Virus record (IMG/VR): IMGVR_UViG_3300010400_000016
Coordinates: 1-41,090 of that record
Length of the DNA: 41,090 nucleotides
Direction: 5' to 3' (one strand)
DNA from: a virus
Made by a program: the position numbers and the translations under genes
Part shown: positions 1 through 41,090 of the stretch, piece after piece
Layout of the letters: each line of letters starts with the position of its first letter
How positions within the stretch are numbered: position 1 is the first letter of the stretch
The notes under the pieces: generated by a model
Told to the model about the DNA's origin: nothing
Databases searched by the model: none
Seen by the model: only the letters and a program-made list of their open reading frames with translations

Positions 1-123
1 GTAGCGCTCGGCGTCGGCGAGGAACCCTTCACCAACGGGGACCTGGTCGTCGGCCTGGCGGCGCCGCGCGGCGACCCGTTGATCCTCGCGCCAGTGCACG
101 GCCTCGGTGACGGTCGGCTCGTA
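1..123. repeat. Left copy of the 123-bp terminal direct repeat
   Basis: Bases 1-123 are identical to 40968-41090. The sequence therefore closes on itself and the unique circular length is 40,967 bp. The integrase frame reads through the join without a break, which supports true circularity. The repeat is either the k-mer overlap of a circular assembly or physical terminal redundancy; the sequence alone cannot separate the two. Confidence 0.95.
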
Positions 124-252
124 TGTGGGCGTGCGGGTGAAGCGCTTCGATCGGATGCGGCCCTCGGGATAGCCGGGCCACGGGACCCAGACGAAGGCAC
201 GATAGCCGGTCGGCGTGCGGACGACGCCCGTCGGAAGGGAGGGGCGAGTCAC
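1..252 (-). CDS. int: Tyrosine integrase, N-terminal part (continues from 40967 downward)
   Basis: This is the 5' end of the integrase gene whose body lies at 39921-41090. On the circle the gene starts at a GTG (252-250), just after an in-frame TAA at 261-259, and encodes 432 aa. The first ~50 residues contain a stretch with GYRAFVWVPWPGYPEG followed by a basic segment. This looks like the three-stranded arm-site-binding domain found at the N-terminus of many phage integrases. No clear Shine-Dalgarno sequence precedes the GTG. A shorter form could start at the GTG at 99, but that would remove the arm-binding domain, and four arm-like sites are present at the att site. Confidence 0.85.
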   Translation of the reverse strand, partial: MTRPSLPTGVVRTPTGYRAFVWVPWPGYPEGRIRSKRFTRTPTYEPTVTEAVHWREDQRVAARRRQADDQVPVGEGFLADAERY

Positions 253-258
253 CGGGGG

Positions 259-516
259 TTACGACGGGCGGCGGCCCTCACGCGCGCGGGTTCGCAGGAT
301 GTCAGCGACCATGCTTTCGATCACGAGCACGGTCTCCGGTTCGAGACGGGCGAGATGCTGCAGCATGTTTCCCAGCGCCTCGGGCGGATCCGGTCGGTTT
401 GCCCACAGCGCCGGACGGCCGAGCCGTCTTCGCGATGCTCCGGACCTGCTGAGCCGCGAGATGTACTCGGCGGTCCAATGCACCCGACGCATCGGGAATC
501 GAGCTTTTTTGGGCAT
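259..516 (-). CDS. Small hypothetical protein upstream of integrase
   Basis: An 85-aa ORF in the same frame as the integrase; its stop (261-259) is 6 nt from the integrase GTG. Codon third positions are G/C rich, especially in the second half, which favours real coding. It contains a basic N-terminal half and a helical C-terminal half (LGNMLQHLARLEPETVLVIE), with no motif I can name. It overlaps the 3' part of the repressor ORF in another frame by about 215 bp. So either the repressor tail or this ORF may be spurious, or a frameshift joins them. No good ribosome binding site is visible. By position, next to int, an accessory or excision role is possible but unproven. Confidence 0.5.
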   Translation of the reverse strand: MPKKARFPMRRVHWTAEYISRLSRSGASRRRLGRPALWANRPDPPEALGNMLQHLARLEPETVLVIESMVADILRTRAREGRRPS

Positions 517-853
517 GAGGAACGGCTAAGGGAGTAGCAAGGGGACGGCCGTCACGCGGCGGCGTCGATCCCGCGGTGGGCGCGTCGGTCGTGTCCGACT
601 CTGACACACTGGCGCGACGAATCACGTGCGCCGGGTTTCGTAGCGCGTCGTCGAGCGCCTCGCGGAGCTCCCGCACATAGGCGTCGAAGCCATCGAGGGC
701 GATGACCGAGGCCGGCCCGATCTCGCCCTTCTGGTTCAGCCACTTGCTGAACGTGCTGGGCGCCATGTCCATTTTCGCCGCCAGAATTTTCTGACTGCAC
801 CCAAGCGTGACCAGGCGCAACGCGCGTTGACGAAGCCATTCGTTTGTATCCAC
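302..853 (-). CDS. CI-like HTH repressor
   Basis: Likely maintains lysogeny by repressing the rightward early operon. Residues ~5-50 from the GTG at 853 form an XRE-like helix-turn-helix: CSQKILAAKMDMAPSTFSKW is the two-helix core, followed by a helical segment (YVRELREAL). The rest is low-complexity and polar, with no peptidase-type cleavage domain. It is transcribed divergently from the Cro-like gene at 963, with palindromes in between. A GTG at 919 would add 22 residues, but those have atypical codons and would place operators inside the gene, so 853 is preferred. The last ~70 codons overlap the ORF at 259-516 in another frame, so the true C-terminus is uncertain. Confidence 0.7.
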   Translation of the reverse strand: MDTNEWLRQRALRLVTLGCSQKILAAKMDMAPSTFSKWLNQKGEIGPASVIALDGFDAYVRELREALDDALRNPAHVIRRASVSESDTTDAPTAGSTPPRDGRPLATPLAVPHAQKSSIPDASGALDRRVHLAAQQVRSIAKTARPSGAVGKPTGSARGAGKHAAASRPSRTGDRARDRKHGR

Positions 854-908
854 TACGAAAGACGGTAGCAACGGACACGGGAATTCCGGGCGAAAACTCG
901 CACAGTTT

Positions 909-930
909 CTATCGTTCACGAGATAGTGAA
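909..930. promoter_or_regulatory. Operator-like interleaved inverted repeats
   Basis: Two interleaved dyads lie between the repressor and cro-like genes. CTATC (909-913) pairs with GATAG (922-926), and TTCAC (915-919) pairs with GTGAA (926-930) around GAGATA. This is the expected place for repressor/Cro operators. Confidence 0.55.
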
Positions 931-945
931 AGAAATTCTGGACAA

Positions 946-959
946 GTGATGCACATCAC
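946..959. promoter_or_regulatory. Operator-like 14-bp palindrome
   Basis: GTGATG-CA-CATCAC is a dyad with perfect 6-bp arms, ending 3 nt before the first possible start of the Cro-like gene. It resembles an XRE-family operator half-site pair. Binding here would block transcription or translation initiation of the rightward operon. Confidence 0.55.
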
Positions 960-962
960 GAT

Positions 963-1187
963 ATGTTTCGCGCAGAAACTATGCCGAAGAACCTCGCGCT
1001 CAAGATCGCCATCGTCGAGAGTGGGCTCTCGCAAGTCGACATCGCCGAACTCGCCGACCTGCACGAGAGCCGGATGAGCCAACTGGTGAACGGGCGGCGG
1101 AAACCGAGAGACGCCGAACGGAAGGTGCTGGCGCGGATCCTGAAGCGGAAACCGGCGGAACTCTTCCCGGAGGCGATCGCGTCATGA
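963..1187 (+). CDS. Cro-like XRE-family regulator
   Basis: A 74-aa DNA-binding protein facing the CI-like gene. The HTH is clear: residues ~20-45 read SGLSQVDIAELADLHESRMS with a recognition helix continuing into QLVNGRRKP, the classic XRE pattern. As first gene of the rightward operon its expected role is to counter the repressor during lytic growth. The ATG at 963 sits 3 nt after a palindrome. An in-frame ATG at 981 gives a more natural N-terminus (MPKNLALKIAIVE) and may be the true start; neither has a good Shine-Dalgarno. Its TGA lies inside the ATGA that starts the next gene. Confidence 0.8.
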   Translation: MFRAETMPKNLALKIAIVESGLSQVDIAELADLHESRMSQLVNGRRKPRDAERKVLARILKRKPAELFPEAIAS

Positions 1188-1300
1188 CGCCGTCGGCGCT
1201 GACAAAAGCCCGCGCCCCGTGCGCCTTCTGCGCGCGCCTCGACGAGTTCCCCGGACATTCCGCGGAGAGCCAGTCCCGGTGCACGAGGTGTACCGCATGA
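1184..1300 (+). CDS. 38-aa zinc-ribbon-like mini-protein
   Basis: Begins at the ATGA overlapping the Cro-like stop and ends at a TGA inside the ATGA of the next gene, so it fits the translational-coupling pattern of the operon. It encodes 38 aa with two CxxC pairs (CAFC at residues 13-16 and CTRC near 33-36), consistent with one bound zinc. Function is unknown. The double ATGA fit and high G/C third positions argue it is real despite its size. Confidence 0.65.
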   Translation: MTPSALTKARAPCAFCARLDEFPGHSAESQSRCTRCTA

Positions 1301-1569
1301 GTCGCGACGACGGGCCGCGTCTTCTCACCCATCTGCTCGGCGGGATCGTCCCTCCACGCGACTGGTTGACGATGCATCAGCTCGCCGTCCACGGCAGGTT
1401 CATGGCGAAGGACGGCGTCAGCTTCTCACCCGAAGCCGCGCGCAAGTTCGTGAGCCGACACAAGGACCTGCCGCGCGCGTATCGCGACCGCACGATTCTG
1501 GTCGACCGCGCGACCTTCGATCGCTACATCAGCCGACTGAGAAAACCTGAGATCCGGAAGGCGGGATGA
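1297..1569 (+). CDS. Early-operon hypothetical protein
   Basis: A 90-aa basic protein starting at an ATGA overlap with the mini-protein. It contains PPRDWLTMHQLAVHGRFMA and SFSPEAARKFVSRHKDLP, a two-helix arrangement that could be a small DNA-binding fold, then RTILVDRATFDRYISRL. The layout resembles excisionase/MerR-like small HTH proteins, but I do not recognise a defined family. It ends by ATGA overlap with the next gene. Confidence 0.7.
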   Translation: MSRDDGPRLLTHLLGGIVPPRDWLTMHQLAVHGRFMAKDGVSFSPEAARKFVSRHKDLPRAYRDRTILVDRATFDRYISRLRKPEIRKAG

Positions 1570-1841
1570 GCAACCACCTGACCGGCGCCCGACGGGTCGA
1601 GCAACACCAGCGGCGCCTCGCCTGGCTGCAGGCGCATCCCGAGCTGCTCGCCCGGTTGCCCGGCATGGCCAACGACGTCAGCGACGCGCAGTCCGAAGCG
1701 CTCAACGAAGCGCTGCGCGGGATGAAGCTGGTCAAGCTCTACGCGCCGACGTCGGACAACCAGGCGAGTCGGTGGAGCATTCGCGTGCTGGTCAGTGAAC
1801 TGCGCGGGCGGGTCACCGGGCGCGCGGAGCCGCGGATCTAA
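1566..1841 (+). CDS. Early-operon hypothetical protein
   Basis: A 91-aa helical, charged protein that begins by ATGA overlap with the preceding gene. It has an Arg/Gln-rich N-terminal helix, a helical middle (LNEALRGMKLVKLY) and an Arg-rich end. No recognised family. It is the last member of the first coupled block; a strong palindrome follows the stop. Confidence 0.65.
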   Translation: MSNHLTGARRVEQHQRRLAWLQAHPELLARLPGMANDVSDAQSEALNEALRGMKLVKLYAPTSDNQASRWSIRVLVSELRGRVTGRAEPRI

Positions 1842-1842
1842 G

Positions 1843-1867
1843 AAACTGCATTTTCAAAATGCAGTTT
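1843..1867. terminator. Perfect 12-bp inverted repeat after the first early block (possible terminator or operator)
   Basis: AAACTGCATTTT and AAAATGCAGTTT are separated by one C, giving a 25-nt perfect dyad 2 nt after the stop at 1841. As RNA it would form a 10-bp stem with a short loop, whose 3' arm ends in TTT. It could be a bidirectional terminator. The stem is A+T rich and has no long U tract, so a protein-binding site is an equal possibility. Confidence 0.5.
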
Positions 1868-1975
1868 GGGAGTGAGTGAGGAAGGGAACGGCCGAGGCCG
1901 CAGAGCGGTTACCAAGCGCCAACGGACCCCGGCCTGGTGAACAAATGACCCGGGCGGAGCGGAGGCCGCCGAGCC
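1868..1975. other. Gap upstream of the serine recombinase
   Basis: About 108 bp with no ORF worth calling. It carries G+C-rich repeats of GAGGCCGC type and GGAGG at about 1961-1965, a plausible Shine-Dalgarno for the ATG at 1976. No promoter was recognised. Confidence 0.4.
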
Positions 1976-2797
1976 ATGCGTAGTTTATCAGATGACCAAA
2001 AACCTAGTCGCCAACTAGGGGGCGAGGCCCTAGATGTTGGGGCGAAACCGTCGCCGGGACCGGTCACATCACGGATCCCATGTCGACCGTCCGGTCACAT
2101 CACGGACGCCTGTTACCGTAACGCCGTCGGCTATCTGCGGGTGTCGACGGACCAGCAGACCGAATCCGGGCTCGGGCTCGAGGCCCAGCGGGCGAGCATC
2201 ACGGCGGCGGCGGCGCGGCTTGGCCTGGCGCTGCGCGAAATCTTCACGGACGCCGGGATCTCGGGCGCTCTGTCGATTGCCGATCGGCCGGCGTTGCTGC
2301 AGGCGGTCGCGGCGCTGCACCGCGGCAACGTGCTGCTGGTCGCGAAGCGGGATCGGCTGGGCCGTGACGTCTTCGAAGTTGCGATGATCGAGCGCCTCGT
2401 GGCGAAGCACGGGGCCCGCGTGGTCTCGGCGGCCGGCGAGGGGACCGACAACGACGACCCGGCCAACGTCCTGCTGCGCGGGTTGGTGGATTTGTTCGCG
2501 CAGCACGAGCGGCTGCTGATTGGCGTCCGGACGAAGCAGGCACTGGCGGCGAAAAGCGTGAAGGGGGAGCGGGTCGGCAATCTCCCGTTCGGGTCGCAAC
2601 TCGGCGCCGACGGCGTGCACCTGGAGCCGGCGCCGGTCGAGCAGCGGATCCTGGCGACCATCCGGTCCCTGCGCGCCGAGTTGGGGAGCACGCGGAAGAT
2701 CGCCGAGGCGTTGAACGCACGGGGGCTGACGACGCGGCGGGGCACACCCTGGCGGCACGAGTACGTGGCGCACGCGCTGCGCAAGGTCGTCGGCTGA
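1976..2797 (+). CDS. Serine recombinase (resolvase/invertase family)
   Basis: A small serine recombinase that would cut and rejoin DNA through a 5'-phosphoserine link. The catalytic domain starts at residue ~49 with VGYLRVSTDQQ, where Ser57 is the expected nucleophile. LVAKRDRLGRD follows in the usual place for the catalytic arginines. The C-terminal ~80 residues (STRKIAEALNARGLTTRRGT plus WRHEYVAHAL) form the HTH-containing DNA-binding domain typical of the family. The first ~48 residues have atypical codons and hold a palindrome and a 16-bp direct repeat. They may be a site rather than useful protein, yet no later ATG, GTG or TTG precedes the conserved domain. The phage also has a tyrosine integrase, so this enzyme may do inversion or resolution. 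Confidence 0.88.
   Translation: MRSLSDDQKPSRQLGGEALDVGAKPSPGPVTSRIPCRPSGHITDACYRNAVGYLRVSTDQQTESGLGLEAQRASITAAAARLGLALREIFTDAGISGALSIADRPALLQAVAALHRGNVLLVAKRDRLGRDVFEVAMIERLVAKHGARVVSAAGEGTDNDDPANVLLRGLVDLFAQHERLLIGVRTKQALAAKSVKGERVGNLPFGSQLGADGVHLEPAPVEQRILATIRSLRAELGSTRKIAEALNARGLTTRRGTPWRHEYVAHALRKVVG
2003..2019. repeat. Palindrome near the serine recombinase start
   Basis: CCTAGT-CGCCA-ACTAGG is a perfect 6-bp dyad with a 5-bp spacer, inside the atypical 5' part of the recombinase ORF. A further CCCTAG follows at 2028-2033. It is a candidate recombinase-binding or operator site. Confidence 0.45.
2060..2106. repeat. 16-bp direct repeat, 31-bp period
   Basis: CCGGTCACATCACGGA occurs at 2060-2075 and again at 2091-2106. 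The two copies are about three helical turns apart and immediately precede the conserved recombinase domain. Such spacing is compatible with paired recombinase or regulator binding sites. Confidence 0.7.
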
Positions 2798-2868
2798 CGG
2801 GCTCGCGCGGCGGCGTCGTGGGGGCACCGTCGCGTGAGCTCGCGCAGTTCAGGTCAGAAGGGAACGTC

Positions 2869-3042
2869 ATGACGGAACTCACGATCGCCGATCCCATCGC
2901 CCAGGCGCGCCAACAGATCGCCGAGCACGACGCGAAGCTCCTCCTCTTGGTGCACGAGATGCTCGACTACTGGGAATCGCCCGATGCGCAGATCGATGTC
3001 GATGACTGGGTGAAGGAAGCGAAGAAGGTGACCGGACGATGA
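2869..3042 (+). CDS. Small hypothetical protein
   Basis: A 57-aa acidic, helical protein (residues include ARQQIAEHDAKLLLLVHEML). The ATG at 2869 is chosen because AGAAGGGA at 2857-2864 is a good Shine-Dalgarno; a GTG at 2818 would add 17 poorly supported residues. It ends at the ATGA overlap with the next gene. Family not recognised. Confidence 0.65.
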   Translation: MTELTIADPIAQARQQIAEHDAKLLLLVHEMLDYWESPDAQIDVDDWVKEAKKVTGR

Positions 3043-3293
3043 GCGGCGCGACTGATTGGAACGCCTGCCGGACGCGAACATCGCGCGGAATGTGTCGGTG
3101 TCTGCCGAAGTGCGTCGTCTGCGGGAACGGCGAACACACGGCGGTCCACGGCCCCGCGTTCGGGAAGCCGGTCGGATCGCAACCGTGGGGGCATGAATTT
3201 CAGCCGTCGTTCCGGGCGGATGATCGGCGCACCGACGTCGCGGCTGCGAGGCCTTCCCGATCGGCAAACCCGCACGGGGGAGATCGCGGGTGA
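3039..3293 (+). CDS. Cys-rich small protein with repeat-derived tail
   Basis: An 84-aa protein starting by ATGA overlap. Residues ~19-33 hold a cysteine cluster (CRCLPKCVVCGNGEH) suggesting a zinc site. The last ~27 residues are encoded by a 79-bp repeat (3212-3290) that also forms the tail of the gene at 5709-5918. That tail is low-complexity and may exist mainly to carry the GGGGGAG Shine-Dalgarno for the next gene. Function unknown. Confidence 0.6.
   Translation: MSGATDWNACRTRTSRGMCRCLPKCVVCGNGEHTAVHGPAFGKPVGSQPWGHEFQPSFRADDRRTDVAAARPSRSANPHGGDRG
3212..3290 (+). repeat. 79-bp imperfect repeat, copy 1
   Basis: Pairs with 5828-5906 at equal length and roughly 80% identity by eye. Both copies begin CCGGGCGGATGATCGGC and end GGGGGAGATCGCGGG. 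Both lie at the 3' end of a small gene and supply the Shine-Dalgarno-like GGGGGAG for a GTG-started gene. Confidence 0.8.
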
Positions 3294-3457
3294 GACTCTT
3301 CGTGATCTTCGTCGTCGGGATGTGGAGTCTCGTCCTCGCACTGATCGTCGGCTTCGTCTGGCGGCAGCGGCGTGTGAAGCGTGAAGCCTTGACCTACTTA
3401 GATCTCCAGCGACGATTGAACCACGAGTTCAAGGATGTGAGTAAGAAAAGGAATTAG
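3290..3457 (+). CDS. 55-aa single-span membrane protein
   Basis: Starts at a GTG overlapping the preceding TGA, with GGGGGAG upstream. Residues ~3-24 form one hydrophobic helix (LFVIFVVGMWSLVLALIVGF), followed by a strongly basic cytoplasmic tail (WRQRRVKRE) and a polar helix. The positive-inside pattern predicts an outside N-terminus and inside C-terminus. Small inner-membrane proteins in early phage operons often act in superinfection exclusion or host takeover, but no family is recognised here. Confidence 0.7.
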   Translation: MRLFVIFVVGMWSLVLALIVGFVWRQRRVKREALTYLDLQRRLNHEFKDVSKKRN

Positions 3458-3717
3458 GACGTGAGCTAGATCCTGTTACTCGGAACGGCGCCGCGATCCT
3501 CTTCGAACTTTTGACCGAGCGAGGAGAGGATTCACGGAAGTCACACCGTCCCGAGTCCATCGGAGGGCTGAATGCACGCGCCACATTCAGGAATACCCAA
3601 ATCGTCGACGAATTTCAAGACGTCGTCGGTCAGGAATCGAACACACCGACGAATTTATTTTTGCTGTCGCGTTTCACTGCGCTCGTCACGCGTCGTCTTT
3701 CGCTGCGCTCGCGCGCG
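3458..3717 (+). other. Region upstream of the replication protein
   Basis: About 260 bp of relatively A+T-rich sequence. It is open in the replication-protein frame from a TTG at 3511, but the codons are atypical, so it is treated as non-coding. CGACGAATTT occurs twice (about 3605 and 3647), the second copy running into an A/T stretch (GAATTTATTTTTGC). That stretch could be an easily melted element or promoter. CTGCGCTCG is repeated just before the ATG at 3718. Confidence 0.45.
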
Positions 3718-4566
3718 ATGACGTACCGTCTCTCCATCGCGGAGCGCATCGCCCTGACGAGCGGCTTCCGAACCTCGTCGGATAGTCGCGTGCTCACGGC
3801 GCTGGCGTCGTTTGCGCACTATGACACCGGGCAGAACGCGTGCCCGAGCATCGAGCGTCTCCAGTCGCGGATCCCGGATGTGTCCCTCCGGACGATCGCG
3901 CGCTGTCTCTCGCGGTTAGAAGAGGATGGATGGATCGAAGGGCGGCACCGGCAGCGGCGACCGACGACGTACCGGATTTGCGTCGAGCGCCTCGCGACCT
4001 CCGCGACGATGGCGAAAGTGGTGGTCGATAACGTGACCGTCCCGGACATCGGTACTGCCAAAGTGGCAGCTGCCACTTTGTCCATCGGTACTGCCACTTT
4101 GTCCATCGGTACTGCCAAAGTGGCAGACCATCCTGTATTAGATCTTGATTTGTACCCAAGTGCACCGGCGCGCGAGGCGCCGGTTTCCACCGGCCCGACG
4201 ACCGCACGAAAACGTGAGGGCGAAAGTCAGGAGGTTGCTGATGGACCGACACCGCTCCAGCCGGGAGCCGCCGACCTTTGCGCAGACGGTCGTGATCATC
4301 CAGACGATGCCGCGGACGGAGCGCGACGACGTGGAGGCGATCAAGCTCCGGCACCTGGCGCTGGGGTTCAGCTACGACAACAGCCAGATTCACCGGGCGC
4401 TGCGAGCGCTGACCGATCCCGCGCGCCGGCACCGCAACAACTGAGCCTCGGGCCGCAGGATGTCAGCCCGCCGCCGGCGCAGCCGTCGAATTTCGAGCGG
4501 CTCGCCGAGATCATGCGCCGCGAGTTAGGGGAGTCCGCGAAGCGCCAACGCGACAAAGCGGGATGA
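3718..4566 (+). CDS. HTH replication-initiator-like protein
   Basis: A 282-aa protein whose N-terminal ~95 residues are a winged-helix domain of the HTH_36 type seen in phage and plasmid replication proteins. The body reads VLTALASFAHYD, then a PS-containing segment, SLRTIARCLSRLEEDGWIEG and a wing. The ATG at 3718 is chosen because the domain begins there and upstream codons are atypical. Residues ~112-138 are encoded by iteron-like DNA repeats (4055-4126). The middle (about 4241-4440) overlaps a better-looking gene in the +1 frame, whereas the last ~40 codons (SNFERLAEIMRRELGESAKR) again look genuinely coded. It may therefore be one long protein, or a frameshift may be involved. It probably binds the origin and recruits host replication proteins. 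Confidence 0.7.
   Translation: MTYRLSIAERIALTSGFRTSSDSRVLTALASFAHYDTGQNACPSIERLQSRIPDVSLRTIARCLSRLEEDGWIEGRHRQRRPTTYRICVERLATSATMAKVVVDNVTVPDIGTAKVAAATLSIGTATLSIGTAKVADHPVLDLDLYPSAPAREAPVSTGPTTARKREGESQEVADGPTPLQPGAADLCADGRDHPDDAADGARRRGGDQAPAPGAGVQLRQQPDSPGAASADRSRAPAPQQLSLGPQDVSPPPAQPSNFERLAEIMRRELGESAKRQRDKAG
4055..4126. repeat. Iteron-like cluster inside the replication gene (candidate origin)
   Basis: The decamer AAAGTGGCAG or its complement CTGCCACTTT occurs four times: 4060-4069, 4070-4079 (inverted and abutting), 4091-4100 and 4117-4126. Positions 4070-4090 and 4091-4111 are an exact tandem 21-bp repeat. Each end carries the palindrome CTGCCA-AAG-TGGCAG (4055-4069, 4112-4126). The 21-bp period equals two helical turns. 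This resembles initiator-binding iterons within the initiator gene, as in lambda O. Confidence 0.65.
4241..4444 (+). CDS. Small gene nested in the replication gene (+1 frame)
   Basis: A 67-aa protein with a strong CAGGAGG Shine-Dalgarno (4228-4234) six bases before its ATG. Third positions are almost all G or C, clearly better than the overlapping replication-protein frame here. It is helical (VVIIQTMPRTERDDVEAIKL, then HRALRALTD); no family recognised. It ends at TGA 4442-4444, after which good coding resumes in the replication-protein frame. Either it is a true nested gene, or a -1 shift near 4440 would extend it to 4566. Confidence 0.65.
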   Translation: MDRHRSSREPPTFAQTVVIIQTMPRTERDDVEAIKLRHLALGFSYDNSQIHRALRALTDPARRHRNN

Positions 4567-4823
4567 GGACCATGACACGTACGCATTGTGCGAGCTGCGC
4601 GGCCCCGATCGGCCCGACTCCGGATGCCCCGAGGCAGACGCCGTATGACGAATTCGATGTGGTCGGCATCATGAAACGTCAGTCAGGGGCGCTGATCCGG
4701 GTGAAGGTTTCCTTCGAACACTTCGGGCAGCCCTACGAGCTGTGTGGTCACTGCTTCGGCTATTTCTTAGCCGAGGCGAGTGAACAAGACCAAGAACGAG
4801 AACGTCTGCGTCATGTCAAGTAA
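4563..4823 (+). CDS. Zinc-ribbon-like small protein
   Basis: An 86-aa protein beginning at an ATGA overlap (an in-frame ATG at 4572 is an alternative). It has CASC near residues 9-12 and CGHC near 61-64, the four cysteines of a likely zinc ribbon, with a beta-rich centre (SGALIRVKVSFEHF). Function unknown. It ends inside the start region of the following membrane-protein gene. Confidence 0.7.
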   Translation: MRTMTRTHCASCAAPIGPTPDAPRQTPYDEFDVVGIMKRQSGALIRVKVSFEHFGQPYELCGHCFGYFLAEASEQDQERERLRHVK

Positions 4824-5046
4824 CACCGGCGTCACCCCGTTCGATCTCTTCACCGTGACAGGCTGGTGTCTGATCGGTGGGTTGATCTTCTTCCTCGGGT
4901 TAGTGGGTTGGGTGATCTGGGCCGAACGTCAACGACAGCGACGCCATCAGCAGGACGTGATCGATCAGGAGAAAGCGGCGCAGGCGATCCGGGCCTTGTC
5001 GGCGGCGAATTATGAGGTGTTCACGAAGCGGCGGAGGAAGTCATGA
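4813..5046 (+). CDS. Single-span membrane protein
   Basis: A 77-aa protein starting at ATG 4813, overlapping the previous stop by 11 nt; a GTG at 4780 would add 11 polar residues. Residues ~18-37 form a hydrophobic helix (WCLIGGLIFFLGLVGWVIWA), followed by a basic/Gln-rich coiled tail (ERQRQRRHQQD). The arrangement parallels the 55-aa protein at 3290-3457. It ends by ATGA overlap with the next gene. Confidence 0.7.
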   Translation: MSSNTGVTPFDLFTVTGWCLIGGLIFFLGLVGWVIWAERQRQRRHQQDVIDQEKAAQAIRALSAANYEVFTKRRRKS

Positions 5047-5486
5047 GCGGCGCGATTCAGCAAACGATCGCCCTCCTCGAACGCGAGATCGAGACGCTCG
5101 ACGAGCGCCGCGCCGAGTTGACGCGCGTGATCGCGTCGCTGCAGCCGCTCGCCGGCGACGTCGGACGCGGACGGACGCCGCTGAGAAAAACGAACGAACG
5201 AACGAACGAACGAGCAAAGCGCGGGCCAACAGCCGCGCGACGGAGCCTCCCTGACGTGACGCCGACGCGCGCGGCCAAAGTCGAGGCGATCCTCAGCGCG
5301 CTGCGCGCGAAGAGTCCACAGACGCCGAGCGAGTTGGCGAAGCGGCTCAAGCTCACGCGCCCGACGCTGACCTACCAGATCAAGCCGCTGCTGAAAAGCG
5401 GCGCGGTCGTCACATCGGGCGGCGGTCCACGGAATCGGCAGTTCAGTCTGCCGCCGCGATCGAAAGCGGCGAAGGAGGCACCCTGA
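5043..5486 (+). CDS. Coiled-coil plus winged-helix regulator with an AACG repeat tract
   Basis: A 147-aa protein beginning by ATGA overlap. Residues ~5-35 form a coiled coil (IALLEREIETLDERRAEL). A linker at ~49-62 is encoded by six tandem AACG units (TNERTNER in protein). Residues ~78-140 are a winged HTH (SELAKRLKLTRPTLTYQIKP followed by LLKSGAVVTSGG), as in MarR/ArsR-like regulators. It probably dimerises through the coil and binds DNA. The tetranucleotide tract means any gain or loss of one unit would frameshift the protein before its HTH. Confidence 0.75.
   Translation: MSGAIQQTIALLEREIETLDERRAELTRVIASLQPLAGDVGRGRTPLRKTNERTNERAKRGPTAARRSLPDVTPTRAAKVEAILSALRAKSPQTPSELAKRLKLTRPTLTYQIKPLLKSGAVVTSGGGPRNRQFSLPPRSKAAKEAP
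5189..5212. repeat. (AACG)6 tetranucleotide repeat in a coding region
   Basis: Six perfect AACG units within the regulator gene at 5043-5486, between coiled-coil and HTH domains. The unit is not a multiple of three, so slippage would switch the reading frame. This is the hallmark of a contingency (phase-variable) locus, though six units is short for high-rate slippage. Confidence 0.9.
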
Positions 5487-5499
5487 CAGCGCGAACGAG

Positions 5500-5712
5500 A
5501 TGCCCGGCCGGGCCGTTGAGGCAGGCGGGCTACCCGGAGCGGCGGGTGAGGGGACGGGGCGCCGCTTTTCCCCCGTCCCGCGTGCGACGCGAGACGACGA
5601 CGACTTCGAAGTCGTGTGGAGCGGCGGTGACAGTCTCTCGAGCATGGTGCACACGGACGACTGGACGCCGGACGACCAGCGCGAAGAAGAACTGATCGGA
5701 CGGAGACGATGA
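5500..5712 (+). CDS. Acidic small hypothetical protein
   Basis: A 70-aa protein with a Gly/Arg-rich start and an acidic second half (DDDDFEVVWSGGD, then WTPDDQREEEL). It ends by ATGA overlap with the next gene, which supports it. A hairpin lies inside its 5' part: GGGACGGGG (5551-5559) and CCCCGTCCC (5571-5579) around an 11-nt loop. The start at 5500 is uncertain and may lie downstream of the hairpin. Family not recognised. Confidence 0.5.
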   Translation: MPGRAVEAGGLPGAAGEGTGRRFSPVPRATRDDDDFEVVWSGGDSLSSMVHTDDWTPDDQREEELIGRRR

Positions 5713-5918
5713 CCAACACGCTCACCCCTGACGAACGCGCGAAGCTCCTCGCGTACTACGAACGCATCCTCGCGACTGGAACGTCGAAGGACCGGCAGCA
5801 GCGCGCGCGGAACATGATCGCGAAACTCCGGGCGGATGATCGGCCCACCCGTGCGGCGGATGCGAGGCCTAAAGGATCGGCGAACCCGAGCGGGGGAGAT
5901 CGCGGGAGATCGTCGTGA
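5709..5918 (+). CDS. Small helical protein with repeat-derived tail
   Basis: A 69-aa protein starting by ATGA overlap. Residues 1-42 are charged and helical (DERAKLLAYYERILATG, then RARNMIAKLR). The last ~27 residues are encoded by copy 2 of the 79-bp repeat also found at the end of the gene at 3039-3293. The next gene starts at the GTGA overlapping its stop. Function unknown. Confidence 0.65.
   Translation: MTNTLTPDERAKLLAYYERILATGTSKDRQQRARNMIAKLRADDRPTRAADARPKGSANPSGGDRGRSS
5828..5906 (+). repeat. 79-bp imperfect repeat, copy 2
   Basis: Same length as 3212-3290, with identical first 17 and last 15 bases and a diverged centre. It also places GGGGGAG ahead of a GTG start (5915). Confidence 0.8.
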
Positions 5919-6094
5919 TTGTTCTGCCCGTCCGCGTCTCCTTGAAGTACGGCTGTGCCGCCCTCATCCTCACCAGTGAGGAGGATCGCCCGCCGTACGT
6001 GCCGCCGCCCCTCCCGCCCGTGGTGCACCCGCCGCATCGACCTGGCTGTCCGTGTCACAAATGTGTGCCGCCGCCGGATGGGAGGTTGTGGTGA
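5915..6094 (+). CDS. 59-aa Pro/Cys-rich mini-protein
   Basis: Starts at a GTGA overlap with the previous stop. After a short beta-like segment (IVLPVRVSLKYGCAALIL) comes a proline-rich region, then CPCHKC near residues 45-50. This is a compact cysteine/histidine cluster likely to bind a metal. The in-operon coupling supports it; the role is unknown. Confidence 0.55.
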   Translation: MIVLPVRVSLKYGCAALILTSEEDRPPYVPPPLPPVVHPPHRPGCPCHKCVPPPDGRLW

Positions 6095-6128
6095 GCGGTT
6101 TCACGTGGAACGTGGACATCTGGACGTC

Positions 6129-7199
6129 ATGGCCCTAGACATGGACAGCGGCGCGCCCGAGTGGTTGACGAAGGCGGAGGCGGCCAAACGTCTCGGCCGC
6201 TCGCCGAAGACGGTCCAGCGACTGGCGCACTCGCATCAGATTACCTGGCGGCCCTGTGCGAACGGCGGGAACGGGGTCGAGTACAACCGTGCGGACATCG
6301 ATCGGATTGCGCAGGAGCGGCCGCGGGGCGTCTCGCCGGTCGTTTTAACGGCAGGTCCGCCCTCGAACGGCAACGGGCACCAGGCCGGCCAGGCGATCGC
6401 CGTCGCGTCACCTCCGCGTGAGGACCTGGACGGCGTGCCGGCGTCGGTAACCGCGGCGGTCCTCGCGATCGCCTCGCGCGTCGCCGTGTCCATGTCCACG
6501 ATGTCCACAGTGTCCAGTGGGCAGTATCTGACGCTGGCCGAGGCGTCGGCCGAGAAGGGGCTCTCGCAGGCGTATCTGCGGCGGCAGATCGTCGCCGGCA
6601 CGCTTCCGGCGGTGCGCGATCGAGGCTGGAGAATTCGTCGACGGAGACCTGGAGATCCTATGACCGCGCCGAAGCCCTCCGCGATGGCCGAGTTGAAGAT
6701 CGCCGCGACGGCGCTCGCCCACGACCTGATGAAGCCCCCGGACGCCTCCTTTGAAGAGCGGGCACGCTGTCGTCAGCGCACAAAGAACCTCCTGAACTCC
6801 AGGCGCCTCGTCCGACAACCGTGCGAGCGCTGCGGCGCCGAACCGGTGCAGGCACACCACGAGAACTATCAGCGCCCCGACCGTGTGCGGTGGGTCTGTC
6901 GCCGCTGTCACGACGCGGTGCATCATCGCGGCGCCGTGCTCCCAGCCAAACTCCCGGAGAACCCGACCCACGACGAATTTTGCCGATGGGTGGTCGTGGT
7001 CGGACTGGAAGCCGTGGTGTTGCTGCCGGAACGGCGGCCGACGCCGCAGCCGCCGAAGCCCTACCTCACCGTCGACGAAGCCGCGGCCTACACCGGGCTC
7101 AGTCAGGCCTTTCTCAAGCGCATGATCAAGTTGGGGACCTTGTCGGCGATCAAGGACCGGGGCTGGAAGATTCGGCGGAAGGACCTGGAGGCGCTCTGA
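6129..7199 (+). CDS. Triple-HTH / CxxC-HH zinc-finger protein, apparently a one-base fusion of two genes
   Basis: Read as it stands, this is a 356-aa protein. An N-terminal HTH (TKAEAAKRLGRSPKTVQRLA) is followed by a linker and a second HTH (YLTLAEASAEKGLSQAYLRR with a basic wing). Next comes an HNH-like zinc module (CERCGAEPVQAHHENY, then WVCRRCHDAVHH), and then a third HTH (YLTVDEAAAYTGLSQAFLKR) ending KDLEAL. The second and third HTHs are close paralogues of the excisionase/HTH_17 type. In the +1 frame the second HTH would end D-L-E-I-L-stop (6646-6663), with an ATGA overlap to a start at 6660. That is how the other genes here join. One extra base near 6645 therefore seems to have fused two genes. 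ATG 6129 is the chosen start. Confidence 0.6.
   Translation: MALDMDSGAPEWLTKAEAAKRLGRSPKTVQRLAHSHQITWRPCANGGNGVEYNRADIDRIAQERPRGVSPVVLTAGPPSNGNGHQAGQAIAVASPPREDLDGVPASVTAAVLAIASRVAVSMSTMSTVSSGQYLTLAEASAEKGLSQAYLRRQIVAGTLPAVRDRGWRIRRRRPGDPMTAPKPSAMAELKIAATALAHDLMKPPDASFEERARCRQRTKNLLNSRRLVRQPCERCGAEPVQAHHENYQRPDRVRWVCRRCHDAVHHRGAVLPAKLPENPTHDEFCRWVVVVGLEAVVLLPERRPTPQPPKPYLTVDEAAAYTGLSQAFLKRMIKLGTLSAIKDRGWKIRRKDLEAL
6660..7199 (+). CDS. Alternative reading: separate zinc-finger/HTH protein
   Basis: If the base near 6645 is an insertion or sequencing error, the downstream gene starts here. The ATG at 6660 has GGAG at 6651-6654 as Shine-Dalgarno and overlaps the +1-frame TGA as ATGA. It would encode 179 aa: a helical N-terminus, a CxxC...HH...CxxCH module resembling small HNH-type phage proteins, and a C-terminal HTH_17 domain. 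Even in the fused reading, the internal ribosome binding site may produce this shorter protein. Confidence 0.5.
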   Translation: MTAPKPSAMAELKIAATALAHDLMKPPDASFEERARCRQRTKNLLNSRRLVRQPCERCGAEPVQAHHENYQRPDRVRWVCRRCHDAVHHRGAVLPAKLPENPTHDEFCRWVVVVGLEAVVLLPERRPTPQPPKPYLTVDEAAAYTGLSQAFLKRMIKLGTLSAIKDRGWKIRRKDLEAL

Positions 7200-7201
7200 A
7201 A

Positions 7202-7489
7202 TTGAAAGAAATCAACAAAACGTTGAAAACAAACAACAACGCGTTGACGCGATCTTGGCGCCCCGCACACCCGTTGGTTGCCGGAGACCTCGCACCGACC
7301 ATCACGGTGGATCGGGCATCCTCCCGGCACGAAGAGCGCGCGTACCCCATCTCGCCGTGGTGCATCAACTGCTTCGCGCCGCTCGTGCGAGACACGGTCC
7401 ATTACTACTACGGCGCGCACGACGTCGGCCCGTTCTGTGAAGCGTGCGACCGGCTGATCAAAGTTCACACGGGGTTTCTGACGCGATGA
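7202..7489 (+). CDS. Small CxxC...CxxC protein
   Basis: Up to 95 aa from a TTG at 7202, which has GGAGG at 7187-7191 within the previous gene. A GTG at 7307 would give 60 aa and is an equal candidate, because codons 7202-7300 are unusually A-rich and carry repeat copy A. The well-coded part has CINC and CEAC pairs about 30 residues apart (a likely zinc ribbon) around VRDTVHYYYGAHDVGPF. It ends by ATGA overlap with the next gene. Function unknown. Confidence 0.55.
   Translation: MKEINKTLKTNNNALTRSWRPAHPLVAGDLAPTITVDRASSRHEERAYPISPWCINCFAPLVRDTVHYYYGAHDVGPFCEACDRLIKVHTGFLTR
7281..7336 (+). repeat. Dispersed repeat family, copy A
   Basis: Shares GGAGACCTCGCA and TCGGGCATCCTC at identical spacing with copy B (8611). 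It shares CCGGAGACCTCGC, CGGTGGATC and ACGAAGAG with copy D (complement of 9015-9074). Confidence 0.7.
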
Positions 7490-7713
7490 AGTTCCCCAAG
7501 CTCGGCCCGACCGGCAAGTTCCCGTACGGCCACGCCGACGCGACCGACGAAGGCGAGCTGCGGATGGGCCTCGCGACCGATCACGCCAACGGGATCGTCC
7601 GGCTCCACTTCGGCAAGCCGATCGCGTGGGTGGGGTTGCCCGCCGCGCACGCGCGCGCCGTCGGCCAGGCGCTGCTCGAGGCCGCCGAGGATCTCGAGAA
7701 ACGGAAAGCGTGA
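7486..7713 (+). CDS. Conserved-looking small phage protein
   Basis: A 75-aa protein starting at ATGA 7486. It has a Gly/Pro-rich N-terminus, a strand (GIVRLHFGKPIAWVGLP) and a C-terminal helix (ARAVGQALLEAAEDLEKR). This compact beta-alpha pattern recurs in many phage early regions as far as I recall, without known function. It is coupled (TGATG) to the next gene. Confidence 0.7.
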   Translation: MKFPKLGPTGKFPYGHADATDEGELRMGLATDHANGIVRLHFGKPIAWVGLPAAHARAVGQALLEAAEDLEKRKA

Positions 7714-8087
7714 TGAGCGGCCTGAGTGACTACGAGCGCACCAAGACGTTGCGTCGGGCGTTCGTGCTGCTGGCGTGGCTCCACCAGTGTCCGCGCACGT
7801 TGGCGTTTCTCGCGGAGCAGCTCGGCGTCTGTGCACGGACCGTGCGGCGGGATCTCTACACGTTGGAGCAGGCTGGCATTCCACTGATGACCGAGAAGGT
7901 GCCCGAACTGGTCGAGCGCCGCGGCATCCACGGGGACCGCATCCAGATGACGACGGCCTGGCGCGTGATACCGGGCGCCCGATGTCCGATCTGTCGACGT
8001 CGCGTGCTGCCGTCCGTGCATTCAGAGCCTGCGCGATCTACCCACACCGCCGACGCGGGGTCTCCGTCTCCACGTCACCGGGATTGA
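7713..8087 (+). CDS. HTH_11-type regulator
   Basis: A 124-aa protein whose residues ~14-60 form a winged HTH like those of DeoR/YafY regulators: FVLLAWLHQCPRTLAFLAEQ then LGVCARTVRRDLYTLEQAGI. A second part carries WRVIPGARCPICRRRV, a possible zinc knuckle. It is the last gene of the rightward early operon and overlaps the convergent gene at 8038-8310 by 50 bp, so the end of one gene is antisense to the other. It may control the switch to the leftward or late genes; that is inference from position. Confidence 0.75.
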   Translation: MSGLSDYERTKTLRRAFVLLAWLHQCPRTLAFLAEQLGVCARTVRRDLYTLEQAGIPLMTEKVPELVERRGIHGDRIQMTTAWRVIPGARCPICRRRVLPSVHSEPARSTHTADAGSPSPRHRD

Positions 8088-8310
8088 CCCTTCGCGCCAG
8101 AAGCATTTCGTCGTTGGTCTCCGTCGCGAGTTTGTACTGCTCGGCGTACCACCGGATCTGTCCTTCCAGCTGCACGTAGCGCGGGCTCATGCGCTTCCGG
8201 TCGTGCGTACTGCTCGGGCGTTCAGAGACCGGCAACGCCTGGATCACCTTCCACAGGCGCTGCACTTCGGCGAGCAACCGTTCCGCCTGCAGGCGGCGTG
8301 TGTAGTTCAC
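8038..8310 (-). CDS. Hypothetical helical protein
   Basis: A 90-aa, very basic, mostly helical protein (QAERLLAEVQRLWKVIQALP; YVQLEGQIRWYAEQYKLATE). It is the last gene of the leftward block, starting by ATGA overlap with the upstream gene and converging on 8087. No family recognised. Confidence 0.65.
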   Translation of the reverse strand: MNYTRRLQAERLLAEVQRLWKVIQALPVSERPSSTHDRKRMSPRYVQLEGQIRWYAEQYKLATETNDEMLLARRVNPGDVETETPRRRCG

Positions 8311-8534
8311 GGCACACTCGCGACTTCCACCGTGGCCTGCTCGATCTGCTGACGGAATTCAGGAGAGGCCAGGATCCACCGTCCGATCCACTCCGCACGG
8401 GTCTCTGAAGGATCGCGCCAGAACGTCACACAGCCGGAGCCGCGGACTTCGATCAGGCGACCGGGTAAGCGCACGAGTCGGATGGCATGTTCTTCATCCT
8501 GGTCCTCGAAGGGGAGGCGCTGCGCTTTGGCCAT
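8307..8534 (-). CDS. Hypothetical protein
   Basis: A 75-aa protein (EEHAIRLVRLPGRLIEVRGS, then WIGRWILASPEFRQQIEQAT), mixed beta/alpha. The ATG at 8534 is chosen over an upstream start at 8633, whose extra 33 residues are low-complexity. A GAGG lies about 13 nt upstream. It is coupled to the following gene by ATGA. Function unknown. Confidence 0.6.
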   Translation of the reverse strand: MAKAQRLPFEDQDEEHAIRLVRLPGRLIEVRGSGCVTFWRDPSETRAEWIGRWILASPEFRQQIEQATVEVASVP

Positions 8535-8666
8535 GCGGCGGGAGTACCTCGGAGCCAGTAGAACACGATCCTCTCCAGCGATCGCCTCCCCCCGCAGGGA
8601 GCGCGGAGGCGGAGACCTCGCAGCGGCGATCACGAGGACTCGGGCATCCTCAAGAACGACGGACGG
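8535..8666. other. Intergenic gap holding repeat copy B
   Basis: 132 bp between two leftward genes, without a convincing ORF. It contains repeat-family copy B (8611-8659) in plus orientation, opposite to the genes around it. Confidence 0.5.
8611..8659 (+). repeat. Dispersed repeat family, copy B
   Basis: Aligned to copy A without gaps over 41 bp, with about 34 identities. It shares CATCCTCAAGAACG with copy C (20665-20678). It lies in a gap and is not followed by a plus-strand gene. Confidence 0.7.
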
Positions 8667-9014
8667 TCAGACGAACAGCAGCGCGCGGACCGCGCAGTCC
8701 TTCGCTTCGAGCAGCTTACGCAGCGCGACGGTGCGTTCAGGATTGCGCGGCAGCGTCGTGACGATCCGGACGGCCAACGCGCAGAACGGCTGACTGACGG
8801 CCTGGAGCTTCTCGGGCAGGTGCTCGTACGAAAAGAACTGCATCAGCGGGTCGACGGGATCCTGCAGCGTCCCGGCGGCACTCGCGCGGAGCGTCTTGAT
8901 CTGAATTTCCTCGGCAGTCGGATGCGCGGCGTTCAATTGCTCGAACACCTCGCGCTTCGTTGCGGCTTCGACTTCTCCGAGAATGTGACCGTCGCGATCG
9001 AAGGCTTGTCCCAT
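8667..9014 (-). CDS. Candidate Acb2/Tad1-type anti-defence protein (signal-nucleotide sponge)
   Basis: A 115-aa protein with an excellent AGAGGAG Shine-Dalgarno before the ATG at 9014 (an ATG at 9110 would add 32 Arg-rich residues). Residues 1-45 form a beta/helix region (GHILGEVEAATKREVFEQLN). Residues ~57-112 match the helical-hairpin pattern I recall for the Acb2/Tad1 family: FFSYEHLPEKLQ, then a helix LAVRIVTTLP, then NPERTVALRKLLEAKDCAV. Known members bind and sequester cyclic oligonucleotides of CBASS, or the Thoeris signal, so effectors stay off. If the call is right, this protein protects the phage against host CBASS- or Thoeris-like immunity. It is not confirmed by any search. The same fold also occurs in phage proteins of unknown role. 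Confidence 0.6.
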   Translation of the reverse strand: MGQAFDRDGHILGEVEAATKREVFEQLNAAHPTAEEIQIKTLRASAAGTLQDPVDPLMQFFSYEHLPEKLQAVSQPFCALAVRIVTTLPRNPERTVALRKLLEAKDCAVRALLFV

Positions 9015-9074
9015 GTCTCTCCTCTTCGTTCCGAGATAGTGGATCCACCGGCGTCGCCGACGCGAGGTCTCCGG
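9015..9074 (-). repeat. Dispersed repeat family, copy D
   Basis: Reading the minus strand, CCGGAGACCTCGC, CGGTGGATC and ACGAAGAG follow the order seen in copy A. The copy ends in the Shine-Dalgarno AGAGGAG and the ATG (9014) of the Acb2-like gene. Confidence 0.65.
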
Positions 9075-9125
9075 CGGCCGATCGGCGTGCGGGACGTCGA
9101 GATCGCGCATGATCGTCGTCGTGTT

Positions 9126-9512
9126 CTACGGTCGGACCTTCGCACCCTTCGACGGCTTGACGGTGGCGAACTTCGACACCTCACCCTGCTGTGTGCTGGC
9201 CTTCAGAATCGTCGCGATGACCTTGCGCTCAACACCCGCCTTCGCCAACAACTCCGTCAGCAGTTCCGCGTTGATCGACACCTGCCCGTCGCGCTCATTG
9301 TGCTTGACGTCGTAGCCGAGACACGTCACCAGCTCGCCCTTCGTCAACCCGGCCTTGACGAGCAGCGCGTCGATGTCGCCCCGGATCGCCTTCTCGTCCT
9401 TCACGTGCTGGGCGACGGCGGAGATCACCGATTCCAGGCGCCGCTGTTTGCGCACCAGGGGCGGCAGGGCGTCGACGAGGACCGTGTAGGTGGCGTAGGT
9501 GCCGTCGGGCAT
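9126..9512 (-). CDS. Hypothetical leftward-block protein
   Basis: A 128-aa, mainly helical protein starting at an ATG (9512) that overlaps the previous stop. Features include ALPPLVRKQRRLESVISAVA, a two-helix centre (IDALLVKAGLTKGELVTCLG) and a Lys-rich end. The middle resembles a helix-turn-helix layout with a GLTKGEL turn, but no family is certain. A longer form from 9698 would add only Arg-rich residues coded antisense-like to nothing known, so it was rejected. Confidence 0.65.
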   Translation of the reverse strand: MPDGTYATYTVLVDALPPLVRKQRRLESVISAVAQHVKDEKAIRGDIDALLVKAGLTKGELVTCLGYDVKHNERDGQVSINAELLTELLAKAGVERKVIATILKASTQQGEVSKFATVKPSKGAKVRP

Positions 9513-9796
9513 CAGAACACCGGATCCTCGACCAGCTCGTAGGTCGCCGCGAAGATACTCGGCTTCACCGGGTAGAACTCGCCTTCGACGCCGCGCACGA
9601 TCCAGTCGCCGAGGTCCGCGCGATGGTCGCCTTCCAAGGTTCGAATGACGAGGTGACTGATGTCCTCGCCGCGGTCGCCGCGCGCGTAGAGGGAGCACCA
9701 GCGCGAGCCGGACCAGTCCGCGAGCCGCTGCGCGTTCTCACGGGTGAGCTGTTCGGCCTCGATCGCGACGGGCTTTTTTCGGTACGTCGCCATCAC
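9512..9796 (-). CDS. Widespread phage protein (RKKPVAIEAEQL family)
   Basis: A 94-aa protein of a family very common in phage and prophage genomes. It starts YRKKPVAIEAEQLTREN. Its C-terminal half contains LGDWIVRGVEGEFYPVKPSI followed by FAATYE, which I recognise as its signature. Members usually lie among early or accessory genes, and I know of no established function. ATGA coupling to the upstream HTH gene supports the start. Confidence 0.85.
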   Translation of the reverse strand: MMATYRKKPVAIEAEQLTRENAQRLADWSGSRWCSLYARGDRGEDISHLVIRTLEGDHRADLGDWIVRGVEGEFYPVKPSIFAATYELVEDPVF

Positions 9797-10068
9797 ACCC
9801 CTCCGTTCACCGCCCGCAGTTTCCGCGAGGCCTCGCTCAGCTCGCCGTCGATCCGCGATTCCGCGCGCGCGATCGCCACCCGCTGACTATCGATCCACCG
9901 CTGCAGGTCCGCTGCGTCGACGCGCCAGCGCTTGCCGAGACGAATCCCCGGCAGCAGGCCCTTACGCAGCAGCTCGCGCACGTATTCCTGCGACGAGGAC
10001 ACCCGGTGCGCGACCTGGGCAACCTCCAGGAGGTGGGGCACCGGCGGGAGAAACGGGTCGATCGGCAT
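9793..10068 (-). CDS. Excisionase-like HTH_17 protein
   Basis: A 91-aa DNA-binding protein. Residues ~13-58 fit the MerR/excisionase winged HTH: VAHRVSSSQEYVRELLRKGL, then PGIRLGKRWRVDAADLQRWI, followed by a helical tail. It could be an excisionase or a regulator of the leftward block, of which it is the first gene. It starts at ATG 10068 without a clear Shine-Dalgarno, so transcription may begin close to the start. Confidence 0.75.
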   Translation of the reverse strand: MPIDPFLPPVPHLLEVAQVAHRVSSSQEYVRELLRKGLLPGIRLGKRWRVDAADLQRWIDSQRVAIARAESRIDGELSEASRKLRAVNGGV

Positions 10069-10284
10069 CTCGGGCGTGTGCCGGACAGGATCGCACGGCT
10101 GTCCCGGCGGCGGACGACCCCCACATGCCAGTAGAGGCCCGTGCGTGCCATTAGACGCAATGGCTGAGGCGCCGCAGCGGTCGTACGGGCGGATGCTGAA
10201 AGCCTCTCGCGCGGCTTGGCCGGGACAGCGCCGGGCCGGAATATTCGTCGATCCGTGTCCCGATCATTCGAGGAGATCCCGCGT
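10069..10284. other. Divergent intergenic region between leftward block and late operon
   Basis: About 216 bp between divergent genes, so promoters for both directions are expected. No consensus -35/-10 pair was recognised. A 53-codon plus ORF from ATG 10159 and a minus ORF from 10153 exist, but their codon patterns are not convincing. Confidence 0.4.
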
Positions 10285-10479
10285 ATGCGGAGCCGTCCGT
10301 CGGTCTGGCGCACGGTGACGCGGTCGGTTTCGCCGCTGCGAGGGCTCCAGGGTGAGTGCCGGTCACCGGCGTCGAGATCGCGCCTGATCGTCGTCCGTCG
10401 TTTGCTGTTGGTGGACGGCTACGAACTCGCTGATGGCTGTTTGAGTCTCCGAGACGACGCCTGGGGCTGGGTCTACTGA
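10285..10479 (+). CDS. Small hypothetical protein leading the late operon
   Basis: A 64-aa protein with AGGAG at 10271-10275 nine bases before ATG 10285. The N-terminal half is Arg/Ser-rich; the C-terminal half (RRLLLVDGYELADGCLSLRD then DAWGWVY) is better defined. The TGA at 10477-10479 lies within the CTGA that may start the next gene. Alternatively a -1 shift at this point would fuse it to the next reading frame. Function unknown. Confidence 0.5.
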   Translation: MRSRPSVWRTVTRSVSPLRGLQGECRSPASRSRLIVVRRLLLVDGYELADGCLSLRDDAWGWVY

Positions 10480-10784
10480 TCCCCGATCACGGCACCCGGC
10501 GACGCTATCAACTCCACTGTCCCTGCGATCGCTGTCGTACGGCGAATACCCGATACAGCGCATCCTACCGTCACGCGATCGCCACGGGCCATCCGCCCCT
10601 CGGCGCGCATGTCGCCGGCCGGGAGGCGCTCGCGGTGGTCGCCGATCTGGTCGCCGACGGGTTCTCGCAAGCGGCGATCGCCACCGCGCTCGGGCACACC
10701 TGGCCCCGGCTGCAACTCTCGGGCGGCGTGACGTGGCGCACGCTCTTGCGGCTGCGGCGGCTGCGGCGGACCTGGACCACATGA
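10476..10784 (+). CDS. CxxCR small protein before terS, no conventional start codon
   Basis: A 102-codon frame with convincing content: DHGTRRRYQLHCPCDRCRTA matches a short HGTRxxY...CxCxxCR motif I recall from phage genomes. A helical region follows (LAVVADLVADGFSQAAIATA), ending at a TGA inside the ATGA of terS. The frame is open only from 10434 and has no ATG, GTG or TTG until about 10633, past the motif. A CTG at 10476 overlaps the previous TGA as CTGA, just like the ATGA junctions elsewhere, so CTG initiation or a -1 frameshift from the previous gene is likely. Possible role in packaging or regulation; unknown. Confidence 0.6.
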   Translation: MIPDHGTRRRYQLHCPCDRCRTANTRYSASYRHAIATGHPPLGAHVAGREALAVVADLVADGFSQAAIATALGHTWPRLQLSGGVTWRTLLRLRRLRRTWTT

Positions 10785-11419
10785 GCACAAAGAAACGAAA
10801 GGCGCATTCCGCGAAACGAACCGCCGCGCCTGCGACACGAACCCCCGAGCCACCCGAGACGATCGCCCCTGTTCCTGACACGATCAGCCCCTCGACACTC
10901 TCCGCGAAAGATCAGCGCTTCGTCGCCGAGTACTTGATCGACGGCAACGCCGCGGCCGCGGCCCGGCGCATCGGCTCGACCGCGAAGCGCGCCGATCAAC
11001 AGGGCTACGAGTACCTGAGCAAACCTGAGATCGCCGCGGCGGTGCAGGCCGGGCAAGCCGCGCAGCTCCTGAAGGCGGGCGTGACGAAAGAGCGGCTGCT
11101 CCAGGAGCTCGGCCGCCTCGCGCTGGTGAACGCGCGCGACTACTGGACGCCGGACGGCGACGCGAAACATCCGAACGACCTGACCGACGATCAGGGCGCG
11201 TGTCTCGCCGGCTTCGAAGTCCTGATCAAGAACGCCGCGGCGGGCGACGGCATCACCGACACGATCCACAAGTTCAAGCTGTGGGACAAGGTCCGCGCGA
11301 TCGAGTTGTACATGCGGCATTACGGGATGCTGGTGGACAAGGTGGAAGTGAAGGACGTGACGGCGGAGGCCCGGGTCGCACGGCTCGCGGCGGCACGGGA
11401 GCGCGTGGCGAAGAAATGA
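10781..11419 (+). CDS. terS: Terminase small subunit
   Basis: A 212-aa protein that recognises the packaging site and delivers DNA to TerL. After a Lys/Pro/Thr-rich N-terminal ~35 residues comes the Terminase_2 pattern: LSAKDQRFVAEYLIDGNAAA, then ARRIGSTAKRADQQGYEYLS, then a helical oligomerisation region and a tail (VARLAAARERVAKK). ATG 10781 is set by the ATGA overlap, and it is coupled in turn (ATGA 11416) to terL. The order terS-terL-portal-scaffold-coat is that of P22-like phages. Confidence 0.85.
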   Translation: MSTKKRKAHSAKRTAAPATRTPEPPETIAPVPDTISPSTLSAKDQRFVAEYLIDGNAAAAARRIGSTAKRADQQGYEYLSKPEIAAAVQAGQAAQLLKAGVTKERLLQELGRLALVNARDYWTPDGDAKHPNDLTDDQGACLAGFEVLIKNAAAGDGITDTIHKFKLWDKVRAIELYMRHYGMLVDKVEVKDVTAEARVARLAAARERVAKK

Positions 11420-12894
11420 CCAGCGTCGCGACGGTCGAACAGGAGATCGAGGAGTTCGTCGCGTCCTGCTACCACGATCCGCTGCGGTTCGTCCGCGGCG
11501 CCTATCCCTGGGGCGAAGACGGTCCGCTCAAAGACGAGACCGGCCCCGACGACAACCAAGTCGAGTTTCTGACCGCGCTCGGCGCGGAAGTCACGGCCCG
11601 CGCGTTTAACGGCGTCGATCCCGTGATGCCCGTGCTGATGGCGGTGTCGAAAGGGCACGGCACGGGCGGCTCCGTGCAGATGGCCTGGGTCGCCGATTGG
11701 ATTCTCTCCACCCGCCCACATTCCGACGGGACGATCACCGCCGGCACCTACACGCAGCTGGAGTCCCGCACCTGGCCGGCGATCCAGTTCTGGACCAAGC
11801 TCTGTCTCACCGCGCCCTGGTTCGACATCATGGAGACCGGCATCTACAGCAAGGACTTTCCCGACACGTGGAAGGTCCAGATGCAGAGCTGCAAGAAGCA
11901 GAACGCGCAGGCGTTCGCCGGGCAGCACGCCAAGCGCTCGACCTCGTGGTACGGGAACGACGAGGCGTCCGAAGTCCCGGACGAAGTGTGGCAGGTCGAA
12001 TACGGCGGCCTGACCGACGGCGAGCCGATGCTGTTCGCGTTCGGCCAGATGGCGCGCAACACCGGCGAGTTCTATCGGGTCTGCTTCGGCGCGCTCGCCG
12101 AACGCTGGAACCATCGCCGCGTCGACAGCCGGACGTCCCGGTTCACCAACAAAGCGCTCATCGCGCAATGGATCGCGGACTACGGGATCGAGAGCGACTT
12201 CGTCAAGGTCCGCGTGCTCGGCTATCCGCCGTCGGCCAGCGAGCTCCAGTACATCGACAAGGCCCGGGTCGACCAGGCGCGCAAGCGCGTGATGGTCGCC
12301 CTAAAGGACGACCCGATCGTCGCCGGCTTCGACGTCTCCGGCGGCGGGAAAGCGTGGAACGTGATTCGGTTCCGGCAGGGGCTGAACGGCAACGTGCTGC
12401 CGCCGATCTGGATGGCCGGCGACAAGGATCCTGATCGGTCCGCGCGCATCGCCCTCTGTGCGGAGCTGCTCAACGACCGCCGACCGGGGCACCAGCTCGC
12501 CGCCATGTTCGTCGACTCGGCCTTCGGCGCCGCGATTGTCTCCCGCCTCCACGCGCTCGGGCACACCAACGTGCACGAGATCAACTTCGGCGGCGACTCG
12601 CCCGATCCGCACCAGCTCAATATGCGGGCGTTCATCCACTGCAAGGCCCGCGAGTACCTCTTGCTCGGCTCGATCCCGGACGAAGATCGGCTCGCCGAGC
12701 AGCTCTGTCTCGCCGGCTACCACATCAACACGGCCGGCAAGCTCGTAATCGAATCGAAGGCCGACATTCAGGCCCGAGGCGAGCAGTCACCCGACGACTC
12801 GGACGCCTTCATGCTGACGTTCGCGCGCGCGGTCGCCCTCCCGAAACCTGCCGCCCCGCCGCGCCCGCCCCCGCCGCGCTCGCGGTGGGGCTGA
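11416..12894 (+). CDS. terL: Terminase large subunit
   Basis: The 492-aa packaging motor and nuclease. The ATPase P-loop is SKGHGTGGS (78-86). The usual GK[S/T] lysine is Gly here, but Lys79 stands at the first position, as in the deviant Walker A of lambda gpA. A Walker-B-like WYGNDEASEV places Asp182-Glu183 as the catalytic pair. The RNase H-like nuclease follows with FDVSGGG (Asp306), MFVDSAFG (Asp367) and PDDSDAF (Asp461/463). The C-terminus is a Pro/Arg tail. The length suits the P22/Sf6 group. Inferred packaging is headful, so the termini may be circularly permuted. Confidence 0.93.
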   Translation: MTSVATVEQEIEEFVASCYHDPLRFVRGAYPWGEDGPLKDETGPDDNQVEFLTALGAEVTARAFNGVDPVMPVLMAVSKGHGTGGSVQMAWVADWILSTRPHSDGTITAGTYTQLESRTWPAIQFWTKLCLTAPWFDIMETGIYSKDFPDTWKVQMQSCKKQNAQAFAGQHAKRSTSWYGNDEASEVPDEVWQVEYGGLTDGEPMLFAFGQMARNTGEFYRVCFGALAERWNHRRVDSRTSRFTNKALIAQWIADYGIESDFVKVRVLGYPPSASELQYIDKARVDQARKRVMVALKDDPIVAGFDVSGGGKAWNVIRFRQGLNGNVLPPIWMAGDKDPDRSARIALCAELLNDRRPGHQLAAMFVDSAFGAAIVSRLHALGHTNVHEINFGGDSPDPHQLNMRAFIHCKAREYLLLGSIPDEDRLAEQLCLAGYHINTAGKLVIESKADIQARGEQSPDDSDAFMLTFARAVALPKPAAPPRPPPPRSRWG

Positions 12895-13128
12895 GTGCAG
12901 AATGAACAGGCCCTGATGCCCGACGCTCGCCTCCAGCGCACGCGTGACGCCTACGACCGATCGCCGACGCTGGCGGATCTGGTCAACACCTTGCCGAGAC
13001 GGCTTGCGCCGGCCTGTCCCTCGTGCCGCACGTACGAGGAGTGCCGACCGTTCAAAACACAGTGTCGCGCCCTCATCGATCCCGGCTTCGGCTTCACCGC
13101 GAATGTGATCGAAGGCGACCACACCTGA
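12895..13128 (+). CDS. Cys-rich small protein
   Basis: A 77-aa protein directly after terL (GTG 12895; ATG 12916 is an alternative). Residues ~41-58 contain CPSCRTYEECRPFKTQC, four cysteines likely to hold one metal. The C-terminus ends FGFTANVIEGDHT. Coupled by TGATG to the next zinc-ribbon protein. Function unknown. Confidence 0.65.
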   Translation: MQNEQALMPDARLQRTRDAYDRSPTLADLVNTLPRRLAPACPSCRTYEECRPFKTQCRALIDPGFGFTANVIEGDHT

Positions 13129-13346
13129 TGCCCAGTTACAGCTGTCCCGTCTGCCACGTCACCGGCGAGCCCGCGGCCGAAGTCGCCGGGATTGTCGTCT
13201 GCGGCGCCTGCGGATCCTCGCTGGTCGTCGACGACACGGGCATCCGGCGGGCGTCGGGCGGGGACACGCTGCTCCTGACGCCGGCGGATCTCCAGGCCTT
13301 GCGGAACGCGCGCGGGAAGATTGCGCGGGCGGGCGTGGGGCGATGA
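13128..13346 (+). CDS. Zinc-ribbon small protein
   Basis: A 72-aa protein opening SYSCPVCHVTGEP and, about 20 residues later, VVCGACGSSLVV, two CxxC knuckles of a typical zinc ribbon. A helical C-terminal tail (TPADLQALRNARGKIARA) follows. ATG 13128 overlaps the previous stop; the next gene starts by ATGA. Possibly nucleic-acid or protein binding; role unknown. Confidence 0.7.
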   Translation: MPSYSCPVCHVTGEPAAEVAGIVVCGACGSSLVVDDTGIRRASGGDTLLLTPADLQALRNARGKIARAGVGR

Positions 13347-13582
13347 ACGGGACCGAGCAGCGCCAGCGGCGGACGGCCGTGCTGGATCTCGAGAGCCAGA
13401 TCGCGAACGCGAGCGCGCTGATCGAGGAGTTCGACACCCGGCAAGTCGCACTCGCCCGAATCGTCGAAGCCGTCGATCGGCGGCTCAGCCGATCCGTTGG
13501 CCAGTTACAGGCGCGGACGGCGCTGCTCGAGGCCTCGACCCTCTGGCAACGGCTGCGCTGGATCGCGGTCGGTCGCACGTAA
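13343..13582 (+). CDS. Coiled-coil small protein
   Basis: A 79-aa protein starting by ATGA overlap. It is predicted almost wholly helical, with heptad-like spacing (LDLESQIANASALIEEF; IVEAVDRRLSRSVGQLQART). It is the last of three small genes between terL and the nuclease gene. Function unknown. Confidence 0.65.
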   Translation: MNGTEQRQRRTAVLDLESQIANASALIEEFDTRQVALARIVEAVDRRLSRSVGQLQARTALLEASTLWQRLRWIAVGRT

Positions 13583-13599
13583 TTCTCTCGCGTTTATGG

Positions 13600-13623
13600 A
13601 TGAGCTAGGTCATACTAGATCAT
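13600..13623. promoter_or_regulatory. Imperfect inverted repeat before the nuclease gene
   Basis: ATGAGCTAG (13600-13608) and CTAGATCAT (13615-13623) pair with one mismatch around GTCATA, 5 nt before the ATG at 13628. It lies in the only A+T-rich gap of this block. It may be an operator or a weak terminator. Confidence 0.4.
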
Positions 13624-13627
13624 CCCC

Positions 13628-14215
13628 ATGACAGACGAAACACGCCTCCCGGGTACCTGCGAGTGTGGGTGCGGCCGGTTCACACGCCTCGCGAAACAAT
13701 CGAGCGCGCGCGATCGTTCAACGATCGGCAAACCACTGCGGTTCATCCACGGCCACAACGGCGTCCGCACGCTCGACCCTGATGTGCGCGCCCGTCGGAT
13801 CCGCGAGCGGAAGGCGCTCAGGCGCTGGGTGCTCGGCTCAGAAGTCCATCTAGAGAAGGGCCGCAAACGAAGCCTCGACTTCAAACGAGTCGACCCAGCG
13901 TGGTGTCACTTCGTTTCGAGGCTGGGTCGCTATCACATCACCTTGGACCAATTCCACGCGAAATACGAAGCGCAAGACTTCGGCTGCGGCGTCTGTGGCG
14001 ACGAGATGACCGGCCGAGACCTGCACATCGATCACGATCACCGCGCGGGGTCGTTTCGCGGCGTGCTCTGCAACTTTTGCAACGTCGGGCTCGGGAGTTT
14101 CAAAGACAACCCGACGCGGCTCACCGCAGCAATTCGGTATCTTATGACTCGATGTCAGCAGACGGCGCCGACGACTCCGCTGCCGACTCTTCCGACCCCG
14201 ACGAAGCTCTCCTAA
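13628..14215 (+). CDS. Recombination endonuclease VII-like nuclease
   Basis: A 195-aa protein. The C-terminal half has the T4 endonuclease VII/His-Me pattern: CGVC (120-123), HIDHDH (133-138) with the catalytic His/Asp, LCNFCN (zinc Cys148/151 and Asn152), and GSFKDNPTRL followed by a helix. The N-terminal half carries CECGCG and GKPLRFIHGHN, a companion motif seen with such nucleases. Its 3' end overlaps the portal start by 64 bp. It may resolve branched DNA before packaging, or be a selfish HNH-type gene inserted between the packaging and portal genes. Confidence 0.85.
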   Translation: MTDETRLPGTCECGCGRFTRLAKQSSARDRSTIGKPLRFIHGHNGVRTLDPDVRARRIRERKALRRWVLGSEVHLEKGRKRSLDFKRVDPAWCHFVSRLGRYHITLDQFHAKYEAQDFGCGVCGDEMTGRDLHIDHDHRAGSFRGVLCNFCNVGLGSFKDNPTRLTAAIRYLMTRCQQTAPTTPLPTLPTPTKLS

Positions 14216-16440
14216 AAGAACTCCGAGACGACTATGCGTACGACGTGGAGAACTGGGCCCGCATCCGGGAAGAGGCGGACGTAGACGTACGGTTTTCGTC
14301 CAACGACACCTGGAACGAGGACGACACCAAGGCCCGCGCCGGCCGCCCGATGCTGAACCTCGATCAGCTCTCGCAGTACCGGAATCAAGTGGAGAACACC
14401 GTGCGCCAGAACAAGCGCGCGGTGAAAGTGTCGCAGGCCGGCGGCGGCGCCACCGACAAAACCGCGGAGCTGCGCGCGAACCGGATCCGCGAGATCGAAT
14501 ACCAGTCCCACGCGCAGGAAGCCTACAGCCAGGCGTTCTCCGACTGCCTGACGCGCTCCTACGGCTTCGCGCGGATCGTCGCCGAGTACGAAGACGAGGA
14601 GACCGACAACCAGGTGTTCCGGACCAAGGCCATCCCGAACCCGAACCAGGTCGTCCCCGATTCGGACGGCGAGTCCACCTCCGGCCGCGACTGGCGGCGC
14701 CTGTTCTTCGTCAAGTCGATGACCCACGCCGAGTTCAAGCGGGACTATCCCGACGCGACGATCGTCGATTTCGACGTGGCGGCGATGGAGACGGCGGGCT
14801 CGGCCTGGGTGAGCGACAAGCGGGTGAATGTCGCGGAAGCGTGGCGCGTGCACGAGACCCCGAACCCGAAGGGCTACGGGCGCCCCAAACGCGAAGTGTG
14901 CATGTACCTCACCAACGGCCTCGAGCTGCTCGCGAAGACAGGCCAGCCGAAAAAGCATCCCTGGAAGGGGAAGTACATCCCGTTCGCCGCCTGCTACGGG
15001 CGGATCGTCTACAAGACCGGCGCGGGAGGCGCGACCGAGAAGGTGATGCTGTCCTACATCCGCTTCGCGCGCGACGCGGCCAAGGGCTACAACTGGACCA
15101 AGTCGACCCTGCTCGAGAAGATCGCGCTGCCGGTCAAGGCGTCGCTCATGGGCTACGAGGGCCAGGCCGACGTCGACACCCTGAACAACATCGAGCGCGC
15201 GACGCGCGAGCACGTGCCCTGGCTCGAGTTCAAGCCGATCCTGGACGCGACCGGGCAGGCCGTGCTGCCGCTGCCGCAGTACGGCACGCGCGAGCCCGAC
15301 ATCCAGGCGGATCTCATGGCCGCCGAAGGGTTCCAGCGCGACATCCAGAACGCGCTCGGGCATTTCAACGCGACCGATCAGCGCATGGGGCAGACCAAGG
15401 TGACGAGCGGCGTCGCGCTGGCGGAGCTGAAGCGCTCGGGCGATCTGGGGAGCTACGACTTCCTCGACCACTACGACGATTTCCAGATGTTCATGGGCGA
15501 GCAGTACGACGATCTGCTGACGCACTACGACGACACCGAGAAAGAGGTCGCGATCCGCAAGCCCGACGGCACGCCGGAGATGGTCACGATCAACCGGATG
15601 ACCGGGCGCGCGCCGGATGGGGAGCCGGCCTACGGGCCCGACGACCATCCGATGCTCCTCGGCCGCCACACCATCACGATCGCGACCGGGCCCGCCATCA
15701 ACGACGAGCGGCAGGCGAACTCCGACTTCGCGGATCTGGTGATCGGCAGTCCGCAGTTCGCGCAGATCGTGGGCCCGGAGAAAGCCGCGGCGGTCCTCGC
15801 GCTGGCGATCAAGCTGAAAAGCGCGGGCGCGATCGGCGATGAGATGGCGGACATCATCAGCCCGCCCGCGCCGACAGACGGCCAGGCGCCCGACCCGAAG
15901 CAGGCGCAGCAGCAGCTCCAGCAGCTGCAGCAGCAGCTCCAGCACCTCGAGCAGATCGCGCAGCAGCTGCAGGCGGAAGTGCAGAGCAAGCAGGCGGAGC
16001 TCGCGAGCAAGGAAAAGATCACCGACGCGGAACTCACGGCCAAGCACGCGCTCGAGATTGAGCTGCAGACGATGAAGGGCGCGACGGCGATCGCGATCGC
16101 GCACATCCAGGCGGCGACCAAGGGCCTGGCGCTCGACGCGCACGCGGAGGAAGAAGCGCAGGCGCTCGGCCTGCAGGCGGACCAGGCGGATCGCGAGCGC
16201 CAGCACGCGGCCGAGCAGGCGCGCAGCGCGCAGCAGCACCAGGCGGGCATGGCGGCGGCCGCCGGCGGCGCGACCGCGGACGAGGCGGAGCTCCAGCGCC
16301 AGCACGCGCAGCAGATGAGCGACGTCCAGCATCAGCAGGCGCTCGAGCAAGGCGACGCCGGACATCAGCAGCAGCTCGAGCAAGGGCAGCAGGCGGCGGC
16401 CCTCGCGCCAGCGCCGGATCCGGCCAGTGGGGCAGAATGA
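14152..16440 (+). CDS. P22-type portal protein
   Basis: The 762-aa portal forms the dodecameric DNA channel at the capsid vertex and docks TerL and the tail hub. The ATG at 14152 gives MSADGADDSAADSS, an acidic start. From residue ~20 the P22-portal pattern is visible: NDTWNEDDTKARAGRPMLNL, then QNKRAVKV, then a long mixed core including NWTKSTLLEKIALP and VTSGVALAELKRSGD. From residue ~583 the protein becomes a Gln/Ala-rich coiled coil of about 180 residues, comparable with the P22 portal barrel. It overlaps the nuclease gene by 64 bp. Confidence 0.92.
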   Translation: MSADGADDSAADSSDPDEALLKELRDDYAYDVENWARIREEADVDVRFSSNDTWNEDDTKARAGRPMLNLDQLSQYRNQVENTVRQNKRAVKVSQAGGGATDKTAELRANRIREIEYQSHAQEAYSQAFSDCLTRSYGFARIVAEYEDEETDNQVFRTKAIPNPNQVVPDSDGESTSGRDWRRLFFVKSMTHAEFKRDYPDATIVDFDVAAMETAGSAWVSDKRVNVAEAWRVHETPNPKGYGRPKREVCMYLTNGLELLAKTGQPKKHPWKGKYIPFAACYGRIVYKTGAGGATEKVMLSYIRFARDAAKGYNWTKSTLLEKIALPVKASLMGYEGQADVDTLNNIERATREHVPWLEFKPILDATGQAVLPLPQYGTREPDIQADLMAAEGFQRDIQNALGHFNATDQRMGQTKVTSGVALAELKRSGDLGSYDFLDHYDDFQMFMGEQYDDLLTHYDDTEKEVAIRKPDGTPEMVTINRMTGRAPDGEPAYGPDDHPMLLGRHTITIATGPAINDERQANSDFADLVIGSPQFAQIVGPEKAAAVLALAIKLKSAGAIGDEMADIISPPAPTDGQAPDPKQAQQQLQQLQQQLQHLEQIAQQLQAEVQSKQAELASKEKITDAELTAKHALEIELQTMKGATAIAIAHIQAATKGLALDAHAEEEAQALGLQADQADRERQHAAEQARSAQQHQAGMAAAAGGATADEAELQRQHAQQMSDVQHQQALEQGDAGHQQQLEQGQQAAALAPAPDPASGAE

Positions 16441-16675
16441 ACCGGACCATCGACCATCGCCTGAACGAGTCTCGTATGTGAACGACCGCTGAATTGCACG
16501 TGGGGCTAGGGTCTCGAGCCCAAACCGCCGTTTCGTCCCCGGCAGCCTCGCGTACAGGACTTCACGTTGACGGCGTGCCGCGCGCGGTTCCTCCTTTCCG
16601 CAGCGCGCACGCCGTTGTTCGTGGAGTCAGATCAACAGGACGACGCGCGACGGACGACGCGTTGCGGATGGACTC
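16441..16675. other. Gap between portal and scaffold genes
   Basis: 235 bp without a credible gene. It holds a weak hairpin, GGGCT (16503-16507) with AGCCC (16517-16521), and no recognisable promoter. Its size within an otherwise gapless operon is notable and may mark a lost gene or an unrecognised regulatory site. Confidence 0.45.
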
Positions 16676-17671
16676 GTGCCCGATCCGATCGTGGACGCCG
16701 CCGCCGCCTCGTCCCCGGCTGCCGACCTTCCCTCCGTCGATCCGTCCGACACCATCGCCGCGATGAGCGAGACGGAACGGCACGACTGGCGGATGACCGG
16801 CAAACTCCCCGACGCGAAAGATCCGACGCCGCCCGCGGACTCGTCACCCGCCGAACCTGTCGAGCAGGTCGCGTCAACGGACGCGGCAGTTGAGGCCACC
16901 ACGGAAGTGGCCGCCGCCGACCCGATCAAAGCGAAGACCAAAGCGCGCATCGATGAGGTGCTCGCCGGTCAAGCGCGTGAACGGGCGCGTGCGGAGCGCG
17001 CGGAAGCGCACATTCGCGACCTCGAAGCCCGTTCACACCAGCCGCCGCCCGACGCCCGACCCGCGGCCTCGTCCGCCGCCCCGGCTGGTCTCGTCAAGCC
17101 CGATCCCGCGGCGTTCGACTACGGCACCTCGGATCCTGCGTACCTCGAAGCGCTCACCGACTACAAGGTCGCCGTGAGCGTCGCGCAGCAGCGCGAGGCG
17201 TGGGATCAGCACGCGCAGCACGTCCGCGCGTTCGAGGAGTCGACCCGGGTGATCACCGCCTTCGAGCAGAAGGCGGCGCAGGCGCGGCAGGCCCATCCGG
17301 ATTTCGACGTCGTCGCGATGCTCGCGCCGACCGAGATCCAGCCGGGTACCGCGGCCGATCTGTGGGTCCTCGAAGACGAAGCGGGCGCCGAGATTCTCTA
17401 TCACTTGCAGCAACCCGCGCACGCGGCGGAACGGCGGCGGATTCTCGCGATGGACCCGCGATCCCAGCTCAAAGAGCTGGTGCGTCTCGGCGATCGCCTG
17501 ACCGCGCAGCCGCCGACGGCGCGATCCACGCAGGCGCCGCCGCCGCCGCCCACGCTCTCGACCCGCGCCACGCCGGGCGATCCGGTCGAGCGGGCGATCC
17601 GCGACGGCGACACGGCCGCCTACAACAAACACATGAATGAGCGCGAGCTCGCGCGCATTCGCGGAAGGTAA
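16676..17671 (+). CDS. Scaffolding protein
   Basis: A 331-aa protein just before the coat gene, the position of P22 gp8. It is acidic and Ala/Pro-rich at the N-terminus. A coiled-coil centre follows (KARIDEVLAGQARERARAER), then a conserved-looking segment AAQARQAHPDFDVVAMLAPT that is typical of phage scaffolds of this group. The C-terminus is a basic helix (NKHMNERELARIRGR), as expected for coat binding. The GTG start (16676) is weakly supported; an ATG at residue 30 is the alternative. It would direct capsid assembly and exit before or during packaging. Confidence 0.82.
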   Translation: MPDPIVDAAAASSPAADLPSVDPSDTIAAMSETERHDWRMTGKLPDAKDPTPPADSSPAEPVEQVASTDAAVEATTEVAAADPIKAKTKARIDEVLAGQARERARAERAEAHIRDLEARSHQPPPDARPAASSAAPAGLVKPDPAAFDYGTSDPAYLEALTDYKVAVSVAQQREAWDQHAQHVRAFEESTRVITAFEQKAAQARQAHPDFDVVAMLAPTEIQPGTAADLWVLEDEAGAEILYHLQQPAHAAERRRILAMDPRSQLKELVRLGDRLTAQPPTARSTQAPPPPPTLSTRATPGDPVERAIRDGDTAAYNKHMNERELARIRGR

Positions 17672-17674
17672 CCC

Positions 17675-18955
17675 ATGCCCGCTCCGAATAGTTTCGATTA
17701 CACCGACTTCCTGGCGCGCGAGCAGCTGCGGAAGCTCACCAACAAGCTCGTGATCAGCGAGGCCTTCGACACCTCGTACAACAAGAACTTCACCAAGAGC
17801 TTCGCCACCGGCGCCGTCGTGCGCGTCCCGTATCCGGTGCAGTTTCTCCCCGGCACGCAGAACGATCTCGGCTACGAGCCCCAGCCGATCATCGACCGCG
17901 CGACCGACGTCCGCATCAACCGGATGGCCAAGGTGCACTTCGGCTACGACGTGCTCCAGCGCGCGCTCGAGAGCCGGCACTTCGAAGAGGCCCTGACCGA
18001 GGACATCATCGATCCGGCCGTCAACACGATGGCGCAGGACATCGAGGACAACTGCGCGAACTGGGCGCGCATCCACACCGGCACCGTCGTCGGCGTGCTG
18101 GGCACCAACCCGACGACCTTCGACCAGGTGTTCGGCGCGTCGCGCCAGCGGCTCGTCAACCTGGGCGCGGGCACCGGCAAGCGCATGATGATCCTCGACA
18201 CGGCGATCGCGCGGCCGCTGGTCGCCGCGTCGCTGCCGCTCTTCGCCCCGCTCGGCGAGATCGAGCGCGCCTTCAAAGAGGGCGCGATCGGGCGGGCGCA
18301 GACCTTCGACACCTACGAGTCGCCCTCGCTCTACTCGCACACCTCCGGCGCGTGGGCCGGCGTGGTCGAGGTCACCTCCGCGCCGACGATGCCGGCCGAT
18401 GCGGGCACGGGCATCACGACGATCCTGATCACGCACACCAGCGGCGACACGTTCGTGGTCGGCGACAAGACCAACTTCGCGGCCAGCTTCGAAGTCAACA
18501 ACGCGACGCGGCGCTCGACCGGCCGGTTGCGCGATTTCACGATCCTGGCGCAGACGCTCCTCACCGCGACCACCTCCTCGATCACGATCTCGCCGCCGAT
18601 GTACGGGCCGGGCTCGCCCTATCAGAACGTCTCGGCGCTGCCGCTCGCGGGCGCGGACCTGGCGCTCTGGCCGGGCACCAACGCGTCGGGCGTGGCCGCG
18701 ACGGCCAAGACCGGGAAGATTTCGCTCGCGCTGCCGAAGCAGGCGTTCGCCCTGGTCGGCGTCAAGCTCTCGCTCCCGCCGTCGGCGGGGGATTTCAAGA
18801 GCAGCCAGAAACGCGACCCGACGTCCGGGCTCGCGGTCAGCTTCGTCCAGCAGTTCGATGCGAAGACGATGGAGTGGGTGACCCGCTTCGATTGTCCGTA
18901 CGGCTTCGGCGACTTCTACAACGGCAACGCCATCGCCGTGGCGGGAGGGATCTAG
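17675..18955 (+). CDS. Major capsid protein, P22 gp5-like
   Basis: A 426-aa coat protein with GGAAGG just before ATG 17675. It opens with LAREQLRKLTNKLVISEAFD then NFTKSFATGAVVRVPYP, and contains HFGYDVLQRALESRHFEE and GEIERAFKEGAIGRAQ. This pattern is that of P22-type coat proteins, with an HK97 fold and an inserted domain. A Thr/Ser-rich central domain (~230-320) likely corresponds to the insertion domain. The length is close to P22 gp5 (430 aa). Confidence 0.92.
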   Translation: MPAPNSFDYTDFLAREQLRKLTNKLVISEAFDTSYNKNFTKSFATGAVVRVPYPVQFLPGTQNDLGYEPQPIIDRATDVRINRMAKVHFGYDVLQRALESRHFEEALTEDIIDPAVNTMAQDIEDNCANWARIHTGTVVGVLGTNPTTFDQVFGASRQRLVNLGAGTGKRMMILDTAIARPLVAASLPLFAPLGEIERAFKEGAIGRAQTFDTYESPSLYSHTSGAWAGVVEVTSAPTMPADAGTGITTILITHTSGDTFVVGDKTNFAASFEVNNATRRSTGRLRDFTILAQTLLTATTSSITISPPMYGPGSPYQNVSALPLAGADLALWPGTNASGVAATAKTGKISLALPKQAFALVGVKLSLPPSAGDFKSSQKRDPTSGLAVSFVQQFDAKTMEWVTRFDCPYGFGDFYNGNAIAVAGGI

Positions 18956-18957
18956 TC

Positions 18958-19413
18958 ATGTTGAACGGCATCAATACCTTCGGACCGACCACGAACTACG
19001 CGCGGTTCGGGTCGGTCGTCTTCCCGACGATGGCGACCACGCCGCAAGTCGTGACGACCGCCACCACGCCGGTGGCTCTCACGACGGCGCAGCTGCTGCA
19101 GGGGCTGCTCCCGGTCGATTGCCAGGATGCGGGCTCCATCACCACGCCGACGGCCGCCGCGATTGTCGCGGCGATCGAAGGCTGCCAGCCGGGCACGGCC
19201 TTCCATCTGGAAGTCGTGAACTACGGCGACACCACGCTGACCTTGGCGCTGGGGACCGGCGTCACCAAGACCACGATCGCCAGCGTGTCGGCCGTGCTCA
19301 CGATGGCGACGCTCGTCGGCAAGCGGTTCCTGTTCGTCTGCACGAACAGCACGCCGGGCTCGGAAGCCTTCACCGTGTGGGCGTTCGGCTCGACGGCCGC
19401 GGCGGTCGCGTAG
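18958..19413 (+). CDS. Head-associated protein after the coat gene (decoration-like)
   Basis: A 151-aa Thr/Ala-rich, beta-rich protein (residues ~75-110 LEVVNYGDTTLTLALGTGVT, ending FTVWAFGSTAAAVA). It starts at ATG 18958, right after the coat stop. Small beta proteins in this place often decorate the capsid or are domains of virion proteins. No catalytic motif is present. The gene is followed by a rho-independent terminator, which would let coat and this protein be made at higher level than downstream genes. Confidence 0.65.
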   Translation: MLNGINTFGPTTNYARFGSVVFPTMATTPQVVTTATTPVALTTAQLLQGLLPVDCQDAGSITTPTAAAIVAAIEGCQPGTAFHLEVVNYGDTTLTLALGTGVTKTTIASVSAVLTMATLVGKRFLFVCTNSTPGSEAFTVWAFGSTAAAVA

Positions 19414-19435
19414 TCGGACGTCGAGTTATTCGCGT

Positions 19436-19468
19436 GGCGGGCCGTCGTCGTGGCGGCTCGCCGTTTTT
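19436..19468 (+). terminator. Rho-independent terminator after the capsid genes
   Basis: GGCGGGCCG (19436-19444) pairs with CGGCTCGCC (19454-19462), with one G-U pair, around a 9-nt loop. G plus five T follows (19463-19468). A partial terminator here would set the dose of head versus tail genes. Confidence 0.8.
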
Positions 19469-19490
19469 CCATTTCACGAGGATTTCCATC

Positions 19491-19841
19491 ATGAGCGAGA
19501 CCGAGATTGTGACCCCGCGCCTCGTCTACAAGGGCGCCGCCGATGAGACCGCGCAGACCTGCGAAGTCAAGGACCGCGATGCCCTCGACAAAGCGCTCAA
19601 GGCCGGCTGGCGGCTGACCCGCGTCGACGCGAAACACAAGGCCGTCGAGAAGCCGGCCGCCACGCTCACGATTCCCGCGCAGCAAGTCGCGGTGAATCCG
19701 TCACCCGCTCCCGCGCCCGTCGTCGATAAGGCCGCCAAGGCGGAAGCGGATCACGCGGCGAAGGCCGCGAAAGCGGACGCCGACAAAGCCGCGAAGGTCG
19801 CGAAGGCGGACGCCGCGAAGACCGCGAAGGGCAAGAAGTAA
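19491..19841 (+). CDS. Ala/Lys-rich virion-region protein
   Basis: A 116-aa protein. Residues 1-45 are folded-looking (PRLVYKGAADETAQTCEVKD, then ALDKALKAGWRLTRVDA). The rest is a Lys/Ala/Asp repeat tail (AKADADKAAKVAKADAAKTA), predicted as a charged helix. A GAGGA Shine-Dalgarno precedes ATG 19491. The N-terminal segment resembles small head or neck proteins; the Lys-rich tail could contact DNA. Function not established. Confidence 0.65.
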   Translation: MSETEIVTPRLVYKGAADETAQTCEVKDRDALDKALKAGWRLTRVDAKHKAVEKPAATLTIPAQQVAVNPSPAPAPVVDKAAKAEADHAAKAAKADADKAAKVAKADAAKTAKGKK

Positions 19842-19847
19842 GACGCC

Positions 19848-20561
19848 GTGAGCGTCACCGTGTGGTCGATCGTCGAGACCGCGCTCGCCGGGCACAACGT
19901 CTACGGGCCCGGCGAGCCGGTGAAGCCGCGCGATGCGGACCTGTGTCTCCTGACGCTCAACCAGATCCTCGACGACTGGAACGCGGAGGGGCAGTCGTCG
20001 ATCGCGGCGGTGTGGACGCCGTTTGTGACGACGGGCGCGCTGCAGCCGCACACGATCGGGCCGACCGGCGCGACGTGGACGCTGCCGGTACGGCCTGTGA
20101 CGATCGACGGCGCCGCGCTCGACAGCGGCAACGGGACGTGGACGCCGATCACCGTGCACGACGACCCGCAGTGGTGGAACCGCCGATCGCCGCTCAGTGG
20201 CAGTCTCACCGACCTCTACTACGCGGCGACCGTCCCCAACGGCGCGATCTATTTCGACGGCGTGCCGGCGGGCGGCGAGACGGTGCGCCTGATGACCCGC
20301 ACGGTCCTGGCGGCCTTGACGCTCGCGGCGTCGGTCGATCTGGCGCCGGGCTACGAATCGGCGCTGACCCTGACGCTCCAGGAAGCGATCGCCGACGCCT
20401 TTCACGCGACCGTCTCGGCGACGCTCGAAAAGCGAGCCGGGAAGGCGCGCGCGCGGATCTGGCACAACAACCTGCGCATTCGGAGTCTCTCCTGTCAGGG
20501 GATGGGCTTGCCGGGGATGACGGGCGGCGTGTGGGATGCGCGGACCGGGACATGGATCTAG
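19848..20561 (+). CDS. Tail accessory factor, P22 gp4-like
   Basis: A 237-aa protein starting at GTG 19848. The N-terminus (LAGHNVYGPGEPVKPRDADL, then LLTLNQILDDWNAEG) is the signature of P22 gp4-type proteins, which bind the portal and close the filled head. The C-terminal half (LALAPGYESAL-like LAPGYESALTLTLQEAIADA, then KARARIWHNNLRI) also fits. P22 gp4 additionally has muramidase activity; that cannot be judged here. It sits, as expected, between coat and gp10-like genes. Confidence 0.85.
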   Translation: MSVTVWSIVETALAGHNVYGPGEPVKPRDADLCLLTLNQILDDWNAEGQSSIAAVWTPFVTTGALQPHTIGPTGATWTLPVRPVTIDGAALDSGNGTWTPITVHDDPQWWNRRSPLSGSLTDLYYAATVPNGAIYFDGVPAGGETVRLMTRTVLAALTLAASVDLAPGYESALTLTLQEAIADAFHATVSATLEKRAGKARARIWHNNLRIRSLSCQGMGLPGMTGGVWDARTGTWI

Positions 20562-20692
20562 CAACCGACGACGACACGACGAACGCCGACGTGCTCTCGC
20601 GATCTCGTCGGTGCGAAGGACTCCCCCTCGGAGGCCTCGCATCGGAGTGGTCGGGACTCCGCGACATCCTCAAGAACGGAAGGACACAGCTG
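20562..20692. other. Gap with repeat copy C upstream of a secreted protein gene
   Basis: 131 bp without a gene. It carries repeat copy C (20630-20680). The end of the gap supplies GGAAGGA as Shine-Dalgarno for ATG 20693. Confidence 0.5.
20630..20680 (+). repeat. Dispersed repeat family, copy C
   Basis: GGAGGCCTCGCA at 20630 and CATCCTCAAGAACG at 20665 parallel copy B with a one-base spacing change. The copy runs into the ribosome binding site of the gene at 20693. Confidence 0.6.
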
Positions 20693-21637
20693 ATGCGACG
20701 CCTCTCGATCACCCTCGCGCTCCTGCTCGCGCTCTACGTCCCCGCGCGGGCGCAGAGTTTCGGCTCGCCGCAGACGATCACCGTCGTCGACTCCGGGACG
20801 GCCTGCGTCACGGCGCCAGCGGCGTGCGCGATCTTCCCCCTCGACAGCAACTCGCCCGGCGTGACGCTCGGCATCACCGGCACCTGGACCGGGACGTTGA
20901 CGTTCGAAGGGACCAACGACGGCTCGACGTGGATCGCGCTCGGGTTGACGACCAATCTCGCGACCGGCGCGCAGGCCTCGACCACGACGGCCTCGGGTCT
21001 CTTCGCGATCACCAATGCGGGTGTGATCAGCGTGCGCGCGCGGGCGACCGCCGCCGTCACCGGGACGGCGATCGTGCGCGCGGCGCGGGGTAGCGGCTTC
21101 GCGCGCGGCGGCGTGATCTTCGGGCCGGGCGGGACGGTGACCGCGCCCGTCGGGACGGGCGGCGCGATCGCCGGCGTCGGCGGCTCGATCTTTACCGGCT
21201 GGACGACGACGACGTGCGGGACCGCGCAGCTGAGCAACCTGACGACCGTCGAAACGGACCTCTGTCTCTACGCGATGCCGGGCGCCACACTGGCGACCAA
21301 CGGCAACAAGGTCCGCGTCAGCGTCTACGGGACGGCGGCCTCGAACGCGAACGTCAAAACCGTCAAGTTGTATTTCGGCGCGACGGTCATCACGACTCTG
21401 GGGACGTCGATCAACGGCGTCGGCTGGATGGCGACGGCGGTCGTGACGCGGACGGGCGCCGCGACGCAGGTCGCCGGGTCGATCGGGCTCGGCGCGAACG
21501 GCGCCGCGGTCGCGTCGCAGGCGACGGCGCCGACTGAAACCCTCTCGGGCGCGGTGACGATCAAGGTCACCGGCCAGAGCGGCACGGCGGGCGCGGATCT
21601 CACGCTGACGTCGATGGTCGTGGAGTGGATCGCCTAG
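20693..21637 (+). CDS. Secreted beta-rich virion-region protein
   Basis: A 314-aa protein with a textbook signal peptide: MRRLSITLALLLALYVPARA, then cleavage near Ala-Gln-Ser. The mature part has a beta-sandwich-like unit (TGTWTGTLTFEGTNDGSTWI), a Gly-rich linker and a second Thr-rich beta domain. The first unit resembles adhesion or carbohydrate-binding domains of phage tail proteins. A signal peptide on a protein placed among tail genes is odd: virion parts assemble in the cytoplasm. It may be exported to coat the lysogen or to block receptors. ATG 20693 fits its GGAAGGA site. Confidence 0.7.
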   Translation: MRRLSITLALLLALYVPARAQSFGSPQTITVVDSGTACVTAPAACAIFPLDSNSPGVTLGITGTWTGTLTFEGTNDGSTWIALGLTTNLATGAQASTTTASGLFAITNAGVISVRARATAAVTGTAIVRAARGSGFARGGVIFGPGGTVTAPVGTGGAIAGVGGSIFTGWTTTTCGTAQLSNLTTVETDLCLYAMPGATLATNGNKVRVSVYGTAASNANVKTVKLYFGATVITTLGTSINGVGWMATAVVTRTGAATQVAGSIGLGANGAAVASQATAPTETLSGAVTIKVTGQSGTAGADLTLTSMVVEWIA

Positions 21638-21640
21638 CCC

Positions 21641-22795
21641 ATGCGCAGTCCCTCCAGTGGCGGGGCGTTTCTGCCGACGGCGGATTACGACATCCGCGGG
21701 TCGTGGCAGTTCGATCAGGTGCCGACGGCGGGTCCGGCCTCGGATCGCATCGCGACCGTGCGGGATCTTGGCGGAGTGCTGACGCCGCAGCAATTCGGGG
21801 CGAAGGGGGACGGGAGCGCGGATGACACGGTGGCGCTCCACGCGCTGCGCGCCGCGGCCGCGTTGACCAGTGGCGTCACGATCGTCCTGCCGCGCGGGAT
21901 CTACGCCTACACGACGTCGCCGAATTGGTGCCTCCCGGGCGTGCAGATGATTGGCGAGGGCGGCGCGATCTTGCGGCATACCGGCACCGGCGCGGCGCTG
22001 CGCATCGAAGCGGGGCCGGCGGGAATGAATGGCCTCCTGTTCCGCGATCTGACCATCCAAGGGAATGCCCAGACGACGCCGGGCGTGTCGGTGGCGACCA
22101 TCTACCGGTCGACCTTCGAGCGGCTGCGCGTGCAAGGCTGCGCGCTGACCGCGCCCGCCTTCCAGATCGCCGCGGCGGTGTTGAACGAGTTCTCCGGGCT
22201 CGCCGTGATCCCGTCGGACTTCAAGCCCGCGATCGGCTTGCTGTTGGCCGACGCCGACTGCGCCGCCAACACGATCATCAATCCCGAGATGGAAGGCGTG
22301 ACTGGCGCGGGCATCGCGCTCGGCGCGGGCGCGGGCCAGAACGTGTTCATCGGGGGCACCTCCGAAAGCAACGGCATCGGCGTCGACCTCGGTTTCAATG
22401 CCTCGCGCAACATCTTCCTCGGGATCGATTGCGAAGCCAACGCGCAACAGGACATCCGCTGCGCGGGCAGCATGAATCAGTTTCTCGGCGTGGTGGCGGT
22501 GTCGCCGATCTCGCTGACGCTGGACGCGGGCGCGCATTCCAACCACGTCGGTGGCGGGTTGTATCAGTCGATCGCCGTGCAGGCCGGCGCCCTCGGGAAC
22601 GGATTCGTGGGGGTGATCTACAGCTTCACAGCGGGCGGGACGTTCACGGACGCGGGCACGGGCACCGTGAAGCTGGGGGTGTGGAATGGCTGGCTCGGGG
22701 CACCGGAGCGGCCCCTCTTGGCGACAGGCGCGGCGCACACGGTCGACGACGTGATCGCCGCGCTCCAGACGCTCGGCCTTGTGAGGCAAAGCTAG
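21641..22795 (+). CDS. Tailspike, pectate-lyase-like beta-helix
   Basis: A 384-aa protein. Residues ~1-40 form the presumed virion-binding head. Then LTPQQFGAKGDGSADDTVAL, the hallmark of the Pectate_lyase_3 fold, starts a right-handed beta-helix with Gly/Asn-rich turns through residue ~350. The C-terminus (HTVDDVIAALQTLGLV) could be a trimerisation segment. It probably binds and cleaves a surface polysaccharide for adsorption. Its position between gp4-like and gp10-like genes is unusual, as P22 places its spike elsewhere. It is coupled to the next gene. Confidence 0.82.
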   Translation: MRSPSSGGAFLPTADYDIRGSWQFDQVPTAGPASDRIATVRDLGGVLTPQQFGAKGDGSADDTVALHALRAAAALTSGVTIVLPRGIYAYTTSPNWCLPGVQMIGEGGAILRHTGTGAALRIEAGPAGMNGLLFRDLTIQGNAQTTPGVSVATIYRSTFERLRVQGCALTAPAFQIAAAVLNEFSGLAVIPSDFKPAIGLLLADADCAANTIINPEMEGVTGAGIALGAGAGQNVFIGGTSESNGIGVDLGFNASRNIFLGIDCEANAQQDIRCAGSMNQFLGVVAVSPISLTLDAGAHSNHVGGGLYQSIAVQAGALGNGFVGVIYSFTAGGTFTDAGTGTVKLGVWNGWLGAPERPLLATGAAHTVDDVIAALQTLGLVRQS

Positions 22796-24262
22796 ATGAG
22801 TCTCTTCGCCGCCTTCGTCGGCGGCAGTAACCCCGAGCGCTCGCTCACGCTCGACGCGGAGCAGACGATCAACCTGTACCGCTCGACCGTCGAAGCGCCC
22901 GGCACGCCCAAGCAGGCCTACCTGGTCGGCACGCCCGGCCTGCGCCCGCTGGGCACGGTACCGCGGGTCCGCGGCCGCGGCGTCTTCACGCAGGACGGCC
23001 GCACGTGGTGCGTGGTCGGCTACACGCTCTACGAGCTGACGTTTGGCCCGTTCGTCGCGATCGAGCGCGGCCGGATCGCCGACGACGGCTTGCCGGTGTC
23101 GTGGGCCAGTAACGGCGACGGCGGCGGGCAGCTCGCCATTGTCGGCGGCGGGGAACTGAAGATCCTGACGCTCGCGACCAATGTCCTCTCGGCCGCGATC
23201 GCGCTGCCGCTGACCAAGGCGCCGCGCATGATCGGCTTTCTCGACGGCTACTTCGTCCTCTCCGAAGCCGACAGCCTCCAGGGCTGGTTTTCGAACCTGG
23301 AGAACGGCCTCATCTGGGACGCGCTCGACTTCTTCACGCGCTCGACGGCGAGTGATCACATCGTCGCCATGTGCTGCGCGAATTCGCGCGTCTGGATCTT
23401 CGGCGGGGAAACGTTCGAAGCCTACGAGGACGTCGGCGACGCCGACAATCCGTTTCAGCCGATCAAAGGCTCGCTCTGCCCGATCGGGATCGCCGCGGCG
23501 TGGTCGCTCAGCGTCGATGTCGGCACGGTGCGCTGGCTGGGCCAGTCGACGCGCGGCGGCGCGGTCGTCTATCGGCTCGAGGGCTACACCGGCACGCGGA
23601 TCTCGACGCACGCGCTCGATGCGCGGCTCGCGACGGCGACGACGCTCAGCGATTGTGAAGGCCTGACCTACGAGCAGGACGGGCACCTCTTTTACGCCCT
23701 CACCTGTCCCTCGCTCGGCATCGCCGGCGAGACGCACGTCGTCGATGAGACCGAAAAAGCGTGGCACGGGCGATCGGCGTGGAACCAGGCGCTTGGCCGC
23801 GCGGAGCGGTGGCGCGTGCGCGGGCATGCGTTTGTGGGTACGACGCACGTCGTCCTGTCGTGGGATTCGGGATCGATCTGGGCACTCGATCTCGCCACCT
23901 ACGACGACGACGGGGCGATTCTCCGCGCCTCGCGGCGGGCGCCGTATCTCGGGGCGGAGAACGTGGTCGCGTCGATCGATCGCTTCGAATTGGGCGTGGA
24001 GCCGGGCGTCGGGTTGAACGCGGGACAGGGGAGCGATCCGCAAGTCGAGCTGCTCGTGTCGAAGGACAGCGCGAAGACGTGGTTCTCGGCGGGCACCGCG
24101 CGTCTCGGGCCGATGGGCGCCTATGACGATCGGACGTTCTGGACCCGGCTCGGGCAGGCGCGGATCGATCGGCTCGTGCTCGAAGTCGTGATCACCGATC
24201 CGGTGAAGCGGGTGATTGGGCCGGGGGCGTGGATCGATGTCACGCCGGCGAGGGCGGCCTGA
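22796..24262 (+). CDS. Tail hub protein, P22 gp10-like (DNA stabilisation)
   Basis: A 488-aa protein that would bind below the gp4-like ring and keep packaged DNA inside. Early residues (SLTLDAEQTINLYRS, then QAYLVGTPGLRPL) and FLDGYFVLSEADSLQGWFSN, RVWIFGGETFEAYED and GTVRWLGQS are typical of P22 gp10-family beta-propeller proteins. The length matches P22 gp10 (472 aa). The ATG directly follows the tailspike stop. Confidence 0.88.
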   Translation: MSLFAAFVGGSNPERSLTLDAEQTINLYRSTVEAPGTPKQAYLVGTPGLRPLGTVPRVRGRGVFTQDGRTWCVVGYTLYELTFGPFVAIERGRIADDGLPVSWASNGDGGGQLAIVGGGELKILTLATNVLSAAIALPLTKAPRMIGFLDGYFVLSEADSLQGWFSNLENGLIWDALDFFTRSTASDHIVAMCCANSRVWIFGGETFEAYEDVGDADNPFQPIKGSLCPIGIAAAWSLSVDVGTVRWLGQSTRGGAVVYRLEGYTGTRISTHALDARLATATTLSDCEGLTYEQDGHLFYALTCPSLGIAGETHVVDETEKAWHGRSAWNQALGRAERWRVRGHAFVGTTHVVLSWDSGSIWALDLATYDDDGAILRASRRAPYLGAENVVASIDRFELGVEPGVGLNAGQGSDPQVELLVSKDSAKTWFSAGTARLGPMGAYDDRTFWTRLGQARIDRLVLEVVITDPVKRVIGPGAWIDVTPARAA

Positions 24263-24957
24263 TGCCGGCTCCGGGCGCGCCGCCGATCACCGTCGACTTC
24301 CAGGATCCGCAGACCAAGCAGATCGCGGAGGTCTGGCGCATCTTCCTGCGCAACCTCTCGGCCTTTGTCGGCACGCTGGCGCCGATTGATGCCGGCTACC
24401 TGACCACGAAAGCCGCGCCGTCGCTGACGGGGGAGGTCAATCTCGGCGCGCTCGCGAGCGGGTATCTGAAGATCGCCGTCGCCGTCGGCATCGCGACGCC
24501 CTCCACGGTCGCGACGCTTCCACAGGCGGACATCACGGGCCTCCCCGCCGCGCTGACCGCGCTGACCGCGGCGGACGCCGCCGAAATCACCGCGCGCAAC
24601 GCCGCGATCGCCGCGGCCATCACCGCCGCCCGTGCGCCACGCGTGACGAGCGTCGTGACGAGCGGCACACCGACGCCGGACGCGGACACGACCGATCTCT
24701 ACACGCTCACCGCGCAAGCGGCGGCGGCGGCGTTCGGGAATCCGACCGGCACGCCGGTCAACGGGCAGCAGCTCCTCGTCCGGATCAAGGACAACGGCGG
24801 CGCGCGCGCGCTCACCTGGGGCACGGCGTACGTGGCGGGCGGCGTCGCGCTGCCGGCGACCACAGTGCTGTCGAAGATCCTGACGCTGACCTTTCGCTAC
24901 AACACCGACAACGCGCTCAACAAGTTTCAGTTGCTGCACTCGGCACAGGAAGTCTAA
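24262..24957 (+). CDS. Tail-associated protein
   Basis: A 231-aa protein starting at a TGATG junction. Residues ~1-30 (FQDPQTKQIAEVWRIFLRNL) look like a virion-docking helix, followed by an Ala/Thr-rich helical spacer. The C-terminal ~90 residues (TDLYTLTAQAAAAAFGNPTG, then GQQLLVRIKDNGGARALTW) match a small beta domain found at the end of many phage tail and fibre proteins. It may be a fibre or needle-like component. Confidence 0.7.
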   Translation: MPAPGAPPITVDFQDPQTKQIAEVWRIFLRNLSAFVGTLAPIDAGYLTTKAAPSLTGEVNLGALASGYLKIAVAVGIATPSTVATLPQADITGLPAALTALTAADAAEITARNAAIAAAITAARAPRVTSVVTSGTPTPDADTTDLYTLTAQAAAAAFGNPTGTPVNGQQLLVRIKDNGGARALTWGTAYVAGGVALPATTVLSKILTLTFRYNTDNALNKFQLLHSAQEV

Positions 24958-24959
24958 CG

Positions 24960-25613
24960 ATGGCGAACCGCTACGGTCAGCTGCTCAGTGATCCGCGACC
25001 CGATCCCGGCCCGATGCCGCCGGGCGTGCCGCCGTGGTGGTCGCCGACGCCGGAGCCGGTCGGCGGGTATGGCCCGTCGCCGACGCTGTCGCCCGGCGGA
25101 CCGAAGCCGCCCGGGATGACGCGCGTGAATCCGGACGGCACGCCGTGGATGCCCGGTGGCCCGACGCCGGTGCAGGTCAATCCGGACGGCTCGCCGTACG
25201 GGAAGCCGCCGGCGCCGCCGTTGCTCGACCCGGGGCCGATTCCGCCGTTCGTACCACCCGCGCCGCTCGATCCGCCGGGCGGTTTCGGCCCGATGCCGCC
25301 GCCCTGGGGGACGCCGAAAACGATCGGGCCCCCGGAGCCAACGGGCGGGTATGGTCCGCTGCCGCCGCTGCCGGCGCCGAAGCCGGTTGGATCGCCGGAG
25401 CCCGTCGGCGGCTACGGTCCGCTGCCGCCGCTCGGCGGTCCGCCGCCGCCGAAGGCGTTCGGATCGCCGGTGCCGGTGGGCGGCTACGGCCCGGTCCCGC
25501 CGCTGGGAGGGCCCGGGAAACCGTTCGGCCCCTCGATGAGCGACGCGCGCGCGCCGGGCGCGTCCTACGGCGACTACCTGCGCGGGCGATCGCGCGGACG
25601 CCGGAGTTACTGA
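24960..25613 (+). CDS. Pro/Gly-rich repetitive protein
   Basis: A 217-aa protein with very biased composition. Its unit of about 13-16 residues centred on PEPVGGYGPLPPL recurs four times with variation (near residues 30, 122, 145 and 170). Related NPDGSPYG/NPDGTPWM units lie between. It ends in a basic GRSRGRRSY. It should be intrinsically disordered or a polyproline-II rod. Placement between tail and internal-protein genes suggests a virion protein. Frame and third-position G/C bias are clear, so it is not an antisense shadow, even though the opposite strand is also open. Confidence 0.7.
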   Translation: MANRYGQLLSDPRPDPGPMPPGVPPWWSPTPEPVGGYGPSPTLSPGGPKPPGMTRVNPDGTPWMPGGPTPVQVNPDGSPYGKPPAPPLLDPGPIPPFVPPAPLDPPGGFGPMPPPWGTPKTIGPPEPTGGYGPLPPLPAPKPVGSPEPVGGYGPLPPLGGPPPPKAFGSPVPVGGYGPVPPLGGPGKPFGPSMSDARAPGASYGDYLRGRSRGRRSY

Positions 25614-25614
25614 G

Positions 25615-26961
25615 ATGGCCAACAGCGGACTGAATACGAACGATCCCGCGCTGGTCGCCAAGCAGGCCGACTGGCTGCGCACGTGGCTCGCGACGCCCGA
25701 AGGGAAAGCGGCGACGGCGCAGGCGGGCACGAGCACCGTGAAGGTGCCGCCGGTGCCGGGCGCGCCGAAAGGGAGTCCGGGATCGGTCGGGCGCGAGCTG
25801 ACCTTCACCGACGGCGCGATCACGCACGTCAAGGAAGGCGGCAGCGTCTGGGGCCCGCTCCTGCTCGCGGGCGCGATCGCGGCGACCGGCGGCTTGGCCG
25901 GCGTCTATGCCGCGGGCGCGGCCGGTGGCAGCGCGGCGGTGGGCGGCGGCGCCGCGGCAGCCGGCGGGGGAGCCGCCGCGGCAGGAGGCGGCGGCGCCGC
26001 GGCCGCGGGTGGGACGACGGCCGCCGGGATCGGCGGCGCGGCGCTGCGCTACGGCGCGCCCATCGCCGGCAATCTCGTCAACGGCATCATCCAGTCCCGC
26101 GCGTCGTCGGACGCCGCCGACGAGCAGCAGAAGTACCTGCAGCAGGCGCTCGACTACGAAAAAGAGAAAGACGCGTACCAGCGCGGCGTCGATCAGCAGG
26201 CGGTCGCGCGCGAGGAGAGCCGCTACGCCGGCTACCAGGATCGGATCCGCGGCTTCATCGACAACGGGCAGTCGAGCAACGACCGCATGGCGAGCCTGCT
26301 CGGGTTGCCGGCCAGGCCGGGCGGCGGCGGCGGTGGCGGCCGCGGGGGCGATTCCGGCGCGGGCTACACGCCGAGTCAGACGCCGCAAGCCAAAGCGGCC
26401 TGGGCGGGCTTCGACGCGCTCTTTCCCGGCGAGACGTTGACGCCGGCGATGTTGAAGGCGAAAGAGGCGGAGTTGAAGGCGCTCGGGTTCACGCTGCGGC
26501 CGAACGCGAAGGGCGAAGTCGGCAAGATTCAGTACGGCACCGATCGGATCGCGGACGTGATCCAGGGCGCGGGCACCGGCGTGAACAAAAAGCAGCAGCT
26601 GTACGGCGGTCCGCCGCCAGGCGGCGATCTCCCGCAGAGCGATCCGCGGCTGCCGTCGGCGGCGCCCGTGCGCGCGGCCATGCCGCCGACGAGTGTCACG
26701 GCGCCGAGTGGCATCGCCGTCGCCCCGAGTGCACCGATGGGCGCGAGCTCTGACGGCATCGGGATCAATCCCGGTGTGCGCCCGCCGCCGATGCCGACGG
26801 CCGCGCCCCCGCCAGCGCCAGCGCGCACACCCGCGCCGGCGGCCGCGATGCCGACGGCGATGGTGACGGTCATCGCGCCGACCGGGCAATCGAAACAAGT
26901 CCCCGCGTCCCAAGCGGCCTACTGGCAGGCGAAGGGCGCCACTGTGCAAGGAACCGCGTAA
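25615..26961 (+). CDS. Internal (ejection-like) virion protein with Gly/Ala-rich hydrophobic segment
   Basis: A 448-aa protein. A polar N-terminus is followed at residues ~80-155 by a long Gly/Ala hydrophobic tract (WGPLLLAGAIAATGGLAGVY onward), able to insert in a membrane. A charged helical part (QQKYLQQALDYEKEKDAYQR), a Gly-rich linker and a Pro/Ala-rich C-terminus follow. P22-type phages carry three internal proteins that are ejected to build a channel; this is the most membrane-like candidate. Family identity is inferred from layout and composition only. Confidence 0.65.
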   Translation: MANSGLNTNDPALVAKQADWLRTWLATPEGKAATAQAGTSTVKVPPVPGAPKGSPGSVGRELTFTDGAITHVKEGGSVWGPLLLAGAIAATGGLAGVYAAGAAGGSAAVGGGAAAAGGGAAAAGGGGAAAAGGTTAAGIGGAALRYGAPIAGNLVNGIIQSRASSDAADEQQKYLQQALDYEKEKDAYQRGVDQQAVAREESRYAGYQDRIRGFIDNGQSSNDRMASLLGLPARPGGGGGGGRGGDSGAGYTPSQTPQAKAAWAGFDALFPGETLTPAMLKAKEAELKALGFTLRPNAKGEVGKIQYGTDRIADVIQGAGTGVNKKQQLYGGPPPGGDLPQSDPRLPSAAPVRAAMPPTSVTAPSGIAVAPSAPMGASSDGIGINPGVRPPPMPTAAPPPAPARTPAPAAAMPTAMVTVIAPTGQSKQVPASQAAYWQAKGATVQGTA

Positions 26962-27794
26962 TGTCTGACTGGTTCGACGACAATCCGCCGCCGCCCGACA
27001 ACTGGTGGGAGGGCCCCGCGCCGCCCGGGCACCAGGGCCCATGGCCCCCGCCGCTGCAGCCAGGCCAAAGCTACGGCGCGAATCCCGGCGAGGTCACCGG
27101 CAGCGCGGAGCCGACCGCCGTCATGGAACGCGGCGCCCCGCCGGGCCCGGCGCCGGCGTATCAGTTGGATCCCGGCGCCGTGACCAACAGCGGCGGCCAC
27201 GGCGGCTCCAGCGGCGGCGGTGGCGGGCAGATGGGGCTGCCGACGAGCGGCTTCGGCGCCTACCCGGGTCCCTACCAGAGCGATCCGAACGCGCCCGTGT
27301 ACGAAGAGCTGGCGGCGTATGTCCCGCCCGAGTGGACGGGCGGCGACTACGTCAACCCGACGCAGGCGGAGCTCGAAGCGTCGCCCGGCTATCAGTCGCG
27401 GTTGAACGAGGGCCTGAAGGCGCGCACGCGGATGGCCGCGGCGGGCGGCACGATCCTGAACGGCGGCACCTTGAAGGCGCTCGATCGCTACGGGCAGGAC
27501 TACGCGACCAACGAGTACCAGACGCTGCGCGGCAACACGATGGAGCAGTACAAGCAGCGCTACGGGCAGTTCCAGGACAAGGCGGGCATGAGCCTGCAGG
27601 CGCGGACCGTCAACGCCAACGAGCACCAGAACTCGTTTCAGAACCGGACCAACACGTATCTCCAGGGGAACACGCGCACGCTGACCGACTACATGACGAA
27701 CCTGACGGCGCGGCGGAATGCGGAACTCGATTATTGGGGCCGGCTCCAGGATGTGAATCAAACCGGGGCGGGGCTCGCGGGCGGGAGCCGATGA
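26961..27794 (+). CDS. Internal virion protein candidate
   Basis: A 277-aa protein with a Pro/Gly-rich, Trp-containing N-terminal half. Its C-terminal half is helical, with a recognisable phage pattern: SPGYQSRLNEGLKARTRMAA, then ALDRYGQDYATNEYQTLRGN and QRYGQFQDKAGM. This C-terminal module recurs in virion proteins of short-tailed phages next to ejection proteins. Start at ATG 26961 overlaps the previous stop; the next gene starts by ATGA. Confidence 0.65.
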   Translation: MSDWFDDNPPPPDNWWEGPAPPGHQGPWPPPLQPGQSYGANPGEVTGSAEPTAVMERGAPPGPAPAYQLDPGAVTNSGGHGGSSGGGGGQMGLPTSGFGAYPGPYQSDPNAPVYEELAAYVPPEWTGGDYVNPTQAELEASPGYQSRLNEGLKARTRMAAAGGTILNGGTLKALDRYGQDYATNEYQTLRGNTMEQYKQRYGQFQDKAGMSLQARTVNANEHQNSFQNRTNTYLQGNTRTLTDYMTNLTARRNAELDYWGRLQDVNQTGAGLAGGSR

Positions 27795-29296
27795 GCGTCG
27801 CGCAGATCCTGCAGCAGATGGCGGAGAACGCCGGCAACGTGCGGCGGCAGCGCGGCGCCCTCATCGGCAACACGATCGCGGACCTGGCGCAGGTGCCGGG
27901 ACAGATCCAGGCGGACCGGGCGCAGCAGCAGGCGCAGCAGTACGCGCAGCAGCGCCTCCAGGCGCAGGACGCCCGCGTGGCCGCGAACGACCAACGCGCC
28001 GCGGCCGCCGATCAGCGCGAGGACGCCGCGCGTCAGGCGGAGCAGCAGGAGCAGGCCATCGCGTCGCAGATCATGAGCGTGTACGTCAACAAGTCCCCGA
28101 ACGATCCGACGACCAACGATCTCCAGGGCGCGGAGGCGAAGGCGCAGGAGCTCGGGCGGCCGGAATGGGTGATGAAGCTGCGGACGATCGACGCCGCGGA
28201 GCGCAAGCGCGCGGAGCCGACGGTGACCCAGCGCGATCCGGCCAAGGACACCTACGTGAACGGCGTGCTGACGACGCCGGGCGTGGCGAAGGCGCCGGAG
28301 ATGGGCACGCCCGCGAACGAAATCTATCTGCGGCAGCAGGCGCTCTTGACGCCGCCGGTCGCGGCGCCGGTCGCGCCCGACTTCGCGGGGCCGGTCGCGC
28401 CCGCCGCGGCGCCGCTGACCCCGAATCAGGCGGCGCTGCAGGCCTACGACGATCAACGGAAAGCGACGGCGAAAGGCAGCCAGTCGCCGATCCACAAGGA
28501 GTGGACGGACTACAAGAACGAAGGCGGCACGCTCGCCTTCGATGCCTACATGACCGCGGACGCGAACCGCAAGCGGCCGAACACGAACATCAACGTGTCC
28601 GGGATGGGCGCCCTCTATGCGGCGACCGATCCCAAGGCCATCGCGGCGCAGATTCGCGCGGGCGAGATGCCGCCCGATATCGGGCAGTACGGCCGGCCGG
28701 TGCAAGGGGCGATCGCGTCGATCCTCGCGCAGAAAGGCCCGAACGGCGAGAAGCCGTTCAATCTCTCCGGCGCGCAGCGCGAGTGGAAGGCACAGCTCAA
28801 GCTGAACTCGACGATGAACGGCCCGCAGCAGGTGCGCCTCGACGAGTCGATCCGCTCCGGCCTCGCGATGTACGACAAGGTCGACGAGATCGCGGCGCAG
28901 TGGCAAGGCAAAGGGTGGGGCGCGCTCAGTCGGAAGAACCTCCAGGCGGCCAAGGACGGACTGCTCGGCGCGAAGGCGGCGACGGTGGCGAATCAACTCG
29001 AAGGGCAGATTGGGCAGCTCACCTCCGACATCGCGACGATCGAGCAGGGCGGCCTCACGCCGACGAACGAATCGCGCGCGGTCGCCGAGAAGTCGATGCA
29101 GGCCTGGTGGGGCGAGGGCACCATCAAGGACATGACGGCGCAGGGCCGCTACAACATGCAGATCCGCCACAACGCGCGGAACACGCAGGAGCCGAGCGTG
29201 CCGGGCAACGACGTCGATCGGCGGCCCGCCCTGCCGGCGACGCCGGGCGGCGCGAAGCCGACCGCGGCCGACCTGATCAAGAAGTACGGAGGCTGA
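27791..29296 (+). CDS. Internal virion protein, coiled-coil rich
   Basis: A 501-aa protein starting at ATGA 27791. Residues ~35-95 are a Gln/Ala coiled coil (QADRAQQQAQQYAQQRLQAQ). The centre is Pro/Ala-rich. The C-terminal ~250 residues are helical with scattered Trp (WKAQLKLNSTMN, IAAQWQGKGWGALSRKNLQA, SMQAWWGEGTIKDM). This suits a long, flexible ejected protein like P22 gp16/gp20, though no lytic-transglycosylase motif is seen. Function is inferred from position. Confidence 0.65.
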   Translation: MSVAQILQQMAENAGNVRRQRGALIGNTIADLAQVPGQIQADRAQQQAQQYAQQRLQAQDARVAANDQRAAAADQREDAARQAEQQEQAIASQIMSVYVNKSPNDPTTNDLQGAEAKAQELGRPEWVMKLRTIDAAERKRAEPTVTQRDPAKDTYVNGVLTTPGVAKAPEMGTPANEIYLRQQALLTPPVAAPVAPDFAGPVAPAAAPLTPNQAALQAYDDQRKATAKGSQSPIHKEWTDYKNEGGTLAFDAYMTADANRKRPNTNINVSGMGALYAATDPKAIAAQIRAGEMPPDIGQYGRPVQGAIASILAQKGPNGEKPFNLSGAQREWKAQLKLNSTMNGPQQVRLDESIRSGLAMYDKVDEIAAQWQGKGWGALSRKNLQAAKDGLLGAKAATVANQLEGQIGQLTSDIATIEQGGLTPTNESRAVAEKSMQAWWGEGTIKDMTAQGRYNMQIRHNARNTQEPSVPGNDVDRRPALPATPGGAKPTAADLIKKYGG

Positions 29297-29300
29297 GCCC

Positions 29301-30287
29301 ATGCCCCAAGCCGGCCTCGAAGCCGTCGTCCAACGCATGATCGACGCGGGCGAATCCGAAGAGAACATCGCCGCAGTGATCCGCAGCAAACCCGCCGCGG
29401 CGGCGCCGCCGACCGTCGATCGCTATCCGCGGCGCGCGGATGGCATGCCGGCGGTGACGAGCGACACCTCCGACTCGGAGACCCCGTCGCCGCTGCTGGC
29501 GATGCTCGGCCCCTACGCGCATCCGGAGACGCTGACCGACTTCGCGCGGATCCTGACGCTGCCCGTCGACTCGGTCCGGCGCGCGTTCGCGGCGACGCTC
29601 TCGATGGCCGCCGCCCGATCCGGCGCCGCGACGACGGCGCAGGCGGTCAAGGCGGTGCCCGGCGCGGCGGTGCGTGGCGCGGTGAAAGGCGTCGCGGCCG
29701 TCGGCGACGTCGTGGATCCGGATGTGATTGGCGTCGTCAGTCCCCGCGTCGGCAAAGCGGTGGAACTCGCGCAGAAGATGCGCACGAAACTCCCGGCCGG
29801 CGTCGCGCCCGTCGCGGCTGAGGACGCTACATCCTTGCCCGGCTATCCGCGCGGCGGCACCGCCCGCCCGCCCGACTTCTACCGCGCGATGGAGGAACCG
29901 GCGTCTGCCGCGCCGAAAGCCGCGCGTGCCGCCGCGCCCGTCGACGAATTCACCGCCGCGCGCACGGCGAAAGCGGGCAAGCTCCCCGATCAGAAAGCGC
30001 TGAACGAGGCCGCGCTCGCCGCGCGTCGATCCGCCTATCAGGCGCAGCAGCAGGGCGCCCCGCCGACGCCGCCGCCGGCCGGCCCGGTCGTCGCCGCCAG
30101 CGGCAAGATGCAGCTCACGGCGCCGGAGATGAAGGAATTCACGCGGCTCATCGCCAAGAAGATGCCGCTCGAAGACGCGCTGACCGCGGTCAAACAGATG
30201 CGCAGCCTCGCGGCGAAACTCGGCGGCGCGACCGATGCGCAGGTGTCGGCCGCGGTCGCGCATCGCGAGGTGAGTGGCAAATGGTGA
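29301..30287 (+). CDS. Virion-region protein with Ala-rich hydrophobic centre
   Basis: A 328-aa protein. A helical N-terminus (VVQRMIDAGESEENIAAVIR), an Ala/Val-rich centre (~105-150, VKAVPGAAVRGAVKGVAAVG) that could associate with membrane, a Pro/Ala linker, and a helical C-terminus (FTRLIAKKMPLEDALTAVKQ). By place and composition it completes the set of candidate internal proteins. It overlaps the next start by 7 nt. Confidence 0.6.
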   Translation: MPQAGLEAVVQRMIDAGESEENIAAVIRSKPAAAAPPTVDRYPRRADGMPAVTSDTSDSETPSPLLAMLGPYAHPETLTDFARILTLPVDSVRRAFAATLSMAAARSGAATTAQAVKAVPGAAVRGAVKGVAAVGDVVDPDVIGVVSPRVGKAVELAQKMRTKLPAGVAPVAAEDATSLPGYPRGGTARPPDFYRAMEEPASAAPKAARAAAPVDEFTAARTAKAGKLPDQKALNEAALAARRSAYQAQQQGAPPTPPPAGPVVAASGKMQLTAPEMKEFTRLIAKKMPLEDALTAVKQMRSLAAKLGGATDAQVSAAVAHREVSGKW

Positions 30288-31525
30288 ACCGAATGCTCCG
30301 ACGCGTCGCCCTCGTCGCCTTCGCGGTCCTCGCGTGTGTGCAACCCTTCCGCGCGCAAGGCACGCTCGCGCCCCCGATCTACCAGACCATCACGAACGCC
30401 AGCGGCGCGCCGATCTCGGGCGCCTGCATCTGGACCTACGCCGCGAGCACGACGACCCCGCTGCCGACCTACACCAACGCGGCGCTCACCGTCGCCTGGA
30501 CCAATCCGATCGTGGCCGACGCCGCCGGACGCTTCGTCGTGTATCTCGCGCCGGGCGTCTCCTACAAGTTCGTGGTGGAGAATGCCTGCACGCCGCCCGC
30601 GCACGCGACGGTGATCCGGACGGTCGATCCCCTGGTGGGCGTCGGGAGCGGGATCACGAACCCGACGGGCGTGCTCGACGTGGTGAACGTGCGGCTCTCG
30701 CTCACCGCGGGCGTGCCGGTGACGACGACCGACGTCCTCGCCGCGACGACCCTCTACGCGACCCTGACCGGCGGCAACCGGATCGCGCTCTACGACACGC
30801 CGACGACCAGCTGGAACCTGCGCACGACGGTCGAGACCGCGATCCCTGTCATGCCCGGCGATCCCGGCAACACCAACTACGACGTCTTCTGCTACGACGT
30901 CGCGGGCGTGCCGACCTACGAAACGATCCCCTGGTTTTCGTTTGCGGTCCGGGCGATTACCCTGACGACCAAGGACGGCGTCTGGGTGCTCAGTGGCGAC
31001 GCGCGGCGGCGCTACATCGGCACCTACCGCACGACGGCGGTGGCCGGGACGACCGAAGACTCGGCCGCGCGGCGTCTGCTCTACAACTATGCCAACCGCG
31101 CCGAGCGCGATCTCTATAAGGCCGAGGCGACCGCGAGCTGGGTCTACGGCGCGGGGACGATTCGCCAGGTGCGCGCGTCGGCGGCGAATCAAGTGGACCT
31201 GGTCATCGGCATCGCGGACGCGGTCGTCACGGCGAGCTACGGGGTCGTCACCGCGAATGACCAGGCGTCGCTCCAGTTTTCGTTGTTCGGCGTCGGGCTC
31301 GACTCGACGACGGCGTTCGCCCCGAACTCGCTCGGCGGCATCACCGTGCCCGGCCCGACGGCCAACATGCAGGTCTACGGGGCGTCGCTGGTGCGGGTCA
31401 AGCCGACCGTGGGCTACCACTACCTGGCGATGCTGGAAAAAAGTACCGGCACCGGGACCAACACCTGGTACGGGACGGCGACCTACCCGACGAGCGCGGT
31501 CCTGACCGGCTCGCTCTGGAATTGA
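30281..31525 (+). CDS. Secreted or fibre-like beta protein with signal peptide
   Basis: A 414-aa protein from ATG 30281 (a second ATG at 30293). It opens with a basic stretch and a hydrophobic helix (MLRRVALVAFAVLACVQPFR, then AQG), a good signal peptide. A carboxypeptidase-regulatory-like beta-sandwich follows: TNASGAPISGACIWTYA, ending at PGVSYKFVVE. Long Thr-rich beta domains come after. Similar repeats occur in phage tail fibres, so it may be a receptor-binding protein. The signal peptide, seen also in the protein at 20693, argues for export from the infected cell or lysogen. Confidence 0.65.
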   Translation: MVNRMLRRVALVAFAVLACVQPFRAQGTLAPPIYQTITNASGAPISGACIWTYAASTTTPLPTYTNAALTVAWTNPIVADAAGRFVVYLAPGVSYKFVVENACTPPAHATVIRTVDPLVGVGSGITNPTGVLDVVNVRLSLTAGVPVTTTDVLAATTLYATLTGGNRIALYDTPTTSWNLRTTVETAIPVMPGDPGNTNYDVFCYDVAGVPTYETIPWFSFAVRAITLTTKDGVWVLSGDARRRYIGTYRTTAVAGTTEDSAARRLLYNYANRAERDLYKAEATASWVYGAGTIRQVRASAANQVDLVIGIADAVVTASYGVVTANDQASLQFSLFGVGLDSTTAFAPNSLGGITVPGPTANMQVYGASLVRVKPTVGYHYLAMLEKSTGTGTNTWYGTATYPTSAVLTGSLWN

Positions 31526-31529
31526 GGCC

Positions 31530-31874
31530 ATGGCTCTGAATGACGCGCTCGCGGCGGCGGTGAAAGACGCGATCGTCCTGGCGGGCGTGCCCGTCGACAC
31601 GGTCGACATCGGCAATCCGGCGGTCAAAGCGACCTGGAGCGCGCGGATCCTGGCCGGCACCTCGCCCGCGCAGCAGACGACCATCGCGGCGGCGATCGCG
31701 GCGTTCGACCTGCCGGGGTTCCCGGCGCGGCTGAACGACGCGCAAGCGATCAGTGAGGTCGATCTGAAGGTGCTGCGCGCCGTGAGTCAGGCCCTCTGGG
31801 AATGTATCCCGGCGCCAACGATGACCAAGGTGCAGCTGCGGGCGCGCGCGATCGCGATTTGGAAAACGCTATGA
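31530..31874 (+). CDS. Small hypothetical virion/lysis-region protein
   Basis: A 114-aa Ala-rich protein (ALAAAVKDAIVLAGVPVDTV; ISEVDLKVLRAVSQALWECI). It is largely helical, with a SSP-like compact N-terminus. Starts 4 nt after the previous stop and overlaps the holin start by ATGA. No family recognised; it may belong to the tail or to the lysis cassette. Confidence 0.6.
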   Translation: MALNDALAAAVKDAIVLAGVPVDTVDIGNPAVKATWSARILAGTSPAQQTTIAAAIAAFDLPGFPARLNDAQAISEVDLKVLRAVSQALWECIPAPTMTKVQLRARAIAIWKTL

Positions 31875-32161
31875 GTGAGCCGATCCGTCCGCCGCCGACG
31901 GTCACCTACTGGGCGATCTCCGTTGCCCATTCCCGCACGGTCTGGGTCGCCGTCGGGACCGTGCTCGTCGGCCTGCTGGCCCTCCCTGAAGTCGTCGCGA
32001 TCATTCCGCTCCGCTTTCTCCCGATCATTACCGCCGTGATTGGTGCCGTGAACTTCGCGCTCCGGCTCGCGACCGTGCGGCCGGTGGCGTTCATCGCCCC
32101 GGGATCGACGCAGGCGGTCGAAGTCGCCAGGATCGACCCACCGGCGACGGCCGGGGACTAG
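31871..32161 (+). CDS. Holin
   Basis: A 96-aa protein with two membrane helices: residues ~22-40 (TVWVAVGTVLVGLLALPEVV) and ~46-65 (FLPIITAVIGAVNFALRLAT). The turn between the helices and the FALRLATVRPV end of helix 2 resemble two-span phage holins ending in 'NxxLRFxTxxP'. It would form holes in the inner membrane and time lysis. The endolysin candidate is one gene further on. ATGA coupling to the upstream gene supports the start. Confidence 0.72.
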   Translation: MSEPIRPPPTVTYWAISVAHSRTVWVAVGTVLVGLLALPEVVAIIPLRFLPIITAVIGAVNFALRLATVRPVAFIAPGSTQAVEVARIDPPATAGD

Positions 32162-32163
32162 CC

Positions 32164-32937
32164 ATGCGTCCCAAAGCGCGATCCCGCGCCCGCGATCGCG
32201 CCAGCGACTACACCACGCGCGGCCTCGGCGTCGATGCGCTGGGCGGGCCAGTCATCGATCCGACGGAGAACGTCAAGGCGCTGATGGAAGCGTCGATCAC
32301 GTCGCTCAGCGAGCAGTCGGAGCTGCGCGCGCTGTTGCTCGACGAGAAGATCCGCCGGATCGAGCGCGAATGCGACCACCTGCAGCACGTGGCCGAGATC
32401 CGGGAGCGCCACGCCGGCGAATTGCGGGACGGGGAAGCGAAGCGGCTCGACGCCATTCGGGCGACCGATGCCGGGGCGGTCGCGACGACGGCGGCGCAAT
32501 CGCTCGCGGCGGTGCAGGCGCTCTCGACCACGCAACAGGTGGCGGCCGAGACGCTCCGCAACCAGGTGTCGACGACCGCGACCACGATTGCCAACCAGAC
32601 GGATCGGATCGTCAGCCCGATCATGGAACGGCTCGCGGCGCTCGAGAAGATCGTGAATATCGGGCAGGGGCGGTCGACCGTGGCGGATCCGCAAATCTCC
32701 GAACTCATGACGGAAATGCGCAAGCTGTCGAGCTCGCGGGATCTCGGTACCGGCAAGAGTGCGGGGATCAGCACGGCCTGGGGGATTCTGCTCGGCGTGG
32801 CGGCGCTCATCGCGTCACTCCTCTTGATCTCGGCCCGGATGAGTCCGAGCGCGACCGCGGCCCCGCAAGTGATCTACGTGCCGAGTCCGCCAGGGACGTT
32901 GCTCCCGAGCTCGCCGCCGGCGACGGTGCCCCGATGA
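32164..32937 (+). CDS. Coiled-coil protein with C-terminal membrane anchor
   Basis: A 257-aa protein of a type I recall from many phage lysis regions. It has a basic start, then DPTENVKALMEASI, long coiled coils (LRALLLDEKIRRIERECDHL; QSLAAVQALSTTQQVAAETL) and one hydrophobic helix near residues 205-225 (GILLGVAALIASLLLISARM). A Pro-rich tail of about 30 residues follows. The orientation is unclear. It could assist the holin or act as an inner-membrane lysis partner; function is unproven. ATGA overlap leads into the endolysin gene. Confidence 0.65.
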   Translation: MRPKARSRARDRASDYTTRGLGVDALGGPVIDPTENVKALMEASITSLSEQSELRALLLDEKIRRIERECDHLQHVAEIRERHAGELRDGEAKRLDAIRATDAGAVATTAAQSLAAVQALSTTQQVAAETLRNQVSTTATTIANQTDRIVSPIMERLAALEKIVNIGQGRSTVADPQISELMTEMRKLSSSRDLGTGKSAGISTAWGILLGVAALIASLLLISARMSPSATAAPQVIYVPSPPGTLLPSSPPATVPR

Positions 32938-33425
32938 TCGACGATCTCCTCGCGTACCTCGACGACTACACGCTCCCGGCCGCGTTCGCGCTCTTGCCGC
33001 CACGGATGACCTCGCCGGCGGCGCGCGCGCTGCTGCTCGCGATCGGGCTGCAGGAGTCGGGCTTCGATCACCGGCATCAGATCGGCGGGCCCGCGCACGG
33101 CTTCTGGCAATTCGAGAAGGGCGGCGGCGTCTTCGGCGTGTTGACGCACCCGGTCACGAACCCGATCATCGAACCGATCTGCCAGCTGCTGCGGGTCGAC
33201 CCGACGCCGGCGGCCTGCTACACAGCGATCGAGCATCACGACGTCCTCGCGGCGTGCTTCGCGCGGCTCCTGCTCTGGACCGATTACCGCGTGCTGCCGA
33301 CGCCGGCGCAAGCGGGGAAGGGGTGGGCGATCTATCTCGCCCAGTGGCGGCCGGGGAAGCCGCATCCGCAGACGTGGCCGGCGTGCTTCACGCTGGCGTG
33401 GCAGACCGTTGGATGGCAACCATGA
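32934..33425 (+). CDS. Putative endolysin (lytic-transglycosylase-like)
   Basis: A 163-aa protein. ALLLAIGLQESGFDHRHQIG places a catalytic-type Glu after a helix, as in SLT/lysozyme folds, followed by HGFWQFEKGGGVFGVLTHP. The C-terminal half contains LAACFARLLLWTD and WRPGKPHPQTWP, a pattern I recall from phage lysis-region proteins. It would cut peptidoglycan glycan strands. The location directly after holin and anchored coiled-coil genes supports the role. No signal peptide is present, consistent with holin-dependent release. Confidence 0.7.
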   Translation: MIDDLLAYLDDYTLPAAFALLPPRMTSPAARALLLAIGLQESGFDHRHQIGGPAHGFWQFEKGGGVFGVLTHPVTNPIIEPICQLLRVDPTPAACYTAIEHHDVLAACFARLLLWTDYRVLPTPAQAGKGWAIYLAQWRPGKPHPQTWPACFTLAWQTVGWQP

Positions 33426-34054
33426 CCAATCAGACCGACCTCGTCGCGCGCATCAAAGCGGACCTCGTCGCCCGCGGCCAGACCTGGCGGACCAACGAGG
33501 ATGCGTTTCAGATCACCGCGCGTGTCGCGTGGGCGCTCCGATCAGAAGGCGCGCAGCTCATCGTGAAAACCGGCGCGCAGAACGGCGCCGTCTATCAGGG
33601 CGTGAAGTACTCGCACGACGCGATCGCGTTTCCGACCGGCTGGATCGATTGCCTGGCGAGCGCGGGCCCGGAGCAGAACCTGAACATTCCGGCGTGGGGG
33701 GCGACCGGGTCGAGCAACGCGCCGCTGGTCGCGCCGTTCGACCTGGACGCGACCCCGCCGCCGGTGATCGTCGATCCGCCGCTTCCGCCGCTTCCGCCGC
33801 TTCCGCCGCCCGTTCCGCCGCTTCCGCCGGCCGGGAACCCGGATGCGATCGCCTGGTCGATCACGGTGCTGGCCCGCGCGATCGAAAGCCTGGAAAAAGA
33901 AGTGCACGCCGCGATCGATGGGCAGGCGCTCAACGAGTCCGTGATTATGGGCGCGCTCGCCACGCTGCGATCGGATGTCGGTGATCTGCAGGTGCAGACG
34001 GCGCGCGGCGTCGGGGGGTCGCTCTTCGGCTATCCGATCCGCTTGAAGCCATGA
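33422..34054 (+). CDS. Lysis-region protein with proline-rich linker
   Basis: A 210-aa protein coupled by ATGA. The N-terminal ~95 residues (NEDAFQITARVAWALRSEGA, then VYQGVKYSHDAIAFPTGWID) form a compact domain seen near phage endolysin genes. A linker near residues ~122-140 is built of repeated PPLPPLPPLPP-type units, coded by a CTTCCGCCG tandem at about 33781-33830. The C-terminus is helical (AITVLARAIESLEKEVHAA-like SITVLARAIESLEKEVHAAI). A cell-wall or virion role is possible; no catalytic motif identified. Confidence 0.6.
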   Translation: MTNQTDLVARIKADLVARGQTWRTNEDAFQITARVAWALRSEGAQLIVKTGAQNGAVYQGVKYSHDAIAFPTGWIDCLASAGPEQNLNIPAWGATGSSNAPLVAPFDLDATPPPVIVDPPLPPLPPLPPPVPPLPPAGNPDAIAWSITVLARAIESLEKEVHAAIDGQALNESVIMGALATLRSDVGDLQVQTARGVGGSLFGYPIRLKP

Positions 34055-34470
34055 CCGACGACGAGCTCGTGGCGCTCGTGCGACGCACGGTGCATCCGAC
34101 CCTTCAGCCGGATCCGGACGCCGCGACGACCTGCCAGTGCGTGACGTGCTTCCGGGTGGAGCGCGCGTTCCTGGCGTTCGCGAGCGAGGCTCGACGGGAG
34201 GCGCGGCAGCACGGGGATCGCGCGCGCCGTCTCCTGGTCGAGACGCAGGGGAAAGCGATCGAACTCGCGACGGAGCTGCTCGCCAAGACGGTGTATCTGG
34301 CGCAGGTGACCGCGCTCATCGGGTTGTGGAAAGCGCTGGCGGTGATCGAGCGGGAGAACGCGCGGACGTCGAAGCCGATCACGCCGGCGATGCGCTCGAA
34401 CTTGAATCACCGCGCGCTGGTGTACGACATCTGCGCGGAGGACCTGCGCCAGATCCGGGCGCGGTCGTGA
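34051..34470 (+). CDS. Hypothetical helical protein
   Basis: A 139-aa protein starting by ATGA. Cys pair CQCVTC near residues 28-33, then long helices (RAFLAFASEARREARQHGDR; AIELATELLAKTVYLAQVTA). No family recognised. The next gene starts at the GTGA overlapping its stop. Confidence 0.6.
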   Translation: MTDDELVALVRRTVHPTLQPDPDAATTCQCVTCFRVERAFLAFASEARREARQHGDRARRLLVETQGKAIELATELLAKTVYLAQVTALIGLWKALAVIERENARTSKPITPAMRSNLNHRALVYDICAEDLRQIRARS

Positions 34471-34787
34471 CCGCCCGCACGATCGGCATCGCCGCGATCG
34501 GCGTCCTGCTGGTGCTCCTGCTGTCGTGTCTCTGGAGCTGCGCCTCGGTCCCCGTCGTCGACGACGGGCGCTTCGAGGGGTTCGCGATGTCCTGCCGCTG
34601 GACCTGGTTCGACGAGCTCGGGGATCAGATCGATCAGGCGAGCCTCGCCGTCTGCATCCACGCCGCGATCGCCGGGCAGACGATCACGGAGCTGCGCCAG
34701 GTCTTGCGGGCCCGGCCGGATTTCGCGGCCCGCTCGCGCAAAAACCACTACGGCCGGCCGCCGACACTCGGCCTCCACGCCAGCTAA
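34467..34787 (+). CDS. Small lipoprotein (possible outer spanin)
   Basis: A 106-aa protein from GTG 34467 with a lipoprotein-type signal (TARTIGIAAIGVLLVLLLSC, then LWSCA). Cys21 or Cys25 is the likely lipidated residue. The mature part is short and helical (QASLAVCIHAAIAGQTITEL). In a lysis region, a small lipoprotein suggests the outer-membrane half of a spanin pair, possibly with the anchored coiled-coil protein at 32164 as partner. This is inference from topology and place. Confidence 0.6.
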   Translation: MTARTIGIAAIGVLLVLLLSCLWSCASVPVVDDGRFEGFAMSCRWTWFDELGDQIDQASLAVCIHAAIAGQTITELRQVLRARPDFAARSRKNHYGRPPTLGLHAS

Positions 34788-34803
34788 CCAGAGAGGACCC
34801 CGC

Positions 34804-36051
34804 ATGAACCTCGACCTCGCGCGTGACCTCGCGGCGCAACTCGTCGACGCGCTCGCGCCCGACCTGCCGACGCCCCCGCCGGCGCGGCCCCTCCTCGCCA
34901 CGCCGGACGCGCTCGATCGCGCCCTGTCGCTGGCGTCGGCCGGCGAGGTCCTCGTGCTCGACCCCGCGCTCGTCTACCCGGCCCCGCTGACGCTGCGCCA
35001 GGTCACGCTCCGGAGTGCCGGGCTGATGGACGGGCGCATCGCCGCGGACGCGCCGGCGCCGCGGTTTCTGGGCGGACTGACGCTGCAGGACGGCGCGAAG
35101 GTCTACGGCCTCGAGGTCCTCGGGGCCGGGCGACCTACCGCCACGCTGGTCACCATCAGCGGGGCGGATGTCTGGATGGATCGCTGTCGGCTGCTCGGCG
35201 ATCCCGTGACCGGCAGCAAGCGCGGCATCGCGGCCAACGGCGGCGGCAACGTCGCGATCGTCGGCTGCTATGTCGATGACTGTTTCGGGCCGTATCCTGG
35301 GGATGACACGCAAGCGATCTGCGCGTGGGATCTGCTGCCGGGGCTGCTGATCGAGGACTGCTTCCTCTCAGGCGGGAGCGAAACGATCATGATCGGCGGC
35401 GCGGACCCGTCGAGCGAAGCCCGCTCGCCGCGCGGCATCACGATCCGCGGCAACACGATCACCAAAAACCCCGCGTGGCAGGCGCGGGCGGTGAACGTGA
35501 AGAACACGCTCGAGCTGAAGAACGCGCGCAACGTCCTCATCGAGGACAACGACATCAGCTACGCGTGGGGCGGGCGCGGCCAGGACGGCTACCTGCTGAT
35601 GCTGACGGTCCGGAATCAGGGCGGGACGGCGCCCTATGCGACGGTGCAGGACGTCGTGATTCGGGGCAACCGCTTCGCGCACGGCGCGGCGGCGATCAAC
35701 CTCCTCGGCCGCGACAACAATCAGCCGTCCGAGCCGATGGCGCGCGTCACGATCCTCGACAACACGTTCCGCGATCTGCAGCCGGCGCTCTTCGCCGGAT
35801 CCAAGAAGCTGATCCTCCTCAACGGCGGCCCGAGCGATCTGACGATCCGGGCGAACACGTTCGCCGGCGCGGGCATGAGCTCGGTCGTCTACTTCGCCGG
35901 CGGGCCCCAGTGCGAGCGGCTCACGATCGCGGAGAACAGCTGGCCGAAGACGACGTACGGGGTGTTTGGCTCGGGCGCCGCGGTGGGGAAGGCCTGGGAT
36001 CAGTACGTAGCGTCCGGGACGCTCGGGCCGAATACGGAGACGGTGCCGTAG
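34804..36051 (+). CDS. Second beta-helix tailspike-like protein
   Basis: A 415-aa protein with GAGAGGA before ATG 34804. A helical N-terminus and PPPARP linker lead into a right-handed parallel beta-helix with repeated strands of type VWMDRCRLLGD, VAIVGCYVDDCFGPYPGDD, GITIRGNTITKNP and NVLIEDNDIS, typical PbH1 repeats. Asp/Asn-rich turns suggest a polysaccharide lyase or hydrolase, or a pure binding spike. It lies at the end of the late operon, after the lysis genes. That is the place of a swappable receptor-binding protein or a moron. Confidence 0.78.
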   Translation: MNLDLARDLAAQLVDALAPDLPTPPPARPLLATPDALDRALSLASAGEVLVLDPALVYPAPLTLRQVTLRSAGLMDGRIAADAPAPRFLGGLTLQDGAKVYGLEVLGAGRPTATLVTISGADVWMDRCRLLGDPVTGSKRGIAANGGGNVAIVGCYVDDCFGPYPGDDTQAICAWDLLPGLLIEDCFLSGGSETIMIGGADPSSEARSPRGITIRGNTITKNPAWQARAVNVKNTLELKNARNVLIEDNDISYAWGGRGQDGYLLMLTVRNQGGTAPYATVQDVVIRGNRFAHGAAAINLLGRDNNQPSEPMARVTILDNTFRDLQPALFAGSKKLILLNGGPSDLTIRANTFAGAGMSSVVYFAGGPQCERLTIAENSWPKTTYGVFGSGAAVGKAWDQYVASGTLGPNTETVP

Positions 36052-36089
36052 AGAGACGAGCGAGTAGCTGGAGAAGCTCTAACGCGGCC

Positions 36090-36617
36090 TCATTGACACG
36101 CGACGTAGACGACCCCGTGCGCGACGTCGCGCGACACGCACAACGCGAACGGCTTCGGCGCGACCACGGCCCGCTGCCCGGCGTTGAGCGTCTGCAGCCA
36201 CCCCTGATAGCTCAGCTCGTTCAGCTCATTCGTCTGTGCCTGCATCTGCGCGATCATCGCCTGCTGATAGGCGACCTGGAGATCGACCTGGAGGCCAGCG
36301 ACGTCGGCCGGCCGCTCGAACGTGTACTGCTGGCGCTTCCCGGTCTTCGCGCAGAGCTGCAGCGCGGGCTGACTAGCCTCGGCGCCGCTCGCCCAGCGCA
36401 CGCGCACCGCTTGCGTGGGGCCGCAGGGCTTCGCCACGTGGTAGGTGAGCGCCAGCGGCGTCGACCCCATCAGGCGCGGCACGTCGTCGATAAACACCTG
36501 CGCGCCTTCGGGTGACGAGTGAACCTCCAGGGTGATTTTCTGCGTGCGCCCGGCGGAGACGCCGACCGTCAGGCACGGCACGAGGACCGATGCGATCAGC
36601 GCTTTCCACAGGGTCAT
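36090..36617 (-). CDS. Secreted PEGA-domain protein (moron candidate)
   Basis: A 175-aa protein on the strand opposite the late genes. It begins with a signal peptide (LWKALIASVLVPCLTVGVSA) and continues with a PEGA domain: ITLEVHSSPEGAQVFIDDVP followed by a turn and TPLALTYHVA, the usual beta hairpin of surface-exposed PEGA proteins. The C-terminal half is helical (VAYQQAMIAQMQAQTNELNE). Bacterial PEGA proteins are envelope-associated. In a phage this suggests a lysogenic-conversion factor acting in the periplasm or at the surface. It lies downstream of the AbrB-type gene on the same strand, with a 75-bp gap. Confidence 0.75.
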   Translation of the reverse strand: MTLWKALIASVLVPCLTVGVSAGRTQKITLEVHSSPEGAQVFIDDVPRLMGSTPLALTYHVAKPCGPTQAVRVRWASGAEASQPALQLCAKTGKRQQYTFERPADVAGLQVDLQVAYQQAMIAQMQAQTNELNELSYQGWLQTLNAGQRAVVAPKPFALCVSRDVAHGVVYVACQ

Positions 36618-36692
36618 ACCTGCCGTATCGGCTGGGGTCGTCGGGGCAACAGAAGAACGGACCGCGAACCGACTGACGGTTTCCGTCGTGGC

Positions 36693-36884
36693 TTACGGTT
36701 TCGGTGGGACCTTGCGAGGCCGTCCGGTTTTTGGTGGGCGGTGCGGCGCGATGACGATATGGTCGCCCTCGAGCGAGACTTCGACCTGCGAATCGTCCTC
36801 GAGGGCCAGTTGATCCAGGAACGCCCGCGGGAGGATCACGCCTCGAGAGCCGCCAATATTTTGGAGCTTTCTCACAACTGCCAT
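36693..36884 (-). CDS. AbrB/MazE-type DNA-binding protein
   Basis: A 63-aa protein with the swapped-hairpin SpoVT/AbrB pattern: VRKLQNIGGSRGVILPRAFL, then SQVEVSLEGDHIVIAP and a basic tail. Such proteins are antitoxins or transition-state regulators that dimerise on palindromes. No toxin gene is adjacent. A perfect 12-bp palindrome lies 7 nt upstream of its ATG, overlapping its likely -10. Autoregulation, plus control of the divergent rightward promoter, is therefore plausible. With no Shine-Dalgarno and the -10 so close, the mRNA may be leaderless. Confidence 0.8.
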   Translation of the reverse strand: MAVVRKLQNIGGSRGVILPRAFLDQLALEDDSQVEVSLEGDHIVIAPHRPPKTGRPRKVPPKP

Positions 36885-36890
36885 GCCGAG

Positions 36891-36902
36891 AAGTATATAC
36901 TT
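36891..36902. promoter_or_regulatory. Palindromic operator candidate AAGTATATACTT
   Basis: A perfect 12-bp palindrome, flanked by GAG and TTCTC. It covers the leftward -10 and ends 5 nt before the rightward -35. It is the likely binding site of the AbrB-type protein encoded next to it. Confidence 0.65.
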
Positions 36903-36920
36903 TTCTCTTGACAGGCGCAA
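36892..36920 (-). promoter_or_regulatory. Leftward promoter for the AbrB-type gene
   Basis: On the minus strand TTGCGC (36920-36915), a 17-bp spacer and TATACT (36897-36892) fit a sigma70-type promoter. The predicted start lies about at the ATG (36884), implying a leaderless or nearly leaderless transcript. Confidence 0.55.
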
Positions 36921-36936
36921 GGGCAGGGAGTAAGAT
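36908..36936 (+). promoter_or_regulatory. Rightward sigma70-type promoter of the recombination operon
   Basis: TTGACA (36908-36913), exactly 17 bp, then TAAGAT (36931-36936). This is the best promoter match in the window. Transcription would start near 36943, giving a leader of about 130 nt before the ATG at 37075. Confidence 0.8.
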
Positions 36937-36959
36937 TCAGGAAGTCGAGCAGAGCGAGA

Positions 36960-36986
36960 GCGGCCGGTGTTACGAGCACCGACCGC
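36960..36986 (+). ncRNA. First leader hairpin
   Basis: GCGGCCGGTG and CACCGACCGC pair with one mismatch around TTACGAG. It starts about 17 nt after the predicted transcription start of the recombination operon. No U tract follows, so it is not a simple terminator. Confidence 0.55.
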
Positions 36987-37022
36987 CCTCTAACCCGCAA
37001 CCCGAGTAGTAGTCGGACCGCG

Positions 37023-37072
37023 GGCTCCCCGCATCTTAATGGGAGCCTTGCCACCCCGGCAAAAGAGGCTCC
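37023..37072 (+). promoter_or_regulatory. Mutually exclusive leader hairpins over the ribosome binding site
   Basis: Segment 1 GGCTCCC (37023-37029) can pair with segment 2 GGGAGCC (37041-37047). Segment 2 can instead pair with segment 3 GGCTCC (37067-37072), reinforced by TTGCC (37048-37052) with GGCAA (37058-37062). Segment 3 and its bulge contain the Shine-Dalgarno AGAGG (37064-37068) for ATG 37075. The second fold would close the start site and the first would free it. Confidence 0.6.
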
Positions 37073-37074
37073 GC

Positions 37075-37278
37075 ATGATTCCTTCGTTCCTCCGCCCCGA
37101 GCGCATCCCCTACGCGTCGGTCGAGATCATCTCGGACGTCACCTACCTCCTCCACGTCCGTCACCCCCGCGGCACCGAGCAGACGATGGCGTTCACGTCG
37201 GCCTCTAGCCGCGCGCTCGCGCTCATCGCCCTGGTCAAGCAGCCGGTGGACCTGCGCACCTCGGAGGTGACGTCGTGA
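37075..37278 (+). CDS. Small protein leading the recombination operon
   Basis: A 67-aa protein: FLRPERIPYASVEIISDVTY, a beta-rich part LLHVRHPRGT and a C-terminal helix (ASSRALALIALVKQP). The ATG at 37075 is preferred over 37039 because AGAGG lies six bases upstream and 37039 falls inside the leader hairpin. Its initiation is probably controlled by that hairpin. It ends by GTGA overlap with the next gene. Function unknown. Confidence 0.65.
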   Translation: MIPSFLRPERIPYASVEIISDVTYLLHVRHPRGTEQTMAFTSASSRALALIALVKQPVDLRTSEVTS

Positions 37279-37499
37279 GCCGCATCGGCCGGCGCTTCGT
37301 GCCCCAATCGACGATTGACCGCCGCGTGCAGGCGAAGGACGACCGCTACGCGCGCGCGCTGAAGCTCCGCATGGCGAAGGCGGCGCTCGCGGTGGAGCTG
37401 CTGAAGCCGGTCGACGTCGAGCCCGAGCCTGACGATCGCGACGAAGCCTACGGATCCACGTGCGGCGCCAATTGTGGCTATTGCGGGAGGTGCAGCTAA
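37275..37499 (+). CDS. Cys-rich-tail small protein
   Basis: A 74-aa protein from GTG 37275, overlapping the previous stop. Basic and helical in the first half (RYARALKLRMAKAALAVELL), acidic in the middle, and ending with CGANCGYCGRCS, four cysteines in 11 residues, presumably a metal knuckle. It overlaps the ERF gene start (TAATG). Possibly an accessory to the recombination proteins; unproven. Confidence 0.65.
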   Translation: MSRIGRRFVPQSTIDRRVQAKDDRYARALKLRMAKAALAVELLKPVDVEPEPDDRDEAYGSTCGANCGYCGRCS

Positions 37500-38245
37500 T
37501 GGCCAGCCAGGAGCGCGCGATCATCGACGTCACGTCGGACCCGCCGACGGCCCTCGCGCCGGTCGTCCTGCTGTTCGAGCGGCTCGCCGCGAACAAGGAG
37601 ATCGACGTCGCCAAGCTCGAACGCCTGATCGCGATGCAGGAGCACGTCCTCGCGCACGAGGCGCGTGCCGCCTTCAACCGCGCCTTCGCGACGATGCAGG
37701 CGGAGATCCCGACGGTCATCGCCGCGACGCCGGGCGACGGCGGCAAGTGGCTGTATGCGCCGCTCGAGGATATCCAGGACGCCGTCCGCCCGATCCTCGT
37801 CCGGCACGGCTTCGGCCTCAGCTTCCGGACCGAGTGGCCCGACAAAGCGACGATCAAGGTCGTCGGGATCCTGACGCACCGCGACGGGCACGAGCGCACG
37901 AGCGAGTTCCTCGCCGACGCGGACACGAGCGGCAGCAAGAACGCGATCCAGGCGCGCGGCTCGGCCGTCAGCTACGGCCACCGCTACACGACGAAGGATC
38001 TGCTCAACATCACGACGCGCGGCGCCGACGACGACGGGCACACCGCGACGCCGAAGCCGCCGACGACGCATCCGACGGGCTATCTCGGCTGGCTCGACAA
38101 ACTGCGGCAGGCCGCGCAGGAGGGCACGCCGGCGCTCGAGCGCGTCTGGACGGTGTCCGCGCGCGACTGGAAGCAGCATCTGCACCGCACGAACCTCGCG
38201 CTCTGGCTCGAGTTCAAGGCGATCGCCGCCCGGCGGGTGTCATGA
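37499..38245 (+). CDS. erf: ERF-type single-strand annealing protein
   Basis: A 248-aa recombinase of the ERF superfamily, which anneals complementary single strands and, in P22, helps circularise the genome. The family core is visible: FNRAFATMQAEIPTVIAATP, then LYAPLEDIQDAVRPILVRHG, FGLSFRTEW and a Gly/Ser-rich AVSYGHRYTTKDLLNI. The C-terminus is a helical, probably host-interacting region. The exonuclease partner follows directly by ATGA overlap, a classical two-gene recombination module. Confidence 0.88.
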   Translation: MASQERAIIDVTSDPPTALAPVVLLFERLAANKEIDVAKLERLIAMQEHVLAHEARAAFNRAFATMQAEIPTVIAATPGDGGKWLYAPLEDIQDAVRPILVRHGFGLSFRTEWPDKATIKVVGILTHRDGHERTSEFLADADTSGSKNAIQARGSAVSYGHRYTTKDLLNITTRGADDDGHTATPKPPTTHPTGYLGWLDKLRQAAQEGTPALERVWTVSARDWKQHLHRTNLALWLEFKAIAARRVS

Positions 38246-38913
38246 GCCTGACCCTGGTGCCGACGGCGCCGGCGTTCACCGTCGTCGACGCCCCGCAGCG
38301 ATCGCCTGAGTGGTTCGCCGCGCGGCTCGGCCGCCTGACCGGCTCGCGCGCCGGCGACATGATGGCCACCATCAAGAGCGGGGAAGCCGCCAGCCGCCGC
38401 GATCTCCGGCTGCAGCTCGTGCTCGAGCGCCTGACCGGGACGGTCCAGGACGACGGGTATGTGAGCGCCGACATGCGCCGCGGCATCGCGCGGGAACCGG
38501 CCGCCCTCGCCGCCTACGAGGTCGCGACCGGGCACCTGGTGCAGACGACCGGGTTCCTGCAGCACGACACGCTGCCGGCGGGGTGTTCGCTCGACGGGCA
38601 CGTCGGCGCCTTCGCCGGCGTCGTCGAAGTGAAGTGCCCGAAGAGCGCGACGCATCTGCGCTACCTGACCGCCGGCACGGCGCCGCCGGACTGCCTCCCG
38701 CAGCTGGTGCATGCGCTCTGGGTCACCGGGGCGGCGTGGGTCGATTTCGTCAGCTTCGACGACCGCTTCCCGCCGGCGCTGCAGCTGTTCGTCGTGCGCT
38801 ATCACCGGAACGCCGAGGAGATCGCGACCTACGCGAAGGTCGTCGCCGTGTTCCTCGCGGAAGTGGACGCGGAGCTGGCGCTCGTCACGGGACTCCGGCA
38901 GGCGGCGGCATGA
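38242..38913 (+). CDS. YqaJ-type (lambda-exonuclease-like) recombination nuclease
   Basis: A 223-aa nuclease expected to resect 5' strands to make ends for the ERF protein. Motifs fit YqaJ: QRSPEWFAARLGRLTGSRAG (19-38), IAREPAALAAYE (Glu85), CSLDGHV (Asp118), VVEVKCPKSATH (Glu129 and Lys131) and LPQLVHALWVTGAAW (Gln154). All expected catalytic acids and the lysine are present. It is coupled to the neighbouring genes by ATGA overlaps. Confidence 0.9.
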   Translation: MSLTLVPTAPAFTVVDAPQRSPEWFAARLGRLTGSRAGDMMATIKSGEAASRRDLRLQLVLERLTGTVQDDGYVSADMRRGIAREPAALAAYEVATGHLVQTTGFLQHDTLPAGCSLDGHVGAFAGVVEVKCPKSATHLRYLTAGTAPPDCLPQLVHALWVTGAAWVDFVSFDDRFPPALQLFVVRYHRNAEEIATYAKVVAVFLAEVDAELALVTGLRQAAA

Positions 38914-39023
38914 CGATCACGGAGCGGGTCGCCGTCGTCGAAACCGCGATCGCGGAACTCGAGGCGCAGCTCGCGACCCTGAAGGCGTTGCAGCAGGCCG
39001 TGAAGAAACGGAAGCGATCGTAG
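38910..39023 (+). CDS. 37-aa coiled-coil peptide
   Basis: Starts by ATGA overlap with the exonuclease stop and ends at the TAGTG that starts the HNH gene. It is a single amphipathic helix (VAVVETAIAELEAQLATLKA) with a basic end. Double coupling supports expression; a role as a small adaptor or spacer between genes cannot be separated. Confidence 0.55.
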   Translation: MTITERVAVVETAIAELEAQLATLKALQQAVKKRKRS

Positions 39024-39373
39024 TGGGCTACTATCAGCGCTGCCCGATCCCCAAGCCCGAGATCGGCGCCCTCACGCGGAAGCGCCGCGACTTGAAGGAT
39101 GCACAGGCGGAGCGCGCCTGCCGGAAGGTCGTGAAGGCGCGTGATCACAACCGCTGTGTGGTGCCGCGCTGTGGCCGGTGGGGCGCGCACATGCACCACG
39201 TGGTCTACCGATCGAAGTCGAAGGGCTTACGGTGGGCGACAGCGAATAACTGCCTCCTGTGCACGACGCACCATCAGCTCGAGCATGCCGGCGAGATCAC
39301 GATCCGCGGCAATGCCGACGGCCGCCTGGTCGTCACGGGGGACGTGGACCTGATCGCGCGCGTGCGGCTCTAG
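39023..39373 (+). CDS. HNH endonuclease
   Basis: A 116-aa protein from GTG 39023. It has an HNH/zinc pattern: RDHNRCVVPRCGRWGAHMHH, then NNCLLCTTHHQLEHAGEI, giving two CxxC-like pairs around the catalytic His pair. The tail is IRGNADGRLVVTGD. It may nick phage or host DNA during recombination or packaging, and it fits beside the ERF/exonuclease genes. It ends 4 nt inside the convergent gene at 39370-39723. Confidence 0.8.
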   Translation: MGYYQRCPIPKPEIGALTRKRRDLKDAQAERACRKVVKARDHNRCVVPRCGRWGAHMHHVVYRSKSKGLRWATANNCLLCTTHHQLEHAGEITIRGNADGRLVVTGDVDLIARVRL

Positions 39374-39723
39374 CGCAGCGTCTGCTGCGGCGTGCCCATC
39401 GACGCCCCGTACCCCGTGCCGGTCCGGATCGCGTCGATCGCCGGGTTGGGGACGACGCGATGGTCGGTGACCGTCAGCTCGTCGAAGGTCGCCAGGAATT
39501 GTTTCCCGCGCGTGTCGACGCCGATGTCCGCCGGGGAATTGCCCTGCCAGTTGCACGTCTGGAGGAGCGTGACGGTCTCACCGGTCGCGTTCAGCTTCGC
39601 CTCGAGCGGGAAGGGGAGGGGCGCCGCGTTGGTGATGATCTGGTCGATGTGCTCGGCGGACGTGCCCGGACCGGGCATGAGGCCGAGCGCGCCGCGGGGG
39701 GTCTGGCCGGGGCGATACAACAT
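39370..39723 (-). CDS. Hypothetical protein with strong ribosome binding site
   Basis: A 117-aa protein; AGGAGG lies six bases before ATG 39723, the best Shine-Dalgarno in the window. The N-terminus is Pro/Gly-rich. The centre is beta-rich (PLEAKLNATGETVTLLQTCN; FDELTVTDHRVVPNP). No signal peptide. It is alone on this strand between the recombination operon and attP, an ideal moron position. Function unknown. Confidence 0.7.
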   Translation of the reverse strand: MLYRPGQTPRGALGLMPGPGTSAEHIDQIITNAAPLPFPLEAKLNATGETVTLLQTCNWQGNSPADIGVDTRGKQFLATFDELTVTDHRVVPNPAIDAIRTGTGYGASMGTPQQTLR

Positions 39724-39856
39724 ACGGAACCTCCTGAAGGCAGACCGCGGGCGATGCGGCCGTCGATCGGGCAGTGTACACCCGCCGGGTAAGGGCGAAA
39801 CCCGACCATGTGACCTTACCGTCGAATAAATTCAGGCGTCTTTGGGCCATCTGCGC
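39724..39856. other. Gap between the orphan gene and att core (P arm)
   Basis: 133 bp without a gene. It holds two arm-like sites (39788-39794 inverted, 39813-39821) and a short A+T-rich stretch (GAATAAATTCAGG) typical of attP arms. Confidence 0.55.
39788..39820. repeat. Integrase arm-type sites, P side
   Basis: GGTAAGG (39788-39794) and its inverse CCTTACC (39814-39820). The longer ACCTTACCG (39813-39821) recurs on the other side of the core. Confidence 0.6.
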
Positions 39857-39906
39857 GCAGCCTCCGGAGCTGTAGGCCACAGGTTCGAATCCTGTCGGGC
39901 GCACCA
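39857..39906 (+). other. attP: attP core: 3' end of tRNA-Arg(CCG)
   Basis: The sequence folds as the 3' half of a tRNA. Anticodon stem GCAGC/GCTGT encloses loop CTCCGGA (U33, anticodon CCG, G37). A five-base variable loop AGGCC follows, then the T arm ACAGG-TTCGAAT-CCTGT, the acceptor strand CGGGCGC, A and CCA. No D arm or 5' half precedes it, so it is not a functional tRNA gene. Phages that integrate into tRNA genes carry exactly such a fragment, to restore the host tRNA after integration. Confidence 0.85.
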
Positions 39907-39920
39907 CATTCCCTCAGTCA

Positions 39921-41090
39921 TCATCGGCCTCGACGATGTGGTGTCCGGACACCACCGGACGGTGTGCGGGGCGAAACCTTACCGCGCACCTTACCGGCTG
40001 GCCGCCGGCGCGCCGCCAATCGCGCGGCTCGCGCGACGGCCGACAGCTCGGTGACCGACTCGACCTGGTGCTCCTGGATGGCGGCCATCGCGTAGCGGGC
40101 GCTCTGCTCGATGTCGGTGTGGCCCATCAGGTCCTGCACGAGCTTCAGATTCTTCGTCAGGCGGAACACTTCGGTGCCGAAGGTGTGCCGCGTCAAATCG
40201 TACGGGCGCAGCGTCTCGGGAATGAGCGGGAGCTCGGCGCGCGCGCGGGCCTTGTTCGCGGCCTTGATCGCGCGCTTCACCGAGCGGCGCAGCGACGAGC
40301 TCGAGAACTTCGTGTTCGCGCCCATCGCGAAGAAGCGCCGCAGCACCGGCACCGCGGCCGGCATCAGCTGCCGCGGCTTCACCTGGCGACGAGCTCGCGC
40401 CCGTCTCGAGCGTCGCCCCTTCAAGCGCTTCGGCGGCACGACCGACGGTGCGTCCCAGTTGACGTGTTCTGGCTGCAGCATCCCGAGCTGCTTGGCGGGG
40501 AAGCCGGTCATGATCATCGCTTCGAACCGGATCCGACTGAGCGAGCCGGCCTCGTGCGTGCCGCCCTTCTTCGGCGTCGTGATGTCCGGCATGAACGAGA
40601 GGATCTCGTACGCGAGCGCGAACGACTGACCTCGCGGCGCGACGTCGGGCGGCTCCACTTCATCCACTTCACGAACCGGGTTCTCCGCGTCCTTGCCGTA
40701 CAGGACGGTGAACAGGTTCTCGAGCGCGCGCATGCGCTGATTCACGGACGACGCGGAGAGCGGGATCGCGCGGGCTTCGAAGCGCGCCTTCTCGCCGGGC
40801 GGTTTCACGAGCACGTGCTTCGGCCCGACGGTCAACCAGCGGTCGCGCTGCGCGCGGATCGCGTGCGGCTGAATCTCGCGCGTCGGCTGTTCGCCGAAGA
40901 GCGCCGCCCATTCGCGAATGTGGCGGCGCCGATCCTTGATCCCCGGCATCGCGGTGACCGTCTCGAGGTAGCGCTCGGCGTCGGCGAGGAACCCTTCACC
41001 AACGGGGACCTGGTCGTCGGCCTGGCGGCGCCGCGCGGCGACCCGTTGATCCTCGCGCCAGTGCACGGCCTCGGTGACGGTCGGCTCGTA
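39921..41090 (-). CDS. int: Tyrosine integrase (main part; N-terminus continues at 252-1)
   Basis: The 432-aa site-specific recombinase reads from 252 down through the circular join to 39921. After the arm-binding N-terminus comes a SAM-like core-binding domain (residues ~75-185) and the catalytic domain. Visible catalytic residues are DLTRHTFGTEV (Arg344), LMGHTD (His367) and ARYA (Tyr376 nucleophile). The first catalytic arginine is not in its usual place: the motif reads TGFPAKQLGML instead of TGxR. The gene lies 14 bp from the tRNA-Arg attachment core and two arm sites lie inside its 3' end, the standard int-attP layout. Confidence 0.92.
   Translation of the reverse strand, partial: YEPTVTEAVHWREDQRVAARRRQADDQVPVGEGFLADAERYLETVTAMPGIKDRRRHIREWAALFGEQPTREIQPHAIRAQRDRWLTVGPKHVLVKPPGEKARFEARAIPLSASSVNQRMRALENLFTVLYGKDAENPVREVDEVEPPDVAPRGQSFALAYEILSFMPDITTPKKGGTHEAGSLSRIRFEAMIMTGFPAKQLGMLQPEHVNWDAPSVVPPKRLKGRRSRRARARRQVKPRQLMPAAVPVLRRFFAMGANTKFSSSSLRRSVKRAIKAANKARARAELPLIPETLRPYDLTRHTFGTEVFRLTKNLKLVQDLMGHTDIEQSARYAMAAIQEHQVESVTELSAVARAARLAARRRPAGKVRGKVSPRTPSGGVRTPHRRGR
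39976..39996. repeat. Integrase arm-type sites, P' side
   Basis: ACCTTACCG occurs at 39976-39984 and 39988-39996 (12-bp period), inside the 3' end of int. With the two sites at 39788-39820 they bracket the att core. Confidence 0.65.
40968..41090. repeat. Right copy of the 123-bp terminal direct repeat
   Basis: Identical to 1-123; see the left copy. Inside the integrase coding sequence. Confidence 0.95.

Follow-up and report, generated by a model that had tools for sequence, protein, structure and literature searches.

What the structured leader in front of a set of phage recombination genes does is the question raised by this locus. The window, by which we mean the whole stretch of 41,090 bases analysed, is a virus record, and the initial annotation had described the leader as a possible RNA switch, either a translational riboregulator or a protein-responsive element of no class known. 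We suggest that an early recombination operon has this leader as its 5' untranslated region and is, with high probability, controlled in cis by an antisense RNA of the RSF1010 RepX kind.

The operon and its leader

The first gene of the operon encodes a 67 aa protein without any Pfam match, the second, lying between this gene and the ERF gene, a 74 aa protein (Table 1). Searches for relatives of these two proteins found little, although the search with the 74 aa protein led by way of a weak relative to L004, where the operon leader is 74% identical to that of the window and the first gene is different. As an integrase-family gene is present, the phage is probably temperate.

The operon promoter matches the consensus at 10 of 12 positions, where shuffles in the promoter scan expect 0.1, and the promoter of L330 is nearly identical to it. 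The mRNA start that it predicts agrees with the leader of about 130 nt claimed in the initial annotation, and the hairpin noted near the 5' end is recovered as P1. Folding of the leader was better than in all of 200 dinucleotide shuffles (z -4.0). The three complementary segments are likewise present in the sequence as described, and a 6 nt arrangement in which segment 1 equals segment 3 and segment 2 is complementary arose in only 7 of 2000 shuffles of the second half of the leader.

Table 1. Features of the recombination operon, its leader and the opposite strand, in window coordinates
Feature	Position	Strand	Details and basis
MazE/AbrB-like gene, divergent from the operon	36693-36920	-	Pfam
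Operon promoter	36908-36936	+	TTGACA-17-TAAGAT, sigma-70-like; mRNA start expected near 36943
Predicted antisense RNA, about 76-80 nt	36946-37026	-	Begins AGCCCGCGG at 37026; 3' end not fixed
P1, first hairpin of the mRNA leader	36956-36990	+	Core GGUG-UUACGAG-CACC; proposed target of the antisense RNA
Linker CTAACCC	36990-36996	+	Fits conserved CUNACC; kept in alignments A2 and A4
P2, second hairpin of the target domain	36994-37024	+	CCCGC...GCGGG, inner CCGA/UCGG; from folding
Segment 1, GGCTCCC (RNA GGCUCCC)	37023-37029	+	Sequence; kept in six phages
Predicted antisense promoter	37033-37062	-	-35 TTGCCG 37062-37057, 18 nt spacer, -10 TAAGAT 37038-37033, start 6 nt on
Segment 2, GGGAGCC	37041-37047	+	Sequence; pairs with segment 1 or segment 3
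Shine-Dalgarno (SD) site and segment 3, overlapping	37063-37072	+	AAGAGG 37063-37068, GGCTCC 37067-37072; sequence
First operon gene, 67 aa, function unknown	37075-37278	+	ORF, ATG at 37075; partial relatives in L330 and L157
ERF-family single-strand annealing protein	37499-38245	+	Pfam PF04404, E 1.3e-15; controlled operon
YqaJ-like exonuclease	38242-38913	+	Pfam PF09588, E 1.5e-23; controlled operon
Integrase-family gene	40080-40331	-	

Conservation of the long leader in six phages

The long leader was compared in six phages, namely the window, L330, L310, L168, L004 and L157. All three segments were found again in the other five, with changes that mostly preserve both pairings. In L004 a C inserted in segment 2 is matched by a G inserted in segment 3, a G-C pair of the segment 1:2 helix has become A-U in L157, and L330 and L310 retain seven of the eight 1:2 pairs despite changes. 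In each of the six folded leaders the two G of the SD are base-paired. When partners were swapped, 34 of 720 permutations matched or beat the own partners for the 1:2 pairing and 48 of 720 for the 2:3 pairing, which points to a modest preference for own partners in both cases.

The loop of P1 reads UUACGAG in the window and CUGAUAA in L330, though the sequences around P1 are almost identical. This is the kind of difference that specificity changes between antisense systems would produce.

A predicted antisense RNA

The minus strand of all six leaders carries a common antisense -10 and start, TANNNT followed by 6 nt and AGC(C/T)CG, in which the middle of the -10 is variable; the window version is TAAGAT, 6 nt and AGCCCG. 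The antisense -35 varies among the six and is weak in L310 and L168, and simple promoter and terminator scans of the window detected neither an antisense promoter nor a terminator. The predicted start sits 37 nt upstream of the SD.

An RNA from this start is predicted to form two unbroken 14 bp hairpins with the 7 nt loops CUACUAC and CUCGUAA, joined by a spacer that contains GGUUAG, the complement of the linker. Its folding energy is -47.8 kcal/mol (z -5.13) against -36.1 for the mRNA strand, and all 28 window pairs are of standard type on the antisense strand compared with 22 on the sense strand. Over the six phages 96.9% of the cells in the antisense hairpins hold standard pairs, and 11 cells show double changes where shuffles give 3.4. 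The covariation of these hairpins is strong; that of P2 is seen on the antisense strand, as helix 1 of the alignment. The G-U pairs at columns 10-28 and 46-64 are kept in all six phages on the antisense strand and are C-A mismatches in the mRNA. The predicted RNA extends exactly as far as GGGCU of segment 1, so that the first four bases of segment 1 lie under it.

We favour the antisense over the sense reading since only the minus strand has the conserved G-U pairs, the antisense -10 is fixed in place and the antisense hairpins are the stabler ones.

A module widespread in phages and Streptomyces

The exact core GGTGTTANNAGCACCGACC was found in 14 viral and 15 bacterial stretches, and looser patterns yielded further copies. 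Many copies of the core have other but complementary outer stems, followed by CTNACC and, some 55 nt further, by a start codon, and the architecture of the module can be given as a hairpin, CUNACC, a hairpin around the SD and AUGGCU. The outer stem covaries, with 66 double-change cells in 40 aligned copies compared with 30 in shuffles.

A covariance model, R1, was made from pattern-picked sequences; its E-values are rough, its GGTG/CACC core was set by the search patterns, and the loci were partly picked by eye. With these limits, R1 scores P1 of the window at 57.2 bits (E 7.3e-12), recovered a copy with an altered core pair, AGUG/CACU (L013), and at E <=1e-4 matches 34 of 121 Streptomyces genomes. 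Strong copies usually occur once per record in the phages checked. According to Pfam and PHROGs the genes that follow encode HNH, GIY-YIG and MUG113/T5orf172 endonucleases, integrases and an MT-A70 methylase, and many are unknown. Many of the Streptomyces copies (L283 and L291-L309) precede an uncharacterised gene family with a PGYGKRSAP motif (MA...PGYGKRSAPD). In cluster F mycobacteriophages the element falls inside the annotated gp75 of Ramsey, and BLAST of the short hairpins against phages gave few matches outside this cluster.

In the short leaders the stretch from CUNACC to the start codon folds as an SD hairpin (mean z -1.18 over 56 loci, Stouffer -8.8, first-codon control 0.02); in this test the related Streptomyces loci are not independent and the phages are diverse. 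No account of the module in phages was found in the literature searched, which was largely open-access, and the module has apparently gone unnoticed so far.

The short types carry strand-specific signals of the same kind as the six long leaders. In 33 of 54 loci an antisense -10, ANNNTA on the coding strand, stands at gene position +14 or +13, other positions giving 0-3; outside Streptomyces the count is 15 of 31, with a background of 1% per position. The antisense strand folds better than the sense strand at 52 of the 54 loci, by a mean of -8.6 kcal/mol (p 2e-10), and at 29 of 31 outside Streptomyces, because its G-U pairs are C-A mismatches in the mRNA. The sequence after the antisense P1 hairpin is U-rich (0.45 vs 0.20, p 2e-11). 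The second hairpin aligned poorly on this strand. A short-type antisense RNA starting at AGCCAU would explain the conserved AUGGCU. As the GGCU of this AUGGCU corresponds to the GGGCU of segment 1, we take the window to have the same target domain with the gene start further downstream.

Comparison with known antisense systems

RepX of RSF1010 is a 75 nt RNA with two stem-loops separated by the spacer GUUA; it overlaps repA-repC at the ribosome binding site and start, and copy number goes up when it is mutated (PMC8136791). The Rfam family RF00043 (R1162), which precedes repA of IncQ plasmids, has the consensus of a hairpin, CCUAACCA, an SD hairpin and AUGGCU. R1 detects the IncQ1 leader at 26.3 bits, and RSF1010 repA has ANNNTA at +14. 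The window resembles this system in its target leader, with a hairpin, a CUAACC linker and a second hairpin, and in a predicted antisense RNA of about 75 nt that forms two stem-loops, their loops of 7 nt, and in which GUUA lies within the stretch joining the two 14 bp hairpins. The AGCC start with the antisense -10 some 6-7 nt before it holds for the window too, with the like in the other five leaders. What the sequence shows is the fold of the antisense RNA into two hairpins that covary, its conserved -10 and start, and the architecture in common with IncQ plasmids; by sequence the antisense control is well supported.

The differences are that the window operon serves phage recombination (ERF and YqaJ) instead of plasmid replication, that the predicted antisense promoter and start are inside the leader and not at the gene start, so that the RNA does not reach the SD, and that the three-segment region follows the target domain. 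Further, the RF00043 model gave no match in the window, neither at gathering nor at E up to 10, and L004 reached 21.7 bits where the cutoff is 55, hence we regard the window as a variant and not as a member of the RepX family.

The second Rfam family of interest is PtaRNA1 (RF01811), annotated as an antitoxin; the window gave no match to this model either, and no function is known for its first gene. The likeness, an antisense strand of equal architecture, comes through L264. A search of L264, a phage copy of the module, against all of Rfam gave RF01811 on the gene's minus strand (E 1.6e-7, 41.3 bits) and RF00043 in the mRNA orientation (E 6.6e-6, 39 bits), both short of their gathering scores, which are 47 and 55 bits respectively. 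These are hits to one locus, L264:6421-6499, on opposite strands, by two families that Rfam holds as unrelated, with no clan, which suggests that RF00043 and RF01811 are one family.

FinP, which acts on traJ in F-like plasmids, is also a cis-antisense RNA of two stem-loops over a leader, but its sequence and spacer are unlike those of the window. FinO binds FinP as well as RepX (PMC8136791). No protein with a FinO/ProQ domain was found in this phage record. In attenuators of the pT181 kind an antisense RNA chooses between alternative leader structures, and in the phage controls c4 (P1/P7) and sar (P22) an antisense RNA silences a phage gene. These controls work through transcription termination or have another RNA architecture than that of the window; the likeness, compared by mechanism, lies in the way of working. 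PMC12197685 lists the papers on c4 and P22.

Proposed mechanism and alternative explanations

We propose that transcription of the minus strand from 37026, within the leader, gives a short antisense RNA with two hairpins, and that the loops of these would meet the complementary loops of P1 and P2 in the mRNA. Once bound, it would cover GGGCU of segment 1, leaving segment 2 to pair with segment 3 and thereby hide the SD. When the antisense RNA is missing, segment 1 may be the first to capture segment 2 as the leader is transcribed, and the SD would stay free. In the ordinary, short members of the module the antisense RNA would cover the SD directly. We infer that the antisense RNA is transcribed and that its pairing represses translation, and the relay through the three segments to the SD is put forward on the same footing.

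When the leader was folded with its antisense-bound part set aside, the 2:3 form appeared in most of the six phages and the last two SD bases were paired in all. In most of these phages the free leader at equilibrium also prefers the 2:3 form, which hides the SD, so the relay must rely on folding kinetics. For this reason, and as the permutation tests are modest, we make the claim of antisense control strongly and that of the relay with less assurance. The same equilibrium favours an explanation that opposes the relay and keeps the antisense RNA, in which simple duplex formation leads to RNase III cleavage or steric block and the segments are merely a constitutive SD hairpin and an antisense promoter. 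It gains from the SD hairpins of the short types and from the antisense start and -10, which partly account for the conservation of the segment 1-2 region; it does not explain why L157 keeps the 1:2 pairing by double changes, why own partners are preferred for 1:2 in the swaps, or why L330 and L310 hold on to most 1:2 pairs. We consider this explanation a real though less probable contender. The chances seem to us about even for the fuller reading, in which the window is a phage RepX variant with the antisense promoter inside the leader and a three-segment relay to a distant SD, and one member of a large unrecognised superfamily that joins RF00043 and RF01811 and regulates homing endonucleases, integrases, methylases and recombination operons in phages, Streptomyces and IncQ plasmids.

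The translational switch on the recombination operon postulated in the initial annotation is borne out insofar as the alternative hairpins and the occlusion of the SD are conserved. The class can now be named, as the conserved part appears to serve a cis-encoded antisense RNA of the R1162/RepX kind both as target and as template, and we abandon the protein-responsive element, since nothing indicates a protein or ligand sensor and the mRNA strand is without aptamer-like conservation. A stand-alone riboswitch or protein-responsive leader, with P1 and P2 binding the ligand or protein, the segments switching the SD and no antisense RNA involved, could account for the leader fold and for alternative hairpins, one holding the SD, in six phages. 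We find it unlikely, as conserved C-A mismatches in the mRNA hairpins read as G-U pairs on the opposite strand, the antisense -10 has a fixed place, the loops vary as antisense partners should and unlike an aptamer, and there is no Rfam aptamer match. Still less credible is a DNA element, an operator or recombination site with no role as RNA: the core is near-palindromic and both loop orientations occur, but the element has a single orientation before the start codon and a fixed spacing to CUNACC, the SD hairpin and the antisense -10, its outer stems covary, and its G-U pairs are asymmetric between the strands.

Several other readings of the module hairpin were rejected. A new riboswitch or protein-binding hairpin fails on the missing aptamer-like conservation and the mismatch pattern of the mRNA strand, an anticodon-loop mimic on the variable loop bases, and a motif specific for homing endonucleases on the fact that endonucleases make up only about a third of the genes downstream. 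The idea of a stabiliser of the 5' end or a standby site was dropped as well, and base-pairing between the P1 loop and the CUNACC linker, judged by eye, found no support.

If the fuller reading is true, many phages and integrated elements would share an RNA device that keeps selfish or early genes quiet, in parallel with IncQ plasmids holding down their replication. It predicts a short RNA, with its start site and loops, at dozens of loci, such as mycobacteriophage Ramsey and many Streptomyces, which can be checked in existing RNA-seq.

Further observations

A tRNA gene match at 39836-39903 (30.5 bits) lies downstream of the recombination genes and near the integrase, and may mark the attachment site. 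The promoters of L004 (2270-2290), L310 and L005 contain a TACAGCATTGCTGTA-like inverted repeat near the -10, likely a repressor operator; the window is without such a repeat and has the palindrome AGTATATACT near the divergent AbrB-like gene. In three Firmicutes-like contigs (L178, L182 and L224) a related hairpin stands before integrase genes, and its minus strand ends in a T run that resembles the terminator of an antisense RNA. In Mycobacterium phage Ramsey (L274:1144-1266) the gp75 ORF spans the hairpin element between gp74 and gp76, and the annotated gp75 is probably not a true gene.
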